Shown here piece by piece: positions 1 through 64,000 of a stretch of 64,000 nucleotides of DNA (its first letter is position 1; the number at the start of each line of letters is the position of its first letter). The DNA is taken from positions 2,538,001 to 2,602,000 of the forward strand of contig NZ_CP011390.1 of NCBI RefSeq assembly GCF_001644645.1. Direction: 5' to 3'. The DNA comes from Flavisolibacter tropicus (GTDB lineage Bacteria > Bacteroidota > Bacteroidia > Chitinophagales > Chitinophagaceae). The notes beneath the pieces are model-generated. The model had not been told where the DNA came from, made no database searches, and worked only from the letters and a program-made list of their open reading frames with translations. The position numbers and the translations under genes are program-made.

Positions 1-746
1 CGTAAAGCAAGCCACAAGGGAATCATCATCCATACAAGCAAAACACCCAATGTATACAGCATCCCGAAACCAGAGCCAAAGAAATCTTTATACGTAGCAC
101 CCGTATACCCCATCAGGGCGCTTACATCGAGCTGTAACATCAAAAAGATCCGTCCCAGATCTATAGGGTTTAGCGATGATAATACAAGCGCAGCTTTCTC
201 CAGCGGGTAATCGGTGAATGTAAACAAGAGCAGCAACACCAAACCATCGTAGATGATGGCAAAATAGAACCATAATAACAACGCAGCGCCAATACCCCGC
301 GCTTTATCTCTTGACTTTACAGAAGCCAGGAAAGCAATAGAGGTAAATACCAATGTCAGCAACAGTCCTACTGCCAGTAAGGCAATACCTATAGCATCAA
401 AATGATACATCAGCACGGGCACCCCTACTCCTATCAGGAAGGCCACACCCAGCGAAAAAGCTATTCCTATATACTCGCTTAAAAGTACCACACGCCGATT
501 GATGGGCTGTGTAAGCATGAGCTCAATAAACTCATAAGAATTATACCATTGAATAGTAGAAAATACCAGGCTCACCAGCGGCACTACAATCAAAACAATC
601 GTCAACAAACTAAGTATAGCCTTGCCCGCATTTTCCTCCATTTGAAACAGGCTAAAGGATACTAAAAACAAGAAGAGGGTATAGGCTATAGCTACTTTAC
701 TGCGCAACACATCGTACAATACGTATTTTGATATTTTTAGAACCAT
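1..746 (-). CDS. nosY: NosY, ABC-2 type permease of the Nos maturation system (3' end missing)
   Basis: Membrane subunit of the NosDFY ABC complex that supports copper-site assembly of nitrous oxide reductase. The left edge of the window cuts the gene; about 248 codons are present. Translation gives a short cytoplasmic start (MVLKISKYVLYDVLRSK), then repeated hydrophobic segments separated by short loops, including the stretch EFIELMLTQPINRRVV that is typical of NosY-like permeases. The ATG overlaps the nosF stop codon by one base (TAATG), so translation is probably coupled. Position after nosF in the order nosZ-L-D-F-Y strongly supports the name. The protein's C-terminus lies outside the window. 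Confidence 0.9.
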   Translation of the reverse strand, partial: MVLKISKYVLYDVLRSKVAIAYTLFLFLVSFSLFQMEENAGKAILSLLTIVLIVVPLVSLVFSTIQWYNSYEFIELMLTQPINRRVVLLSEYIGIAFSLGVAFLIGVGVPVLMYHFDAIGIALLAVGLLLTLVFTSIAFLASVKSRDKARGIGAALLLWFYFAIIYDGLVLLLLFTFTDYPLEKAALVLSSLNPIDLGRIFLMLQLDVSALMGYTGATYKDFFGSGFGMLYTLGVLLVWMMIPLWLAL

Positions 747-1495
747 TATTTGTTCGTTGGTATAGTAGACAAGGTATTTTCCTGTAAAGACAAACTGTGC
801 TTCATTAAATGAGCAATCACTTTGCTTAGCTTCTCCTCTCCTGTTATATCTTGTAATTCCGCAAAAGGTTTATGTACTAAGATCTTTCCTTCATGCAAAT
901 ACATGACGTCTGTGGTAAGATCTTCAAGATCGCTTAATACATGTGAGGTAATAAGCACCAGTTTACCTTTTTCCTTTTCCTGTAAGATCTTCTCTTTTAA
1001 AATTTCGGAAGAAAGAGGATCTAAACCAGCGGTTGGTTCATCAAGGATAAACACATCCGGATCAAACAAAAAAGCGAGAGTAGCACTTACTTTCTGACGG
1101 GTTCCACCTGACAATGATCGCATGGTTTTATCAGCCATACCATCCAATCCAAAACCGGCATACAATTCATTGTCCGACTTAGGATGATCTTTGCGAATGG
1201 AGCGAATCATATCAAACAACTGGCCTATTTTCATATTATCGGGGTAGCGACCTATCTGTGGCATGTAACCTATTTGTTTTCGATAGGCCACTGATCTGTC
1301 TATCAATTGGCCCTGGAAATAAATAGAACCACTGTCAGGCCGCACCAGCCCCAGGATCGATTTGAGCAAGGTGGTTTTCCCGCTACCATTAGGCCCAATC
1401 AGCGAGACCACCTGTCCCTTCTGAAAAGAAGCCGTAATAGCATTCAGCGCCCACTGCTTTTTAAATCGTTTATTGATGTTTTTTATTTCAATCAT
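746..1495 (-). CDS. nosF: NosF, ABC transporter ATPase for NosZ maturation
   Basis: Cytoplasmic ATPase that energises the NosDFY complex. The 249 residues are a single ABC domain: Walker A GPNGSGKTT at residues 34-42, signature LSGGTRQK near residue 130, Walker B FILDEPTAGLDP followed by the switch region LITSHVLSDLEDL. About 20 C-terminal residues after the domain are Ser/Leu rich. The start overlaps the end of nosD by four bases and its stop overlaps the nosY start by one, so D-F-Y are tightly coupled. Many ABC ATPases look like this alone; the flanking nosD and nosY decide the assignment. Confidence 0.93.
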   Translation of the reverse strand: MIEIKNINKRFKKQWALNAITASFQKGQVVSLIGPNGSGKTTLLKSILGLVRPDSGSIYFQGQLIDRSVAYRKQIGYMPQIGRYPDNMKIGQLFDMIRSIRKDHPKSDNELYAGFGLDGMADKTMRSLSGGTRQKVSATLAFLFDPDVFILDEPTAGLDPLSSEILKEKILQEKEKGKLVLITSHVLSDLEDLTTDVMYLHEGKILVHKPFAELQDITGEEKLSKVIAHLMKHSLSLQENTLSTIPTNK

Positions 1496-2724
1496 GGCCG
1501 GTAAGGTTTCATAAGGGGCTTATCATCTAAAAATGTTTCTGGTGTAAGGCTGGGTATGGCTTTCTCTGCCCGGTCTAAAAGACTGACAATAAAACTGCGT
1601 AAGAGCATAACAGCAATAGGATTGTGCTCAATCACCATCGAATACATGCTGATAGGATGATAAGGCACATCTCCTATACCATCTTTATCCAGATCATACC
1701 CTTCGTATTTATCCCAGAAGTTATGATGAAAATGATTGAGTACAGAATTGCCATTGGTGGCCACATCAAAGGTGTTACCTGTAAAATTGTTCCACTGAAA
1801 CGTATTGTCATTACAACTGGCCTGTACGCGCAAGGCCCAGCCATTGTTCCGAAAACTATTCTTTGACACTTCTATGCGATTAGTGCCCTCCATATGAATG
1901 GCAATAGAGTTCTCATCAAAAACATTCTGAATAATATAGCCATCGGAAATCTCTTTCAGTAAAATACCATAGGCACTGGCACCCCAGTTATGTTCATAAC
2001 GATTCTTATACATTTCCACCTTTTTGGAATACATGACAGCAACGCCTGCACCATTATCTCTAAACGTATTATTAATATAAACGTCATTATTGGAGAACAT
2101 AAAGTGTAATCCATACCGTATGTTCAGCTCACTCACATTGTTTTGAATAACCGAGTTGGTAACAAACTCAAAATAAATTCCATCCCGGTGTTGCTGTATA
2201 TGATTGCTTTTCACCACCATATTATCACACTTCCATAAATGAATACCATTTCCGCTGCTTTGCTCTGTTGTGTACTTACTCTTAATGGCATTGTTGCGAA
2301 TGACACAATAGGAACTATTATCGAAATGGATAGCGAAGTAGGCGTTGGTTACCGTATTATTTTCTACAATCACGTGCTGGGCATCAATAACTTTCAAGGC
2401 GGCATAATCATACAGACTGGAATAGCCGGCATTGCTAAAATGAATGCCCCGTATAGTTATGTCATGGCCACTTACTGTTAGTATTTCATATTTACCTTCA
2501 CCATCCAGTACAGGTTGATCAATACCAATGATGCTGATAGATTTGGTTAACACCAGATGGCCTTCTTTATAAAGCCCCTTATGCAGGTAAATACTATCGC
2601 CATCCTTCGCCAACTGGATGGCCTGTTTTAAGGTACGCACGCCAGATGCTGTACCCACATGTATGATGCCGGCATAGGCAAAGAAGCTGCTACACAATAG
2701 CCATATGATGAGTAACCTTTTCAA
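1492..2724 (-). CDS. nosD: NosD, periplasmic beta-helix copper-delivery protein
   Basis: Periplasmic partner of NosFY in building the copper centre of NosZ. The 410 residues start with a signal peptide (MKRLLIIWLLCSSFFAYAG) and continue as a right-handed parallel beta-helix of CASH type: many short repeats carrying xxNxI/V and NNxxxN patterns, for example VIVENNTVTNAY and VIQNNVSELN. The start codon is TTG, placed directly after the nosL stop (TAATTG); I accept it because the signal peptide begins exactly there and no ATG gives a better N-terminus. Length and family composition agree with NosD proteins. Confidence 0.92.
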   Translation of the reverse strand: MKRLLIIWLLCSSFFAYAGIIHVGTASGVRTLKQAIQLAKDGDSIYLHKGLYKEGHLVLTKSISIIGIDQPVLDGEGKYEILTVSGHDITIRGIHFSNAGYSSLYDYAALKVIDAQHVIVENNTVTNAYFAIHFDNSSYCVIRNNAIKSKYTTEQSSGNGIHLWKCDNMVVKSNHIQQHRDGIYFEFVTNSVIQNNVSELNIRYGLHFMFSNNDVYINNTFRDNGAGVAVMYSKKVEMYKNRYEHNWGASAYGILLKEISDGYIIQNVFDENSIAIHMEGTNRIEVSKNSFRNNGWALRVQASCNDNTFQWNNFTGNTFDVATNGNSVLNHFHHNFWDKYEGYDLDKDGIGDVPYHPISMYSMVIEHNPIAVMLLRSFIVSLLDRAEKAIPSLTPETFLDDKPLMKPYRP

Positions 2725-3738
2725 TTAAAGTGTGTTATAAAGATGCTCCCAGTTTAGAATATCTCCCTTCAGGGTAACGGCTTGGGTTTCTGCTGTTTTC
2801 TTATCCGCAAAAGCAGCAGCATTTCCATTCATAGGACTTTTTAATTGTGCGCTTTTGATAAACCATACTTTGTTGCTGTTCAAAAAACGGCCTTGATCCT
2901 GGTAATCCATAAATACAATTTGAGCTATATTCTCCCTCTTTTCATTTCCCGCCTTCAGGAATTGAACAATGCAATGTGCATCATCAAATTTGTACACCTT
3001 CCCTTTTTTGGTAACCACCTCAGATCCAAACTTTGGATCCATAATCGTCATGCGGCATTCATTGCACTGATCTTTACCATAGGCAATCTTTTCAGGTTCT
3101 ACCGAACATCCTTGAAATAAGAATACTGACAGTATCGTCAAAGGCGTAGCCCAAGCTGTTTTTTTGGGTATTATTTTCCTGGCGCGGCGTTGCTCTACCA
3201 ACCAAACAATGAAGAAGACAACTACTGCACTGACCAATACCCATCCGCCTGTATCGGGATAGGAATACGCATCAAAGTTGAGTAATTTTTTATGTCCCAC
3301 CAGCGGTGGTTGATACGAAAGGCCAGGCACTTGGATAGGAGCTGTGGGATCCAGGTTGTGGCCATACTTATACCCCCACTGGTACATATCTACCATGGCA
3401 GCGACTCCACCAATTACCGTCAAGACCAGATAGGCCAGCAACAGCTTGCGTTTGCCCACCAAGGCTACTATCAACCCCAACAAAATATAGGCGCCTATTA
3501 TATAAACCAAGTAATTCAATTCAGGAAACATGTCTTCATTAACTTTTGCCATGCCTATATAATGATTCAACCCGTTAATGATCTCCACCTGCCCTGATAA
3601 TTTATTTAGCCAGATCTCCATGGTTAACCCTTCTGGATACTGTGGTGCAATCAGATGAATGAACCAAAAAGGAAGAAAATAAGTTGCAATCAGGCTAAGC
3701 GCTGCAATTGCAACGATGATTCTGGAAGTGATACTCAC
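2725..3738 (-). CDS. nosL: NosL-like copper chaperone fused to an N-terminal multi-span membrane domain
   Basis: Copper chaperone that delivers copper to apo-NosZ. The C-terminal half (about residues 205-337) is NosL: a lipobox-like FLFQGC followed by the metal-binding region KDQCNECRMTIMDPKFGSEVV and the fold segment KVYKFDDAHCIVQFL. Ahead of it lie about 200 residues with four predicted membrane spans (near residues 8-28, 75-92, 97-117 and 162-182) and an outside loop. Classical NosL is a lipoprotein of about 180 residues, so this is a longer, membrane-anchored form in which the lipobox cysteine has become internal. The start is GTG. It abuts nosD directly and follows nosZ after 70 bases. 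Confidence 0.88.
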   Translation of the reverse strand: MSITSRIIVAIAALSLIATYFLPFWFIHLIAPQYPEGLTMEIWLNKLSGQVEIINGLNHYIGMAKVNEDMFPELNYLVYIIGAYILLGLIVALVGKRKLLLAYLVLTVIGGVAAMVDMYQWGYKYGHNLDPTAPIQVPGLSYQPPLVGHKKLLNFDAYSYPDTGGWVLVSAVVVFFIVWLVEQRRARKIIPKKTAWATPLTILSVFLFQGCSVEPEKIAYGKDQCNECRMTIMDPKFGSEVVTKKGKVYKFDDAHCIVQFLKAGNEKRENIAQIVFMDYQDQGRFLNSNKVWFIKSAQLKSPMNGNAAAFADKKTAETQAVTLKGDILNWEHLYNTL

Positions 3739-3757
3739 CGTTATTTATAAAGTTTAA

Positions 3758-3789
3758 GACCAATCTCGCTTAATTAAACGAGACTGGTC
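3758..3789 (-). terminator. Intercistronic hairpin between nosZ and nosL
   Basis: Two 11-base arms (3758-3768 and 3779-3789) flank a 10-base AT-rich loop. On the plus strand one A.C mismatch breaks the stem; on the transcribed minus strand the same position is a G.U pair, so the RNA stem is complete. It sits 20 bases after the nosZ stop and is not followed by a U-tract, so a stabilising or attenuating mRNA structure is more likely than a full terminator. Confidence 0.55.
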
Positions 3790-3808
3790 ATTAAGGGATG
3801 ATGAAGCT

Positions 3809-5863
3809 TTATCGTCTAGGACGGGAAGGACCGCCCGCAGCACTGTTTTGGCCTGTTTCTGTTCCTTGATTGCCCGCACCAGCTGTTTTAGTAGTGTCCT
3901 GAGCCGTTTTACCTATACCAAACTTTAGCGCCACGTTGCTTCCAGCTGGCGACACCCGCATATAGCCTTGCATCTCTTGGTGCAGGGCAGAGCAAAAGTC
4001 GGTACAATAGAAGGGGAAAATACCCGTACGATCTGGCTTAAATGTCAGGGTCTGAGTTTCGCCCGGCATAATAAGGATCTCGGCATTATTGGCATTCTTG
4101 ATGGCAAAGCCATGTGGCACATCCCAATCCTGCTCAAGGTTCGTTACATGGAAGTAGACAGAATCGCCCATTTTAATACCCTCAATATTATCAGGTGCCA
4201 GATGTGAGCGGATAGCCGTCATATACACATGAACTTTATTGCCTTGCCGCTCCACACGGGCCTGGGCCTCGCCTTTCGTAGCATAAGGATGTGCATTATC
4301 CTCAATCTTAAAGATCTTAATGGAGTTGGGTGCCACTTTGCTGGCTAGGATAGCCTCGGCATAATGCGGCTCACCAACGGTTGGGAAATCAAGGAGTAGC
4401 TTCATTTTATCGCCGCTGATATCATAGAGTTGGGCGCTTTGTGGCAACTCCGGCCCCGTAGGCAGGTAACGGTCCTTGGTAATTTTGTTATAGGCTATCA
4501 TGTACTTACCATATGGTTTTACAGTAGGCCCTCCGGCTACAGATAAGTGACCTATTGAATAATAAGTAGGTACACGATCCAATACTTTCAAAGATTTGAC
4601 ATCCCATTTTACAATTTCTGAAGACACAAACATGGAGGTATAGGCATTGCCCTTATCATCAAACTCGGTGTGCAATGGGCCAAGGCCGGGCTTCTCAACC
4701 TCACCATGTAACACCGCATCGTATTTCAATACGGGAATACCATCGTAATCGCCATCAAAATTTTTATCAGCAATGGCTTTTTGAATCTTATCAAATGAAA
4801 ATACAGGTATCGTTGCTGCCAGTTTTCCGCTAGCCACTATATATTCCCCGGTAGGATCTACATCACAGCCATGTGGAGACTTAGGGCAAGGTATAAAGTA
4901 AAGCATATCTGGACACTCCTTTGGATCCAACACCAGCACTTCATTTCGCATGGTTGAAGTAGCCATGTGAGTACGTTCATCCAAAGTATTTGAGACATAT
5001 TGAGCAGGTATTTTTTTCCCTTTTCCGGCACTTACATACTCTTCCGCCTTTTTCCAGTTTACCGCCATTATAAAATCTTTGTCTTTAGCAGAAGCATTCA
5101 CTTCCAAAAGCGTGTTGGCTTTTTCCGAGTTATAACAACTAAAGAAAAACCATCCGTGCGATTTGGCCTTTCCTGCCCTTGACAGGTCGAAATTTACTCC
5201 CGGTGTCAAAATCTGGAAAGCAATGTTCATATGGCCCGTACTCTTATCAACGCTGATAAAACTAACAGTGCCTTTAAAGTTTTCCTTGTAAGTACTAATA
5301 GGGACATCGGTATTTCCAAGAATAGGTACACTAAAGCGAGTGCCCGCAATTACATATTCCGTATTCTGCGTTAAATAAGGAGAAGAGTGGTTACCCGCGC
5401 TATTAGGAATCTCTAAGATTTCTTCCGTGCGGAAGGTAGAAAGATTGATACGGGCAATGCGCGGTGTATTGTTTCCGTTAGCAAAGGCCCAACGGCCATC
5501 ATGCTCACCATTCGTTACAGACAGGGATATATGGTGTAGGTCGTCCCATGGCACAAAGCCGTGCGAGGTATTCAACATGGGTTTGGTCTCCTCACTGAAT
5601 CCGTATCCGTTCTCCGGAAAAGCAGAGAACACTGGAATGATGCGAATAAGACGACCGGAAGGTATTCCATATACACTTACTTGTCCATTGAAACCTCCGG
5701 ATACAATGTCATAAAATTCATCGTGTGTCCCCGGTTGTACATATACTGCGGTGGCTGCATCACCACTTATTGCAGCTTGTGCCCCCTTAGGCTTACAATG
5801 TTGCAATACTGTCATACTACCCAAAACCAGTAGTAATAACAGAAGACTAGTTGTATTTCTCAT
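3809..5863 (-). CDS. nosZ: Nitrous oxide reductase NosZ, clade II type, probable lipoprotein
   Basis: Reduces N2O to N2 outside the cytoplasm, the last step of denitrification. The beta-propeller domain carries the histidine motif DDLHHISLS and further conserved histidines (SPHGCDVDP, PLHTEFDDKGNAY, SIGHLSV, EPHYAEA) that hold the CuZ cluster. The C-terminal cupredoxin domain shows the CuA ligands: VPHGF, then CTDFCSALHQEM (Cys-x3-Cys-x3-His-x2-Met). A hydrophobic leader ends in QHC, suggesting Sec export and lipidation; there is no twin-arginine motif, as in clade II enzymes. I start at 5863, where the leader begins; the frame is open to 5920 and the extra 19 residues look non-native. The last 40 residues are Gly/Ala/Thr-rich and disordered. 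Confidence 0.97.
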   Translation of the reverse strand: MRNTTSLLLLLLVLGSMTVLQHCKPKGAQAAISGDAATAVYVQPGTHDEFYDIVSGGFNGQVSVYGIPSGRLIRIIPVFSAFPENGYGFSEETKPMLNTSHGFVPWDDLHHISLSVTNGEHDGRWAFANGNNTPRIARINLSTFRTEEILEIPNSAGNHSSPYLTQNTEYVIAGTRFSVPILGNTDVPISTYKENFKGTVSFISVDKSTGHMNIAFQILTPGVNFDLSRAGKAKSHGWFFFSCYNSEKANTLLEVNASAKDKDFIMAVNWKKAEEYVSAGKGKKIPAQYVSNTLDERTHMATSTMRNEVLVLDPKECPDMLYFIPCPKSPHGCDVDPTGEYIVASGKLAATIPVFSFDKIQKAIADKNFDGDYDGIPVLKYDAVLHGEVEKPGLGPLHTEFDDKGNAYTSMFVSSEIVKWDVKSLKVLDRVPTYYSIGHLSVAGGPTVKPYGKYMIAYNKITKDRYLPTGPELPQSAQLYDISGDKMKLLLDFPTVGEPHYAEAILASKVAPNSIKIFKIEDNAHPYATKGEAQARVERQGNKVHVYMTAIRSHLAPDNIEGIKMGDSVYFHVTNLEQDWDVPHGFAIKNANNAEILIMPGETQTLTFKPDRTGIFPFYCTDFCSALHQEMQGYMRVSPAGSNVALKFGIGKTAQDTTKTAGAGNQGTETGQNSAAGGPSRPRR

Positions 5864-6567
5864 GGCATATATTAAAAGAGTGAATATTGATTGAAGTGTT
5901 CTTTTGAATTCCATGCTCATCAGTTCAATTATTACCTGATTCTATTGCACAATGTTGTTCCCAAAGGAGTCTGATTAATTACTAGAGATAACTTATCAGC
6001 GACCGATAAAATATTATGGAGGAATATCCCTTTGTACAAACAGTCTATACGAAAGGTTAAGTGACAGTATGAGAATGGTGGCATTTCTCAAACCCTGTTA
6101 GTTTAATATGGTTTAAGAAAGGCAGCAAAACACATGCCTGTGTTTAAACAAAACACAACTCAACGGCGAAACAAGTTTTTATTGAGCACTTTAGTCTCAA
6201 TATGACAAACAATTAAAACCGTAGCTCTGGTGGCAAGACATTTGCAGCACAGCCTATATTGCAAAGTTTTTGACATCCAGCTGTATTAAATGCATTGCAG
6301 AGGTTTGTATTAATGAGGCTTATATATTATCTTAAAGGTTGCAGAAATACATCCATCATCAGAGGCTTTCGGATACGCTACCTATTGTTAAAGCCAATTA
6401 CAACCTATATAAACCAGTAATTCGACTCATAAAAGAATGCCCTTAAAGCTCTTGCAAGTTATTTGTGATGCAAAGAATCGATTATCAGGATGATAGTAAC
6501 TGAAAATGGAAAGGGCAAAAGAAGAACAATAGCTAAATCATAACTCTTCAAACCAAAATCATAATTT
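5864..6567. promoter_or_regulatory. Divergent regulatory region between nosZ and the cytochrome gene
   Basis: About 650-700 bases without a supportable gene. It should hold the nosZ and cytochrome promoters. I see a GATAA-C-TTATC palindrome at 5987-5997 and a TTTGTACAAA palindrome at 6031-6040. The TTTG of the latter, read on the minus strand, lies 23 bases before TATTTTAT, an imperfect match to the Bacteroidota -33 TTTG / -7 TAnnTTTG promoter. I found no clear TTGAT-N4-ATCAA FNR box. The promoter assignment is a weak inference. Confidence 0.3.
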
Positions 6568-7038
6568 ATGGCAGTGACAAACAGATTATTACTTGTATTA
6601 AGTGTTGCCCTACTGGTCGGCACTAGCTGTGGCAATAATAAAAGCAGTACCACCTCCGGTACGGAAAGCACAACATCAGAACCTACAGCTTCCAATAATC
6701 CTAAGGGAATTGGCAAGCATACCAATGTAGAATTAACGCATCCTCTTGATGAGAAAATGGTTGGCGAAGGAAAGGGCATCTACGATATGAAGTGTGCCTC
6801 CTGCCATAAACTCACTGGGGAAAAATTGGTAGGTCCAGGTTGGCATGGCGTAACCGACAGAAGAACGCCGGAATGGATTATGAACTTTACCACCAATGTG
6901 GATGAGATGATAGAAAAAGATACAGCTGCTCAACGCTTGCTGGAAGAGTGTTTGGTGCGAATGCCTAACCAAAACCTGAGCGACGGCGATGCGCGTTCCG
7001 TATTGGAGTTTATGCGTAAGAACGATGGCAAAAACTAA
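6568..7038 (+). CDS. Mono-heme cytochrome c lipoprotein, probable electron carrier to NosZ
   Basis: A 156-residue exported c-type cytochrome. Residues 1-21 form a lipoprotein signal with lipobox VGTSC, followed by a Ser/Thr-rich linker of about 30 residues. The heme site is CASCH (near residue 76), and the probable axial methionine is in ECLVRMPNQNLS near the C-terminus, as in class I cytochromes. Divergent placement from nosZ with a shared upstream region suggests that it feeds electrons to the reductase, which clade II systems usually do with a neighbouring cytochrome. The electron-donor role is inferred from context. Confidence 0.85.
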   Translation: MAVTNRLLLVLSVALLVGTSCGNNKSSTTSGTESTTSEPTASNNPKGIGKHTNVELTHPLDEKMVGEGKGIYDMKCASCHKLTGEKLVGPGWHGVTDRRTPEWIMNFTTNVDEMIEKDTAAQRLLEECLVRMPNQNLSDGDARSVLEFMRKNDGKN

Positions 7039-7060
7039 TTGTTACGCATTGACCATATAG

Positions 7061-7094
7061 ATAAGCCGCTTGTTGAAAGTGGCTTATTGTTTTA
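7061..7094 (+). terminator. Rho-independent terminator after the cytochrome gene
   Basis: Arms 7061-7071 and 7077-7087 form an 11-base-pair stem with one G.U pair and a 5-base loop, followed by TGTTTTA. It lies 22 bases after the cytochrome stop. Confidence 0.7.
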
Positions 7095-7145
7095 TGGAGA
7101 TCACAGACGAACCACAGCAACGCTTTTCCGATTTAGTTTTTTCAA

Positions 7146-8378
7146 ATGCTACCAGACAAAAAAGGATTTTGGATCCGAATCTCTCTGCTTAACTTAAGCA
7201 TTGTAGCCTTACTTGGCTTTTTACTGCGTAGTAAGATCCTCTTTCCTATTTCTTGGATCAATTACCGTTTTCTAATAAATACCCATTCGCATTACGCCTT
7301 TGCCAGCTGGGTCACACTTTCCTTTCTTACACTTTTTACCTATACCATTCTTTCCCCAACGCAACAACAACGGAAGTGGTATCAGTATATGCTTGGGGGA
7401 ATAACACTCTCCTCGCTAGGAATGCTTATCAGTTTTCCATTCCAGGGTCATGATACCATATCTATCACCTTTTCTTCCCTTTTTATCTTTTGCACATACG
7501 GTTATGCCTGGCGGTTCATAAAAGCGATCCGGCTAAAAGATCATCAAACACCACAGCTTACTTTAGCCCTATGCGCTGTTATTTGCCTGGTTATATCATC
7601 TGTCGGTCCGTTTATATTAGGTTACATAATAGCATCCGGCTCTACAAACAATATTCTACATAGAGATGCCCTTTACTTTTACCTGCATTTTCAATACAAT
7701 GGCTTTTTTACGCTGGCTGTCTTTGCCCTGTTCTTTACAAAAATGTATCCCCGACAGGAACAACCAGTTCCCAAACCGGTCAGGCGCTTTTCCTATCTTT
7801 TGTGCGCATCGGTGATTCCATCTTTTTTTCTATCGCTACTCTGGCATCCTAATAACGGTGTATTGATGGCCATTGCTGTCATTGGTATACTTCTAATTAT
7901 TGCCAGCTTGTTCTATTTTTTCCAAATTGGCCCTATCCTTCCCTTAAAGGCAATTTTCCAATCCTCGCTGACAAGAACACTTTTTTTATTAGTGCTCCTC
8001 TCCTTCTTAATTAAAAGCTTTTTGCAAATGGGCACTATCATACCAGATTTAGGAAACGCCGTTTTTGGATTCCGGCCCATCATTATCGGCTTCTTGCATC
8101 TTATCTTTTTAGGCATGGCCAGCTTCTACATTTTATCAGCCTATACAGTAATGGGCATTTTACAAACGCAAAATGCATTTACCCGCTTTGCTATTGGCAG
8201 TTTCATAACAGCAGTTATTGTACAGGAAACGGTTCTACTAATTCAAGGCATAGGCTTGCTAACCGGCCATACTAACCCCGTTTATAACTGGTTGCTATGG
8301 GGTATTAGCATAGTTCTTGCCCTAAGCGCCATGCTCATTAGTATTGCTGGTTTCAATAGACCAAGCAAGGCATCTTGA
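7146..8378 (+). CDS. Polytopic membrane protein resembling heme-copper-oxidase subunit I/NnrS-like proteins
   Basis: A 410-residue integral membrane protein with roughly twelve hydrophobic segments and almost no soluble domain. Histidines sit in or beside membrane spans (INTHSHYAFASW, FPFQGHD, LYFYLHFQYNGFF, GFLHLIFLGM, LTGHTNP), which recalls heme- or copper-binding NnrS and the subunit I fold of heme-copper oxidases. I cannot identify the full ligand set of an oxidase, so catalysis should not be assumed. It follows the cytochrome by about 110 bases across a terminator and converges with the PorP-like gene 13 bases away. The context suggests a role in N-oxide respiration or protection against NO. 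Function unproven. Confidence 0.6.
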   Translation: MLPDKKGFWIRISLLNLSIVALLGFLLRSKILFPISWINYRFLINTHSHYAFASWVTLSFLTLFTYTILSPTQQQRKWYQYMLGGITLSSLGMLISFPFQGHDTISITFSSLFIFCTYGYAWRFIKAIRLKDHQTPQLTLALCAVICLVISSVGPFILGYIIASGSTNNILHRDALYFYLHFQYNGFFTLAVFALFFTKMYPRQEQPVPKPVRRFSYLLCASVIPSFFLSLLWHPNNGVLMAIAVIGILLIIASLFYFFQIGPILPLKAIFQSSLTRTLFLLVLLSFLIKSFLQMGTIIPDLGNAVFGFRPIIIGFLHLIFLGMASFYILSAYTVMGILQTQNAFTRFAIGSFITAVIVQETVLLIQGIGLLTGHTNPVYNWLLWGISIVLALSAMLISIAGFNRPSKAS

Positions 8379-8391
8379 GTTATTTCAATAG

Positions 8392-9417
8392 TTACCAGAC
8401 ATTCCTTGGACAAGTGTCACCATACTTATTGCCTAGTAAAAATCCAAGCACTAATTCATGAGTACCGTTTGACACCGAATTCAGTGGTGTATTCGCAATA
8501 TCATAAGCGTAACTTATATTAAATGTGTTGCCCACATTTAATCCAACCATGGCAGCATAGCCATCGTGTAACCGATAACTGCCTCCTATCCATAAAAGGT
8601 CATGATATTGTAGTTTGCAATTGATATCAAATTGAGGCATTGTTGGAGACCCCGGCACCAATTTGAACATTACAGAAGGTAAGGCATTAATGTCTTCATT
8701 CAATAAAAAGCGATAACCAGCAGTGGCAAAGAAATGTGGTACTAAGTGAACACCATATTTATCATTATCTACGAAAGAAACTTTTTGTGGTAGTATTTGT
8801 TGTGCACTTACACCTACAAAGTAATCGGCCGAATAAAGCCAAAGGCCGGCCCCTATGTCTGGTCGCAGCCGACTGACTATTCCGCCGTTAGCCAAAGCCG
8901 GGTCAGATGGATTTTCGGTCTTAGCCTGTGACACATTAAAGCTGATGTTTGTAACACCTCCCGAAAAGCCGGCCGATAAATTTGTTGTAGGTGATAAGCC
9001 TACATGATAAGCATAAGTAGCCGCCAAAGAAGTTCGATTATACAAACCGGTCTTGTCATTGATTAACGTAAAGCCCACACCATGGTGTGGTTCAGAAGCT
9101 GTATAGTTCTCCCAATAGGAGTTCCCTCTGGGGTTTTCGCCGGGCACCTGAAAAGATGTTGCAGATGTTTTATAATCCTTTTTACCAATAGGAGCATGCA
9201 AAGAAATATAGGCTGTCTTTGGAGCGCCATTTAATCCAACCCATTGATCCCTTCCACTAATTTTAAGATCCGTGTAATTTTCGATACCCGAAAGTGCAGG
9301 ATTTAAAATATAGTTGTTTAAAATATACTGTGTATAATGAGGTCGCTGCTGTGCAAAAGCCAGCTGCGTAAATAAGCATAAGCCATAAAAAAGGATCCAG
9401 GTCTTTTTCATAATCAT
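8392..9417 (-). CDS. PorP/SprF family outer-membrane protein
   Basis: A 341-residue outer-membrane beta-barrel of the PorP/SprF family, linked to type IX secretion and to anchoring of large surface proteins. Seen: a signal peptide (WILFYGLCLFTQLAFAQQ), the family-typical opening HYTQYILNNYILNPALSGIENYTDLKI, then alternating strand patterns and GVGFTLINDKTGLYNRT. The start overlaps the stop of the preceding giant gene (TAATG); a second ATG six bases downstream is equally possible. The giant-protein/PorP pair is a common arrangement in this phylum, with the PorP partner thought to help present its neighbour. Confidence 0.9.
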   Translation of the reverse strand: MIMKKTWILFYGLCLFTQLAFAQQRPHYTQYILNNYILNPALSGIENYTDLKISGRDQWVGLNGAPKTAYISLHAPIGKKDYKTSATSFQVPGENPRGNSYWENYTASEPHHGVGFTLINDKTGLYNRTSLAATYAYHVGLSPTTNLSAGFSGGVTNISFNVSQAKTENPSDPALANGGIVSRLRPDIGAGLWLYSADYFVGVSAQQILPQKVSFVDNDKYGVHLVPHFFATAGYRFLLNEDINALPSVMFKLVPGSPTMPQFDINCKLQYHDLLWIGGSYRLHDGYAAMVGLNVGNTFNISYAYDIANTPLNSVSNGTHELVLGFLLGNKYGDTCPRNVW

Positions 9418-12400
9418 TATCGTACGATATCAACAAATCCAGACATTGGCTTGCGACCACTTCCCGGGCTTACTATATAATAATAAGTACCTGCCGGCAA
9501 CGGTTTGCCATTAAACGTTCCATCCCAAGGTTTGCTATATCCTTTTGATTGAAAGGTCAATTGCCCATACCGGTTATATACCTCCACCTTTGCACTAGGA
9601 TAGGTGTCCAGGTACTTTATTTCCCAACGGTCATTAATACCATCTCCATTGGGTGTAAATACATTGGGAATGGAAGGGCCTTTTAAAACCTTAACGAACA
9701 CATCATCAGTTGCCATACAGCCATCTGAAGAAGTTACAGTCAAATGATAGATAATATCATCTGTGGCGCTTGTTTTTGGCGCTGATACGACATCACTGCT
9801 TAGCCATTGCGCAGGCGTCCACAAATACTTGATATTTGAACCAGTACCAAGTCCATTTAATGTTTCGAAGCCTCCCTCCAATATTATTTTGTCAGGGCCT
9901 GCGGAAGCAGTAGGTGCCGGGTACACTAATACAGGTTGCTCCTTATAGTTACTGCAACCATTAGCTCCGGTATGCGTATAACGAATTAAATGTGTACCGG
10001 GACCTGCTACTAAAGGATTAAACTGGCCGTTTATTGCTGTACCATCACCTTTATAAACACCTTGTCCTGCAATACCGTTTGTAACGGTAGCTGGTGAAAA
10101 CTGCGTTATGGGTGAATTCCCACAAATAGCATCTAATGTATTGAAAGTAATAGCAGGGGTATTCATAACATCAAACGTAATGGTTGAATCCTTCCAACAA
10201 TTAATTCCTGAATACGCTATTACTTTAATGGTGTATGATTTTGTGGCCGGCGTAAAGAATTCCGGGTATTTGAAACGATATTGCTTGCCGATTACAGGGT
10301 TATCATCTGTTGTTTTATTCAATGGATCATTTAAATAATCCCACCAGATTTCAAGCTTTACAATCTTTCCAACGTCTGCTACAGAATTATTTATAAGTAC
10401 TATGGTATCATTACTACAATGCGTATTACCGCCGGATAATTGAAAACCGGGCTGTGGCTTTGAACCATTTATGGTAAAAGGCTGCGTGATGGCTGCTATA
10501 CAACCCTTATCGGTAGTAACTGTTTGTGACACCAAATACGTAACAGCTTTTGAAAACTTGTGTCTTGGATTTTGTTGAACAGATGTGTTAGCATTACCAA
10601 CAGCATCCGCATCACCAAAATTCCATGACCAGCTCTTGATGGTGCCACCATCAACCTTAGAGGTATCGGTAAATTCAGAATAAGGATCAATAAGGCAGTT
10701 GGCAGACATCGCAAATCCTGGAACGGGTTGAGGATGTATGGAGATCATTGTATCAAATACAGGACTTGCACAGCCCAAATCGGTTTCTGTTTTCAAGGTT
10801 ATATTATAAGAACCGGCTAACGCGTATACGTTTGTAAAAGTTGTATTAGACGTTTGTACCACATCCTGTCCACCTGTACCCAAATTCCATATCCACTTAC
10901 TGATTTTTCCTTCATTGGCTACGGATTGATCCGTAAAGATTATATCCTTAGTAGCACAGCTTATGGATGGAGAGGTGAATCTGGAGGTTGGCAATGCATA
11001 TACCTGTAACACTTCGGTTGCCGTATCTGAAATGCATCCCATGTCAGACTCCGCATAAGACTTAACAGTATAAATACCTGCTGAACTGTATTTCTTACTG
11101 GGATTCTTATCTATTGAAGTTGTTCCGTCTCCAAAGTTCCAGAACCATTGTGTAACACTGGCGTTTGCTGCTGTACTTGCATTAGTAAACACAAAGGTTT
11201 TATCTAAACAATTCGTTTTTACATTTTCTGAAAAAGAAGCTTTGGGTTGAGCAAAAACCAATGCGTTACTTTGAATGGTCGTATCGGCACACCCTTCTTT
11301 TGACGTTACAATAAGTATTACATTGAACGGCCCTGTTGAAGTATATACATGAACCGGAGCTAAAGCCATTGAAAAACTACCATCACCAAAACTCCAGTTA
11401 TACTGTAAGTCGGCTTGCGTTCCTCCCGTGATCTTTGAATTGTTGCTGAATGCCATACTTCCACTGGGTAGACATGCTTTGGTAAATGACAGGGCTGCTA
11501 TGGGGTTTGAATTGATCACAACTGTTTTACTGAACATTGTGCTTTTACAACCAATAGTGGTTTCGACGATTAGTGTAACCGTATAGGTACCTGTAGCTGA
11601 ATAGGTATGTGTTACTGCATTATTAGTCGTTGTAACAACTGGTGGAGTGCCATCTCCAAAATCCCAATACCATTTAGCAATAGCTGCAGCATCACTGGTG
11701 GAAGCGTCTACAAACGTTACGGCTTTGTTCACACAGCCTGCTGTAGTAATAGTAAATGTTGCTATAGGTAGAGGATTAATTGTTACTATTTTTTTAACGG
11801 TATCAGAAACGCAACCAATATCAGTGACTACAGAAAGACGGGCATCAAAACTACCGGTGGTAGCATAGACATGTGCAGGGTTCTTTGTTGTGGCAGAGGA
11901 ATTATCCCCCATCTCCCATGACCATTTTATCACAGGTCTGTTATTACCAATGCTTTTATCAGTAAACTGTGTGCTATTTCCAATACAGACATTTCCATCA
12001 AAAATAAAGTCAGAGGAAGGTCTTTCATAAACTTCAAGGTCGTACTGGATCTCCTGTTCATCACCACAGCCATCTGCACTTGGATTTTGAGCCAGCACTT
12101 TAATAGGATAAGTTCCCGTTTTATTAATGCTATAGGCATTCGGGAGTTTATATCGATATAATGTTTTCCCATTTAAAACATAGGAAGAATCATACAGCGG
12201 CGCCGTTATAGTAACATCTGGATAACCAATCGTACCTAGCAGCCATTTAATTTGTGTGGGCTGATAAGGGAATGTCATCGAGAAATTAAATGGTGTATTT
12301 CTGCAGGTAGCAGGAAAATCGACTACGGCATATTGATTTTGAATGGAAACAAACTGGTAAAGATCCTTAACATTAGCACCTGCATTATACCCGTAAGACT

Positions 12401-13727
12401 CTACATTTCCATACCCATACGCGATACAGATAAAACCACTGTCTGAAGTGATCCGATGTGTAGGATTACTGGCAGTTGAAGCCGTTACATCTTCCTGGAT
12501 ATAAGAGTAAGGAGTACCGCTGATTGCTTTTGGTAACGCCTTAGGTGATGCACCATCTACTTTTAATGAGTTAAATGTATTTGTCTTAAAAATGATGTTT
12601 AAATAATGGTTGGCAATATTGGTATTTGGTGGTGTAAGGTCGCGCCTGGCAGACATAACGGTTATATCATTCAGCGTTTGTTCAACAGGATTCAGAGCGA
12701 TCATTTCCGGATCGCTATTTACGCCATCACAACCTTGTGTAACAAGGTATTGAAAAACACAAATTGGCTTATTAGAGTTAATGATACGAGGCGTGTTGTT
12801 CCCTATGGTATTAATCTCATAAAAACGTCCAGCAATCAGTAAAGAAGGATTCAAGGCGACACCATTTACATAAACCAACTCAGCAGGGTCCTGAACCAGT
12901 ATCCGGTAAATATCGTAGGCTCTATTTATAAAGGGTGCAGTGTAATAGGTTTTACCCCAGGCTGTAAAGGGAAACAACTGTTGGTATAAGTTATCGCCGG
13001 TACTGGCGGAAGAACAGCCCATGGCGGTGAAAGTAGACCCCGAAAAAACGGCGATCGGTTGGCAGGTAGCGCTGGCCGTGCCAATAGCCTTGATATGGGT
13101 TCCTGTCAGATCTTCATCACTCTGATATTGATATACATCACCTTTCGATAAGGTGATTTGAAAAGGAACATTAGCAGGATGTGTTCCATTTGCATCGGCC
13201 TGAGTTGGCGTAATTTCAATGGTTGTATTATCTAAGGTAGCAATGATATCAAATTGTGACCGGCGTGTTGGACCAGGTGATGTGGATTTGTAAGAAGAAA
13301 CATAATATTCTTTTCCCAGAACATTGGTTGGCAATACCAATGTAGATCCTGAACGCGCTGCATTTAATATATGCGCATATACAGCAACAGGCTTATCTGC
13401 AATAATATGAATACCTTTTTTAACACCAATGCCTTCCGCTTGTGCGTTATAAACAAGGCCATTTGATGGTGATGAAGTATTTGTTAGTTGAACGGTTGTA
13501 ACCTGGTTTGCTGTTACGGTGAAGGGGATCATGTTTCCGCTAACATCAACGGTACCCGAAGCGTTTTGATCCGAGGTAATGTATAAAGCCATTCGAGAGG
13601 TTGTACCATCGAAATGGCCGGCATAAACAACCCAAAAATCCTTTCCTTTATTTGATAAATCCTGAGCGCAAAGGGTAGAAATTAAAAACATCAATACCAT
13701 ACCGCACGCAGCAGCTTTGACATTCAT
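9417..13727 (-). CDS. Giant secreted PKD-repeat protein with T9SS gliding-motility C-terminal domain
   Basis: A 1436-residue surface protein. After a signal peptide (ending LCAQ) comes an IgGFc-binding-type N-terminal region of about 450 residues (GKDFWVVYAGHFDG, IHIIADKPVAVYAHI, GKEYYVSSYKS). Residues of about 570-1220 hold around seven PKD-like domains, each with a W-x-FGDG-like core (WSWEMGDN, WYWDFGDGT, YNWSFGDGS, WFWNFGDGT, WIWNLGTGG, WSWNFGDAD) and a paired cysteine. The C-terminus (VFTPNGDGINDRWEI ... KPWDGTFNGKPLPAGTYYYIV) is the CHU_C/type B sorting domain used by type IX secretion. Probably an adhesin. Coupled to the PorP-like gene by a one-base overlap. Confidence 0.92.
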   Translation of the reverse strand: MNVKAAACGMVLMFLISTLCAQDLSNKGKDFWVVYAGHFDGTTSRMALYITSDQNASGTVDVSGNMIPFTVTANQVTTVQLTNTSSPSNGLVYNAQAEGIGVKKGIHIIADKPVAVYAHILNAARSGSTLVLPTNVLGKEYYVSSYKSTSPGPTRRSQFDIIATLDNTTIEITPTQADANGTHPANVPFQITLSKGDVYQYQSDEDLTGTHIKAIGTASATCQPIAVFSGSTFTAMGCSSASTGDNLYQQLFPFTAWGKTYYTAPFINRAYDIYRILVQDPAELVYVNGVALNPSLLIAGRFYEINTIGNNTPRIINSNKPICVFQYLVTQGCDGVNSDPEMIALNPVEQTLNDITVMSARRDLTPPNTNIANHYLNIIFKTNTFNSLKVDGASPKALPKAISGTPYSYIQEDVTASTASNPTHRITSDSGFICIAYGYGNVESYGYNAGANVKDLYQFVSIQNQYAVVDFPATCRNTPFNFSMTFPYQPTQIKWLLGTIGYPDVTITAPLYDSSYVLNGKTLYRYKLPNAYSINKTGTYPIKVLAQNPSADGCGDEQEIQYDLEVYERPSSDFIFDGNVCIGNSTQFTDKSIGNNRPVIKWSWEMGDNSSATTKNPAHVYATTGSFDARLSVVTDIGCVSDTVKKIVTINPLPIATFTITTAGCVNKAVTFVDASTSDAAAIAKWYWDFGDGTPPVVTTTNNAVTHTYSATGTYTVTLIVETTIGCKSTMFSKTVVINSNPIAALSFTKACLPSGSMAFSNNSKITGGTQADLQYNWSFGDGSFSMALAPVHVYTSTGPFNVILIVTSKEGCADTTIQSNALVFAQPKASFSENVKTNCLDKTFVFTNASTAANASVTQWFWNFGDGTTSIDKNPSKKYSSAGIYTVKSYAESDMGCISDTATEVLQVYALPTSRFTSPSISCATKDIIFTDQSVANEGKISKWIWNLGTGGQDVVQTSNTTFTNVYALAGSYNITLKTETDLGCASPVFDTMISIHPQPVPGFAMSANCLIDPYSEFTDTSKVDGGTIKSWSWNFGDADAVGNANTSVQQNPRHKFSKAVTYLVSQTVTTDKGCIAAITQPFTINGSKPQPGFQLSGGNTHCSNDTIVLINNSVADVGKIVKLEIWWDYLNDPLNKTTDDNPVIGKQYRFKYPEFFTPATKSYTIKVIAYSGINCWKDSTITFDVMNTPAITFNTLDAICGNSPITQFSPATVTNGIAGQGVYKGDGTAINGQFNPLVAGPGTHLIRYTHTGANGCSNYKEQPVLVYPAPTASAGPDKIILEGGFETLNGLGTGSNIKYLWTPAQWLSSDVVSAPKTSATDDIIYHLTVTSSDGCMATDDVFVKVLKGPSIPNVFTPNGDGINDRWEIKYLDTYPSAKVEVYNRYGQLTFQSKGYSKPWDGTFNGKPLPAGTYYYIVSPGSGRKPMSGFVDIVR

Positions 13728-13940
13728 TCGTTTTTACAGGGTATTTACTTAATAAATATTAGATGAATAAAGCTAGCCTTTATTTTACATCATCAAAAAT
13801 TATCATTTATTCTTTTATAATTCGGTCATTTACAAGCGTTTTCGGTTGTATTCTTTACGCCAAAGTTCGCGCAAGATGGTAGTTTATGAGTCTCCTAACT
13901 ACCATTGAATGAGCACAAATAAAGAGGCTTTCCGCCCTTT

Positions 13941-13999
13941 AGACCGTTGGTGCAGCCAAAATACCAGCAACAACACGAATAAAGCCGCCAACGGCAATG
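13941..13999. repeat. Dispersed palindromic repeat, copy F (long form)
   Basis: CCGTTGG (13944-13950) and CCAACGG (13988-13994) are exact inverted arms around a 37-base interior; the right side continues CAATG. Its interior shares GTTGGTGCAGCC with the palindrome at 41194-41251. It lies 78 bases 3' of the hydrolase gene within the 350-base gap 13728-14077, which otherwise holds nothing I recognise. Confidence 0.6.
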
Positions 14000-14077
14000 C
14001 GCGAGAATTTAACCACTTCTACTGAACCTATTACATTAATTCTTGCAGTAGGCGCAGTTGCTGTCTTTGTCTAGTAA

Positions 14078-15106
14078 CTACAATTGTGAGAAAAAGGCTT
14101 TCGTCCGCTCGGCAAGTTCTGTATTGTTTGTAGCTATATCGTTATGTGTTTTGTCGTAAGTAAACAATTGAAACGTTGCAGCATTTCCTTGTTTTTCAAT
14201 TTCTTTCTCCAGGTCGTACCCTTGCTTGACAGGGACAATTCTATCCTGCAATCCCAAATGCAATTGCCCTAAAGGCAAGTGCTTTGCAAAGTAAATAGGT
14301 GATGAGGCTAGCATCTTATTTCTTGTTTCCGCTAAGGTTGCCTGCCCATTTTTAAAACCACTCAAAAACTGGCACTGGTACGTAGCATCATTTTCACTTT
14401 GAGATGTGAGTTCAAATAAATTGGTAGGACAAGCCACCCCAATAACCCGCTTTACCCTTGCATCCCGAATGCCTGCCAATAATGCCACAGTGCCACCCCT
14501 GCTACCACCCCTTACACCCGTTCTGTTTACATCGGCAAAAGCCTCGGTTTGTTGAATCAGGTTAAGAAACGCCAGTACATCATCTGTTGCCCCATCAAAG
14601 GCATCACATTGATTGCCCTCGGATAGAGGCGATTTATAAACAGTTCCATTTATAGTGATTTCCAATGATTGTCCTCTCAACGCCGGAATGGCCAAAAGGT
14701 GCGCATCGGCTGTATTTGCATTATCTAAGGCTATGTTTACACTATTGGTTGTAAGGTTTAATCCAAACCCTCCCACAAACACTTGCACCGGCACTTTACT
14801 AATAGTACTGGGCACAACCAATGCGCCATACTCTTTAATGTTATTTACTTTGAAAGAAACAATCTTGAGTTTAAATTTTCCCGACAGAATATCTTCCTGC
14901 TGAATAATTGTATAATCTGTAGGCGTAAGGTTTCTGCTTTGCCAATCGCTAAAAATATTGTTTAGCTCAGTAGTTGTTGGTTCTGCAAACAGTGCATTCT
15001 TATCGCTTTTTGACAGAAAGTCTTTTTTGCAGGATGTCAGTACAACAACCATCACTACAGTTGCCAGTAGCTGAAATATCACTAACCGCTTATTCAATAT
15101 GAGCAT
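14078..15106 (-). CDS. Lipoprotein alpha/beta hydrolase (acetyl-xylan-esterase-like)
   Basis: Exported hydrolase of the alpha/beta fold. The start at 15106 gives a clean lipoprotein signal (LNKRLVIFQLLATVVMVVVLTSC followed by KK); the frame is open 19 codons further upstream. The nucleophile elbow is GVRGGSRGGTVALL (Ser in G-G-S-R-G), preceded by an oxyanion-type segment VFVGGFGLN. The acid is probably Asp in HLGLQDRIVPV and the base His in YDKTHNDIA, so the triad is complete in the expected order. The acetyl-xylan-esterase/cephalosporin-deacetylase resemblance is moderate; the substrate is unknown. It is followed upstream by a convergently unrelated gap and appears monocistronic. Confidence 0.75.
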   Translation of the reverse strand: MLILNKRLVIFQLLATVVMVVVLTSCKKDFLSKSDKNALFAEPTTTELNNIFSDWQSRNLTPTDYTIIQQEDILSGKFKLKIVSFKVNNIKEYGALVVPSTISKVPVQVFVGGFGLNLTTNSVNIALDNANTADAHLLAIPALRGQSLEITINGTVYKSPLSEGNQCDAFDGATDDVLAFLNLIQQTEAFADVNRTGVRGGSRGGTVALLAGIRDARVKRVIGVACPTNLFELTSQSENDATYQCQFLSGFKNGQATLAETRNKMLASSPIYFAKHLPLGQLHLGLQDRIVPVKQGYDLEKEIEKQGNAATFQLFTYDKTHNDIATNNTELAERTKAFFSQL

Positions 15107-15341
15107 TTTTTTTGAAAGCTGCCGTTTATACTTGAAGCCTTGGCGTGAAAGATAGAACTGCAACAGTGAACTCGGGTGCTCAAGCAGTCAAAAATTATTG
15201 CTAAAAAGCACCGAAACTATTTTACACACTATAGTTATGGCAATTATCAAGTCAGACATAACGCAAAAAAGCGCTCACTTCTATTAATTGACAGATCATT
15301 TCATCCCAAATGCCTTTGCAGAAAAGGTTTTCCAGCTTGCC

Positions 15342-17327
15342 CTAATCGATACGATACCGTTTGGACTGGTAAAGATTCCATGGTAACAATGCATGCGCTA
15401 ATGCATCTTTGGCCGATTCAGAATTAACGGTTGCCGGACTAAGCTTATGAGTAACCTTGTCATAAACAAAAGCCTGTGGGGCTTGGTAAGGCTTTAATAC
15501 GATCAGCGAATCGCCTACCATATAACCGTAATTATTGCTGTATTGCATAATGGCCCTTCCCGGATCATCTGCTTTTAATTGCATCAGGTCTTTCCCAATC
15601 ATGGGATTTGTCGTATTAATGCCTGCAAAATGCAATAAAGTCGGTAGTAAATCTACTTGGCTGGCAACCTTGTTAAAGGTTTCTTTCGGCACGCCAGGTC
15701 CGATTAATAAGCCAGGAATATGAAACTTATGTACCGGAACAAAATCATCACCAAATACCCGTGTATTATGGTCAGCTACTACCAGGAACAAAGTATTTTT
15801 ATAATAATCAGACTTTTTAGCCAGCTCAAAAAACAACCCTACTGAATAATCGGCATACTTCATAGCATTATGCACCGTTTGCTTAGGTTGCTCATAAAGT
15901 TGTATACGTCCATCAGGAAACTCAAAAGGCGAATGATTACTGGTGCTAAGAATGACAGAGAAAAAGGGTTTATCACCATGCGAGCGAAATACCTCGTCTG
16001 CTTTTCGCATCAGGTCTTCGTCCGAAACTCCCCACACACCCTTAAATGCGGGTTTAACAAACGTAGGTTCATCGTATATATTGGTAAAACCATTACCTAG
16101 GAAAAAAGACCGCATCTCATCAAAATTGCTCTGGCCTCCATAAATAAACTCTGTAGTGTAACCCTGCTTTTTAAACAATTCACCGGAAGTAAAAAAGTCG
16201 CTTCGTGATAAGCCAAGATTGACAACACTATTACCGGGTGTTGGTAGAAACCCAGTTACAACGGCTTCAATGCCTCTTACGGTACGCGTTCCTGTTGAAT
16301 AAAGGTTTGTAAGGAATAATCCCTCTTTACTCAGCTTGTCAATATTGGGCGTTAGAGGAAGTCCACCTAAAGCGCCTATATATTCAGCACCAAGGCTTTC
16401 CTGCAAAATAATGACAACATTTAACGGCCTCTTGCTATTAGCTCCTGCCTCCTGTTTGTGCAAAAACGGAATTTCCGATTTTACAAAAGCCGAATCCGGA
16501 ATTTGCATATTCTTCTTTACCCTCGCAAAAACCTCTGCTTCATTCATGTTTCCATAAAAAGCAGACGGGTCTTTTTCATTTGTCAAACGTGTTGCCGCTA
16601 TAAAAACAGAGTACGTAGAGTTAAGAGTTAACTCATTTACTAACTTGTTCTTTTCTGAGAAATAGGCTGTACTTATGTTGGCCGGCCGAGGAGACAAGCT
16701 GGAACGGGCACCCAAAAACAACAAGCCACCCAAACCAGGCAACAAAAGAAACCGATAGCGCCAGGTAAGCGGTTTAAAGTTCAAGACAACATTCTTAAAG
16801 CTCTTCCATGTAAAATAATGGACAAAGGATAAAAGAATGAGGGTAATGATCAATTCCCATTTATTAGTAGCCCAAACAGTCTCAGACACTTCCTTGAAGT
16901 GCTTTAAGTACCTGATAAATATGGCATCAGGGCGTAAATCATACTCACGGATAAAGGGTAATGTTGCCATTTCCATGAAAAAGGCAACATCAATGAACAA
17001 CGTAAAGTAGAAGATCCAGAAGAACTTTGAGGAGTTAATAAACTGCTTTGGCAACAACAGGAAAAACAAAGCAGGCAAAAACAAATAATAACATATTAAG
17101 ATCAGATCCATCCGAATACCAATAAGATACATCAGGTAGAAATGGGGTTCCTGGATGATACGATCCCAATAAGCAAAGCTTAACAGCAAGCGACTTACTA
17201 AAAAAAGTGAAAGCGATAGCGTTAGAAATAGCAACAACGGGGAGAGTGGCCCGAACTTAGAAAATATTGAAAGTGCTGTCTGGCATTTTGCCTTTGCTAG
17301 TTTAAATAAAGCAGGAATATTTTTCAT
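15342..17327 (-). CDS. LTA-synthase-like membrane sulfatase-fold enzyme
   Basis: A 661-residue inner-membrane protein with five hydrophobic segments in the first 230 residues and a periplasmic alkaline-phosphatase/sulfatase-fold domain after about residue 300. Seen: metal ligand region VVIILQESLGAEYIG, the catalytic threonine in STGTRTVRGIEAV, later VVADHNTRVFG and HKFHIPGLLIGPG with metal-binding Asp/His. These are the hallmarks of the LtaS/MdoB group that transfers or cleaves phosphoglycerol or phosphoethanolamine. Gram-negative Bacteroidota lack lipoteichoic acid, so envelope glycan or lipid modification is the likelier job. It follows the two-component genes by 128 bases on the same strand and may be co-transcribed. 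Confidence 0.82.
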   Translation of the reverse strand: MKNIPALFKLAKAKCQTALSIFSKFGPLSPLLLFLTLSLSLFLVSRLLLSFAYWDRIIQEPHFYLMYLIGIRMDLILICYYLFLPALFFLLLPKQFINSSKFFWIFYFTLFIDVAFFMEMATLPFIREYDLRPDAIFIRYLKHFKEVSETVWATNKWELIITLILLSFVHYFTWKSFKNVVLNFKPLTWRYRFLLLPGLGGLLFLGARSSLSPRPANISTAYFSEKNKLVNELTLNSTYSVFIAATRLTNEKDPSAFYGNMNEAEVFARVKKNMQIPDSAFVKSEIPFLHKQEAGANSKRPLNVVIILQESLGAEYIGALGGLPLTPNIDKLSKEGLFLTNLYSTGTRTVRGIEAVVTGFLPTPGNSVVNLGLSRSDFFTSGELFKKQGYTTEFIYGGQSNFDEMRSFFLGNGFTNIYDEPTFVKPAFKGVWGVSDEDLMRKADEVFRSHGDKPFFSVILSTSNHSPFEFPDGRIQLYEQPKQTVHNAMKYADYSVGLFFELAKKSDYYKNTLFLVVADHNTRVFGDDFVPVHKFHIPGLLIGPGVPKETFNKVASQVDLLPTLLHFAGINTTNPMIGKDLMQLKADDPGRAIMQYSNNYGYMVGDSLIVLKPYQAPQAFVYDKVTHKLSPATVNSESAKDALAHALLPWNLYQSKRYRID

Positions 17328-17455
17328 GAATAGTGGATGGCGAATCTAATTGTAACCTGCAAAACTACCAGTCAATTCTGAAGACTTTCTAAAGATTATG
17401 TAAAAAATGGCCCACTGTTTTTATAAATGGCTCAAAGAAACGCCAATCAGGCAGT

Positions 17456-18709
17456 TTACCAGCGAATGATAAACGTATGAATACCAGGCTCATATCCATA
17501 AATGGCTGTAAAACCTGAAACATCACAAATCTGTTTGATGATAGAAAGGCCTAAACCATTACTCTCAGAGCTTTGTACTGATTTATAAAAGCGTTGAAAA
17601 ATCTTTTCTTCATCTAAACTATGGCGGTTCCCAGAGTTGACAATCCTCAAATGGTCAGCATCCAAAAATATTGCGATCCGCCCGCCGGTATAATTATGAC
17701 GGGTAGCATTACTTAACAAGTTATTCAGTAAAACATCAGCTAACTCATTATTCATCAAAATGGTAATCTCTTTTAGTTCCGCCGTCACTAAAACTTGCTG
17801 ATTATCCCACAACTCAAGAAACTCAGCAAGTTTTTCTTCTACTTTCTGTTTCAGGTTAATAACTGACACTTTCTCAAACTGACTGTTTTCAATCTTAGTT
17901 AATAAAAGCAGGGATTGGTTTAACCTGTTAAGCTTTTCAATGGCACTATAGGCACTTTGCACCATTTTGCTTTGCGTTTCAGATAATGCTTCATCTTGAA
18001 TCAGCAAGTCCAACTTCGACCGGATGATGGCCAGCGGTGTTTGCATTTCATGAGAAGCATTCTCTGTAAATTCCTTTAAGATATGATACTCACTTTCCGC
18101 TTTATTTATTGTTTGCTGCATCGTTTTCCGCAACAGCTCAAACTCGTCAATATCAGTGGGCTTAAAATTTAACTCCTGCTTTTTACCCAACCGAAACTGA
18201 TTAAAAGACTCAAGCATGTTATAAAACGGATTCCATAACCGTTTCAGGACAATCCGGTTTATGATAAAAGAAGCCAACAACATGAAAATAACTGTAGTTA
18301 ATACAATCAGAAGGATCTCTTCAATAAGATCATCTGTGTCTTCTTCAGACTTGGCAACAAGTATTTTATACCATTGTCCATTGACATTTATACTAAAAAC
18401 CATTTGCCGAAAAATGCCATTGCCATTGCTCAAAGAATCAAATAACGTAGTTGAAGTAAATGTTTGCTCTTTAATGGGGGCAGGTATAGGGGTGTGGGTG
18501 ATCACCTGATCCCGAACAGGTATAGGCTCTGGCAGCCGATTATATTTTTTTACATAAGTCTGTATTTCCCTTTGTTCAATTTCCAGATCATCATCTATTT
18601 GTTTCACTAATACATGAACAATAAAATAATGAAACGTAAAGCTCGCCAATAGGAATATGACAATTGTTATGAGTAGGTTAACCCTGTTATATCGCTGAAA
18701 TAGTTTCAT
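17456..18709 (-). CDS. Membrane sensor histidine kinase (two-component)
   Basis: A 417-residue kinase: membrane spans near residues 10-32 and 130-155 bracket a short periplasmic domain; then a HAMP-like linker, the H-box FTENASHEMQTPLAIIRSKLDLL, an N-box (LADVLLNNLLSNATRHN), and a G-box (GLGLSIIKQICDVSG). The DxG of the G1 box is not obvious, the region reading FLDADHLRIVNSG. The gene starts nine bases after the response regulator stop, so the pair is one operon. The stimulus is unknown; the following LTA-synthase-like gene may be a target. Confidence 0.88.
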   Translation of the reverse strand: MKLFQRYNRVNLLITIVIFLLASFTFHYFIVHVLVKQIDDDLEIEQREIQTYVKKYNRLPEPIPVRDQVITHTPIPAPIKEQTFTSTTLFDSLSNGNGIFRQMVFSINVNGQWYKILVAKSEEDTDDLIEEILLIVLTTVIFMLLASFIINRIVLKRLWNPFYNMLESFNQFRLGKKQELNFKPTDIDEFELLRKTMQQTINKAESEYHILKEFTENASHEMQTPLAIIRSKLDLLIQDEALSETQSKMVQSAYSAIEKLNRLNQSLLLLTKIENSQFEKVSVINLKQKVEEKLAEFLELWDNQQVLVTAELKEITILMNNELADVLLNNLLSNATRHNYTGGRIAIFLDADHLRIVNSGNRHSLDEEKIFQRFYKSVQSSESNGLGLSIIKQICDVSGFTAIYGYEPGIHTFIIRW

Positions 18710-18718
18710 GCAAAAAAT

Positions 18719-19396
18719 TTAAGGGATGATAAACTTGTATCCCAACCCATATACCGTTTTGAAATAATCCGGCGCCCCAGCCTGAACCATTTTCTTCCTT
18801 AGGTTCTTTATATGCGTATAGATAGCGTCATAATTGTACATCATATCCATATTATCACCCCATAAATGATTCAGGATTGCATTCTTTGTTATTACTTTAT
18901 TTTTATTGCCAATAAAGTATAGCAGCAGTTCATATTCCTTACGTGTTAGATCCAGTAACTGCATTTGAAATGTGACCGTCTTTTCGTTTAAATCCACCAC
19001 CAATTCATCAAACCGCAATACATTCTTTCCGTCAAAAGATTTCCGACGAATGATCGCATCGACACGGGCCCCCAATTCAGGCAAATGAAATGGTTTGGTC
19101 AGGTAATCATCGGCACCCGACTTCAAACCATATACTTTATCATCCAGCGAGTTTTTTGCAGAAATAATGAGTACCCCATCTATCTTTTCCTGGCGCTTTA
19201 ATTCTTTAAGGATATCTATACCATTGCCATCCGGAAGTGTTATATCTAATAATATACAAGCGTATTCATTTAAGGCAATCTTTTCCATTGCCGTTTGATA
19301 ATCAGGAGCCTTTTCACAAATAAACTTTTCAGAAGCCAGGTAAGTACAAATACTATCCGCCAATTCCTCCTCGTCTTCTATGATCAATACTTTCAT
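18719..19396 (-). CDS. OmpR-family response regulator
   Basis: A 225-residue DNA-binding regulator. Receiver domain residues 1-115 with acidic pocket E7-D8, phospho-acceptor D51 (ILLDITLPDGNG) and the conserved lysine in DDYLTKPF; winged-helix DNA-binding domain from about residue 130 (LTRKEYELLLYFIGNKNKVITKNAILNHLWG, THIKNLRKKM, YGLGYKF). First gene of the operon with the histidine kinase nine bases downstream. Confidence 0.92.
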   Translation of the reverse strand: MKVLIIEDEEELADSICTYLASEKFICEKAPDYQTAMEKIALNEYACILLDITLPDGNGIDILKELKRQEKIDGVLIISAKNSLDDKVYGLKSGADDYLTKPFHLPELGARVDAIIRRKSFDGKNVLRFDELVVDLNEKTVTFQMQLLDLTRKEYELLLYFIGNKNKVITKNAILNHLWGDNMDMMYNYDAIYTHIKNLRKKMVQAGAPDYFKTVYGLGYKFIIP

Positions 19397-19577
19397 CTTA
19401 CGCTTACTAATTAATTAGATTGCATTTAGTTTCTTTCAATATCCTGTTTGTTACTATAGCAGAGAATTTAATAACTCCAGATCCCCTTATAGATCATTTT
19501 GAGCAAAACTATAATTTGATAACAGCATCGATCTAGTTTTCCTATTAGTTGATGAAACAACGTTAAGATCGTAGTGC

Positions 19578-19800
19578 TCAAATGCCAATAAGGGTAGCGT
19601 ATTGAGCAAACTTAAATTGGAACTCTAAAGACAATCTGAAGATGAATGAGGTAGTCCTTTCTTTCTGCCAGCTCTTCCTTGTATTGTATTTATCAGACTC
19701 CAAGAACTTGGCGCCTGCATAGAAATAGTTTAGCCCTCTAAACTTATAGCCAGGCAATACCTACCATCATATTCACGCCAACCACACAGGAGCCAGCCCT
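19578..19800 (-). pseudogene. Remnant of an outer-membrane-like protein C-terminus
   Basis: Inside the 524-base gap 19397-19920 the minus strand reads as coherent protein for about 59 codons (PGYKFRGLNYFYAGAKF, then KYNTRKSWQKERTTSF, and a final strand-like LEFQFKFAQYATLIGI) to a TGA at 19578. Upstream the sense continues in a neighbouring frame (CVVGVNMMVGIAWL) as if after a frameshift. Alternating aromatic/polar residues suggest beta-strands. No start codon is left. The rest of the gap shows nothing I recognise. Confidence 0.35.
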
Positions 19801-19920
19801 TTGGAAATAGCAGGAAAGAAAAATAAGTTAATTAAGTTACTAGTGATTCCCTTGATTCTAACAATTACGGCAGCTCATTTATCAGTACAATAGTTTAGTA
19901 AGTAATCTTAGCCACTCGTT

Positions 19921-22395
19921 TTACGCAACAGGCAGCAATATCTTAAAAGTAGCGCCTTCACCTGGTTGGCTTTCTGCCCATATAAACCCATTATGGTTTT
20001 CAATCACCTTACGTACGATGGAGAGCCCCACACCAGTGCCCTTGTATTCGGCCATACCATGCAGGCGAGTAAAGACATTAAAAATACGCTCGGCATCAGC
20101 CTGCTCAAAACCAATGCCATTATCCTTGACCGTTACCTGGTAGTAGTTTTTGGATTGTTCTTCCCCATTAAGTTGCAAACCGGCATCACTGCCTTTCACC
20201 TGCTTGCACTGGATGTTTATGACTGGTGACACATTGGGCCTGCTATATTTTAAGGCATTGCCGATCAGGTTCTGAAAGGCCTGCTGCAACTGGCGTCGAT
20301 GACCAGTAATGGTAAATAGCTGCTCTACATTGATAGTGGCCTTTTTTTGTTCAATTTGAAGATCCAGGTCATTGAGTACTTGTTCCATCAACTGATTCAT
20401 ATCTACCGTTTCCGCCAAAATAGCGCTTTGACTAACCTCTGAATACGTCAACAGATCATCGATGAGTGTACTCATGCGCTTAGAGGCTAACTCCATACGC
20501 TGGAGATACTGCTTTTCATTTTCGGTCAGTCGCTCTCCTAGGCTAGCCTTTAGGCGGTCTGCAAAAACATGGATCTTACGGGTAGGTTCTTTCAGGTCAT
20601 GCGATGCGGCATAGGCAAATTCTTCCAGGTTTTTGTTTGATCGCCGCAGGTCTTCCACTGTCCGTTCTAACTGCAATTGTGCTTCCTTAATAGGTGTCAC
20701 ATCTGTAAAAACATGTATCAGGTGATCATCATCCAGCTTAGAAACGGTCAGCTCCAACCACCTGCCTGTAGACTCCATCTGGTATTGGGTCATAAAGGGC
20801 TCGCCTGTTTGTAGCGTTTTTACACACATCTGGTAGTAGGCTGAATCAATAATATGGGGCTCTATTTCAGTGGCTCGCTTTGACAAATAAAACTCTTTTG
20901 GCAACCCAATATATTTGATGGCTGCATCATTGGCCAGAATGGTGATGGCGTCTATTACTTTGCCATTATCATCCCGGCAAATACGACTTACAGAAATACC
21001 GTTAGACGAGTTTTTCAATATATTATCTAATAGGTTCCGCTGCTCTTCCATTTGAATAGAAGCCGCTTTTTTTTCTGTAATGTCTTCTGTAGAAACCACT
21101 ACAGTATCCTTATCAATTGGAACAATGACATACCTGTACCAATTGTCTATGTTCTGGGCAACAAAATGGGTTTCATCTCGGAAAGTTTCACCTGTTTTCA
21201 AAAGTTTGCAGAACAATTCAAAAAAGCCATTACTCCTATTTTCAGGAATCAAAGCAAGCATATTTGAACCTATTACCTCCTGCACTTTTCGATTAAGCAA
21301 TTGGGCTATGTGATTATTAACAAACAGGTATTTAAAATCGGTAATCTCTCCTACTGCGTTCCGTACAGCCTTTAGGGCATAGATCCCGTCCATAGAAGAC
21401 TCCAGAACGTTAGCCATAAATGTTTTCTGCTCTTCCAGATCGGCCGTTCTTTCCGCCACGCGTTGTTGTAGAGTAGCTTCGCTTTCTTCTACTTTTCGGC
21501 GGGCCACTACCTGTTCTGTAACATCAGTACCTACAGCTAAAATACCAGAGATAGTACCATCTGCTTCCCTAAACGGCTCATAAACAAAATTGAGGTAAAA
21601 GGTTTCCATCTTGCCTTGCCGGAGTAGCTGCACAGGCCGTTCGCTGGCAGTAAAGGCTTGCCCTGTAGTATAAACTTGCAACAGCAGTTCCTCTAGCCCT
21701 TGGTGGCGAACTTCAGGCAACGCATCAAAAACGGGTCTGTGCAGCACCTCTTCCTGACTGTGGCCCCAAAGTTCGCAAATGCGTTCATTGGCAATTTCTA
21801 CTACAAAAGAAGGCCCTTTTAGAATACTCATGGCTACCGGCGATTGCAAAATAGTAGCGCGCAAATGGCGTTCACTTTGTTGAACCTTACGAGAGGCCAG
21901 TACTTTTTCAGTCGTTTCAATACAGGCACAAAACAAGCCGCCAACTGAACCAGACTCATCCAAAATAGGACTATAAGAAAAGGTAAAATAGGTTTCTTCA
22001 ATATAACCATGGCGGTTGATATATAGTAATTGATCGTCTGACCAGGTAGCTTTACCACTAAACACTGAATCGACTAGCGGAGACAAGTCCTTCCAGATTT
22101 CAGCCCAGCCTTTACGTCCAGATTTACCCAATAGGTCAGGATGTTTTTCACCGGCAATGATGCGGTAGGAATCGTTATAAAAAGTGGTTAGATCCTTTCC
22201 CCACCAAACAAACATGGGGAACTGGGAGTTTAATAACAGATTTACTGACGTACGTAGACTTTGTGGCCAGGTGTCTGGGGTACCTACCACGGTAGTGTTC
22301 CAGTCTTTTTTTCGCATCAGGGCACCCATTTCTCCGCCATCACCCAAAAAAGCCAAAGGCCGCACGTTGTCCATTATCATGTTGTTTGTGGTCAA
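19921..22395 (-). CDS. Multi-PAS sensor histidine kinase
   Basis: An 824-residue cytoplasmic kinase without membrane spans. Four PAS-type modules follow one another: about residues 30-150 (MFVWWGKDLTTFYNDSYR), 170-290 (FVVEIANERICELWGHSQEEVL), 320-440 and 450-570, with a coiled linker (EESEATLQQRVAERTADLEEQ). The kinase core has the H-box EEFAYAASHDLKEPTRKIHVF, N-box FQNLIGNALKYSRP and G-boxes VKDNGIGFEQ and GTGVGLSIVRKV. The C-terminal 80 residues are nearly the same as those of the kinase at 47147-48709. No receiver domain or partner regulator lies next to it. It probably senses redox state or a small ligand, but that is unproven. Confidence 0.88.
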   Translation of the reverse strand: MTTNNMIMDNVRPLAFLGDGGEMGALMRKKDWNTTVVGTPDTWPQSLRTSVNLLLNSQFPMFVWWGKDLTTFYNDSYRIIAGEKHPDLLGKSGRKGWAEIWKDLSPLVDSVFSGKATWSDDQLLYINRHGYIEETYFTFSYSPILDESGSVGGLFCACIETTEKVLASRKVQQSERHLRATILQSPVAMSILKGPSFVVEIANERICELWGHSQEEVLHRPVFDALPEVRHQGLEELLLQVYTTGQAFTASERPVQLLRQGKMETFYLNFVYEPFREADGTISGILAVGTDVTEQVVARRKVEESEATLQQRVAERTADLEEQKTFMANVLESSMDGIYALKAVRNAVGEITDFKYLFVNNHIAQLLNRKVQEVIGSNMLALIPENRSNGFFELFCKLLKTGETFRDETHFVAQNIDNWYRYVIVPIDKDTVVVSTEDITEKKAASIQMEEQRNLLDNILKNSSNGISVSRICRDDNGKVIDAITILANDAAIKYIGLPKEFYLSKRATEIEPHIIDSAYYQMCVKTLQTGEPFMTQYQMESTGRWLELTVSKLDDDHLIHVFTDVTPIKEAQLQLERTVEDLRRSNKNLEEFAYAASHDLKEPTRKIHVFADRLKASLGERLTENEKQYLQRMELASKRMSTLIDDLLTYSEVSQSAILAETVDMNQLMEQVLNDLDLQIEQKKATINVEQLFTITGHRRQLQQAFQNLIGNALKYSRPNVSPVINIQCKQVKGSDAGLQLNGEEQSKNYYQVTVKDNGIGFEQADAERIFNVFTRLHGMAEYKGTGVGLSIVRKVIENHNGFIWAESQPGEGATFKILLPVA

Positions 22396-22405
22396 GGGAT
22401 TAATT

Positions 22406-22448
22406 CAAAACTAAACATAAGCCATTTTTATCCGCAACAGGATAAAAA
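22406..22448 (-). promoter_or_regulatory. Possible promoter and hairpin ahead of the multi-PAS kinase
   Basis: On the minus strand TAGTTTTG (22413-22406) matches the Bacteroidota -7 element TAnnTTTG, 11 bases before the kinase ATG. A perfect 9-base-pair hairpin (arms 22425-22433 and 22440-22448) lies just upstream, where the -33 element should be; only a partial TTG is present there. The rest of the gap up to 22780 (385 bases in all) holds nothing else I recognise. Confidence 0.3.
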
Positions 22449-22780
22449 GACAAACTTATTTATTGTGTGCATGTTTCGACTTTACAAGGTTGAGGGTGTG
22501 ATTTTCCAATACACTACTGATGCTGCAACAACAATTTATAAGCTATTGTTTCCCCGCCAACACTCTTTTTTTGTTTACTAAAACTAAAATGACTCAGCAA
22601 GGAAAGCAGCTCTAGGGAACCAGTGACTTTAACCAAATGGAGTCTAATGCTTCTTGTCTAATGCGCATGAATTTTAACTTCACTGGAAGACGCTAAACAA
22701 AATTTATTTTTGAAAGAGTTTAATACCTAACATTACCTCTTAGACGCTGTTCTTTATTAAAACACTCAACAAACATACCC

Positions 22781-24142
22781 ATGAATAGAAAAGAATTTGT
22801 AAAGTCCACTAGCCTGGCGGCTGCTTCTCTGATGCTTTCCCCTGGCATGAACCTGTTTGCACAGGGTGCTGCTGATACCAAACTGAAAATAGCAATTATC
22901 GGAGTGGGCCTAAGAGGGCAAAATCACCTGGATCTTCTTTTAAACAGAAATGATGTTGATGTGGTAGCCATCTGCGATATTGATGAGCGCATGCTTTCGA
23001 TGGCTAAAGAAGCCATTACAAAGTCAGGTAAAAAAATGCCGGAGGTTTACACCGGCAGTACAGAGGCCTGGAAAAAACTGCTGGAACGCAAAGGTGGACT
23101 GGATGGTGTCCTCATTGCTACCCCCTGGGAGTGGCACAAGCCCATGATTATTGGATCCTTAGAGGCCGGAATTAAATATGTAGCTACAGAAGTGATACTG
23201 GGCATCACCCTTCAAGATCACTGGGATGTGGTGAAGGCCGCAGAAAAGCACAATGCCCACGTCATGATGCTGGAGAACGTTTGTTATCGCCGCGATGTAA
23301 TGGCGGTTTTAAATATGGTTCGCCAGGGATTGTTTGGCGAACTCATTCACCTACAGGGTGGCTACCAGCACGACCTGCGCGAGGTGAAGTTCAACGATGG
23401 CGTAAATCCATATGGCCATGGTGTGGAGTTTGGTGAAAAAGGGTTTTCGGAAGCCCGTTGGCGAACCGAGCACTCGGTGCACCGCAATGGTGACCTTTAC
23501 CCCACCCATGGTATCGGCCCTATTGCACAGTATATCAACATCAACCGCGGCAACCGCTTTCTAACCTTAAACTCTTTTAGCACGAAAGCCAGAGGCCTGC
23601 ATAATCATATTGTTAAAGGCGGCGGTGAAAACCATCCCAATGCCAGGGTCAATTTCAAACTGGGTGATATTGTGACTACCCAAATTAATTGTGCCGGTGG
23701 CGAAACGATCCTCCTGCAACACGACACCAACCTTCCCCGCCCCTATTCATTAGGTTTCCGGGTACAGGGTACCAATGGCATATGGATGGATGTAAATAAA
23801 GGGATTTACATTGAAGGACAATCCGCCAAACCACACCAGTGGGATGATGCCAAAGTATGGCTGGACAAGTACGACCATCCGCTATGGGCCAAATGGAGCA
23901 AAGAAACAGCCGGCGCTGGCCATGGAGGAATGGACTTTTTTGTGATTCATTCGTTTATTGAATCCATCAAACGAAAGGTGCCAACACCCATGGATGTCTA
24001 CGATGCCGCTGCCTGGAGTGCCATCACCCCATTGAGCGAAAAATCCATTGAACTGGGAAATGAAACCGTGGAATTCCCCGACTTTACCGGCGGCCAGTGG
24101 ATGTACCGCAAACCAGTATTTGCCCTTACCAATGAGTTTTAA
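22781..24142 (+). CDS. GH109-type glycoside hydrolase (NAD-dependent alpha-N-acetylgalactosaminidase family)
   Basis: A 453-residue exported Gfo/Idh/MocA-fold enzyme. A Tat-like leader (MNRKEFVKSTSLAAASLML) precedes the Rossmann motif IAIIGVGLRGQNHL. The segment KYVATEVILGITLQDHWDVV, then MMLENVCYRRDVMAVLNMV and GELIHLQGGYQHDLR, followed by YPTHGIGPIAQY, is the pattern of GH109, which removes alpha-GalNAc by an NAD-dependent redox mechanism rather than simple hydrolysis. The closest alternative is a generic Gfo/Idh/MocA oxidoreductase. The sugar-kinase gene 118 bases downstream on the same strand fits a GalNAc scavenging unit. Confidence 0.85.
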   Translation: MNRKEFVKSTSLAAASLMLSPGMNLFAQGAADTKLKIAIIGVGLRGQNHLDLLLNRNDVDVVAICDIDERMLSMAKEAITKSGKKMPEVYTGSTEAWKKLLERKGGLDGVLIATPWEWHKPMIIGSLEAGIKYVATEVILGITLQDHWDVVKAAEKHNAHVMMLENVCYRRDVMAVLNMVRQGLFGELIHLQGGYQHDLREVKFNDGVNPYGHGVEFGEKGFSEARWRTEHSVHRNGDLYPTHGIGPIAQYININRGNRFLTLNSFSTKARGLHNHIVKGGGENHPNARVNFKLGDIVTTQINCAGGETILLQHDTNLPRPYSLGFRVQGTNGIWMDVNKGIYIEGQSAKPHQWDDAKVWLDKYDHPLWAKWSKETAGAGHGGMDFFVIHSFIESIKRKVPTPMDVYDAAAWSAITPLSEKSIELGNETVEFPDFTGGQWMYRKPVFALTNEF

Positions 24143-24165
24143 AGAGCAAGGGTAAATAGAAAGTG

Positions 24166-24248
24166 GTGAATGATCTTTTTATAGCATTCACGAGTTCACC
24201 TGTTTACAAGTTTAAAAGCTCCAAGAAACGAACAGGTGAACTCGTGAA
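24166..24248 (+). repeat. Overlapping alternative hairpins between the GH109 gene and the kinase gene
   Basis: An 18-base perfect inverted repeat (24187-24204 and 24231-24248, 26-base spacer) overlaps a second, 7-base stem (24166-24172 with 24185-24191). The two share 24187-24191 and so cannot form together. The right arm contains GTGAACTCGTGAACT, itself a short tandem repeat. It ends 12 bases before the kinase start. Confidence 0.6.
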
Positions 24249-24260
24249 CTAAAGAACATA

Positions 24261-25340
24261 ATGCAGTCCACCATCACGAAAAACAATAGCATGAGTCGTT
24301 TGTCACAAGCCGTACTATCCCAATTTGGATTAGTTGAAGAAACAACCCAGATCATTCCCTTTGGGAGCGGCCTTATCAATCATACATGGAAAGTCATTAC
24401 TCCAGAAAAGGATTATATATTACAGCGAGTCAACCATGCTGTTTTCAAAGACCCTTCGGCTATAGCTTATAATACAAAACGGATTGCCAACTATCTTAAG
24501 GAAAAACATCCCGAGTATCTCTTTGTTGCGCCTGTAAGCACAAAAAATCGTAATGAAATGGAATACCTGGATGAAGGCTATTTTCGCATGTTCCCTTTTG
24601 TAGCTGGCTCACATTCTAAAGATGTAGTAGAAACTCCAGAACAGGCTTACCAGGCCGCTACGCAGTTTGGTAGGTTTACACAACTTTTGAATGGAATAGA
24701 TATCAGTCAACTAAAAACCACTATCCCGGGCTTTCATGATCTGGACCTGCGTTACCAGCAGTTTCTAACCGCATTAAAAAACGGGAATTCACATCGCATT
24801 AAAGAAGCAAAAACGCTCATTGATTTTACCATTTCAAACGCAGACATTACCAGTACATATAAACAAATAACAACAGACCCAGCGTTCAAACAAAGGGTAA
24901 CCCATCACGATACCAAGATCAGTAATGTATTGTTTGATGCACAAGATCATGGCATTTGCGTCATAGACCTAGACACAGTAATGCCCGGCTACTTTATCAG
25001 TGATGTGGGCGATATGATGCGCACCTATCTTTCACCTGTTAGTGAAGAAGAGAAAGACGTTGACAAAATAGAAGTGCGAGATGATTTCTACCAGGCTATT
25101 GTAAAAGGTTATTACGAAGAGATGAAGGATGAACTGACGGGAAAAGAAAAGCAACACTTCTTCTATTCCGGAAAATTCATGATCTACATGCAAGCCATCC
25201 GCTTTCTAACGGACTACTTGAATAATGATGCGTATTACGGTGCTAAGTATCCAGAGCACAATCTTGTTCGTGCACGAAATCAAATGGTGTTATTACAAAG
25301 ACTGATGGAAAAAGAAAAAACGTTAGCGACTTACATTTAA
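24261..25340 (+). CDS. Aminoglycoside-phosphotransferase-fold kinase, N-acetylhexosamine 1-kinase-like
   Basis: A 359-residue cytoplasmic kinase. Seen: nucleotide-binding start IIPFGSGLINHTWKV, lysine/ATP region DYILQRVNHAVF, catalytic loop VTHHDTKISNVLFD (Brenner-type H-x-D-x4-N) and metal motif CVIDLDTVMPGY, then SDVGDMMRTYLSP. This arrangement matches NahK-like kinases that phosphorylate GalNAc/GlcNAc at C1. The specificity is inferred from the GH109 gene immediately upstream. A second ATG at 24291 (MSRLSQ) could be the true start. The coding end takes part in a hairpin with the 3' flank. Confidence 0.75.
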   Translation: MQSTITKNNSMSRLSQAVLSQFGLVEETTQIIPFGSGLINHTWKVITPEKDYILQRVNHAVFKDPSAIAYNTKRIANYLKEKHPEYLFVAPVSTKNRNEMEYLDEGYFRMFPFVAGSHSKDVVETPEQAYQAATQFGRFTQLLNGIDISQLKTTIPGFHDLDLRYQQFLTALKNGNSHRIKEAKTLIDFTISNADITSTYKQITTDPAFKQRVTHHDTKISNVLFDAQDHGICVIDLDTVMPGYFISDVGDMMRTYLSPVSEEEKDVDKIEVRDDFYQAIVKGYYEEMKDELTGKEKQHFFYSGKFMIYMQAIRFLTDYLNNDAYYGAKYPEHNLVRARNQMVLLQRLMEKEKTLATYI

Positions 25341-25364
25341 TAAACTTGTCAATCGCTAACGTTT
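25318..25364 (+). terminator. Hairpin across the end of the kinase gene
   Basis: Perfect 12-base arms at 25318-25329 (inside the last codons) and 25353-25364 (after the stop), 23-base loop. No U-tract follows, so this is a candidate 3'-end structure rather than a clear rho-independent terminator. Confidence 0.45.
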
Positions 25365-25439
25365 GTAGCTGATCAATGCACCTATTTTACTTGACAGCAA
25401 GTATATTTACTTTTTTTATCACATCGCTGGTTAACACCG

Positions 25440-27899
25440 CTAATCGTTATCCTCGGCGTCTTCCTCCTTGGTCACCTTTACAAAGGCGCTCCGCCTTGGT
25501 ACCGGCATTACACTTTCTTCCCCTTTAACAGCCTTCCAAATAACTTGGCTAAAAATCAAATCAGGCACCCGGTCTTCTTTGCTAAAATCAAAGGTTTCAC
25601 TTAACCGAGCCGAAGCCGTATTCACCTCGTTTCTTTTATTCAGATCAATGTTTGCTGGCAAGGACTTGAAAGATGTTGCATCTGTAAGTACTGTAAAACT
25701 CCGCCACATTGGTGTTGCCGCAGCATCATACTGACTCATCGGCGGCAAGCCTAAAATCAATTCAATGGTGCGCAACATGGATGATGTGGAATACATGGTG
25801 TGATCCACAAAGTTTCTTTTTACAAATGGACCCGCCACAAAAGCTGTAGTCCGGTGCGCATCCACATGATCCGGTCCGTTTTGCGCATCATCTTCTACTA
25901 TAAAGACAACTGACTCTTTCCAGATAGGGCTTTTAGACAAATGCTCCATAAACAAACCAACCGCCCAATCATTATCAGCCACATGGGCAAAAGGTGTAGG
26001 TCGGCCTTTTCGCAAGCCTTCCGTATGGTTATTACTAAAACGTAGTGTATTGAGTTGCGGTACGGCACCTACTGCTACCAATGAGTCAAATTCTCTTTGC
26101 CATTGGTTAAAGCGAGTTGTATCTCTGACCTGTAAGTTGTAACCAGAATAGTAAGGGCAAAAATGTCCTTCCAGAACAGGAATGTTTGCCTTTCCCTCAT
26201 CAGCAAATTCACCATACGTACGGTAGCTGACACCAGCGCGTTTTGCATAGTCCCAAATGAATCCTTTTTTCGGATTAGCAATTTCACGTTTTCCTTCTCC
26301 GGGATAACTTCCACCCCTTCCGCCATAAGAAGTTGGCCAGTCCTTCTCTAAGAAGTCAGTGGCATGTGCGGAAGTACTCCAGTTATGACCGTCAGCACTA
26401 ACTTCTCCATCTACATAAAAATTATCCAGCAATACAAATTCTCTTGCCAGTTTATGCTGATTGGGTGTAATATGCTCACCAAATAAAACCAGGCTGGTAT
26501 CACCATTACCTTGTGGCATATCGCCTAACACCTGATCATATGTGCGATTTTCCTTGATAATATAAAATACATGCTTGATGGGCGATTTCTCTCCTACTTT
26601 CATGGGAATTGGATTACCGGCCTCACCCTGTGCTACCAACTCGCTGTCTTTCGAGTACGGTGTATTCTTATATACAGCTTTGGAGTAAACGGCCAGGGAA
26701 GCGTCGTCTGGTTCATCCAGGATCGACAAGGTTCCCTTCAGTAAACCAGCAATGTATTCAACCGCCTTGGGCGCATTGGTATCACCTTGGTGGCGCGCTA
26801 CATTTTGTTGAGGGCGGGCAGGATTGGGCCCATTCGGATTGGCAAAAGAGGAAAACCCTTTACCGTTAGTGACCCATATTTTTTTCCCAACCACTTTAAT
26901 ATTGGTCGGATACCATCCCACTGGAATAAATCCTTTTGATGAACTACGGCCAGGAACTGCTACATCAAAAATAGCCAGGCAATTATTATCAGCATTGGCC
27001 ACATACAGCTGCTTTTCAGATTGCGATAGTGCTAGCCCATTTGTTGTAGACCCTGCCGGAGCATCTGGATACAACGCTGTATTCAATACTTCAACTACTA
27101 CACGCCTCTTTATATCAATGACCGAAACACTATTATCATTTGCATTGGCAACAAACAAGAAAGTCCCCTTCTTATTTAATAACAACTCATTGGGGTTGTC
27201 TCCTACTGCTATTTCACTTATTATGCGATTTTCCTTAGTATCAAACACCAACACTTTATCACCGCCCCACAAGGATATGTAGAGCTCTCGCTTATTAGGT
27301 GATAACAAACAGGTATAAGCTTCTTTTCCTAAAGCCAGTTGTTGTGTAATAGCCTTTGTACGCAGGTCAATTACATACAAAGAATTGTTTTCTTTTGTCA
27401 CTACATACATGCGTTTTGCCGCATCATCAATATCAATTCCTGCAGGTGATATTTTAACTGGCCATTTCTTGCCCAAGACAATACTGTCTGTCAGACGAAG
27501 CCTATTGTTTTCTATGGCGTATTGTAATATCCAGTTATCATTTCCACCAGATGCATACAAGAACTTTTCATCGGAGCTAAATTTCAATCCGTACCAGGAC
27601 TTTGGTATAACAACATTATCTACAATCTTTTCTGCTTTCGCATTAATTAATTGAAGGCTTTGTACACTCTGACCGTTATTAGTTACAGCGAGCCATTTTT
27701 TAGAAGGAGACAATGCTAAGTTGAGCGGAAGATCTCCTAACGGCAATGACCGGCCAGCGGGGGAAAGGTGCCACCCATTTGGCAACCTGACACGAACCTT
27801 TGACAAGCGCTCCTCTAAACTTTTAGGCGACTGCTGCGCTTTGATGACTGTAATTGAACAAGCGGAAGCAATTAAAACTACAAGAGTCCTTTTAATCAT
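25440..27899 (-). CDS. Secreted YVTN beta-propeller plus phosphoesterase
   Basis: An exported two-domain protein of about 819 residues. The start at 27899 gives a signal peptide (MIKRTLVVLIASACSITVIKAQQ); the frame runs 22 codons further upstream. Residues of about 40-370 are a beta-propeller with repeated YVTN-like strands (MYVVTKENNSLYVIDL, LFVANANDNSVSVIDI, LYVANADNNCLAIFDV). The C-terminal half is an acid-phosphatase/phospholipase C-type phosphoesterase: YIIKENRTYDQVLGD, FYVDGEVSADGHNWSTSAH, FIVEDDAQNGPDHVDAHRT. Members of this family act on extracellular phosphoesters; the exact substrate is unknown. Monocistronic by position. Confidence 0.85.
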   Translation of the reverse strand: MIKRTLVVLIASACSITVIKAQQSPKSLEERLSKVRVRLPNGWHLSPAGRSLPLGDLPLNLALSPSKKWLAVTNNGQSVQSLQLINAKAEKIVDNVVIPKSWYGLKFSSDEKFLYASGGNDNWILQYAIENNRLRLTDSIVLGKKWPVKISPAGIDIDDAAKRMYVVTKENNSLYVIDLRTKAITQQLALGKEAYTCLLSPNKRELYISLWGGDKVLVFDTKENRIISEIAVGDNPNELLLNKKGTFLFVANANDNSVSVIDIKRRVVVEVLNTALYPDAPAGSTTNGLALSQSEKQLYVANADNNCLAIFDVAVPGRSSSKGFIPVGWYPTNIKVVGKKIWVTNGKGFSSFANPNGPNPARPQQNVARHQGDTNAPKAVEYIAGLLKGTLSILDEPDDASLAVYSKAVYKNTPYSKDSELVAQGEAGNPIPMKVGEKSPIKHVFYIIKENRTYDQVLGDMPQGNGDTSLVLFGEHITPNQHKLAREFVLLDNFYVDGEVSADGHNWSTSAHATDFLEKDWPTSYGGRGGSYPGEGKREIANPKKGFIWDYAKRAGVSYRTYGEFADEGKANIPVLEGHFCPYYSGYNLQVRDTTRFNQWQREFDSLVAVGAVPQLNTLRFSNNHTEGLRKGRPTPFAHVADNDWAVGLFMEHLSKSPIWKESVVFIVEDDAQNGPDHVDAHRTTAFVAGPFVKRNFVDHTMYSTSSMLRTIELILGLPPMSQYDAAATPMWRSFTVLTDATSFKSLPANIDLNKRNEVNTASARLSETFDFSKEDRVPDLIFSQVIWKAVKGEESVMPVPRRSAFVKVTKEEDAEDND

Positions 27900-27981
27900 G
27901 TAATGCATAAGATATATAAGGCGATTGAAGGATACAGAGGTAGCCAATTTTACAGGTATGAGCAAATGAAGTTTTTATTAA

Positions 27982-28000
27982 CAAACAGGATACCTGTTTG
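27982..28000. promoter_or_regulatory. Perfect palindrome between divergent genes (possible operator)
   Basis: CAAACAGG-ATA-CCTGTTTG, eight exact base pairs with a 3-base centre, between the phosphoesterase and GNAT genes. Symmetry and location suit a dimeric regulator; no binding protein is implied by the sequence. Confidence 0.35.
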
Positions 28001-28105
28001 ACTTTATTGTCTGTAAAGAAGTAGTATGATCACATTGAGTTATTTTTGAAGTAGACAGTTCTCCCTTTTTTGATGCTCTCCACTCGTAAAACTTCGAAGC
28101 AACTT

Positions 28106-28588
28106 ATGAAATTCAGGAATGCAACACTTGACGATTTAGAATCCATACACCAAATTGAAACGGTTTGTTTCCCGCCAAATGAAGCCGCTTCATTCGATTC
28201 TTTTTCAAAAAGACTTCAGGTGTTTCCCAATCATTTTTGGTTGCTGGAAGATGAAGGCCAACTTATCGGGTTTATAAACGGAATGGTAACTAGCAATAAA
28301 ACCATAGTTGATGAAATGTTTGCGAATGCAGACCTGCATAACGAGAATGGTAGCTGGCAATCGATTTTTGGAATAGCTGTTTTACCGGCATTTAGGAGGA
28401 AAGGCTATGCTGAGAAACTGATCAATCATCTTATAGAAAAATCAAAAGAGCAAAACCGCACAGGAGTTACACTAACCTGTAAAGATTACCTAATTCCTTA
28501 TTACAAGAAATTTGGCTTTATTGATTTAGGAATATCAAAATCGGTGCATGGTGGAGAAGTATGGCATGATATGATTATTAAGTTCTAG
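28106..28588 (+). CDS. GNAT family N-acetyltransferase
   Basis: About 160 residues, one GNAT domain. The start MKFRNATLDDLESIHQIE is typical of the fold; an in-frame ATG at 28070 adds 12 unlikely residues. The acetyl-CoA loop is in IFGIAVLPAFRRKGYAEKLINHLI (motif A, R-R-x-G-x-A), and the C-terminal YYKKFGFIDLG is the usual motif B end. The core resembles the arylalkylamine acetyltransferase group. Substrate unknown. It stands alone between a divergent and a convergent gene. Confidence 0.8.
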   Translation: MKFRNATLDDLESIHQIETVCFPPNEAASFDSFSKRLQVFPNHFWLLEDEGQLIGFINGMVTSNKTIVDEMFANADLHNENGSWQSIFGIAVLPAFRRKGYAEKLINHLIEKSKEQNRTGVTLTCKDYLIPYYKKFGFIDLGISKSVHGGEVWHDMIIKF

Positions 28589-28700
28589 AATGCAGCAGTA
28601 GAATACCATCTAACTGTTTAGATACACACACTACTTCCTTTGCAAGAGCGTTAAAACTAGCAGAAACATAGCTATAACCTAAAACATTACATAATTAGGT

Positions 28701-30668
28701 TTACGAAACACGCTTCAGCTTAATATTTCTTACAGGCGCAACCACCAAGGGGAACTTTTCTATCACAACGTTGCTTGTATCTAAACCAAAGCCCCTTTCC
28801 TCCGACAAACTGATATCTTTCAGCCAGAAGTGGAACTTCATGACCAAGCGTTCTAATATAGGCAGTTCATTATCCTGACTCAAGTACTTCTCCATTACTA
28901 TAAACTGAAAATCACCTACCACATTGTTGCGCTCCTGACTTTCATAGCGACTTGTAATATTTACTTCACGGTTCTTTACAAGGTCTTCCACCACCTTGCG
29001 AAACATCAGGTTGATCCGCGGCTGTACACGGAATCCTAAACGGAACTCTACGCGGATAATGTCGTTGGGAATAATATGTTCTACTGTGTATTCCGAAGTA
29101 TAAGGATCATCCAGTGTATCTACGTGTACAAACCAATAGATATCAGCCCGCTTAGGCTTCCGGTTTAATATAGAGTAGATGATCTTATGCTCAATTTCTT
29201 TAGGATTATCTGCACTCGTCAAATACACTAAGTGGGTAGTATACTTGGTTATGGAGCGATCATTACTAAGTTCTTGTATCTTAGGAATGTAGTGATCCAG
29301 GCGTACAAACTCCACATAACGGTTTTTGATCCTGCGTGCCCTGTACCAGATATACATAACCAGGAATAGCGCGCCACCTACTATCAAGGTCACATAACCA
29401 CCATGAGGAAACTTGTCCATATTAGCCCCTAAAAAACTAAGCTCAATGGTAAGGTAAACAGCTAAATACAAATAAATAAAAGCCCTGTTCACCCGGTGAA
29501 GCACCAGGTAATTAGCAAACAACATAGAAGTGGCAATCATACAAAGCGTGATGGCCAGACCATAAGCCGCTTCCATATTAGCGGCCTTTTTAAAATACAA
29601 TACAATGCCTGAACAACCTACAAATAGCATCAGGTTGATGGCGGGAATAAAAAGCTGACCACGCGCTTCTGTAGGATACACTACTTTAAACTTAGGCCAC
29701 AAATTCAGACGTATAGCCTCACTAATAAGTGTAAACGAACCTGAGATCAACGCCTGGCTGGCTATGACGGCTGCAGAGGTGGCAATAGCAATACCGAAGT
29801 ATAAGAACCATTCCGGCATTGTGCCGTAAAAAGGGTTAAAGCCAACCGATATCATTTCGGGCGTAATTCGTTGCCCGTGATAATGACTCAATAACCAGGC
29901 ACCTTGCCCCAGGTAATTCAAGATCAGACAGCTTTTGACAAAAATCCAGGAATACCGAATATTCCATTTGCCACAATGCCCCAGGTCAGAATAAAGTGCT
30001 TCTGCACCAGTTGTACATAAGAACACGCCTCCCAAAATGTAAAAACCATTATGATACTGGGTCAATAGCCTGATACCGTAATAGGGGTTAAATGCTTTAA
30101 ATACGTGCAGGTCATCGGCAAAATGGATAACGCCTAAAGTGGCCAGCATCAGGAACCAAACTAACATCACAGGGCCAAAAAATTTTCCGATAAATGCGGT
30201 TCCAAATTGCTGAATGAAAAACAAGGCTGAAAGAATACCAATAACAATATAAACAATGGTTGACTGTGTGATACTGGCAAACGCAGGCACCTGCTTTAAA
30301 CCCTCAATAGCAGATGTAACCGAAATAGGGGGAGTGATCATGCCATCGGCTAAGAGAGAAGCACCCCCAATCATAGCTGGTAAGACCAGCCATCTTTGTC
30401 TTCTACGTACAAGTGCATATAAGGAAAAGATACCCCCTTCTCCCCTATTGTCCGCTTGTAAAGTAAGAATGACATATTTTATAGTGGTCTGCAGTGTAAG
30501 TGTCCAGATGATAAGGGAGAGCGCTCCCACTACTAATTCTTCCGTAATCACTTTACCGCTTGTAATTGCATTCAGTACGTACAGTGGCGAGGTACCAATA
30601 TCACCGTAAATAATGCCCAACGCAATTAAAAGACCTGCAGCTGAGAGTTTAGTATATGTAGTAGACAT
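28701..30668 (-). CDS. kup: Kup potassium uptake permease
   Basis: A 655-residue potassium/proton symporter with twelve hydrophobic spans in the first 440 residues and a cytoplasmic C-terminal domain. Family motifs: ALGIIYGDIGTSPLYVLNAI at the N-terminus, ADNRGEGGIFSLYALVRR, GCTTGAEALYSDLGHCG-like (CTTGAEALYSDLGHCGKWNIR) and FNPFYGTMPEW. Length is normal for Kup. It lies 42 bases after a KdpE-like regulator, itself overlapping a KdpD-like kinase, so potassium or osmotic control of this transporter is a reasonable inference. Confidence 0.95.
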   Translation of the reverse strand: MSTTYTKLSAAGLLIALGIIYGDIGTSPLYVLNAITSGKVITEELVVGALSLIIWTLTLQTTIKYVILTLQADNRGEGGIFSLYALVRRRQRWLVLPAMIGGASLLADGMITPPISVTSAIEGLKQVPAFASITQSTIVYIVIGILSALFFIQQFGTAFIGKFFGPVMLVWFLMLATLGVIHFADDLHVFKAFNPYYGIRLLTQYHNGFYILGGVFLCTTGAEALYSDLGHCGKWNIRYSWIFVKSCLILNYLGQGAWLLSHYHGQRITPEMISVGFNPFYGTMPEWFLYFGIAIATSAAVIASQALISGSFTLISEAIRLNLWPKFKVVYPTEARGQLFIPAINLMLFVGCSGIVLYFKKAANMEAAYGLAITLCMIATSMLFANYLVLHRVNRAFIYLYLAVYLTIELSFLGANMDKFPHGGYVTLIVGGALFLVMYIWYRARRIKNRYVEFVRLDHYIPKIQELSNDRSITKYTTHLVYLTSADNPKEIEHKIIYSILNRKPKRADIYWFVHVDTLDDPYTSEYTVEHIIPNDIIRVEFRLGFRVQPRINLMFRKVVEDLVKNREVNITSRYESQERNNVVGDFQFIVMEKYLSQDNELPILERLVMKFHFWLKDISLSEERGFGLDTSNVVIEKFPLVVAPVRNIKLKRVS

Positions 30669-30710
30669 TTTTAGTTTTATACGTTAATAAAATAGGGTTC
30701 CGATTGCCAA

Positions 30711-31397
30711 TCAATCTTTACAGACAAACCGATAACCGATACCCGATTCGGTTATTATAAGTTGAGGGCGGTTAGGATCGGTTTCAATCTTTTTGCGGAG
30801 CTGCGCTACAAATACCCGTAAGTATTGCGACTGATTGATGTAACCCGGTCCCCAGATATCACGTAGCAAATATTGATGTGTAAGCACCTTCCCTTCATTA
30901 CGAACAAATAGTGCCAGCAAATCGTATTCAGTAGCCGTAAGTTTCACCAGTTCACCTTTCTTGCGTACAGTTCGTTCCAGAAGGTTAATCTCTAAATCTT
31001 CACAGAGGATCACAGGAACATTTTCTTCCAGCACAGAGCTTCTCAACGCCGAACGAATACGAGCCATTAACTCCCCTGTACGAAAGGGTTTGGTCAAATA
31101 GTCATTGGCCCCATTGTCTAAGGCCTTAATGATATCTTCTTCGCTATTTTGAACCGAAAGAATAATAATAGGATTGGTGAACCACTCCCGCAGTTTTTGC
31201 AACACACTATGTCCGTTTTCGTCAGGTAATCCCAGGTCCAGGATCACAGCATCGGGCGGATGGTTAGCTGCCAGCGCCAAACCTTCTTTGGCAGTTGCTG
31301 CCTGGTTGATGATATAACCATTGCTCCCTAATGCAATTTGCAAGAGCTTACGAATCTGCACCTCATCGTCAATGATCAAAACTTCCGTCTTAGCCAT
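30711..31397 (-). CDS. KdpE-like OmpR-family response regulator
   Basis: A 228-residue regulator. Acidic pocket D10-D11, phosphorylation site D54 (AVILDLGLPDENG), lysine in DYLTKPF; winged-helix effector domain from about residue 130 with KLTATEYDLLALFVRNEGKVLTHQYLLRDIWGPGY and QYLRVFVAQLRKKIE, wording characteristic of KdpE. It overlaps the upstream kinase gene by 22 bases and precedes kup by 42 bases. No kdpFABC genes are in the window. Confidence 0.88.
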   Translation of the reverse strand: MAKTEVLIIDDEVQIRKLLQIALGSNGYIINQAATAKEGLALAANHPPDAVILDLGLPDENGHSVLQKLREWFTNPIIILSVQNSEEDIIKALDNGANDYLTKPFRTGELMARIRSALRSSVLEENVPVILCEDLEINLLERTVRKKGELVKLTATEYDLLALFVRNEGKVLTHQYLLRDIWGPGYINQSQYLRVFVAQLRKKIETDPNRPQLIITESGIGYRFVCKD

Positions 31398-32485
31398 AGC
31401 TCATCGTTTTTATTCACCTGTGTTGTTTCAGCTGGAATGGTAATAGTGAAGCGAGCGCCATTAGGCTGCACATTGTCTAACCGTACGGCGCCTCCCATGG
31501 CTTCCGTAAAGCCTTTCACTATGGAAAGACCCAGCCCCGTGCCACCTGTTTGAGTATTTTTCAATCGATAAAACTTATTGAACACCTTTTCTATTTCTTC
31601 AGCGGGGAAACCCTTTCCATTGTCTTCAATAACAATTTCCAGTATATCTGCATGGCATTGAGCCACTATATAGATAGTACTATTCCAGGGGGTATATAAA
31701 CAAGCATTGCTTAACAGGTTATAAATCACCTGCTCCAGCATGCCTTTGTCCAGTTTAAAAAGTGGTAATTCAGGATTGATTTCTACGGTAATGGCTTGTG
31801 TACATTTATTTTCTTCAATTCGATTAACGGCATGGTACACCACTTCGTTAATATCGCACCAGTCTTTTTTGGGTTGCAGAAACCCCGATTCTAAACGCGA
31901 CATACTGAGCAGGTTTTCCACTTGCTGGTTCAACCGAAATGATGCTTTTGATATTTCAGCCAATAGAATGCCCTTGTCTTCAGCAGAGAGGTGCAGGTTA
32001 CTACTTTGAAGTGTATCAGTAGCCCCAACAATAGTGGCAATGGGCGTACGCAGCTCGTGAGACAGCGAATTCAGTAACGTGTTATATAATTTGATCGTAT
32101 TGGCTCTTGCTTCTTTTTTACGCGCTTCTTTTTCTACTTGCCTGATCTTATAAGTTAGCACGGCGTTGATCAGTGCAATGACAAAATACATGATAAAAAG
32201 GATCACATCCTCTGTTGCCCAAACATGTAAGGTAAAGCGCGGTGGAATAAAGAAGAAGTTCCAGATCAGCGCACTCATCAAAGCTGCAAAGAGAACAGGT
32301 AGTATATCAAAACTGATGGCTATTACTGACATGGTGAGCAATAAGACCAACGCCACTACCTTATAGCCCATGAAGGCAGAAAAGATGTAACAGACACTAG
32401 CAACACTGCAAACCAACAAGATAGTTAGAAGAAACTGTTTAGGCCTGCTTACCTTATTTATAAAAAGGTCTGGCATGATATCCAA
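31376..32485 (-). CDS. KdpD-like sensor kinase lacking the N-terminal KdpD/Usp region
   Basis: A 369-residue membrane kinase. Four closely packed spans at about residues 17-105 form a DUF4118-type KdpD membrane domain (LPVLFAALMSALIWNFFFIPPRFTLHVW). The core has the H-box LLNSLSHELRTPIATIVGATDTL, N-box LEQVIYNLLSNACLYTP, G1 VIEDNGKGFP and G2 GGTGLGLSIVKGFTEAMGG. The 350-400 residue cytoplasmic KdpD and universal-stress domains of full KdpD are absent, so signal input must differ. Together with the regulator and kup it forms a three-gene operon. Confidence 0.87.
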   Translation of the reverse strand: MDIMPDLFINKVSRPKQFLLTILLVCSVASVCYIFSAFMGYKVVALVLLLTMSVIAISFDILPVLFAALMSALIWNFFFIPPRFTLHVWATEDVILFIMYFVIALINAVLTYKIRQVEKEARKKEARANTIKLYNTLLNSLSHELRTPIATIVGATDTLQSSNLHLSAEDKGILLAEISKASFRLNQQVENLLSMSRLESGFLQPKKDWCDINEVVYHAVNRIEENKCTQAITVEINPELPLFKLDKGMLEQVIYNLLSNACLYTPWNSTIYIVAQCHADILEIVIEDNGKGFPAEEIEKVFNKFYRLKNTQTGGTGLGLSIVKGFTEAMGGAVRLDNVQPNGARFTITIPAETTQVNKNDELWLRRKF

Positions 32486-32610
32486 TTCACATTACAAAAG
32501 TAGAATGTGTAATGTAAGGATGATATAAAAAGGTGAACGGCAGGTATAAAGATTTTATAAAGACAAGCACAATCAATACTATCGTTTTGATTTAGGTATT
32601 GCGTGTCAGG

Positions 32611-32652
32611 ATTGGTGTTTGGACAATCATTTTATACCAAGTGCACCAACGG
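32611..32652. repeat. Dispersed palindromic repeat, copy H (decayed)
   Basis: Right arm CACCAACGG (32644-32652) followed by CTATTG; left arm is degraded to ATTGGTG (32611-32617). It lies 41 bases 3' of the hypothetical gene at 32694-33371. Confidence 0.4.
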
Positions 32653-32693
32653 CTATTGAATAAATACAGTTCTATACCCAAACCCTAGCCTTG

Positions 32694-33371
32694 TCACCAC
32701 CAAAATTGCCACCATTTTTTTTGCTTACGTGGGCAGGAAACACTAACTCTATCGTTATACGCTTTTAATTCCTGCTCATAAGTACCATTGTCTTTATAGA
32801 TGTTCCAAATGTCAACGTCCGGTCCTATTTCTATTACCCGGTCCTTATGAGTGACAACCTGAAAACCATGTTCTATGTCCCACCGACATCTGAATTGCCA
32901 GTTAATATAAGCCACTTCATCTTTACTATCCTCACTTATACTAATGGATTCAGGACCAATATAATCTTGAAAGTCAAAATCTTCCCGCTCTTCAGAGAGT
33001 TTTGGAAAGTGCGGAGCTTCCTGTTCCCAGGAGGCATATTCATCTGAAAGCAAACGTGGAAATTCCCTTTTCAACCCTTGCACAATGGAGTGCTTAATAT
33101 CCTCCTGGTGTTTCATCAAATAGGTATATGCATTGATTTGTTCTGCTGAAAAATGCAGGCTCTTATCTGGGGCAATTTCACCATCCACAAATTGCACAAT
33201 TCGCCCGCCAGTAATGACTCTATCTTCTCTTCCTTTGTAGGCTTCATCGTTCAAATAGTAACCATTCCAGCAGGGCAGCTCTATAAAGCCTTTTATCATG
33301 TAAAGTGGCTTTAGTTTACTTCCGATATTTTCTGCCTGCATGTTAGGTATGCTGTTCATTACATTGCTCAT
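32694..33371 (-). CDS. Hypothetical protein with Trp-rich C-terminus, resembling DUF6985-type proteins
   Basis: A 225-residue soluble, acidic protein without signal or membrane span. The N-terminal part (FIELPCWNGYYLNDEAYKG, ITGGRIVQFVDGEI) and the later WDIEHGFQVV are reminiscent of DUF6985-like proteins that occur among contact-dependent immunity families, but I could not verify this. It ends in the unusual KKWWQFWW. The start could be the first or fifth codon (MSNVMNS). No toxin-like neighbour is visible; the gene stands alone. Confidence 0.55.
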   Translation of the reverse strand: MSNVMNSIPNMQAENIGSKLKPLYMIKGFIELPCWNGYYLNDEAYKGREDRVITGGRIVQFVDGEIAPDKSLHFSAEQINAYTYLMKHQEDIKHSIVQGLKREFPRLLSDEYASWEQEAPHFPKLSEEREDFDFQDYIGPESISISEDSKDEVAYINWQFRCRWDIEHGFQVVTHKDRVIEIGPDVDIWNIYKDNGTYEQELKAYNDRVSVSCPRKQKKWWQFWW

Positions 33372-33711
33372 TTGTCTGACGAGAAATTATTTGTTAAAAT
33401 ATCATCATTGGTTTATACATAACGGAGTGAACATAAGGAAATATAGACAGTCTCTGATGCTGCAACTCACGTTTGATCTAAAGATAATTAGAATTGAATG
33501 GCTTTTAATATAGTCTAAGCAGGGCCTTTCCTGCATTTAATCTTCGCAAACCAGAGACTGCCAAATACCAAAGTAATTTTCGTTGACAAAATGAAACTAT
33601 ACGTGATTTATATTGTCTTCTAAGAAGGAACTAATCCGCTTAGCGATTCAGGATATCTACCACTTGGCATTGCCTAAGGCAATGCCGGCAAACTAGGCTT
33701 GAAGAAAGATT
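33372..33711. other. Gap with inverted repeats only
   Basis: 340 bases without a supportable gene. CAGTCTCTG (33449-33457) and CAGAGACTG (33552-33560) are inverted copies 94 bases apart. The CLC 3' hairpin at 33666-33686 is listed separately. Confidence 0.4.
33666..33686 (-). terminator. Perfect hairpin 3' of the CLC antiporter gene
   Basis: GGCATTGCC-TAA-GGCAATGCC, nine base pairs with a 3-base loop, 25 bases after the stop. No U-tract follows. A likely transcription-end structure. Confidence 0.55.
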
Positions 33712-35079
33712 CTAAGCCTTCCCTGTTTGTGGGCCTTGATTGCGATTATTACTTGCTTGTTTGGATTTGATTTCTTTTAAGGAGTCTTCCGTTGGGGTGG
33801 TCAGATGAAATTTAGTAACCGCCATGCGTTGGGCGCCATAGATGCCCGTGTGTCCACTAAAATAATACGCTGTAAAGCAGGCCACGGCATAGTAAATTAT
33901 ATTGTTGCCCCCAAACAGTTCAACCCCCATTAAGGTACAGGCAATGGGCGTATTGGTAGCCCCGGCAAATACGGCAATAAACCCCAGCCCTGCAAAGAGA
34001 TCTACAGGCGCGCCACTGATCATAGCTAATGTGTTGCCCAACGTGGCACCTATAAAAAACAGGGGTGTAACCTCTCCACCCTTAAAACCTGTATTGAGTG
34101 TAATGGCTGTTAGCAACAATTTCCAGAACCAGCTCCACGTGTCGGCGCCACCAGCCTGAAAGGCAGATACAATGCTCACGCCACCTACTGGATTGGTTAC
34201 ACCTAAGCCTAAGTAGTCAAAGCTGCTCAACAGGTAACTAATACCAATAACAAGTGCTGCACCTATAACAGGGATCAACCAACGGTTAGGCACATACCGG
34301 GTAGTAGCACCTTTGATCGCATGCGATAGCTCAGCGAAAACAAATCCCACTACACCAAAGGCCGCACCGGCTACAATCACTTTTACCAATAGCAGCAGGT
34401 CAAAATGAATGAAGGGAAGCCACTGTGTAGCATCACCGTTAAACAAGATGTTATAGCGGGTATGATGAATGCCATACGCGGAACAAACAATATCGGCAAG
34501 CAAGCTTGCTATAAAACAGGGCAATAGGGCATCGTACTTAATGCGGCCAATAGTAAGTACTTCTAAGGCAAAGACAGCTCCTGTTACGGGTGTACCAAAT
34601 ACAGCACCAAACCCAGCCGCCATACCACACATCAGCAGCATGCGCTTATCGCGACTCTTCAATCGGTACCACTTAGCAAAGAGCGAGGCCATGCTGCCAC
34701 CCATTTGCACGGCCGTGCCTTCTCTTCCAGCGGACCCACCAAAGAGATGCGTAAGCACGGTAGAAAATAAGATAAAAGGTGTCATGCGGGTGGGAATACC
34801 TCCACCGGGTTTATGAATCTCCTCCAGGATCAGGTTATTCCCTGCTTCTGCATTCTTGCCAAAGGCCTTGTATAGGTAAGTGATAAAAATACCAGCCAGT
34901 GGCAGTAAAAATAACAGCCAAAGATGTGTCCAGCGGGTAGCCGTAGCCATGTCCAGCAGCCAAAGAAATAAGGCCACCAATGAGCCAACAACAATAGAAA
35001 CCGGCACTACAAGTGCAGTCCAATAAAGCAGGTGACGGGCGATCTTGAAATGTTCAAAGGAGTATCGATACTTGTTCAT
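33712..35079 (-). CDS. CLC-F type fluoride/proton antiporter
   Basis: A 455-residue CLC-family membrane protein with about ten or more spans. The anion-filter position reads AGNNLILEE (residues 79-87) instead of the chloride-type GSGIP, and the gating-glutamate motif is [14 protein letters not shown] (E120), with GREGT in place of GREGP. Both are features of the CLC-F branch that expels fluoride. [16 protein letters not shown] is the helix-N equivalent. The strongest support is a fluoride riboswitch directly upstream. The name CLC-F is therefore family knowledge plus context; a chloride transporter is the alternative. Confidence 0.88.
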
Positions 35080-35168
35080 CTACAAATAGAATAAGGTTAC
35101 TATTTTGCTACTTGTAGGCGCCATTAGCTTTAGAAGAAGCGGTTGGGGCAGGAAGACACCATTTCCTG
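35080..35168 (-). promoter_or_regulatory. Fluoride riboswitch (crcB motif) with expression-platform hairpin
   Basis: Read on the minus strand from 35168: P1 stem CAGGAA/TTCCTG with the 8-base loop ATGGTGTC, then a short linker, a P3 stem GCTT/AAGC, and the 3' signature GCTAATGGCGCCTAC. The loop GGTGT can pair with GCGCC in the signature, giving the class pseudoknot with two G.U pairs. A 10-base hairpin (arms 35080-35089 and 35108-35117) follows, ends one base before the CLC ATG, and shares four bases (35114-35117) with the aptamer. Ligand binding would therefore free the start region: an ON switch by translation control is the likely mode. Confidence 0.85.
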
Positions 35169-35330
35169 TATATAGCAAATATAACGTTTAATACCTACTT
35201 GCTCCATGTGGGTATCCCAATCGGTGTATAGTGAGGCGGTTTAGGAACTTAGCAGCATATCCTCTATCAAGACGTGGAGCGTAGAGAACCCCTGTTTATA
35301 CAAAATACCATTTTTGCCAAATGGGCGAAT

Positions 35331-36980
35331 CTATTGCCGCCTAAACTCCAACTTCCTACATCCTTCCCTAGTAAAAGCAAAACCATCTTTTGAGAACTGT
35401 AAATAATTAGCGCCCAGATACTCAAAAACAAAATCAGTATCGGTTATGCGAAACAGATCAAATGTCAATCCAGGTAAGAATTCAAACTGTAAGGCGCTAT
35501 CAGTAGCCATGATCTTATAAGAGGTTTGAAGTTCTTTAGATAAGTATTCTCCTGCAAACGTTTTCCAATCCTCTTTCTTTACCACCGGCTGTATCTCATG
35601 AAGCCGCGTTGTATTATGGTAATAAGGATCTAAAACTTCTATGCTTTGCTTCTTTTGTAAATACTGAGCCGGTATAGGATCTAGATTACGTAGTGTATCA
35701 CCTATTACTTGAAAGGGTGCTGCATATCCAGATGGAGCACTACTAATGGTAACGTATCCGGGGAAACGTTGAACCTTTGCCAGTTGCGGCTTTTCCTCGT
35801 TATAATAAAATTGCTCCTGAATCTTTTCGCCCGATTGATCTACTGAAGGTAATGCAGCTCTTTTGCCATCATGCACTACATCACTTACCTGGAGCAGTAG
35901 AGTAAGCAGTCCGTAATAACTGCTATTATTGGTAAGTCCGATTACCGAAACCTTAGTTTCTGGGAAGTACAAGATATCTGCCTTGAAACCTTCATCAGCC
36001 CCAAAATGCTCGTAAAGCGTACGGCCACGATACATTAGTTTTTCAAGTCCGCCTGCATAAGCAATCAACTGCCTATTACTAAGCATACCGGGCTGCATTA
36101 AGAGTTTAGCAACAGGACTCAACTGTGGTACTGTTTGAGGGTTCTGTAAAAATTGCGACCAACGTATCAAATCATTCAGTGTTGTAATGATGCTGGAGGA
36201 ACCATAGGTCTTGCCTTGAAAATGATCTTCCCGGTAAGTATTGGGACCGCTTTCCCGGTAACCCTCTGCCTGCTTTTCATCATTGGGGAAAGTGGGTGAC
36301 ACATAAGTGCGGTTCATCCCCAGCGGTTGAAACACCTCCGCTTTCATATAATCCGGATAGGTTTTTCCAGTTAGCTTTTCAATCAGTTGCGCTAACAGCA
36401 CATAGCATGAATTATTATACTCGTATTCTGTACCCGGCGTAAAGTTCAATGCCGCTGACGCCTGTAAGTAATGCATCACATTTTCATTGGTATATGTTGC
36501 AGGTGGCTTTTTAGATAATGCTGTTAACACAAAACCATCCCGCATACCACTTGTATGATGGATCAACTGATTGACTGTTATCTTTTGAAATACAGGAGGG
36601 AGTTTAGGGAAATACACTCGTATTGAATTATCCAAAACCAGTTTCTTCTGTACCGCCAGTTGATAGATGGCGGCTGCTGTAAACTGTTTGCTAACAGAAG
36701 CGATCCAGAAGGTTGTTGCTGAATCAATACTTATTCCCTTTTTAATATTAGCCATTCCATAACTCCTACTATAGTGCGCCTGACCATCCTTAATTACCGC
36801 AACAGAAATACCGGGTGCTTGTTTATTACTCCAGGAAGAAAGCAAAAAGTCTATGGAGTCTTGAATTGAGTGAATGGTTTGTGCTTTTAAAGTAGACGCA
36901 GTGAATCCGGCAAACGAGAGGGCAATCAGTAAATGGAATTTAAACGTCTTTAGAATGGTTAAAGCAGAGTTTGGTTGCAC
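35331..36980 (-). CDS. Serine hydrolase of the class C beta-lactamase/PBP family
   Basis: A 549-residue exported hydrolase. Signal peptide at the N-terminus (LIALSFAGFTASTLKAQ). The catalytic SxxK is in FWIASVSKQFTAAAIYQ, the second motif YxN in YEYNNSCYVLLAQLIE, and HHTSGMRDG is the usual following segment; the third motif is probably YEHFGADEGFK (H-x-G type). A beta-sandwich-like C-terminal domain of about 130 residues follows. Members include esterases, D-aminopeptidases and carboxypeptidases; the substrate is unknown. A 9-base-pair perfect hairpin (37004-37031) lies in its leader. Confidence 0.85.
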   Translation of the reverse strand: MQPNSALTILKTFKFHLLIALSFAGFTASTLKAQTIHSIQDSIDFLLSSWSNKQAPGISVAVIKDGQAHYSRSYGMANIKKGISIDSATTFWIASVSKQFTAAAIYQLAVQKKLVLDNSIRVYFPKLPPVFQKITVNQLIHHTSGMRDGFVLTALSKKPPATYTNENVMHYLQASAALNFTPGTEYEYNNSCYVLLAQLIEKLTGKTYPDYMKAEVFQPLGMNRTYVSPTFPNDEKQAEGYRESGPNTYREDHFQGKTYGSSSIITTLNDLIRWSQFLQNPQTVPQLSPVAKLLMQPGMLSNRQLIAYAGGLEKLMYRGRTLYEHFGADEGFKADILYFPETKVSVIGLTNNSSYYGLLTLLLQVSDVVHDGKRAALPSVDQSGEKIQEQFYYNEEKPQLAKVQRFPGYVTISSAPSGYAAPFQVIGDTLRNLDPIPAQYLQKKQSIEVLDPYYHNTTRLHEIQPVVKKEDWKTFAGEYLSKELQTSYKIMATDSALQFEFLPGLTFDLFRITDTDFVFEYLGANYLQFSKDGFAFTREGCRKLEFRRQ

Positions 36981-37003
36981 GTTGGTACTATTTAAAGCGT
37001 GAA

Positions 37004-37031
37004 TGAAATGATAGGACTAAACATCATTTCA
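37004..37031 (-). promoter_or_regulatory. Hairpin in the serine hydrolase leader
   Basis: TGAAATGAT and ATCATTTCA pair exactly over nine bases with a 10-base loop, 24 bases upstream of the ATG. On the minus strand TAGGTTTG (37072-37065) fits the -7 promoter pattern TAnnTTTG; no good -33 element was found. Confidence 0.3.
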
Positions 37032-37158
37032 CAGGGTGGGACAACCTACACTATTTATTCAATGCAAACCTAGTTTTCTTGCTAGCAGAAATGCTTATAC
37101 ATTTTCTAAAATAATTTATATTTTAAGAAGATACACCAGACTAGCGCTAGTTTGTAGC

Positions 37159-37731
37159 CTAGCCCTTGTTGACTAGCTTACTAGTAGAGGGCTTGTACTT
37201 TATACTCAAGATATATCCAGGATTTAATCCTGCACTCAGACTCATCTGAATATTTGCACCATTGTCAAGCTGGTACTGGATTTCCCGTGACTTACCTTTT
37301 TGAGAACTACTATCAATTATTGGTTGTTCCTGAATAGCATTTGTAATACGCTTAATAAAGTTCAAAGCGTTTTCGTGCGATTTGAAATAATACACTAGTT
37401 CAGGTTCTGCTAGTATTGGTCCTAATCTATTCACAACAAGTTGTCCTCTTCCATTTAAAGCTGACATATATGGGTGAGTTGCAATTGAAAACCTATAACC
37501 ATCACTTGTATCGCCTAAACCTGACAATGGTGGATATAGAATATTGTCACCTTCAGGCTCATTGTATTTCAAAATCGGTTGCGATTGAAAATAATTCACT
37601 AGTTTTTCAAAGGACTTATCTAAATCAGCTTTGAAAAATGCAGCAGATGCAAATTCATGCAATGTTTGCTTAGAGGTATTTTTGCAGCTTACTATAAATA
37701 AGAGCAAAATGTAAAATGCAAGGCTTTTCAT
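37159..37731 (-). CDS. Hypothetical lipoprotein
   Basis: 190 residues with a lipoprotein signal (MKSLAFYILLLFIVSC). The mature part has no family motif I recognise; it contains charged helices (FFKADLDKSFEKLVNYFQ, HENALNFIKRITNAIQ) and a C-terminal strand-like segment. Monocistronic, flanked by unrelated genes on the same strand. Confidence 0.7.
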   Translation of the reverse strand: MKSLAFYILLLFIVSCKNTSKQTLHEFASAAFFKADLDKSFEKLVNYFQSQPILKYNEPEGDNILYPPLSGLGDTSDGYRFSIATHPYMSALNGRGQLVVNRLGPILAEPELVYYFKSHENALNFIKRITNAIQEQPIIDSSSQKGKSREIQYQLDNGANIQMSLSAGLNPGYILSIKYKPSTSKLVNKG

Positions 37732-37884
37732 TTTGCGTTTAACGAATTAGTACTTTGATAAGAACCATCAATTGAAAATACTGTATTACTCACAATAGTC
37801 CAAGTACCCAGCCAAGCCCACAATACTTGCGACAGATTTAGGGCGCCACCTGATCAAATAAGCTATTGCTTTACTTCGTCTACG

Positions 37885-39381
37885 TTATAAATAAATTCCA
37901 ATAATCAAGGCTATCATACAGATGATGGTAAGCACCACCAGAAAGGGCATAATAAACTTCACCCAAGTTTTCAGGCTAATGTTTACCATAGCCAATGAAG
38001 GAAGGATCAACCCTGTAGGTGCCAGGAAAGACATCAGGCACATGCCATACATATAAGCATTCACGATCTCTCTGCCCGGTATGTTTACCAATACTGCCAA
38101 TCCCCCAATAATGGGCATGGTTAATACGGCCATACCGGAACTAGACTGTATGAAAATGGAAAACACAATATAAAACACAAGCAGCAGCAGGATAAAGAAC
38201 GCCGGTTGCATACCCTGCACCAGGTTGGCAGCAAAGAACAAAATAGAGTCGCTAATGTGGCCATCATTTAAAACAATCGTCACGCCTCTGGCCACACCTA
38301 CAATGAATGCTACAGACAATAAGCTCTCCGCTCCTTTAATAAACTCACGTACAAAGATCTTTTCTTTCATTTTTGTAATGACCGCCACCAGGATAGAAGA
38401 AGCCAGGAAAAGCGAACTCATTTCTGTTGTCCACCAATCCAAAAACACAACACCATATATCATGGTCAAAAAAGTGGCGATGTAGATAAACAGTAGGCCT
38501 TTTGTTTTCCACTCCAGCTTTGGTGCGGTTGCCGTAACCTCATACACTTCATAGGATGGCTTTACATCTCCATCTATTTTATAAACGAGTGATGCTTTAG
38601 GATCCTTTTTTATTTTGGCGGCATAGCGTAAAATATACCATACCAGCAATGCGGTAACCAACACCCACAGGACCAAGCGCCCGGTGAGCCCGTCCATCCA
38701 ATTGATGCCTGCCGCATTAGAGGCAATGATGGTAGAGAAAGGATTAGAGAAAGCAGGCAGACAACCCAATGCCGTACCGCCGAAAATAATAGCTAAGGGA
38801 ACAAGAAGATCATAACCGGCAGCCAGGAACAAGGGAACCAGTATGGGATAAAATACAAAGGCTTCTTCCGCCATACCATAAGAGGCTGCTAAAAAAGAAA
38901 AGATGATGGTGAGAATGGCTATCAACCAATGCTCTCTGCCCTTCATGGTATAGGCCAGCCAACTGACGCCTTGAACCATAGCACCCGTCTCATTGAATAC
39001 ATACATAAACGCACCAATGATCAGGATAAATAAAATGATGTCGATACTGTCAACAATTCCTTTTATGGGTGCCTGCAATATGCTGATGAAACCTTGACCA
39101 GTCCTTTCCTGTTTAGCAAAGGTTCCGGGTATAGATACAGGCTTACGGATATCGCCATGTATAAATTTCTGCACTTGTATTTTAATACCAAGACTATCTA
39201 ATGTGCGTTGTGTAAGAGGCAGCTGTATTTCACTGGTATCTGTAACCACGGCAAAGTTCTTTCCCTGAACAGAAAGTTTACTATACTGCCCTGCGGGTAA
39301 CAGCCAGGTGCATAAGGCTGCAAAAACAATCACCACCATTAATATGGTAATGGGCGCAGGGAATGACCTTTTTAATGCCAT
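37885..39381 (-). CDS. YfcC family membrane carrier (C4-dicarboxylate/amino-acid anaerobic carrier superfamily)
   Basis: About 498 residues with twelve or so membrane spans. Family features: a start KRSFPAPITILMVVIVFAALCTWLLPAGQYSKL, a GAFMYVFNETGAMVQG segment, SYGMAEEAFVFYPILVPLFLAAGYD, and IQSSSGMAVLTMPIIGGLAVLV near the C-terminus. Substrates of YfcC proteins are poorly defined. The frame is open to 39480, but the extra 33 codons are encoded by a palindromic repeat copy (39451-39478), so I place the start at the ATG at 39381. Confidence 0.87.
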   Translation of the reverse strand: MALKRSFPAPITILMVVIVFAALCTWLLPAGQYSKLSVQGKNFAVVTDTSEIQLPLTQRTLDSLGIKIQVQKFIHGDIRKPVSIPGTFAKQERTGQGFISILQAPIKGIVDSIDIILFILIIGAFMYVFNETGAMVQGVSWLAYTMKGREHWLIAILTIIFSFLAASYGMAEEAFVFYPILVPLFLAAGYDLLVPLAIIFGGTALGCLPAFSNPFSTIIASNAAGINWMDGLTGRLVLWVLVTALLVWYILRYAAKIKKDPKASLVYKIDGDVKPSYEVYEVTATAPKLEWKTKGLLFIYIATFLTMIYGVVFLDWWTTEMSSLFLASSILVAVITKMKEKIFVREFIKGAESLLSVAFIVGVARGVTIVLNDGHISDSILFFAANLVQGMQPAFFILLLLVFYIVFSIFIQSSSGMAVLTMPIIGGLAVLVNIPGREIVNAYMYGMCLMSFLAPTGLILPSLAMVNISLKTWVKFIMPFLVVLTIICMIALIIGIYL

Positions 39382-39450
39382 CTGTCGATTTTGATAATGA
39401 AGTTGCTTTGAAATATTTTGTTTTGCAACTCTATTTTCTTGGGTCGCGCT

Positions 39451-39478
39451 GTTGCCGTTAGTCGCCGGCCAACGGTTC
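39451..39478. repeat. Dispersed palindromic repeat, copy A (inverted)
   Basis: Reverse complement of this stretch equals copy B at 39581-39609 in 25 of 28 positions. It is the only well-preserved copy in this orientation and lies upstream of the YfcC gene. Confidence 0.65.
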
Positions 39479-39580
39479 ACATGCCTAGCTGGTGTGCTAA
39501 CAACAAAAAAGAGTCTTTGTTCTTACATGCCAAAGTAGAAGAATCTGATGATACTCCTGAATATATACTCATTAAATAAA

Positions 39581-39609
39581 GAACCGTTGGCCAGCGACCA
39601 ACGGTAACG
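39581..39609. repeat. Dispersed palindromic repeat, copy B
   Basis: GAA, then CCGTTGG-CCAGCGA-CCAACGG, then TAACG. Exact 7-base arms. It follows the hairpin at 39616-39643 in the direction of the SdiA-regulated-type gene's transcription, 52 bases 3' of its stop. Confidence 0.7.
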
Positions 39610-39615
39610 AAAGGA

Positions 39616-39643
39616 GGCTGTTCTTCTTTGCATAAGAACAGCC
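39616..39643 (-). terminator. Hairpin 3' of the first SdiA-regulated-type gene
   Basis: GGCTGTTCTT and AAGAACAGCC pair over ten bases with an 8-base loop, 18 bases after the stop at 39662. A-T rich on the plus side (TTATTAT), short U-run TCCTTT on the minus side; termination is likely but not certain. Confidence 0.6.
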
Positions 39644-39661
39644 TTATTATAGAACAGATTA

Positions 39662-40501
39662 TTAAAGACCCACTTTTTGTATGGTAGCCGCACCAGTTGT
39701 TCCTGCATTGGAAATAAACAACTCACCCTCCGGCGAAAAAGCCAAACCTTCCGCATGCGGTAAATTTGAGCGGCTATACGTGTACATCTTTTTCATTTGC
39801 CCTTTTTCATCCATCACTAACAACTTTGGATCAGAGCCTTGCAGTATATAGATATCGTTAGTTATAGGATGTATCTCTATTGCAGAAGGCAGAAAAGCAT
39901 TATCCTTGCCTTTTAGGCTACAAAATATGGGATCAGCCAGGTTGATCTTTACAACAGGTTTAGCAACCAGCTTTCTGGACTTCAAATCAAATGCATAAAC
40001 ACCTTTGCACTGACGATTACGGGGCAAATTCCCTTTTGTAACCAGCAGCAGGCGGTCGTTCTTTTTATCATAGGTAAGGCCTTCCACATTGTTCTTCGCC
40101 GTTAGTGGTATGTCGTATTGCTTCACTACAGGCGTAGCACCTTCATAATCCTGCACCTCATAGAGGGTACCATCGCTTTGCACCACATAGGCCGACGTTC
40201 CAGCAATAGCAATACCTTCATAATTACCAGCTTTAGCAAAAGGTATCTCCTTTTCTATTTTATTGTCTGTGGTATTATAAATAAAAATAGAACCCAACCT
40301 ATCCTGTATACAGGCAAACCGGTTATTGCCTAAATATTTAATTCCAGAAACTTCTTTTAATATGGCGGGCAGCTCCCATTTACTTAAGCCATTTATTGTA
40401 TGACCAACATTACTAATGCCAGGTGCAGGAGAGGCTTGTGCTACATTGTTTCCCAAAAGCATCCCTATGAATAGTACTGGTATGATGAATACTTTTTTCA
40501 T
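39662..40501 (-). CDS. SdiA-regulated-type beta-propeller protein, copy 1
   Basis: 279 residues, exported (MKKVFIIPVLFIGMLLGNNVAQA). The body is a beta-propeller of the SdiA-regulated/phytase-like group: KEVSGIKYLGNNRFACIQD, GNYEGIAIAGTSAYVVQSDG, NNVEGLTYDKKNDRLLLVTKG, PSAIEIHPITNDIYIL, LPHAEGLAFSPEGELFISNAG. The repeated EG(I/L) turns may bind calcium, as in related propellers. Molecular role unknown. A clear paralogue lies at 42016-42969. Confidence 0.8.
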   Translation of the reverse strand: MKKVFIIPVLFIGMLLGNNVAQASPAPGISNVGHTINGLSKWELPAILKEVSGIKYLGNNRFACIQDRLGSIFIYNTTDNKIEKEIPFAKAGNYEGIAIAGTSAYVVQSDGTLYEVQDYEGATPVVKQYDIPLTAKNNVEGLTYDKKNDRLLLVTKGNLPRNRQCKGVYAFDLKSRKLVAKPVVKINLADPIFCSLKGKDNAFLPSAIEIHPITNDIYILQGSDPKLLVMDEKGQMKKMYTYSRSNLPHAEGLAFSPEGELFISNAGTTGAATIQKVGL

Positions 40502-41025
40502 AACTTCTTAGGTTTACAATTACAAAATCGGAGTAGTAGGAGGCTTGTGCTACCTCATCAAATAGTTATGCTAAATAGTTCTCTTAATTCTATGCTGAAC
40601 GATCATTGGTAGAATTGATCTCAGCTATGCAGTTGCCATTATCCAATACAAAATTAACGCACCTAATTTTTTTATCCTCTCCGCCTGCCCACATTTAACC
40701 CTATGTTTCAATTTTTATAACAATACAATTAGCTTTTACTTTAGACTCTTGCCTTATGTGAAGGATGAGATACAGTTATGATCCCAGCTTATGAACTGAG
40801 CTGTGAAATGTAGAGGTGAAGCCTATGGAAGACCAGTAATAAGACGCTATGCACCCTATTGCACAGTAGAAGTATACTCAGTGACAATAACCTTCTCTAT
40901 TTGCGGCTAATAGAGCCTTTAAATAGAGAAGACAGCGAAGACGCTGCCATTCAAATAAAAGGCCCCAGCGAGGAGGCTGAGACCAGCGAACTATAATTTG
41001 ATTAGGCTTTAGGGGAATGATTTAA
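40502..41025. other. Gap with one inverted repeat
   Basis: 524 bases without a supportable gene. CTTCTCTATTT (40892-40902) and AAATAGAGAAG (40921-40931) form a perfect 11-base inverted repeat with an 18-base loop. The rest shows nothing recognisable. Confidence 0.4.
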
Positions 41026-41342
41026 TCAGCTTTTATCCTCTTCAATAACCTGGTGAATTCGTTTTATTATTTGCTGCATATCACCATTTGTAATAAAAAC
41101 CCCGTTTTCCGAAAAATCATATTCACCTAGAGAATTTAAACTTATCTGGGGCTTCTCAGGATGATAAGCTTGCCAGTTGGAAATCAAAGTTTTTACGCCG
41201 TTGTTAGTGTTCCTCTTGGCCTTGTGCTGCGGCTGCACCAACAACGGCGTACAATCATCCACAACGTTATAAGGATTCCTAATGCCCCACCAATTAGCAG
41301 GTAAAGACCTAACGCTCTAAGCTTTGATTGCAACTTTTTCAT
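41026..41342 (-). pseudogene. Small membrane-protein gene interrupted by a palindromic insert
   Basis: The gene starts at the ATG at 41342 with a membrane anchor (LGLYLLIGGALGILITLWMIV) and is then shifted out of frame by the palindrome at 41194-41251, ending in a stop at 41193. Beyond it a second frame reads KTLISNWQAYHPEKPQISLN to a stop at 41026, ending QQIIKRIHQVIEEDKS. Removing 56 bases (leaving one TA) joins WMIV directly to KTLISNW and restores a single frame of 86 codons. I do not recognise the family. The downstream half alone is open from a GTG at 41262. Confidence 0.6.
41194..41251 (-). mobile_element. Palindromic insert with TA at both ends (MITE-like)
   Basis: Arms 41194-41209 and 41236-41251, 16 bases each, pair fully on the minus strand with one G.U. 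Both outer ends are TA, as expected from target-site duplication of a TA dinucleotide. The core CCGTTG...CAACGG matches the dispersed repeat family and 12 bases (GTTGGTGCAGCC) are identical to copy F. No coding capacity. Mobility is inferred from the interrupted gene. Confidence 0.6.
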
Positions 41343-42015
41343 AAGGGTACTTATATTATTAGCAAGGTTAAATAACGTTCCGGTTAACGCTCAAATATAT
41401 TCACTAATACTGGCCTTGGTATGCTATGATACTAAGACACAAGTACCCAATTGCACATAAGCCAGTCCGGCATACTTCCGCTAGAAGGGGGATTTGTTCT
41501 ACTCCCTCACAATGCCCCCTGTTGCAATTGGACGACCTATTTTTCTACCCTAAACCATGTCCCATCGCCGCCTTTTCTTCGGGGCTCCTTCGGGAATTGT
41601 TCGAGACTTCTTCGAAGCTGCCCGAAGAAGTCTCGAAGAAACCTCGAACAAGCCTCGAAGCAGTCCCTATGCTGAGGCGAAAATGAGACGAAGCAGAGTA
41701 CAGCCATTACTTATACTGACGCAAGTACCCATCCGCATATGAGCGATCCCTGCATACTTACGCCTATTGGAGAGGTAGGCGGGTTCTTGAGCCACACCGT
41801 ACATACCTAGCTGGGTTTTATTTCTGAGAATGATAAAGGAGCAGCGAATAGCATATACACGGGAGCGTTAGCTATTTAGGTTCTACCAGTTAATTATCCT
41901 GTCCCAGTCTACACACCATCTATTGCTTTAGACACAGTGCTTGTAACCTAAAAGATATCGATCAACGCTTTGCGTATAACAACAATAACAAAAAAGGCAA
42001 ACCTATTAAACCTAC
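41343..42015. other. Gene-free debris region with direct repeats and a strong hairpin
   Basis: About 670 bases. Two degenerate direct repeats (about 41437-41491 and 41719-41773) begin with AC-CAAGTACCCA and include GCATACTT-CGC; about three quarters of positions agree over 45 bases. Between them lies a nested inverted repeat: 13-base exact arms 41602-41614 and 41623-41635 (CGAGACTTCTTCG and its complement), enclosed by TTGTTCGAG (41597-41605) and CTCGAACAA (41643-41651). Open frames here are short and overlap the repeats, so I call no gene. Confidence 0.5.
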
Positions 42016-42969
42016 TTACTGAACTCCGTTTATGTTTACTTTGACAATGCTACCCGTACCGGTTTTTCCCTCGCTTGAAATCATCAACTCCCCTTCAGGA
42101 GTAAACGCTACTCCTTCAGGCTGAGGAAACTGGGTTTCATCTAGTGAGAGTAGGTTTTTCTTCTTTCCTTCCGCATCCATAATCAACAGTTTAGGCTTTG
42201 CTCCATCAGTAATGTAAATATCACCCGTCAGGGGATGAATGTCTAAATCGGAGGGTTCTATCTTTTGCTTGCTTTTAATATCTTTCCATATCTCATGGGT
42301 GAGATCAATCTTCAAAACAGGTGTTTCATTTAATTTTTTATTGGCGAGATCAAAGGCATAAATACCTTTATATTCCGAGGTGTTTGGCTCATTTCCTTTA
42401 ATAGCTAATAATAACCGGTTGTTCTTTTGATCATAGCATAAGCCTTCTACATCCTGTTTGGCTGTTAGGTGGGTTTGATGTTCTACCACAGTTGGCTTAT
42501 TGTTATAGTTTGCCACTTCATATAATCGCCCATCAGCACGAAGTACATAAGCTGTATTACCGGCAATGGCAATTCCTTCATAATCGCCTACTGCGGCAAA
42601 TGGTATTTCTTTTTCTATGCTTTGGCTTTGTGTATTATAGATATAGATCTTTCCCTCTTCATCCTCCACGCAGGCAAAGCGGGCTGCATCAACGTAGGCA
42701 ATACCGGAAATCTCTTTCAACTTGGCAGGCATATTCCACTTCTGCGCAACAGCTAAAGTAGGGTTTGCTTTTGTCCTTTGGTTTTGATCTGCAGTATTAC
42801 TTTCAGCTGCACTTTGCACCTGGGGTGCCGCTGTTTTTCTAGCTACCATGGATCTTATCTCATCCTTAAATGGCACAGTGGCAAAGGCCAGCAAAGCCAC
42901 TATTCCAATTACGGTAAAAGCGATCCGATCTGCTTTGGGAAGCATTGCCTGCTTTGATTCTGGACGCAT
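42016..42969 (-). CDS. SdiA-regulated-type beta-propeller protein, copy 2 (membrane-anchored)
   Basis: 317 residues. An N-terminal membrane anchor (IAFTVIGIVALLAFATVPF) and a polar linker replace the cleavable signal of copy 1. The propeller matches copy 1 block by block: LKEISGIAYVDAARFACVED, GDYEGIAIAGNTAYVLRADG, QDVEGLCYDQKNNRLLLAIKG, PSDLDIHPLTGDIYIT, FPQPEGVAFTPEGELMISSEG. A duplication with different tethering is the simplest reading. Biochemical role unknown. Confidence 0.8.
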   Translation of the reverse strand: MRPESKQAMLPKADRIAFTVIGIVALLAFATVPFKDEIRSMVARKTAAPQVQSAAESNTADQNQRTKANPTLAVAQKWNMPAKLKEISGIAYVDAARFACVEDEEGKIYIYNTQSQSIEKEIPFAAVGDYEGIAIAGNTAYVLRADGRLYEVANYNNKPTVVEHQTHLTAKQDVEGLCYDQKNNRLLLAIKGNEPNTSEYKGIYAFDLANKKLNETPVLKIDLTHEIWKDIKSKQKIEPSDLDIHPLTGDIYITDGAKPKLLIMDAEGKKKNLLSLDETQFPQPEGVAFTPEGELMISSEGKTGTGSIVKVNINGVQ

Positions 42970-43036
42970 AGTTCTCGTTTTAAAAAAATAAACTATAGGT
43001 TTCGTCCTAAGACCTTAGCAATATACATGCCTGTAA

Positions 43037-43060
43037 GAACCGTTGCCGACTACCAATTGA
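43037..43060. repeat. Dispersed palindromic repeat, copy D (decayed)
   Basis: Begins GAACCGTTG like copies B and C; the right arm has decayed to ACCAATTG. Located between the second propeller gene and the amylase gene, about 180 bases 3' of the amylase stop. Confidence 0.35.
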
Positions 43061-43237
43061 AATCTACTTCAGCTTTGCTATAGACTTTCAGCAAAAGGGT
43101 CATGTTAACAGTATCCTGCAGATAAAGGGTCATTTTTCATAATCCATACTGGCCCTCTTCTATCGCAATCCAATAAGTTAACACTGTATTGCAGCCTGTA
43201 AACAAACTTTCGTTTTGTTGACAGGACCTAGATCAAA

Positions 43238-45094
43238 CTATTTCTTCAATTCCAACACCCACATGCGCATCGGTGCGATGGTTGCTTTTTGAGTAGTAAC
43301 CAAGGCATCTTTACTTAATACATTTTCGGCCTTTGAAAAACCAGCGGTGCGCTCAGCATACCGGTTAAAATCAATTGTGCGCTCTTTTGTGTCCGTATTC
43401 ATGACACACATAATGGTTTGTTTTTCGTTGTAACGGAAATAAACATACAAGCCATTGTCTGGCACATAATGCATATACTTACCCGTTTGTAGTGCCGAGG
43501 AAGTTTTGCGAAAGGTGCCCAGTTGCTGCACCAGCTGCTGTACAGATCGTTCATCGGCAGTGAGTCCCTGGCCTGTAAAGGCATTCTTTTGATCGCTGGG
43601 CCAGCCGCCGGGAAAGTCACTGCGCACCTTACCATCTGGATTGGTAAATCCCTTTAGCAGCACTTCCGATCCGTAATACATCTGTGGTACACCCCTACAA
43701 GTGAGCAACCACTGAAATCCCATTTTCTGTTTCTCTACATCCTCTCCTACTACGGAAAAAAAGCGGGGCTCATCGTGGTTGTCCAGCAGCAGCACATTGC
43801 GGGTAGCATCCTGGTTTAACCAATCATTACTAAGGGTATTATACAATTTATTCACGCCTTCTGTCCAACCAAAGGGCTGCGTTAAGGCGGGTATGATACC
43901 AAAGTACAGACACTGGAAATCTACAGAGCCGGGCAGGTTGCTTTTGAAGGGAAGGTTGAACACATTGGTATTGAAATACGCCTGGTTGGGCGTACCGAAT
44001 ACCCTTGTTTCTCCAAACAAGGTAATGTTTGGGTATTCATCCATAATGGCTTTGTTGCAGCGGTTAGAGAACTCCAGGTCGCTATAAGTGTAGGTGTCAA
44101 TGCGAACGCCGTCAATGCCAAACTCCTGTATATACCATACCAGGTTTTGAATAATATAGTTGGCCATGTAAGGGTTTTGCTGGTTAATGTCCGGCATGAT
44201 ATTATCAAACCAGCCATCACTCATTCTCTTACGATCGGATGGAGCGGCATACGGATCAAAAAGCGTTTGTTCCTTATAGGTAGTTTGGGTATAGGTGGGC
44301 CAACGGTGCATCCAATCTTTGGCAGGTGGGTCTTGCTCCAAAAAATGCTCCAGGCCTATATGGTTGTATACCGCATCCATGATTAGCTTCATACCATTCT
44401 TATGCAGCACATCGCTCAGTTCTTTGTACTTAGTAGCACTACCAAAGCGGGGATCAATCTTATAATGATTAGTAATAGCATAGCCATGTTCTGTACGCTC
44501 TGGCCGGTCGTTTTCCATAACAGGCAACAACCAAAGCGCTGTTACACCCATACTTTTAAAATAATCGATATGGTTGATAATGCCCTGAAAGTCGCCCCCA
44601 TGTCGGAGATACATAGAGTCGCGGTTCAGCGACTGATCCCGCATGCTCGCCACACGGTCGTTAGAGGGATTCCCGTTGCTAAAACGATCGGTCAGCATCA
44701 GGTTAACAAAATCGGCCGATGTAACACCCTGCGCATAGCTGGTGCCTTTGCCTTTGCGTTGTTCCTGTAGCGGCCATTGAAGCGTTTCCGGCGCGCCCTG
44801 CCCGGTAAGCTGGAAAGGTATCATACCAGGCTTGGTACCGGGTGCAATGACAACATCTACCGCCAGGTAACGCGGGTTCTCAAAACGATGCGTTTTAAGA
44901 ACAGAAACACCGGGGTAGCGGGTGGTGAGTTGTTTGCCTTCAAACGACTGACTGGTGCTGCGCAACAGTAATTGCAGCTTGTTCATCTTCATGCCTGTCC
45001 ACCAATTGGTAGGGTAAATATCAATGGACTGCCCCAGAACAGCGGGTGCCATAGCGGCAAGGAAAAGAACCAGCAGGAATGTACACTTCTTCAT
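43238..45094 (-). CDS. Periplasmic GH13 alpha-amylase/cyclomaltodextrinase
   Basis: A 618-residue exported glycoside hydrolase. Signal peptide (TFLLVLFLAAMAPAVLGQ), an N-terminal beta-sandwich of about 100 residues of cyclomaltodextrinase N type, then the GH13 barrel: MDAVYNHIGLEHF (region I), GIDGVRIDTYTYSD with nucleophile Asp (about residue 335), LFGETRVF with acid/base Glu (about 361), and LLLDNHDEPRF (about 440). A C-terminal beta-domain ends the protein. All three catalytic residues are present. The divergent LytS/LytTR pair 184 bases away may regulate it. No SusC/D genes are in the window. Confidence 0.9.
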   Translation of the reverse strand: MKKCTFLLVLFLAAMAPAVLGQSIDIYPTNWWTGMKMNKLQLLLRSTSQSFEGKQLTTRYPGVSVLKTHRFENPRYLAVDVVIAPGTKPGMIPFQLTGQGAPETLQWPLQEQRKGKGTSYAQGVTSADFVNLMLTDRFSNGNPSNDRVASMRDQSLNRDSMYLRHGGDFQGIINHIDYFKSMGVTALWLLPVMENDRPERTEHGYAITNHYKIDPRFGSATKYKELSDVLHKNGMKLIMDAVYNHIGLEHFLEQDPPAKDWMHRWPTYTQTTYKEQTLFDPYAAPSDRKRMSDGWFDNIMPDINQQNPYMANYIIQNLVWYIQEFGIDGVRIDTYTYSDLEFSNRCNKAIMDEYPNITLFGETRVFGTPNQAYFNTNVFNLPFKSNLPGSVDFQCLYFGIIPALTQPFGWTEGVNKLYNTLSNDWLNQDATRNVLLLDNHDEPRFFSVVGEDVEKQKMGFQWLLTCRGVPQMYYGSEVLLKGFTNPDGKVRSDFPGGWPSDQKNAFTGQGLTADERSVQQLVQQLGTFRKTSSALQTGKYMHYVPDNGLYVYFRYNEKQTIMCVMNTDTKERTIDFNRYAERTAGFSKAENVLSKDALVTTQKATIAPMRMWVLELKK

Positions 45095-45278
45095 ATAGCT
45101 TATGGTTGTACAGGCAAATTAGATGGCCGGCAGCAGGCCTGCAATTACTGTATACAAACAACCGCTTTTCCGGTACAAACAGCAGCCTGGCAGGACAAAA
45201 AGGATACACGCCGGTTATTCACCATTTGTATGTAGTACATTCACCTGCAAGAAGACAAAGCAAGCTGCTTATTATTCC

Positions 45279-46337
45279 ATGATCAGTATATCCACCATAA
45301 CCAAAAAAGAAGAGCGCCAACTGCTTGTACTATACTGGATAGGCTACCTGGTACTCTTTAGTTTTATACAAGGCTTTGCTGCACATGACATCAGTACAGC
45401 GTTTTACAATGAAGTGTTTAGTCTGCCGCCAAAGCTTGTATTTGTTTGGTTGGTAACAGGCCCTTTAATGAACCGCTGGTTCTTTGCCAAACGCTTTGGC
45501 ATTTTCTTTCTTTTCTATGCCATGTTATTGGTCGTTTTTGCCATACTTCTCCGGCTGGTTGACAACTATATAATCCTAACCTATTTTCTTACCCATTGGA
45601 GCAAACAAGCCTTACTAAGCACTTCCCCGCTGGTCTACAACTTAGTAAAGCTACAGTTCGTTGTTACCATACCGTTTTGCTTCAGGCTCTTTCAATATTG
45701 GACAAGAGAAGAGCAGCGGGCACAGGCCATTCAATCTGAAAAACTGCAGGCCGAACTTCATGCCCTGCAAAGCCAGTTTCATCCGCATTTTATGTTCAAT
45801 GTGCTGAACAGCCTTTATGCAAAGATTCTCACTAAATCAGATGATGCCGCCGATATGCTATTGCGCATTTCGTCCTTACTCCGGTTTACCGTATATGAAG
45901 CCAATGGCAAAACCATTCAGCTGGAGCAAGAGCTCAATTACCTGCGGCACTATATAGCCTTGCAGGAGTTGCGGTTTGGCAGCCGGGTGGAGGTTTGTTT
46001 TACCGTAACGGGTAATACGGCAGGCAAAATGATTGAACCCTTCCTAATTCTACCCTTTATAGAAAACGCTTTTAAATATTGTTTGAATAATGAAGAGGAA
46101 GAAGGCTGGATAACGATCTATGTTTTTGTGAATGAAGAACAGTTGTCTATACAGGTAGAAAATAGTCTGTCAAAAACAGAGAAAGCAGACAATACTGAGG
46201 ACCAACAGGGATTTGGCATTGCTCATGTACAGAAGCGATTGGAGTTGTTGTATCCCGGCAATTATTCACTGAAGCTCACACCCGGTAAAGAAAGCTTTTT
46301 TGTGTCATTAAAATTGCCCCTGCATGCTGCCTGCTAA
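45279..46337 (+). CDS. LytS-type sensor histidine kinase
   Basis: About 352 residues. Four membrane spans in the first 150 residues, then the short His_kinase domain: LHALQSQFHPHFMFNVLNSLYAKI carries the histidine; IEPFLILPFIENAFKYCLN is the N-box and QGFGIAHVQKRLELLYPG the G-box. I place the start at 45279, where a membrane-protein N-terminus (MISISTITKKEERQLLVLYW) begins; the frame is open to 45123 but those 52 codons look non-native. It overlaps the LytTR gene by 14 bases. Confidence 0.88.
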   Translation: MISISTITKKEERQLLVLYWIGYLVLFSFIQGFAAHDISTAFYNEVFSLPPKLVFVWLVTGPLMNRWFFAKRFGIFFLFYAMLLVVFAILLRLVDNYIILTYFLTHWSKQALLSTSPLVYNLVKLQFVVTIPFCFRLFQYWTREEQRAQAIQSEKLQAELHALQSQFHPHFMFNVLNSLYAKILTKSDDAADMLLRISSLLRFTVYEANGKTIQLEQELNYLRHYIALQELRFGSRVEVCFTVTGNTAGKMIEPFLILPFIENAFKYCLNNEEEEGWITIYVFVNEEQLSIQVENSLSKTEKADNTEDQQGFGIAHVQKRLELLYPGNYSLKLTPGKESFFVSLKLPLHAAC

Positions 46338-47058
46338 GATCAATTGCCTGGTATTGGAGGATGAAAAGCCAGCGCAGGATATCATGCTGCTGCATATTCA
46401 ACGCATTCCCTCCTTGTCGTTGCGTGCAGTGGCTGGAAGTGCAGCACAGGCATTGGACTACTTACATACAGGAAACATTGATCTGTTGTTTGCCGATATC
46501 AACCTTCCCGGTATATCGGGATTGCAGCTGGCACAGTCGTTGCCGGCTACCACAGGTGTTATCTTCACCACTGCCTATGAGCAATATGCGGTAAAGGGCT
46601 TTGAGTTGAATGCAGTGGACTACCTGGTAAAGCCGATAGCTTTTGAACGGATTGAAAAAGCAGTAAATCGCTACTTTCAGCATTTCCACAAACAGCCGGC
46701 AATAGTAGCAAGAGAAGGACAGACAGCACAACGTTCCTTTCTATTTATTCGCTGCGAGCGTAAGATGATGAAGCTCCATCTAGATGAAATACTTTACCTG
46801 GAAGCACAACGCAATTACCTGATTATTCAAACAAAGGAAGGTGTACACAAAACCTATCAATCCATTTCTGAGATAGAAGACAAATTACCTGCTGGTCATT
46901 TTCTGCGCGTGCACCGCTCCTTTATTGTTTCAGTAGACCAGGTAACCGCTATTACCGCCAGTCAGATCCTTATTCAACAGCACACGATACCAATTGGAAG
47001 ATTGTACCGCAAGGAGGTGGTGGATGCTATACATCAATTGAAAAAGGACTCTCTATAA
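46324..47058 (+). CDS. LytTR-family response regulator
   Basis: 244 residues: receiver domain with acidic pocket E12-D13, phospho-acceptor D58 (LLFADINLPGISG) and lysine in VDYLVKPIAFERIEKA; LytTR DNA-binding domain from about residue 140 (FLFIRCERKMMKLHLDEILYLEAQRNYLII, HFLRVHRSFIVSVDQV). Co-transcribed with the LytS gene. Divergent from the amylase gene, a possible target. Confidence 0.92.
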   Translation: MLPAKINCLVLEDEKPAQDIMLLHIQRIPSLSLRAVAGSAAQALDYLHTGNIDLLFADINLPGISGLQLAQSLPATTGVIFTTAYEQYAVKGFELNAVDYLVKPIAFERIEKAVNRYFQHFHKQPAIVAREGQTAQRSFLFIRCERKMMKLHLDEILYLEAQRNYLIIQTKEGVHKTYQSISEIEDKLPAGHFLRVHRSFIVSVDQVTAITASQILIQQHTIPIGRLYRKEVVDAIHQLKKDSL

Positions 47059-47090
47059 TTCTTCAGCACCCGGTGAGGATCTAAATACAA

Positions 47091-47113
47091 AAAGCCTACT
47101 TGTTGTAGGCTTT
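47091..47113. terminator. Bidirectional terminator between convergent genes
   Basis: AAAGCCTAC-TTGTT-GTAGGCTTT, nine exact base pairs. It serves the LytTR gene on the plus strand and the PAS kinase on the minus strand, where a TTTTTG run follows. Confidence 0.8.
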
Positions 47114-47146
47114 GACTTAAACAATTTACTTATTGGCAATAATGAA

Positions 47147-48709
47147 TTAGACCGCTGGCAATAAAATTTTAAACGTTGTTCCTTCACCTGGTTTACTTTC
47201 TGCCCACACATATCCATTATGGTTTTCTGCCACCTTTCTTACAATAGAGAGGCCAACACCGGTTCCTTTGTATTCAGCCATACCATGCAGGCGGGTAAAG
47301 ACATTGAATATGCGTTCAGCATCGGCTTGCTCAAAACCAATCCCATTATCACGCACTTCAATTAAATGATACGCTTTACTTTCTTCTTCTTCAGACAGGT
47401 GTAAGGCCGTATCGCTTCCTTTTATACGTGTAGATGAAAGCTTAATTACTGGCGTGCTATCTGACTTGCTGTATTTCAGCGAATTGCCAATGAGGTTTTC
47501 AAATAACTGTTGCAGCTGCAGCCTATTTCCTTTTATAACAGGCAAAGCATCAATTATTATTTTGGCATCCTTTTCTTCAATACTCAATTCCAGATCTTCC
47601 AATACCATTGGCAATGTTTTATTAAGATCTACCACCTCTTCATGACTTACGCCTCGTGAAATATGGGAATACATCAGCAGATCATCAATGAGGATGCCCA
47701 TTCTCTTAGCTCCCGTTTCCAGGCGATCAAAATAGCGCAGGTCTTCATCCTGTAGCTTTTCTGCAAGCCGCTCTCTTAACCGTTCCGTAAAAAAATGGAT
47801 CTTCCGGATAGGTTCTTTCAGGTCATGAGAAGCTGCATAAGTAAATTGCTCCAATTCTTCATTTTTCCGGCTCAGTTCAAGAGTTCGTTCCTTTACCTTA
47901 TGCTCCAGCTCTGCATTGGCCTTTGAAAGAAATTGCTCAGCTTTCCTTTTTTCAGTAACATCTAAAGTAAAGCAGCGGGTATGCACAAAATTCCCATCTT
48001 CCCAAAGAACATTTGAGTTGATAACTACATTCCGGATTGTACCATCCTTACAGCGCAGCAACGCTTCATATTGGTTTAGTGTTTCATTTCGGGAAAGACG
48101 TGTAAGAATATCATCAATGATTGGTCGGTCTGCATGAAATTCAGCAATATGATGACCAATATATTCTTCTTCCGTATAGCCTAACAATTGCAGCTCTGCT
48201 TTATTAGCCCAAACAATAATACCATTACTGTCTACCCAATGCAGGCCTACAGTAGCATTATCAAAATAATCCTGGAGCTCTTTGGCTTTTTTCTGTAGCT
48301 CAACCTCCATTTCTCTTTTCTCTGTTATGTCGCTTACTAAAACCATTAAGCCCCCAACTATTCCATCATTGTCAATGTCTGGTATGTATTTAAGCTGCAC
48401 ATAACGTATTCCTTTTTTATAAGGAACTTCTGCTTCAAAATCTAACGCATTGCCGGCTAGTGCTGACTGTATTTTATCTTTAAGGATTTCAATGGCAGCT
48501 GCTCCCATCACCTCGGCAAAGGGTTTCCCAATAATATCTTTCTGTGCTAATTCAAGCCAGCCCTCACAAGCCTTGTTGGCATATTGATAACACAGCTCAT
48601 TATCAATATAATAAGTAGGAATGGGTGATATATCTACAAGACGGTTTCTAATATCTTCCTGGGACTTAGATAACAGAATAGCTTCCGTTATTGGATTTCG
48701 CGTTTGCAT
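47147..48709 (-). CDS. PAS sensor histidine kinase (paralogue of 19921-22395)
   Basis: 520 residues, soluble. Two PAS modules: about residues 25-135 (ISPIPTYYIDNELCYQYANKACEGW) and 150-265 (ATVGLHWVDSNGIIVWANKAELQLLGYTEEE), then a coiled segment (KANAELEHKVKERTLELSRKNEEL) and a kinase core with EQFTYAASHDLKEPIRKIHFF, FENLIGNSLKYSKS, VRDNGIGFEQ and GTGVGLSIVRKVAENHNG. The last 80 residues are nearly identical to the larger multi-PAS kinase. No receiver partner adjoins it. A small open frame lies 53 bases upstream. Confidence 0.88.
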   Translation of the reverse strand: MQTRNPITEAILLSKSQEDIRNRLVDISPIPTYYIDNELCYQYANKACEGWLELAQKDIIGKPFAEVMGAAAIEILKDKIQSALAGNALDFEAEVPYKKGIRYVQLKYIPDIDNDGIVGGLMVLVSDITEKREMEVELQKKAKELQDYFDNATVGLHWVDSNGIIVWANKAELQLLGYTEEEYIGHHIAEFHADRPIIDDILTRLSRNETLNQYEALLRCKDGTIRNVVINSNVLWEDGNFVHTRCFTLDVTEKRKAEQFLSKANAELEHKVKERTLELSRKNEELEQFTYAASHDLKEPIRKIHFFTERLRERLAEKLQDEDLRYFDRLETGAKRMGILIDDLLMYSHISRGVSHEEVVDLNKTLPMVLEDLELSIEEKDAKIIIDALPVIKGNRLQLQQLFENLIGNSLKYSKSDSTPVIKLSSTRIKGSDTALHLSEEEESKAYHLIEVRDNGIGFEQADAERIFNVFTRLHGMAEYKGTGVGLSIVRKVAENHNGYVWAESKPGEGTTFKILLPAV

Positions 48710-48762
48710 GGTTAGAGTAATAAGAGATATAAGGGTTATAGATAAAATTACGTATGATACCT

Positions 48763-48912
48763 CTACCTTTTCAAAAGAATCTTTTGGCTGGCAATGTCTT
48801 GGAATAACAAAGGAACATTATTCTTGATCTGGGCGCTGCTACAAAAAAAGGCTTCAAAATGAGCAGCATGATACAGCTCTGCTATTGGGAAAGTAGTAGG
48901 TTCGTAAGTCAT
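48763..48912 (-). CDS. Small open frame upstream of the PAS kinase
   Basis: 49 codons, ATG at 48912, below usual length cutoffs. The peptide begins MTYEPTTFPIAELYHAAHFE and ends ASQKILLKR; composition looks protein-like, with no membrane span. On the minus strand TACCTTTG lies just ahead of the ATG and fits the Bacteroidota -7 consensus TAnnTTTG exactly, though I see no clear -33 element. It ends 53 bases before the kinase start, so it could be a leader peptide, a small partner or a remnant. Confidence 0.35.
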   Translation of the reverse strand: MTYEPTTFPIAELYHAAHFEAFFCSSAQIKNNVPLLFQDIASQKILLKR

Positions 48913-49247
48913 ACAGGGTTAGCAAAGGTAGACTTATAAACGTCTCTATAAGGCAGTATAGTGGGGTTTTGTGGTTTCTTTGACTTAATAAAGCAGGCTA
49001 TTGCTGAACATTAATACTATTCCACTCTCTTTGCTTTTTTCAAGTTTTCTTACCCACAAGGCATGTGGGAAAAAGCCTCTGCCATTGCAGCACAGAGTCC
49101 ACAACCTCAGCAACATAGGCAGAAACAAGGCTTAGGCGGAAAGGTAAAAAAGAACTGTTAATCTTGACACCTAGAACCGTTGGTTAGACCACCAACGGCA
49201 ACGGCAGGTTATAGGTATATAGCACACCTTCCCTATTTTGATCCTAA
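48913..49247. other. Gap holding repeat copy C
   Basis: 335 bases. Apart from copy C (49174-49204) I see only a short coherent plus-strand frame near 49060-49160 (starting MWEKASAIAAQSP) without further support. Confidence 0.3.
49174..49204. repeat. Dispersed palindromic repeat, copy C
   Basis: GAA, CCGTTGG, an 8-base centre (TTAGACCA), CCAACGG, then CAACG. Exact 7-base arms. It lies 44 bases 3' of the cold-shock-domain gene. Confidence 0.7.
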
Positions 49248-49706
49248 TTATTTTTTAGGCAGTTTCTTTACATTAACTGCATTCCATCCTCTATCGCCTT
49301 TTTCCACTTCATAAGTCACTTTATCATTTTCATTTAGCGGCTCCAACATTTGACTCATGTGTACAAAAATGCGTTCACCGGTTTGCGCATCATTTATAAA
49401 TCCAAAGCCTTTCCCTGTATTAAAGAAGCTCAGCACTCCTTGTCTAAGAAGATCTTCTTCCTGGGGCTCATATTTAGGAACACCAATTTGGATGTCTTCC
49501 AGGTTGTACACTTTTCTCATTTTGGGATCTGGTGGCGTAGAAGTAATGTTTCCATTTTCATCTATATAAGCCATCATATCATCCAATGATTTGGTTTTAC
49601 CGGCATTTGCCTTACGCTCTTCCATTTTCTCTTTCTTTTCCTGGCGTTGTTTCAGGCGTTTCTTTTCTTTCTCTTTTTTATTGAAGGTTTCTTTTGATTT
49701 AGCCAT
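49248..49706 (-). CDS. Cold-shock-domain RNA-binding protein with a lysine-rich N-terminal extension
   Basis: 152 residues. The first 45 residues are almost all Lys, Arg and Glu (KEKKRLKQRQEKKEKMEERK), a probable RNA-binding or coiled arm; a linker follows; the last 68 residues are one cold-shock domain with RNP1 GKGFGFIND and RNP2 ERIFVHMSQ. This domain order is common in Bacteroidota. Probably an RNA chaperone. Upstream, a decayed RRM gene suggests the locus once held two RNA-binding proteins. Confidence 0.88.
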   Translation of the reverse strand: MAKSKETFNKKEKEKKRLKQRQEKKEKMEERKANAGKTKSLDDMMAYIDENGNITSTPPDPKMRKVYNLEDIQIGVPKYEPQEEDLLRQGVLSFFNTGKGFGFINDAQTGERIFVHMSQMLEPLNENDKVTYEVEKGDRGWNAVNVKKLPKK

Positions 49707-49799
49707 ATATAAGATTTAGGTTAAGAATGACATATTTTACTATAGAAAAAACATGCCGTAGTTTAAAAATATGTTTTAATTGCTGAACTATGAGGCGTT

Positions 49800-49826
49800 A
49801 AAAAGCCCTGCATTACAGGGTTTTTC
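49800..49826. terminator. Bidirectional terminator-like hairpin
   Basis: AAAAAGCCCTG-CATTA-CAGGGTTTTTC: five G/C-rich base pairs extended by A-T pairs, U-tracts on both strands. It lies between the cold-shock gene start and the RRM remnant, and would end transcription coming from the RRM remnant. Confidence 0.65.
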
Positions 49827-49832
49827 AATAAT

Positions 49833-50054
49833 CTACCATCTGCTTTTCCTGTAACCTCCGCCCTTAAAATTGCGGAAGGGAATATTACCGGCAGGTTGAT
49901 CTCCTATTGGTGTTGCTACCATCGGTTTAATGGAGCGTTCCACAAAGGTACCATTTTTCCCGCTCTTCAATGGCTTTTATGCAGCAGAGCCGTTTACCAT
50001 TTCTACAAAACCCAAGCCCACCCTCACTTTCAGGCGAGCTTCAGGCTCTAGCTT
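49833..50054 (-). pseudogene. Decayed RRM RNA-binding protein gene (C-terminal part)
   Basis: On the minus strand the frame reads LKVRVGLGFVEMVNGSAA, then an in-frame TAA (49977-49979), then a further 47 codons ending GNIPFRNFKGGGYRKSRW and a TAG at 49833. GLGFVEM is an RNP1 motif and the Arg/Gly-rich tail ending SRW is the same as in the intact RRM protein at 61151-61459. The N-terminal half is missing. It is followed by its own terminator hairpin, consistent with a once-active gene. Confidence 0.55.
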
Positions 50055-50071
50055 TGGCCAGGTCCATACAC

Positions 50072-50103
50072 AAAAACGCCGGAATACGAGTATTCCGGCG
50101 TTT
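50072..50103 (-). terminator. Rho-independent terminator of the metalloprotease gene
   Basis: A perfect stem of 13 or more base pairs (AAACGCCGGAATA with its complement, tetraloop CGAG) ends in TTTTTG on the minus strand, 26 bases after the stop. Confidence 0.85.
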
Positions 50104-50129
50104 GAGATTGTTTTAACCTTAAACAAATA

Positions 50130-52712
50130 TTATTTAGGATTCAAGGTTTGATCAATACGTTGAGCAATATCCATCAGGTGGTATTTGCTCACTTTGTCGT
50201 TTGTTCTATTAATTGCAGAACGCACTTCGGCTAACAATTCTGTTAAGTGCCCTCTTGCAATAGATGGAACATCTGTATTTTTTGTATTGATAACCGGTAC
50301 AGGTGAAGCACTCGGTGTAGCTGCCGCGTCTGTTGGCAATAAAGCAATCACTCTTTCTACATAAGCCTTTTGCAGATTTCTGCGGTACATATCGGTGGCA
50401 CTGCCTGTACGTAATTCGCTGAAAATACCAGCTTTCAGATCAGCAATCAACTCCAATGCGCTGTAGTTAGTACTACCAAAGCGCTCTGATGCTTCAATCA
50501 TTCTGGCTAGTCTTGACGCAGATAAAACACTGCTTAATACGTTTGTCTGAAGCGTATTAACATTGTTATTTACAGGTTCTGCAATCTTATTCAGAATGTT
50601 TTTATCCAGCAACCAGCTAGGGGTAGTAAATACTTGCCCTTGCAACCAGTTTACTGCTTCTCTTTGTTTTGCTTTTGGTGTTGGCGCATACACATCACCG
50701 GCTTGCTCAATGCTCTTGTACGTTTGCTCTACACCGCCAATATTTCTGGCAACGTGGTTGGCATAACGGTTAAACTGGCTTAGCACGGCACCATACATTT
50801 CACTTAGGTTCTCAAATCGATCACCTTCTTCTTTAGTCCACTCAGGTAGATTCTTTACAACGTACTTTAAGTTTTTAACACCATAGTCGCTTGCTTTCAT
50901 GGCGTTATCACTTAAGTCTTCTGTTTGTGCACGAGGGTCATTACCGCGGCCTTCACCACCAAACCATAGTTTTGGATTCTTGCTCAAGCGGTCAATGATC
51001 AACTTATTGCTTTCTTTTCTGTCTTCTTCTTCGCTTTTATCTGTCCAGCGGTAACCCCATTCAATAGCCCACATATCATACTCACCGATTCTTGGATACA
51101 GACCTTTGCGGCTAATATTATCACCAGGTTGTGCTACATAGTTAAAACGGGCGTAGTCCATAATAGAAACGGTATGACCATTCTTTTCAACCCATTCTTT
51201 GTCGCGTAACTTTTCAACAGGAGTAAAGCTGCTGCTACCCATGTTATGGCGTAAGCCCAGCGTATGTCCTACCTCGTGAGAAGAAACAAAACGAACCAGG
51301 TCTCCCATTAACTGGTCATCGAATACCATTTTACGAGCACCTGGGTCCACAGCTGCAGCCTGGATAAAGTACCAGTTTTGCAGAAGCTTCATTACGTTAT
51401 GATACCATCCGATATGGCTTTCGAAGATCTCACCACTTCTTGGATCGTGAACGTTTGGACCATAAGCATTAGAAATATCACTAGCCAAATAACGGATAGC
51501 AGAATAGTTAGCAGCCTCCAAGCTCATGGTGCTGTCTTTAGGCCATTCCTTACCAATGATGGCATTTTTAAAACCAGCTTTTTCAAAAGCTACCTGCCAG
51601 TCGTTGATACCAGCAATCAAATAAGGCTTCCATTTGTCCGGAGTAGCCGGATCAATGTAATAAATGATTGGCTTTTTAGGTTCTACTAATTCACCACGTT
51701 TGTATTTTTCAACATCTTCTGGTTTAGGTTCCAGTCTCCAACGAGCGATGAAAGTTTCAGTGCTCGCTCTTTGAGCTGTATCCGCAAACTCAGAGATCTG
51801 GTCGGCAAAGAACCCTACACGAGGATCAAAAGCACGACGCTTCATAGGTACATCTGGAAGACGTATAAAAGAGGTATTTGTTTCAATGGTCACCACACCC
51901 GCAGTTCTTGCCGCCGGTAAGCTGGCAGGTCCGGCGGCAGGTTGTCCAAAGCCACCAGAAGAGGGAACTGACGTGAAGGTTTTTGAAGTGCGGATCTCAG
52001 TATTATCGTTAAAAGAGCGAATGGTTTCGATATAAGAGCGGTCCGAAGCAATACTAGCCAAACCAAACTGGCGCTTTGTATTGGCAGAAAGTGACACCAC
52101 CTGGTTATCGCCTTTAAAGAAATCCGTAACATCGATAACTACGCCTGTAGTATCTCTATTAAAGGCCTTAATATCAAAAGCCGCAACGATAGGATCTACG
52201 TTAGAATTACGCACGGCCTGGTAGATAGGTTTTGTGCTATCTGGAGAAGCCACTACGTTTAATACAGTACGTAAGAACACTTTGTTTTCTGGCCCCTTTT
52301 CAAAACGTAAAACGTTTTCATTGGCCTGTTCACCACCATAAACGCCAGCGCCTGGTGTCATACGCACGTAACGGGTAACCGTTAAGAAGTCCTTATTCAT
52401 TAAGGCGTTGGGAATTTCAAAATAGTATTTGTCATCTTGAAAATGCACAACAATCAGTCCTTTCTCTGTACGCAACTTAGAGCGGTCGAAAAAAGAAGCA
52501 AATGATTTTGGACCTGATTTTGGAGCGACAGCCCCTGGTGTTCCTGTTCCGGGAGTTCCATTTGTACCTCCTGTTCCATTGGTGCCAGCCGGAGGCATGG
52601 GTCTGACGGCAGTTGTACTTGGTGTAGTAGTTTGCTTATTGTTTAGAGTGGCGCAGCCAGTAACCACCATAGCAGCTGCAGCCCCCATAATAAGCGAGAT
52701 CCTTTTTCCCAT
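50130..52712 (-). CDS. Zinc metalloprotease of the DUF4953/DUF5117 type (metzincin)
   Basis: 860 residues, exported lipoprotein (ISLIMGAAAAMVVTGC). A Gly/Thr/Pro-rich linker is followed by the DUF5118/DUF5117-type domains (FFDRSKLRTEKGLIVVHF, RYVRMTPGAGVYGGEQ) and the catalytic domain with HEVGHTLGLRHN near residue 478, the HExxHxxGxxH zinc site, and a Met-turn in SIMDYARFNYV. All zinc ligands are present. These proteins are widespread in Bacteroidota; substrates are largely undefined. Monocistronic, with its own terminator. Confidence 0.9.
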   Translation of the reverse strand: MGKRISLIMGAAAAMVVTGCATLNNKQTTTPSTTAVRPMPPAGTNGTGGTNGTPGTGTPGAVAPKSGPKSFASFFDRSKLRTEKGLIVVHFQDDKYYFEIPNALMNKDFLTVTRYVRMTPGAGVYGGEQANENVLRFEKGPENKVFLRTVLNVVASPDSTKPIYQAVRNSNVDPIVAAFDIKAFNRDTTGVVIDVTDFFKGDNQVVSLSANTKRQFGLASIASDRSYIETIRSFNDNTEIRTSKTFTSVPSSGGFGQPAAGPASLPAARTAGVVTIETNTSFIRLPDVPMKRRAFDPRVGFFADQISEFADTAQRASTETFIARWRLEPKPEDVEKYKRGELVEPKKPIIYYIDPATPDKWKPYLIAGINDWQVAFEKAGFKNAIIGKEWPKDSTMSLEAANYSAIRYLASDISNAYGPNVHDPRSGEIFESHIGWYHNVMKLLQNWYFIQAAAVDPGARKMVFDDQLMGDLVRFVSSHEVGHTLGLRHNMGSSSFTPVEKLRDKEWVEKNGHTVSIMDYARFNYVAQPGDNISRKGLYPRIGEYDMWAIEWGYRWTDKSEEEDRKESNKLIIDRLSKNPKLWFGGEGRGNDPRAQTEDLSDNAMKASDYGVKNLKYVVKNLPEWTKEEGDRFENLSEMYGAVLSQFNRYANHVARNIGGVEQTYKSIEQAGDVYAPTPKAKQREAVNWLQGQVFTTPSWLLDKNILNKIAEPVNNNVNTLQTNVLSSVLSASRLARMIEASERFGSTNYSALELIADLKAGIFSELRTGSATDMYRRNLQKAYVERVIALLPTDAAATPSASPVPVINTKNTDVPSIARGHLTELLAEVRSAINRTNDKVSKYHLMDIAQRIDQTLNPK

Positions 52713-53026
52713 CGATTCTCATTGAATTTTAAGTGTGATAAAACGTTGACGTTATCTAAAAGGGTAACAAGTTATTCATTTTAAGTATATGAAAGTCAAC
52801 ACTAATTGTATACACTTAATTAACCAACTGTTTCAAACAGTTGATAATCTTCCAAATCCCTACTTTGACAAGATGGTGTTAGAAGCGAAACAAGGAAGAA
52901 GGGCTCTGATCCTAACAGGATCTCGAGAGCGAAGGTTTAGACCTAATCCTTTGAGAAAAGTATCATTGACCAGACTGTCAACGGCAACGATAGGCCGATC
53001 TATTTTAAAGATGCTGATGTGTCCGT
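52713..53026. other. Gap with a palindrome and repeat copy E
   Basis: 314 bases. CAACTGTTT-C-AAACAGTTG (52825-52843) is a perfect 19-base palindrome, 113 bases upstream of the metalloprotease. An open frame of 84 codons on the plus strand runs through both this and repeat E and is not convincing. Confidence 0.4.
52966..52990. repeat. Dispersed palindromic repeat, copy E (partly decayed)
   Basis: Right side GTCAACGGCAACG is intact; the left arm is reduced to TTGAC, giving a 5-base stem. It lies 36 bases 3' of the lipoprotein gene at 53027. Confidence 0.45.
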
Positions 53027-53467
53027 TTAGTTTTTCGTTTTAAGATTCAATTCAAAAATGCCTCCTACAGCCTCACCAATGATGTGGACATAATACTTAC
53101 CATCAGGCAGTGAAGTCAAATCAATAATAGGATATCCATCTTCTTCAATATAATTATCGATGATTGGCTTTATTGGCTCATCGCGAACAACTTCCATTTG
53201 TTTTGGGTAAGAGGAATCAAAAAGCTGCATTTGCATATTTCTTGTACTTATCAGAAAACGAACAGTTGTTTTAGCCTCTTTGCTTTGTCTTTTTACTTCA
53301 ATGGGTAGACAGTTTCCCTGTCCCGTTTCGCAAGCAGCCAACTGTTCCAATTGCACTTCAGAGGCAGGCTTTGCACCAGTTTTAAGTTGTGCACCCGGCG
53401 CAGATGGAGTGGGTTTACAAGAAGTAAAGAATAGGATTAATCCAAGGATATATACAGAAGCTTTCAT
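53027..53467 (-). CDS. Hypothetical lipoprotein
   Basis: 146 residues from the ATG at 53467, with a lipoprotein signal (MKASVYILGLILFFTSC). After a polar linker with two cysteines (LAACETGQGNCLP) comes a beta-rich domain (TTVRFLISTRNMQMQLFD, GYPIIDLTSLPDGKYYVHIIGE) of the kind seen in secretion-related sandwich domains. No family recognised. Confidence 0.7.
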   Translation of the reverse strand: MKASVYILGLILFFTSCKPTPSAPGAQLKTGAKPASEVQLEQLAACETGQGNCLPIEVKRQSKEAKTTVRFLISTRNMQMQLFDSSYPKQMEVVRDEPIKPIIDNYIEEDGYPIIDLTSLPDGKYYVHIIGEAVGGIFELNLKTKN

Positions 53468-53661
53468 AAAGTAACACACAATGGGACAGATTTTGCTGCC
53501 ACAAGTGGCATTCTATGTTCTGTTGTTTAGTTAAAGATAAGAGTTGAAGCTATATATAATCAGGGCACTTTCCGATACGGCCATTAAGGAACTGCATTTC
53601 CCGCATAGTTATTATTGAATAGTAACCAACAAAGACTCTATTCAATGTCTTCGGTTATTTA

Positions 53662-55482
53662 TCATGAAAGAACAGCTGCCTTTAAAACTACTGTAGCAAA
53701 ATTCAAATCGGATTCTAAAGCATCTAATTCTTCTTTCATTTTCTTTTTAAACTCAACGGGCTCCTCTACCATCTTTGTCAGAAGAGTTCTGTAATATTCC
53801 ATTCCTTTAAACAGATTGCCCTTAAAAGAAGAAAAATATTTTGCCTGCTTTTCATTCATTGAGATTACATTTTTATCGATCTCCTTTCTCAGGTAATCAA
53901 CATACATTTTAAATTCATTGATAAACATGTGTGGCCGATACAATGAATTTAAAATAGTAGTACGTCCGTAAATGTGCCCAACCATTTCTTCTAAAGAGAA
54001 CACTTTGGAAAAATAGGCCAGGTTGGGGCCTGGACATATAGTAACAGCTACCAGCTTATGAGGGTCGGGAATATTGTTCGTTAAGAGTGCAGATGAAGCA
54101 AGGCCTTCGCACAAACAGTCTTTTTCCGTGATCTCATTGCTTCGCTCCGCCCTCTGCTCCTCAGACAAATCAGGATCGGCCAGTACAGCTTTTAATTTTT
54201 TATGTTGGTATTCCCTTGATGCCGTGCAAATAGGTTGTTCGGTAAACTCAGTATTAAAAGCAAGGAGTTTCTTGTAACAAGGGCTTCCCGGCCTGTTTTT
54301 TTGGATCCGTTCTTTCCGTTGTTCTTCAGAAGAACTTTTTCTGAAGTTGTTAAAGGGAACCCCAAGTGGTGAGGCATGGCTCAAAAAATAATCAGCCTGT
54401 TTTGCATGGGCAAGCTGTTGCAAGGTTGCCTCATCCACGTTTGTAGCTTCAGGCACCAGTAAAAATGGGCTACCCCACCCGGTGCTGTCTATATTGTAAT
54501 ATTCTCTTAGAAATTTATCCTCGCGGCTAGTTCCAATTCCCCCTTGTACTGTGATCTGAATTTCGGAGTTTTCTGAAAGCCTTAGACGGTTTTTCTGGCT
54601 TAAAGCCTGATTGCATATTTGAGTTAGCTCTCTTGCCAACTCTTGTTTTTTAATTTTGAATTCTTCCAGTATTGGTCCAAGTAGGTAACCCTCTGTAGGA
54701 AACGCATGGCCGCCACAATTTAAACCGGACTCGATACGAAATTCGGAAACCCATAATCCCTTTTTCGCTAAAAATTTTCCCTGGATAATGGCCGAACGAT
54801 AGTCACTTACTTTAAGAATTATTTTCTTTCTGATGATCCCGTTCGCATCGGGAAAAAAATCTGGAAAGTTTTCAAGGAACGCGAACAAGCGGGGATTTAA
54901 ACCAGCAGAAAAAACAACAGATGAATTAAGTGTACTGTTAGCAAACCCACGAAGTGCAGATGTAGCATCGGAATACTCTACAGGAAGAAGCTGGCCATCT
55001 TTTGCATAATTCAGGTTATCCACCTTGGTCATAATGTTTACATTAATGGCGCCTGTAACAATCTTTCCTCTTAGTTGTATTTGAGCAACATCTTTCTCCG
55101 CCCCCTGCATCTTGGTCATTTCAACATAGAGGCCCTTTAGAGGAGAATCTTCCGGAAGCAGTTTAAAGTATTTTACGATATCGTTTCCTTCCTCAAAAGG
55201 TTCATTTTTCATGTCTTCTACTTGCTTATCTACAATTCGCTGCATTAAATCGAGATAGGCTGTTACTCGCTTTGCCCTATGATCTACGTCCTCAATCGGA
55301 ATAGGAGTGTATTCCTCACCAGACTGCTTACAATAAAACTCCCGCATCTGTTCAATCAAATCGACCTGTATAATTGATACTACAGATGATATTCCGAAAC
55401 GGGCAACTTTTATAGGAGAATCAATGGTAAAGCCCAACCCCATAACAGGAATATGAAATGTATGCCCGGATGCGTTTTTCAT
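53662..55482 (-). CDS. Large conserved-looking protein, possibly a TIM-barrel flavoprotein with extra cysteines
   Basis: About 606 residues, soluble. The N-terminus (HIPVMGLGFTIDSPIKVARFGISSVVSI) and later ESGLNCGGHAFPTEGYLLG and ITVQGGIGTSREDKFLREYY recall nitronate monooxygenase/glutamate-synthase-type FMN barrels, which bind phosphate with GGIGT-like turns. A cysteine-rich part follows (GSPCYKK, EQPICTAS, KDCLCEGLAS, VTICPGPN) that could hold an iron-sulfur cluster. I do not know a named family. The frame is open to 55506; I prefer the ATG at 55482. It stands alone. Confidence 0.6.
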   Translation of the reverse strand: MKNASGHTFHIPVMGLGFTIDSPIKVARFGISSVVSIIQVDLIEQMREFYCKQSGEEYTPIPIEDVDHRAKRVTAYLDLMQRIVDKQVEDMKNEPFEEGNDIVKYFKLLPEDSPLKGLYVEMTKMQGAEKDVAQIQLRGKIVTGAINVNIMTKVDNLNYAKDGQLLPVEYSDATSALRGFANSTLNSSVVFSAGLNPRLFAFLENFPDFFPDANGIIRKKIILKVSDYRSAIIQGKFLAKKGLWVSEFRIESGLNCGGHAFPTEGYLLGPILEEFKIKKQELARELTQICNQALSQKNRLRLSENSEIQITVQGGIGTSREDKFLREYYNIDSTGWGSPFLLVPEATNVDEATLQQLAHAKQADYFLSHASPLGVPFNNFRKSSSEEQRKERIQKNRPGSPCYKKLLAFNTEFTEQPICTASREYQHKKLKAVLADPDLSEEQRAERSNEITEKDCLCEGLASSALLTNNIPDPHKLVAVTICPGPNLAYFSKVFSLEEMVGHIYGRTTILNSLYRPHMFINEFKMYVDYLRKEIDKNVISMNEKQAKYFSSFKGNLFKGMEYYRTLLTKMVEEPVEFKKKMKEELDALESDLNFATVVLKAAVLS

Positions 55483-55506
55483 AGATAATAGCATATAGAA
55501 GGTCAA

Positions 55507-56287
55507 CTAAAAATTTAGCACTCGTTATTTGCGTTCAAAAGTATTGGAAGAATAATACCTGAAAATATGACACTAGTCATAGTTGCAGTTCTTATCAAAG
55601 CGTATCACTGAGTATAATGATATCCATTCTTCCAACTTTTCTTTATAAGATCCTGCCTTTTCAATTTGGAACCACCATCACAAGAAAAAGAGCTATTAAA
55701 AGCAGCTAAATACTTTCTACCTTATTGAAAAGCGAAGAAAGGCAACAAAGAGAATAGTGCATTACTTTCAGATGTAGCACTTGCCCACCTTTATTTAGCG
55801 AGGCCTTCGGGGCAACAGGCAGAGGAGATGTTCAAAATAGCGGTGTCCCTTTTTCTTTAGATCATACTCCTTAGCATAACTCTAAGCGCTGCATTCAGCT
55901 TTAACTGAGGTACTACCTTCTGATTTATTGCTAGGCTGTGTTTTTGTAGCAATAAAATTATTTCTGGTCGCTACTTTTTGTGTGTTTGTCTCATCTACAA
56001 GGCACACTACTTAACAATATCTCGGCTTTACTTACAAAGGGGATTTTTTTACTAATTATTTCATGAAAAGGATTATGCTGCTTATCGCTATTTCAGACTT
56101 ATCATGTTCGACCAACGTCTAACTACTATCAGGTGCAGACTCTTTTATTAACGTTCAGCCAATTAGTGATAATCACTGAACGCATTATAATAAATACGCA
56201 GTTCCGCAACAATGGTTATAAAAAGAATAGTGATGCGCATTTTTCAACACTATACTGAGAATAGCTTAACATTATGTAGAATTCCTT
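55507..56287. other. Gap of 780 bases with gene remnants
   Basis: Holds the plus-strand remnant at 55669-55860. At 56063 a lipoprotein-like start (MKRIMLLIAISDLSCSTNV) is stopped at 56120 and the same frame continues as LLSGADSFINVQPISDNH to 56179, a possible decayed small lipoprotein. A short inverted repeat (GTGAT-A-ATCAC within CGTTCA...TGAACG) lies near 56152-56182. Nothing else is recognisable. Confidence 0.35.
55669..55860 (+). pseudogene. Remnant of an unidentified helical protein tail
   Basis: 63 codons in one frame interrupted by a single TGA (55726): EPPSQEKELLKAAKYFLPY, stop, then NSALLSDVALAHLYLARPS, GQQAEEMFKIAV and a terminal TAG. The helical, Ala/Leu-rich composition resembles a TPR tail. 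A related stretch is at 62780-62887. No start codon. Confidence 0.35.
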
Positions 56288-56314
56288 ATGTCTAGCAAAT
56301 TTTACAGTTCTGTT

Positions 56315-58735
56315 ATGCCCAAGCGTTTAATCATCTTACTACTCCTGATTTTAAGTTTTCAATCTGTCTTCAGTCAACAGCTGGACTCTCTATTAGCCAT
56401 TCAACAAAAAGCAGACCCCCAGGAAAAAATATATATTCATTTTGACAAGGGATATTACAATCCCGGTGAAACCATTTGGTTTAAAGCTTATCTTTTTTCG
56501 GGTATTTATCCAACGGAGGTAAGTAAAACCTTTTATACTGAATTGCTAGATGAAACGGGTAAGATTCTATATCAGAAAACAGCACCTATATCTTTTGCTA
56601 GTGCAGTTGGCAGCTTTGATATTGATTCCAACTTTTCGAAGCCTGTTATTTATTTTAGGTCCTATACCCTTTCGATGTTGAATAGCGATACCAACTTTAT
56701 CTATACAAAAGCGATTCGCATTCTTTCAACAAAAGAATCAGTAACAAAGCTAAAATCTTCAGTCACTAAAACCAGGCTTAGCTTTTTACCCGAAGGTGGT
56801 GACATGGTTGCAGGATTACCCTCTACCGTTGCTTTTATTTCAACCAACGATGAAGAACTCCCTATAAAGATAATCGGTCAGGTATTGGATAATCAGAGGA
56901 AGAAGGTTGCTGAATTAAAAACACTCCATGATGGAATGGGAAAGTTTGTTCTTACCCCGGAAGCAGGTAAAACATATACTGCTACCTGGCAAGATGAATT
57001 GGGGAAAAGCTATTCTACTGCATTACCCATTGCCAGCTCCCAAGGAGTAATTCTAAAAATAAATGATGAAGAAGCAAACAAACGCTTTACCCTTTATCGT
57101 ACAGACCAGGCACCAGAGGAAATGAAGCAGTTACATGTTATCGCTTATATGAACCAAGAGATAGCATTCAGGGCGGATGTAAATTTGGCAAACAAACTTA
57201 CTGCCACCGGAATATTTCCAACGAATACCTTACCCTCAGGCATTTTACGAGTTACCGTTTTTGACAACAATTTCAAAGCAGTTCTTGAGCGTATAACATT
57301 TGTAGACAATGATGATTATGAGTTTGACGGTGATGTTTACATGGTGCAGAAAGATTTAAAGAAACGTGGCCTAAACAAGGTAGAAATCCTAATTTCTGAT
57401 ACCATACCCTCTAATATCTCGCTGTCAATAACAGATGCGGATCTACAAGAGTTTAACCCTTTGGAGGATAACATTGTAAGTCACCTGCTCTTAACCGGTG
57501 AGTTACGGGGTAAAATTGTAAATCCTTATTACTACTTCTTCATCAACAATGACAGTACTTCCTTTTACCTGGATCTGGTAATGTTAACGCACGGCTGGCG
57601 CCGTTACAATTGGGACAATGTATTTGCAGGAAAAACAGTTCCACTACAATGGAAAGAAAATAATTACCTGGCTCTTAATGGACAAATTTCTGGTTTACCA
57701 CCCAATAGTATTGGACCAGACCTGCAACTAAGTGGCATTTTGAGAACATCAGATTCAGCAAATAACTTTATTGTGCTGCCAGTAGATCGTAAAGGAAAAG
57801 TATTTTCGGATGGTCTTATTTTTTACGACAAAGCCAAGCTTTTCTTCAACTTTAATACACAGAAGTTGATTTTTGATAAAAGTATGCTGGTTTTAGATAA
57901 TGGTTTACGTAAGAATAATACAAAGGCCTGGTTAGATTCAAACCTCAAAAAGAGTTTACCCCAATTAAATGCGGCTGTTGTAACAAGCAATAACCAGGTA
58001 AACAAAAAAGCGTTACAAATGCGACAGCAGGTTAAATCCATAACGCTGGAAAACGTAACGGTGCAAGCAAAGACCAAAACATCCAAAGAAAAAATGGACG
58101 AAAAATATACAAGTGGCTTATTTTCTGGTGATGCCTATAGTTTCGATTTATTAAATGATCCCTTTGCTTCAAGTGCATCTGATATTTTTCAATACTTACA
58201 AGGCAAAGTAGCAGGTCTACAAATTTCAACTGGAGGGAACGGACCCTCACTAAGCTGGCGGGGTGGCACACCCGCTCTTTACCTGAATGAAATGCAGGCA
58301 GATGCAAGTTTGCTTTCAGCAACACCCGTAAGCGATATTGCCTACATTAAGATATTCAGGCCCGGTGAAAGTATTGTATCGGGAGGTGGTGGCGGAGTAA
58401 TAGCCATTTATACACGGAAGGGCGGCGATGTTAAACCTGACCCCAATACCAAAGGCCTAAATTATGTACAGGTAATGGGCTATTCCGCAGTAAAAGAATT
58501 TTATTCGCCGAATTATGCAACTGTTGCAGAAAAAGATGTAGAGGACGTACGCACAACTCTTTATTGGAATCCCTCCATTTATTTAGACAAAACCAAACGG
58601 CGTATCCGGTTCCAATTTTATAACAATGACATAACCAAACGCTTTCGCCTGGTTATGGAAGGGATTAATGCAGCTGGCAAGCTGATACATGTAACAAAGG
58701 AGGTGATTAGTGCCTCTAATGAACCCTTAAAATAA
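56315..58735 (+). CDS. MG2-domain protein with C-terminal TonB-plug domain
   Basis: About 806 residues, exported (MPKRLIILLLLILSFQSVFSQ). The N-terminal part starts with the macroglobulin-like pattern EKIYIHFDKGYYNPGETIWFKAYLF, followed by further MG/beta-sandwich domains. The C-terminal 200 residues are a TonB-dependent-receptor plug: ASDIFQYLQGKVAGLQIS, GTPALYLNEMQAD, DIAYIKIFRPGESIVSGGGGGVIAIYTRKG. There is no beta-barrel after the plug, so this is not a complete receptor. Such proteins are frequent in Bacteroidota and unstudied. Upstream ATG at 56288 is less likely. Ends before a terminator. Confidence 0.8.
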   Translation: MPKRLIILLLLILSFQSVFSQQLDSLLAIQQKADPQEKIYIHFDKGYYNPGETIWFKAYLFSGIYPTEVSKTFYTELLDETGKILYQKTAPISFASAVGSFDIDSNFSKPVIYFRSYTLSMLNSDTNFIYTKAIRILSTKESVTKLKSSVTKTRLSFLPEGGDMVAGLPSTVAFISTNDEELPIKIIGQVLDNQRKKVAELKTLHDGMGKFVLTPEAGKTYTATWQDELGKSYSTALPIASSQGVILKINDEEANKRFTLYRTDQAPEEMKQLHVIAYMNQEIAFRADVNLANKLTATGIFPTNTLPSGILRVTVFDNNFKAVLERITFVDNDDYEFDGDVYMVQKDLKKRGLNKVEILISDTIPSNISLSITDADLQEFNPLEDNIVSHLLLTGELRGKIVNPYYYFFINNDSTSFYLDLVMLTHGWRRYNWDNVFAGKTVPLQWKENNYLALNGQISGLPPNSIGPDLQLSGILRTSDSANNFIVLPVDRKGKVFSDGLIFYDKAKLFFNFNTQKLIFDKSMLVLDNGLRKNNTKAWLDSNLKKSLPQLNAAVVTSNNQVNKKALQMRQQVKSITLENVTVQAKTKTSKEKMDEKYTSGLFSGDAYSFDLLNDPFASSASDIFQYLQGKVAGLQISTGGNGPSLSWRGGTPALYLNEMQADASLLSATPVSDIAYIKIFRPGESIVSGGGGGVIAIYTRKGGDVKPDPNTKGLNYVQVMGYSAVKEFYSPNYATVAEKDVEDVRTTLYWNPSIYLDKTKRRIRFQFYNNDITKRFRLVMEGINAAGKLIHVTKEVISASNEPLK

Positions 58736-58752
58736 TCATACAACCTTTGTGT

Positions 58753-58786
58753 GGGTGCTGGCAAGAAAACAACCACCACCCTTTTC
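58753..58786 (+). terminator. Terminator after the MG2/plug gene
   Basis: GGGTGCTGG and CCACCACCC pair with one internal C.C mismatch around an 11-base loop, followed by TTTTC; 17 bases after the stop. Confidence 0.55.
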
Positions 58787-58954
58787 AAAGTACCTATGCA
58801 AGGAATAAGTAGTGTCGCAAGAAGTTGCCCGATTTGAGACGATAATTTTTTAAGTGATCCTATGTCTATTCATTCACCCATAATACACGAATAATATTAG
58901 ATGCAACTTCACTCGCACTTTAGTATTCTACTTCAATGAATACTTGCACCTACT

Positions 58955-59203
58955 TCAGTTTAACAGATCATCAATATTGATTGCCTCCAAATAAGGTGTT
59001 AGTGTTTGCATATTTACCGACACCCGAACTTCCTCTACTGCTTTGCTTGCCTTATTGCAATACATTTCAATATAATAATCATCCAATTGAAATAGAAACA
59101 CCATGTGTGTTGAATGGTTTCGCTTGGCTATCAATACGCCTTCATGAAGAAGGATTAACTGCATTTCCTGTGCATTTAATAAGAAAAAATCAGAAAGCTT
59201 CAT
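58955..59203 (-). CDS. Small hypothetical protein
   Basis: 82 residues from the ATG at 59203 (MKLSDFFLLNAQEMQLILLHEGVLIAKR). Soluble, alternating strands with an aromatic segment (HMVFLFQLDDYYIEMYCN) and an acidic helix at the end (YLEAINIDDLLN). No family recognised. One of several small genes between the plug protein and the sigma factor. Confidence 0.6.
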   Translation of the reverse strand: MKLSDFFLLNAQEMQLILLHEGVLIAKRNHSTHMVFLFQLDDYYIEMYCNKASKAVEEVRVSVNMQTLTPYLEAINIDDLLN

Positions 59204-59437
59204 AGTTTGCAATTTTTAATACGGTTAACTAAAAGGCTTACCACTAACAAATGCTGAAACGATAACTGATGCTAAGAAAACTAACGGGCTTAAAGATGGG
59301 CTTAACTAGATAAAACGGAAAACGTGGACAAGAAAACAAACAGCCCTAAAAATATAAACTGAGGCGATTATTTTACAAAAGTATTTCTATTGCTTGACTG
59401 CTTTAGCGTCTTTAACAAATTCATACAAGCAGACGCA

Positions 59438-59779
59438 TTAATTTGATGTATTACCAGCAGCATTATTCATGTGCTGTTGATTCAGATGAAAAATTAAGGC
59501 CGATATCCCTTCTATCGCCATTTCACTGGCATTTCGAAAGCCTGTTATGCGTTGTTTTTCGTCATGGCCATACCTGGCATCTTTTAGTTCATTTTCCAAA
59601 GCATCTATTCTTTCACGATAAAACATAGTGTTATTTTCCGGATCAGCTGTTTGAGCAACCTGGTTAAGTATTTCCTGATAACGGGTAACCAATTGCTCAA
59701 GTGAATGCAGGTTATCGTCGGAATAATTCTCAGGTAGTTTTTCCAGTAACGTTTTTAAAACACGATAATGTTCTTCCAT
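59438..59779 (-). CDS. Small hypothetical coiled-coil protein
   Basis: 113 residues, highly charged and helical: LKTLLEKLPENYSDDNLHSL and FYRERIDALENELKDARYGH have heptad spacing; the C-terminus is Asn-rich. No signal or membrane span. No family recognised. Transcribed toward the other small gene on the minus strand. Confidence 0.6.
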   Translation of the reverse strand: MEEHYRVLKTLLEKLPENYSDDNLHSLEQLVTRYQEILNQVAQTADPENNTMFYRERIDALENELKDARYGHDEKQRITGFRNASEMAIEGISALIFHLNQQHMNNAAGNTSN

Positions 59780-60179
59780 AGCTCTATAGATTACTTAAAT
59801 CATGCCTTATTTGTTAAAACAATTAAATTAATTGACAGTTCCTACCAATAGTCCGTATTTAATTGTAACTGGGTATGGTATTACCAGTCTATAGGTATGA
59901 CTACAAATTGGATAAAAAACAGGATAGGATATAATGAAGAATATTTCAATTGGAAGGCTGTCGTTTTGGTATTATTCTTATTTATTCTCTTTATTGGAGC
60001 GCAGGTCTACTTTATATTGGAATACTTTCTTTCTACGTAATTGTAGGAAAGCAATTTTGAATCAGTATGTTTCCGCCTGCAAAGGTATAAAGGCAGGTTC
60101 TCTACCCACTAAAGCATAATACAGATTCTGAAGGTCATGCATAGTGTTTTCTTCTCTCAGGATTAAGCAATGTGCTTGA
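59780..60179. other. Gap containing only a small membrane-protein frame
   Basis: 400 bases; the 47-codon frame at 59897-60040 is listed separately. A 61-codon open frame at 59934-60119 overlaps it in another phase and is poorer. Nothing else is visible. Confidence 0.4.
59897..60040 (+). CDS. Small single-span membrane protein
   Basis: 47 codons, below usual gene-finder cutoffs. The peptide has a polar N-terminus (MTTNWIKNRIGYNEEYFNWK), one strong membrane span (AVVLVLFLFILFIGAQVYF) and a short tail (ILEYFLST). Codon phase matches the hydrophobicity pattern, and a clean stop follows. No family recognised. Divergent from the sigma-factor region, so possibly expressed with the small genes around it. 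Confidence 0.45.
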   Translation: MTTNWIKNRIGYNEEYFNWKAVVLVLFLFILFIGAQVYFILEYFLST

Positions 60180-61049
60180 CTATGAACAGAGGTAGCTTCT
60201 TAAAAGATCATGTTTTTGCGAGGTCCGCAACTTTACAATTGCCGATTCTTTTATTTGACGGACCCGCTCACCACTTAAACAAAATTTCTCACCGATCTCA
60301 TCTAAACTCATAGCTTCTAATAGCCCAATTCCATAATAATCACAAATCACTTCACGTTGCCTGACGGTTAATACCTGCAGTACGCGCATTACCTCTATTC
60401 GTAGCGATTCTACTTGAAATAATTCCTTCTCAATATTCTCTGTATCCTCATTGGCTATTGTATCTGCTAAACAAGTTTCTTCGGCTTCTGAAAGCGGCGC
60501 ATCCAGACTTATATGCCGACTTGAACCATTTAGTGCAACAGATACTTCAGCAATATCAATTTGCATTTCTTCAGCTATTTCGGCTGAAGATGGTTCCCTT
60601 TCCAGCGTTTGATAAAGGGAAAGCGAAACTTTTTGAATGCGGTTCTGTTGCAGTGCCCTATTTGAAGGCAGCCTGATCATTCTGGCATGTTCAATTATAG
60701 ACTGCAGAATGCTCTGTCTCACCCACCAAACTGCGTAAGAGATAAACTTAAACCCTCGCGTTACATCGAATTGCCGGGCAGCCCTGATCAATCCCACATT
60801 GCCTTCATGTACCAAATCAGGAAGTGAAAAACCCATATGTTGGTATTGTTTTGCTACCGATACCACAAACCGCAAATTGGCTTTGATCAAAGCATCGACG
60901 GCCTGTTGATCTCCTTGTTGTATTAAAGAAGCTAAGCGCACTTCTTCATCAAGCGAAATCAATTCCAGCTTGCCTATTTCTTGCAAGTATCTTTCGAAAC
61001 TCCGTGCTTCACGATTGGTAATCGATTGGCTAATCTTTAACTGTCGCAT
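60180..61049 (-). CDS. RpoD-like sigma-70 factor, divergent paralogue
   Basis: 289 residues with the full Bacteroidota primary-sigma layout: conserved start MRQLKISQSITNREARSFE, region 1.2/2.1 (YLQEIGKLELISLDEEVRLA, ANLRFVVSVAKQYQHMGFSL), region 2.3-2.4 (GFKFISYAVWWVRQSILQSI), region 3 and region 4 with the helix-turn-helix MSLDEIGEKFCLSGERVRQIKESAI. Several usually invariant core positions differ (LVHEGNVGLIRAARQFD, ENEDTENIEKELF region, QREVICDYYGIG), so I read it as a second, non-housekeeping copy of group 2 type. It could direct stress transcription. Next to it lie RRM genes. Confidence 0.85.
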   Translation of the reverse strand: MRQLKISQSITNREARSFERYLQEIGKLELISLDEEVRLASLIQQGDQQAVDALIKANLRFVVSVAKQYQHMGFSLPDLVHEGNVGLIRAARQFDVTRGFKFISYAVWWVRQSILQSIIEHARMIRLPSNRALQQNRIQKVSLSLYQTLEREPSSAEIAEEMQIDIAEVSVALNGSSRHISLDAPLSEAEETCLADTIANEDTENIEKELFQVESLRIEVMRVLQVLTVRQREVICDYYGIGLLEAMSLDEIGEKFCLSGERVRQIKESAIVKLRTSQKHDLLRSYLCS

Positions 61050-61092
61050 AGTGAATAAATATCTTAAGCAGTTTAATTAGTTAACGCTTGAA

Positions 61093-61129
61093 GAAAAAAA
61101 TATAAGAGCCCTATTAAATAGAGCTCTTA
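61093..61129 (-). terminator. Rho-independent terminator of the RRM gene
   Basis: TAAGAGC/GCTCTTA plus an inner CTATT/AATAG stem, with a TTTTTTT tract on the minus strand, 22 bases after the RRM stop. Confidence 0.75.
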
Positions 61130-61150
61130 GAAATCCCACAAGCATATACA

Positions 61151-61459
61151 TTACCAGCGGCTCTTGTTATATGAGCTACTGTCGTCTCTGAAATTATTAC
61201 TTCGCTCAGGTCTTTCTTCTCTAGGCCTGGCCTCTACTACGCTTATTGCACTTCCGTCTACGATGCCATTATTTAATTCCGTAATAGCATTTCCGGCTTC
61301 TTGTTTATCCGGCATTTCTACAAATCCGAATCCCCTTGATTTACCTGTAAACCGGTCCAAGATTACTTTGGCAGATTCTACCTGGCCATAACTACTAAAA
61401 GCACTTTTTAAAGCCTCATCAGTTGTATTGAGACTCAAATTGGAAACATAAAGGTTCAT
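61151..61459 (-). CDS. RRM RNA-binding protein
   Basis: 102 residues: one RNA-recognition motif with RNP2 LYVSNL (residues 3-8) and RNP1 RGFGFVEM (42-49), both aromatic RNA-stacking residues present, then an Arg/Glu/Asn/Ser-rich tail ending YNKSRW. Typical small bacterial RRM protein of the glycine-rich class, often cold-induced. Divergent from a second RRM gene, with the 316-base gap 61460-61775 between them, in which I recognise no specific site. Confidence 0.92.
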   Translation of the reverse strand: MNLYVSNLSLNTTDEALKSAFSSYGQVESAKVILDRFTGKSRGFGFVEMPDKQEAGNAITELNNGIVDGSAISVVEARPREERPERSNNFRDDSSSYNKSRW

Positions 61460-61775
61460 ACTAAAATTTTAATGATAAGAAAAATTGAGTAAGGCAAGAG
61501 GCTAGACTGATAAAAATGCAGGTTGCTAGTGCTGTATGATTAGGAGAATACTACTGCAAGGCTCAATAGATTCCCTCAAGATACCACTATTAAATAACAA
61601 AACGGAAAATGCTTTCTATTTAATTAATAATCTTGTAAGCCAGTCAGCTTATTGCAAAATCTTAACGTAATGGCTTAATGATTGAGCATACCTTAGAAAG
61701 AAGAACTATTTCATCAGTACCATTCAAGTACACTTCTTTTCTGCAATTTGAAATTAATATCATTAACATTCTGAC

Positions 61776-62039
61776 ATGAACATCTATGTATATAATATTC
61801 CGATCCATTTAAGCAATAAAGAATTGGAAAGCCTGTTTTCATCATACGGAGAAGTATTGTCTGTAGAAATTGAAAAAAATAAAGAAACCAGTCTGTCGCT
61901 TTGTATAGCATATGTGCATATGCCCATAGAAACACAAGCCCAGCGAGCTATCGTTGCATTAAATGGAATGGAACTTTATGGCAGAAAGATCATTGTACAG
62001 CAAGAAGGTGGCTCAAATTACCTTCAAACATTTACGTAG
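61776..62039 (+). CDS. Divergent RRM protein with altered RNP1
   Basis: 87 residues, a single RRM without the charged tail. RNP2 IYVYNI is conserved, but the RNP1 position reads LCIAYVHM instead of RGFGFVEM: the first stacking aromatic is replaced by Ile and the Arg-Gly start is lost, while the second aromatic is a Tyr. RNA binding may be weakened, or the domain may bind a protein. It is divergently placed against the canonical RRM gene. Confidence 0.8.
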   Translation: MNIYVYNIPIHLSNKELESLFSSYGEVLSVEIEKNKETSLSLCIAYVHMPIETQAQRAIVALNGMELYGRKIIVQQEGGSNYLQTFT

Positions 62040-62160
62040 GCAGTTTTCAGGCCATGATCCAAATCCTTAACTTATCAAGTACAGCAGCTATTAACCGATT
62101 GTTTATCCCTACCTATTATAACTATTCAGATCGTCATTGCCGGCTTCATTTGTTCATTAA

Positions 62161-62472
62161 TCAACTTCTTTTGGGGGGATTTTGTTGTTGTGGAGGAATA
62201 TTACCTCCTATTTGTTGTTTTACTGTATAACAAAGTTCATCCATTAACTCTTGGTTATTGGTGTTGCCAAAACAATGTCTGCCTTCTTCTATAAATTGTA
62301 AATGGCTTGGTGGCTCATTTATGGGCGCACCACCATATCTGGTCAAGTGAGCTTTATAGAGTTGCCCGCTACCCTTATCTACTATATAGTAGGCTAATGC
62401 ACCCTTATACATCACTACTGCGCTAATTTCCATACTTGCATTTACTGAATAAGATACAATGATGGTGCCCAT
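62161..62472 (-). CDS. Small hypothetical protein
   Basis: 103 residues from the ATG at 62472 (MGTIIVSYSVNASMEISAVV). One compact domain (VVMYKGALAYYIVDKGSGQLYKAHL, HLQFIEEGRHCFGNTNNQEL) and a Gln/Pro-rich tail. No signal or membrane span; family not recognised. Confidence 0.6.
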   Translation of the reverse strand: MGTIIVSYSVNASMEISAVVMYKGALAYYIVDKGSGQLYKAHLTRYGGAPINEPPSHLQFIEEGRHCFGNTNNQELMDELCYTVKQQIGGNIPPQQQNPPKRS

Positions 62473-62604
62473 TAATAATTGACTCCGGTAATGCTGAAAT
62501 TGCAATAATTAATAGGTCCATAACAAATTATGGGTAATTCTAGTATCTATATTGACCTTACTGGGCAATCCTTTACCGGTAAAGGACTACTTCAAGCATT
62601 TTTC

Positions 62605-62629
62605 GTTGTCCGTTGAGCGAACGGTTTAG
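62605..62629. repeat. Dispersed palindromic repeat, copy I (short form)
   Basis: GTTGT, CCGTT-GAGCG-AACGG, TTTAG: the inverted orientation of the family (as copy A), shortened by two bases per arm. Upstream of the small gene at 62161-62472. Confidence 0.35.
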
Positions 62630-62779
62630 GTCTCTTCACGCCACATTACAATTTTAAAGTGATGCTTTCTTTATTTAACCGCAAAAACAGTTTAAACAGA
62701 TTGGCCGTAATTGAAAGGAAAATATATAGGCAGGCAACTAAGCATTTAATGAAATAAAATTTTTCAGGTGAGATGCTTA

Positions 62780-62887
62780 GCTATCTCAGATTTATTTATC
62801 GATGCAAAATTTACTAACGCTTATCCAGCAAGGCCTTCAGTGCAACAGGTTCAAGAGAGGTATCAAAACAGAAATTGCATTATCTAA
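62780..62887 (+). pseudogene. Second copy of the unidentified tail remnant
   Basis: The plus-strand frame reads AISDLFIDAKFTNAYPARPS, then VQQVQERYQNRNCII and a stop. It aligns with the tail at 55669-55860 (LSDVALAHLYLARPS GQQAEEMFK) around the shared ARPS-x-QQ core, and the DNA agrees there as well. No start codon. Confidence 0.3.
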
Positions 62888-63331
62888 GAACCTATGATAC
62901 AAAAAACATCCAATCAGAGTTATTTACTATTCAATACCCACGAGGGATTCGACTCCCGCTCTGCACACTAACATTACACAGGAACACTATAACTCCGGAG
63001 TAACAATCTAATGACTTTACAATTTATCAGAAGACCCGAAAAACAAACGTAAGACAACAATTAATCATAACAGATTCAATACAATAATTCTCAAATAATA
63101 TGCAATATGAACGTCTATTGTATTTATCAATAGTTCAATAGGCCAGCTGCATATTATATACTGTATTGGCGAGCACCCTCCATTAAATTTACTGTTACGA
63201 ATAATAAATAGTGGATATCCATTTTACAAGCGTACCTTACACTATTAGACAGAAGAACCTAAGTATCAATTTAACTCCTCTCGTTCCATTCTTACATCTT
63301 CTTCCAGCTTTATTCACTTTTAAATGATTGT

Positions 63332-64000
63332 ATGAAAAAGAATCTCATTCTGATGAGCTTTCTTGCCCTGTCAATCTTCGCATTTGGACAAGCTCAAGAA
63401 AGCATTACACCGCAACACAAAGAAAAAATAACAAGCACGGATGCAGTAAAAATCACCCTCCCTTATTCCCCGGAAGTAGTGGTTAAAGCACTCAACAACT
63501 TCGTTCTTATAACTGGAAGAGCTGAAGCAATAAAAGCAAAAGGCTTTAACTTATCAGAGGACATGCGGTTAGTAAATAATAACATAAACGGCGTTGATAT
63601 GCACTTCTTTGTTACTCTTAAAGAATCCGACAATCCGAATGTAACTGACCTGTATTTGAACCTGGCTTCTTCAACAACCAATAATGAAGACAATGGTGTA
63701 GTATCTTACTTTGATATGAAAGAAGCAAAAGATTACCTAGACAATTTGGAAATTGCCATTACGCACTTCGCAACCGATTTGCAATTGCAACTCCAAAATA
63801 AAAACCTATCAAAGTCTAAAGCTGCAACTGTACGGTTAAATGGAGAAGCTGATAAGTTAAATAAGAAACAGCAAAGCCTGCAACAGGCCATCAATAGAGA
63901 ATACGATTCGAAAAAATATGATCGACTTACCAAAAGAATACATGTCGTCAATCAAAAAGTTGATAAAAATATCATCAATCAGTCCAACCAAAGAGCTGAA
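63332..64000 (+). CDS. Secreted hypothetical protein with coiled-coil C-terminal part (3' end missing)
   Basis: 223 codons up to the window edge. Signal peptide (MKKNLILMSFLALSIFAFG), then a compact domain (YSPEVVVKALNNFVLITGRAEAI, MHFFVTLKESDNPNVTDLYL) and a helical, Lys/Gln-rich stretch with heptad spacing (TVRLNGEADKLNKKQQSLQQ). Family not recognised. The gene runs off the right end. Confidence 0.7.
   Translation, partial: MKKNLILMSFLALSIFAFGQAQESITPQHKEKITSTDAVKITLPYSPEVVVKALNNFVLITGRAEAIKAKGFNLSEDMRLVNNNINGVDMHFFVTLKESDNPNVTDLYLNLASSTTNNEDNGVVSYFDMKEAKDYLDNLEIAITHFATDLQLQLQNKNLSKSKAATVRLNGEADKLNKKQQSLQQAINREYDSKKYDRLTKRIHVVNQKVDKNIINQSNQRAE

Follow-up and report, generated by a model that had tools for sequence, protein, structure and literature searches.

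Introduction

The systems closest to the locus described here are the REP palindromes and the RAYT (TnpA-REP) proteins associated with them. In the Bacteroidetes, TnpA-REP subclass 2.6 is accompanied by atypical palindromes that lack GT[AG]G, and its proteins carry the motifs NH[LIV]H, WQ, YIH[QN]NP and SS (Quentin et al. 2018, PMC6006769). The text of the same paper treats double-foot REPs, described for subclass 2.4 and with GT[AG]G feet, and suggests that they could arise when the centre of an inverted REP dimer is deleted (PMC6006769). A REPIN is an inverted REP doublet with a spacer, from which an inter-REP deletion gives a long palindrome and a single REP (Bertels and Rainey 2011, PMC3116915), and REPs within genes have been reported, as have RAYT-like genes bordered by inverted repeats (2013, PMC3733652). 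Neither collapsed REPINs nor double-foot REPs are new to the literature. Correia-type and IS630-type MITEs are also short palindromic elements, flanked by TA; their transposase chemistry differs from that of the RAYT system.

Here, we analyzed a palindrome from Flavisolibacter tropicus, lying in a stretch of 64,000 nucleotides that we refer to as the window. A preliminary description had reported a 58-base palindrome with TA ends at 41194–41251 and read it as a transposed miniature element, with a TA target duplication, interrupting an 86-codon gene. The palindrome and its TA termini were borne out. The element is similar to the double-foot REPs of Quentin et al. 2018 in being a single hairpin bounded by a foot and its reverse complement, and differs from those in the text of PMC6006769 in its foot, TTTTACGCC. 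The REPINs of PMC3116915 have another foot sequence and another host, and, unlike these, the window copy is not a doublet. Unlike the Correia-type and IS630-type MITEs, the window element has no demonstrated TA duplication. The wider family resembles the subclass 2.6 REP/REPtron, sharing a RAYT with NHLH and SS, flanking palindromes without GT[AG]G, and dispersed copies, whereas the RAYT here has WE in place of WQ and YIHHNP in place of YIH[QN]NP.

Results

Architecture of the palindrome

The palindrome (41194–41251, assigned to neither strand) opens with TACGCC and closes with GGCGTA, so that a single hairpin lies between a foot and its reverse complement, and was annotated as a double-foot REP from the REP family alignment and the collapse model described below. 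On the plus strand, the left foot TTTTTACGCC (41190–41199), which is kept across the REP family, leads into the 5′ stem arm GTTGTTAGTG (41200–41209), defined by the alignment and the fold. The stem encloses a 26-base loop, and its 3′ arm CACCAACAAC (41236–41245, plus strand) would serve as the direct repeat in a REPIN collapse. The second, inverted foot GGCGTA (41246–41251, plus strand) has its usual place at the far end of a REPIN, and GGCG follows the 3′ arm in the window copy alone, in none of the 23 other aligned copies. Having one hairpin, the window copy does not show the two inverted REPs and spacer of a REPIN. The fold of a 66-base stretch gave z-scores against shuffles of -3.57 on the plus strand and -3.59 on the minus strand.

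A dispersed repeat family

A blastn search with the palindrome returned 24 matches in the genome of origin (G000), itself included. The covariance model built from these copies raised the count to at least 38 in that genome, a lower bound since 150 of the 2,356 first-look candidates were scored, and matched 12 of the 18 genomes of the genus, F. tropicus included. The foot TTTTACGCC and the stem GTTGTTGGTG/CACCAACAAC recur across the aligned copies, and their loops resemble one another in sequence. REPs canonically have a GT[AG]G foot; here TTTTACGCC takes its place, and no family with this foot is described in the literature passages and listings examined by text search. Across both strands of the 64-kb window the model matched the palindrome site alone, with the next match at E 0.47. 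The relatives lie elsewhere on the chromosome, outside the window, and not among the repeats of the window itself, to which the preliminary description had related the element.

The TA dinucleotide is part of the conserved foot. Within the 24 copies, the left-foot letters are T at -2 (22 copies), T at -1 (21), T at 0 (21) and A at +1 (21), and conserved bases run beyond the TA. The bases repeated at the palindrome edges are TAC and not TA alone (TTTTTAC-GCC...GGCG-TAC-AATC). The TA at the other end comes from inversion of the foot, TA reading the same on both strands. Given this self-complementarity and its place inside a conserved block, it provides no evidence for target duplication. A strict-pattern search of the 18 genomes gave one further double-foot copy, in G001, which has TA at its left end and lacks it at the right. 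The proposed TA target duplication is thus not supported. Target duplication is not known for Y1/HUH transposases, and a text search of PMC6006769 for target duplication returned nothing.

An empty site, which under TA duplication would read TTTTTACAATC, was also sought, the preliminary description having proposed a comparison of empty and filled sites. None was found with the flank DNA in 57 other relatives (up to 10 candidates scored in each), where all flank-DNA matches fell inside or just around the REP.

Several other features were observed in the window. The 1.5-kb spacer that holds the palindrome contains a second dispersed repeat (40933–41011), present at 5 places in the genome, of which two, 3087305 and 3089235, are close to another RAYT-like gene (3087432–3087908), and a third, CTTCG-rich palindromic family (41577–41660), found at 18 distinct genome places including its own. 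Genes with SdiA-regulated domains lie on either side of this repeat-rich spacer (39662–40501 and 42016–42969, both on the minus strand). Elsewhere, the minus strand carries a fluoride riboswitch at 35108–35175 (Rfam RF01734, scoring 49.3 bits where the threshold is 34), the 62 bases at 24187–24248 contain an inverted repeat whose perfect arm is 18 bases long, and a 194-base repeat occurs at 19931–20124 and 47157–47350 (81% identity), the pair having a second common block of 103 bases (75%) at equal spacing.

Association with RAYT genes

Inverted REPs at approximately 4015108 (plus) and 4015776 (minus), also given as 4015116 and 4015786, enclose a RAYT gene of 172 codons (4015219–4015734, minus strand) in the F. 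tropicus genome. In this genome the palindrome thus both flanks a RAYT gene and is dispersed, as a REP should be. A second pair (3187398 and 3188132) surrounds a broken relative. Similar arrangements occur in two congeners: in G003, where inverted REPs at 4079398 (plus) and 4080089 (minus) surround a RAYT gene at 4079483–4079989, and in G011, where those at 8529 (plus) and 9198 (minus) of contig C9 surround one at 8638–9135.

The RAYT protein scored 81.6 bits against NCBIfam NF047646, ‘REP-associated tyrosine transposase’ (cut-off 80), and together with 16 chosen relatives gave 17 matches out of 17 to this model at E≤0.001. The HUH histidines H56 and H58, Y132 (the tyrosine of YIHxNP) and the SS pair are invariant in these 17 sequences, and Y132 is the putative catalytic tyrosine, judging from its YIHxNP setting. 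The RAYT profile matched the E. coli TnpA-REP structure 4er8 (E 3.7e-7); the single sequence matched no solved structure at E≤1, and no Pfam family matched the RAYT query at cut-off.

The linkage between REP and RAYT is not universal. Among the 18 genomes, eight have matches to both, four to the REP alone (G001, G004, G005 and G013), one to the RAYT alone (G014) and five to neither. Good RAYT matches without a listed REP beside them were also present in G006 (C54:241500) and G015 (C22:53930). Among named RAYT relatives, 17 of 80 loci were inspected, within up to 300 bases around the gene: exact GGCGTAAA occurs at 5 of the 17, and either exact GGCGTAAA or TTTACGCC with up to one mismatch at 10, both counts being without a chance control.

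RAYT-like genes are also found in larger repeats of this genome. Three loci, G000:C1:556847-558816 (L020), L098 and L012, have repeats of 0.76–1.26 kb in common at 98–99% identity, and the piece common to L020 and L098 holds a RAYT-like gene (557027–557491 and 5393511–5393975). This suggests recent movement.

Collapse of REPINs in silico

Nine of the 24 family copies have a second foot (AACACCAACAACGGCGTAA, up to 4 mismatches in 19) 136–208 bp to the right, at 150–157 bp in seven of the nine. The best control match had 8 mismatches to the left of the copies and 6 in reversed sequence. These nine copies, with their second inverted foot, are REPINs. In eight of them, the one at 5272039 being left out, the CACCAACAAC arms form direct repeats with gaps of 94, 93, 93, 93, 93, 96, 76 and 97 bp. 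Deletion in silico between the arms converted these eight REPINs into double-foot palindromes of 56–59 bp, and the window element measures 58. The identification of the palindrome as a collapsed REPIN of the RAYT family is well supported.

The two halves of the 86-codon frame

Two minus-strand frames break at the palindrome, with the stop codon of the upstream frame lying within the left foot, and removal of 56 bases joins them into a single frame of 86 codons, confirming this part of the preliminary description. The upstream, N-terminal half (41250–41342, minus strand) comprises the first 31 codons of a membrane-protein family of approximately 170–180 residues, assigned by homology and by a DNA match to G014. 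The downstream, C-terminal half (41026–41193, minus strand) lies across the REP from it and consists of 55 codons and a stop, with coding-like codon use. When 56-base deletions were scanned over 10,261 intergenic window positions, 176 produced a frame of 86 codons or more, 73 of them at the palindrome. Such a join is thus unusual at roughly the 1–2% level, but this one was selected by eye out of the whole window. Removal of 56 bp at other copies gave at least 86 codons in 1 of 23, a count unscreened for already-open frames. Codon use as high as that of the C half occurred in 1 of 157 false frames, and 170 of 252 real segments did not exceed it. For the N half the measure carried no information, its value being reached by 153 of 645 false frames, with 27 of 458 real segments scoring equally low.

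We searched for the joined 86-residue protein in 294 genomes of the family, and 18 genomes, the F. tropicus genome included, matched at E≤0.1. The six best matches beyond it (E 9.0e-5 to 0.016) cover stretches between residues 2 and 37 and form one family, of approximately 170–180 residues with several hydrophobic stretches by eye, whose members align mutually over almost their whole length. These six rows were used for a profile, with protein starts chosen by hand, and the seventh (L233, another protein) and weaker rows were dropped. The profile found the N half at E 2.5e-9 among 1,871 open window stretches, to which the joined and C-half sequences had been added, a value that is partly circular because the joined query had itself brought in the six relatives. 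Nothing else of the family appeared in the window below E 0.17, and the family matched nothing in Pfam or NCBIfam at cut-off.

The similarity stops at the palindrome. A full-length G014 protein found its N-terminal piece alone in the F. tropicus genome (window 41253–41345, E 0.0012), and the searches turned up the remainder of the family in neither the window nor the genome. DNA similarity to G014 (54 of 76 bases) starts at 41254, the third base outside the REP, and is not carried on across the REP. The six relatives run on into sequence unlike the C half, and the covariance model found no REP in their loci (L227–L232).

The 55-residue C half gave no match at E≤0.001 in 97 other genomes, and in 394 other genomes gave weak matches at E≤0.1 in 19, against a chance expectation of approximately 39. 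Three of those inspected (L236, L238 and L244) resemble histidine kinases by eye. Searches of 5.77 billion proteins, reaching lengths of approximately 30–96 and 53–168 residues for the C half and 47–150 residues for the joined query, returned the 78-residue frame of F. tropicus alone. Imm74 was rejected as an identity for the C half, having scored 13.7 bits (E 0.071) where the cut-off is 27.1. Among the proteins of approximately 47–150 residues, the search for the 86-residue protein without its insert, also suggested in the preliminary description, revealed no relative of the joined protein beyond that frame. Since the relatives of the upstream half continue differently and nothing convincingly related to the downstream half was found, the claim of an interrupted 86-codon gene fails on homology.

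Discussion

We consider it very likely that the palindrome is a REP/RAYT double-foot element, formed by collapse of a REPIN or of a REP pair, that it lies on a rearrangement junction, and that the 86-codon join is coincidental. We place it on a junction because one side holds the head of a membrane-protein gene, and the frame on the other side does not resemble the remainder of that gene. Most likely, the REP marks a breakpoint between unrelated fragments, and the joined frame is probably a one-in-three coincidence of phase and not a restored gene. Two steps would account for the element. A REPIN (two inverted REPs, approximately 153 bp) or a REP pair would have been placed at the window locus, presumably by a Y1/HUH transposase with single-stranded DNA as its substrate. 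Deletion from one CACCAACAAC arm to its identical counterpart would then have left one hairpin with both outer feet, a step that we infer because the size and sequence of the element fit the prediction. Certain observations sit less easily with this account: collapse inside one REPIN alone leaves the unrelated flanks unexplained, the canonical GT[AG]G foot is missing, REP and RAYT do not always occur together, and no empty site was found to show insertion at this locus directly. A single deletion between the REPs of two different REPINs could have made the palindrome and, in the same event, fused the membrane-gene head to the tail of another gene. The REP alone would leave this fusion out of frame, and its exact loss would create a new 86-codon gene; we regard this version as doubtful.

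The codon use of the C half bears on several of these readings. Being coding-like, it would also suit a real gene, which counts against a breakpoint. In combination with the continuity of the frame, and with the K that follows WMIV in the joined protein, as in three of the six relatives, it would fit the clean insertion of a REP, with no deletion, into a real 86-codon gene particular to this lineage, its first 31 residues having come from the membrane family. This is unlikely, since frame agreement has a prior of one in three, the downstream half lacks relatives in the 97 genomes, its weak matches in the 394 genomes fall below chance, and its own frame stands alone among 5.77e9 proteins of the lengths reached. 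The same codon use, the TA at both ends of a 58-bp palindrome and the 86 codons obtained by removing 56 bp are what a TA-targeting miniature transposon (an IS630/Tc1-like MITE) would leave on entering a real gene for a membrane-anchored protein and duplicating its TA. As a leading reading this was discarded, because the TA lies within a conserved block and the partner of the repeat is a Y1 RAYT. The conservation reaching beyond the TA, the other double-foot copy lacking TA at the right, the joined protein having no relatives except its own 78-residue frame among 5.77 billion proteins (lengths of approximately 47–150 residues) and the N-half relatives continuing otherwise make it very improbable. 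Of the transposed miniature element first proposed, the miniature, dispersed, transposase-associated palindrome stands, and the TA duplication is not supported. The strong fold might suggest that the hairpin is mainly an RNA-level signal, a terminator or mRNA stabilizer of a local gene, and a secondary role of this kind is possible. As the main explanation it is hardly credible, since the 38 dispersed copies, the conserved foot and the RAYT linkage demand another cause.

The collapse of a REPIN or REP pair on a rearrangement junction, our preferred reading, would provide a worked case from the Bacteroidota of REPIN decay into a single long palindrome. It also carries the lesson that an inverted repeat flanked by TA on either end is an unreliable indicator of target duplication. 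If the breakpoint reading is true, RAYT-linked repeats in this lineage would join in deletions that truncate genes.
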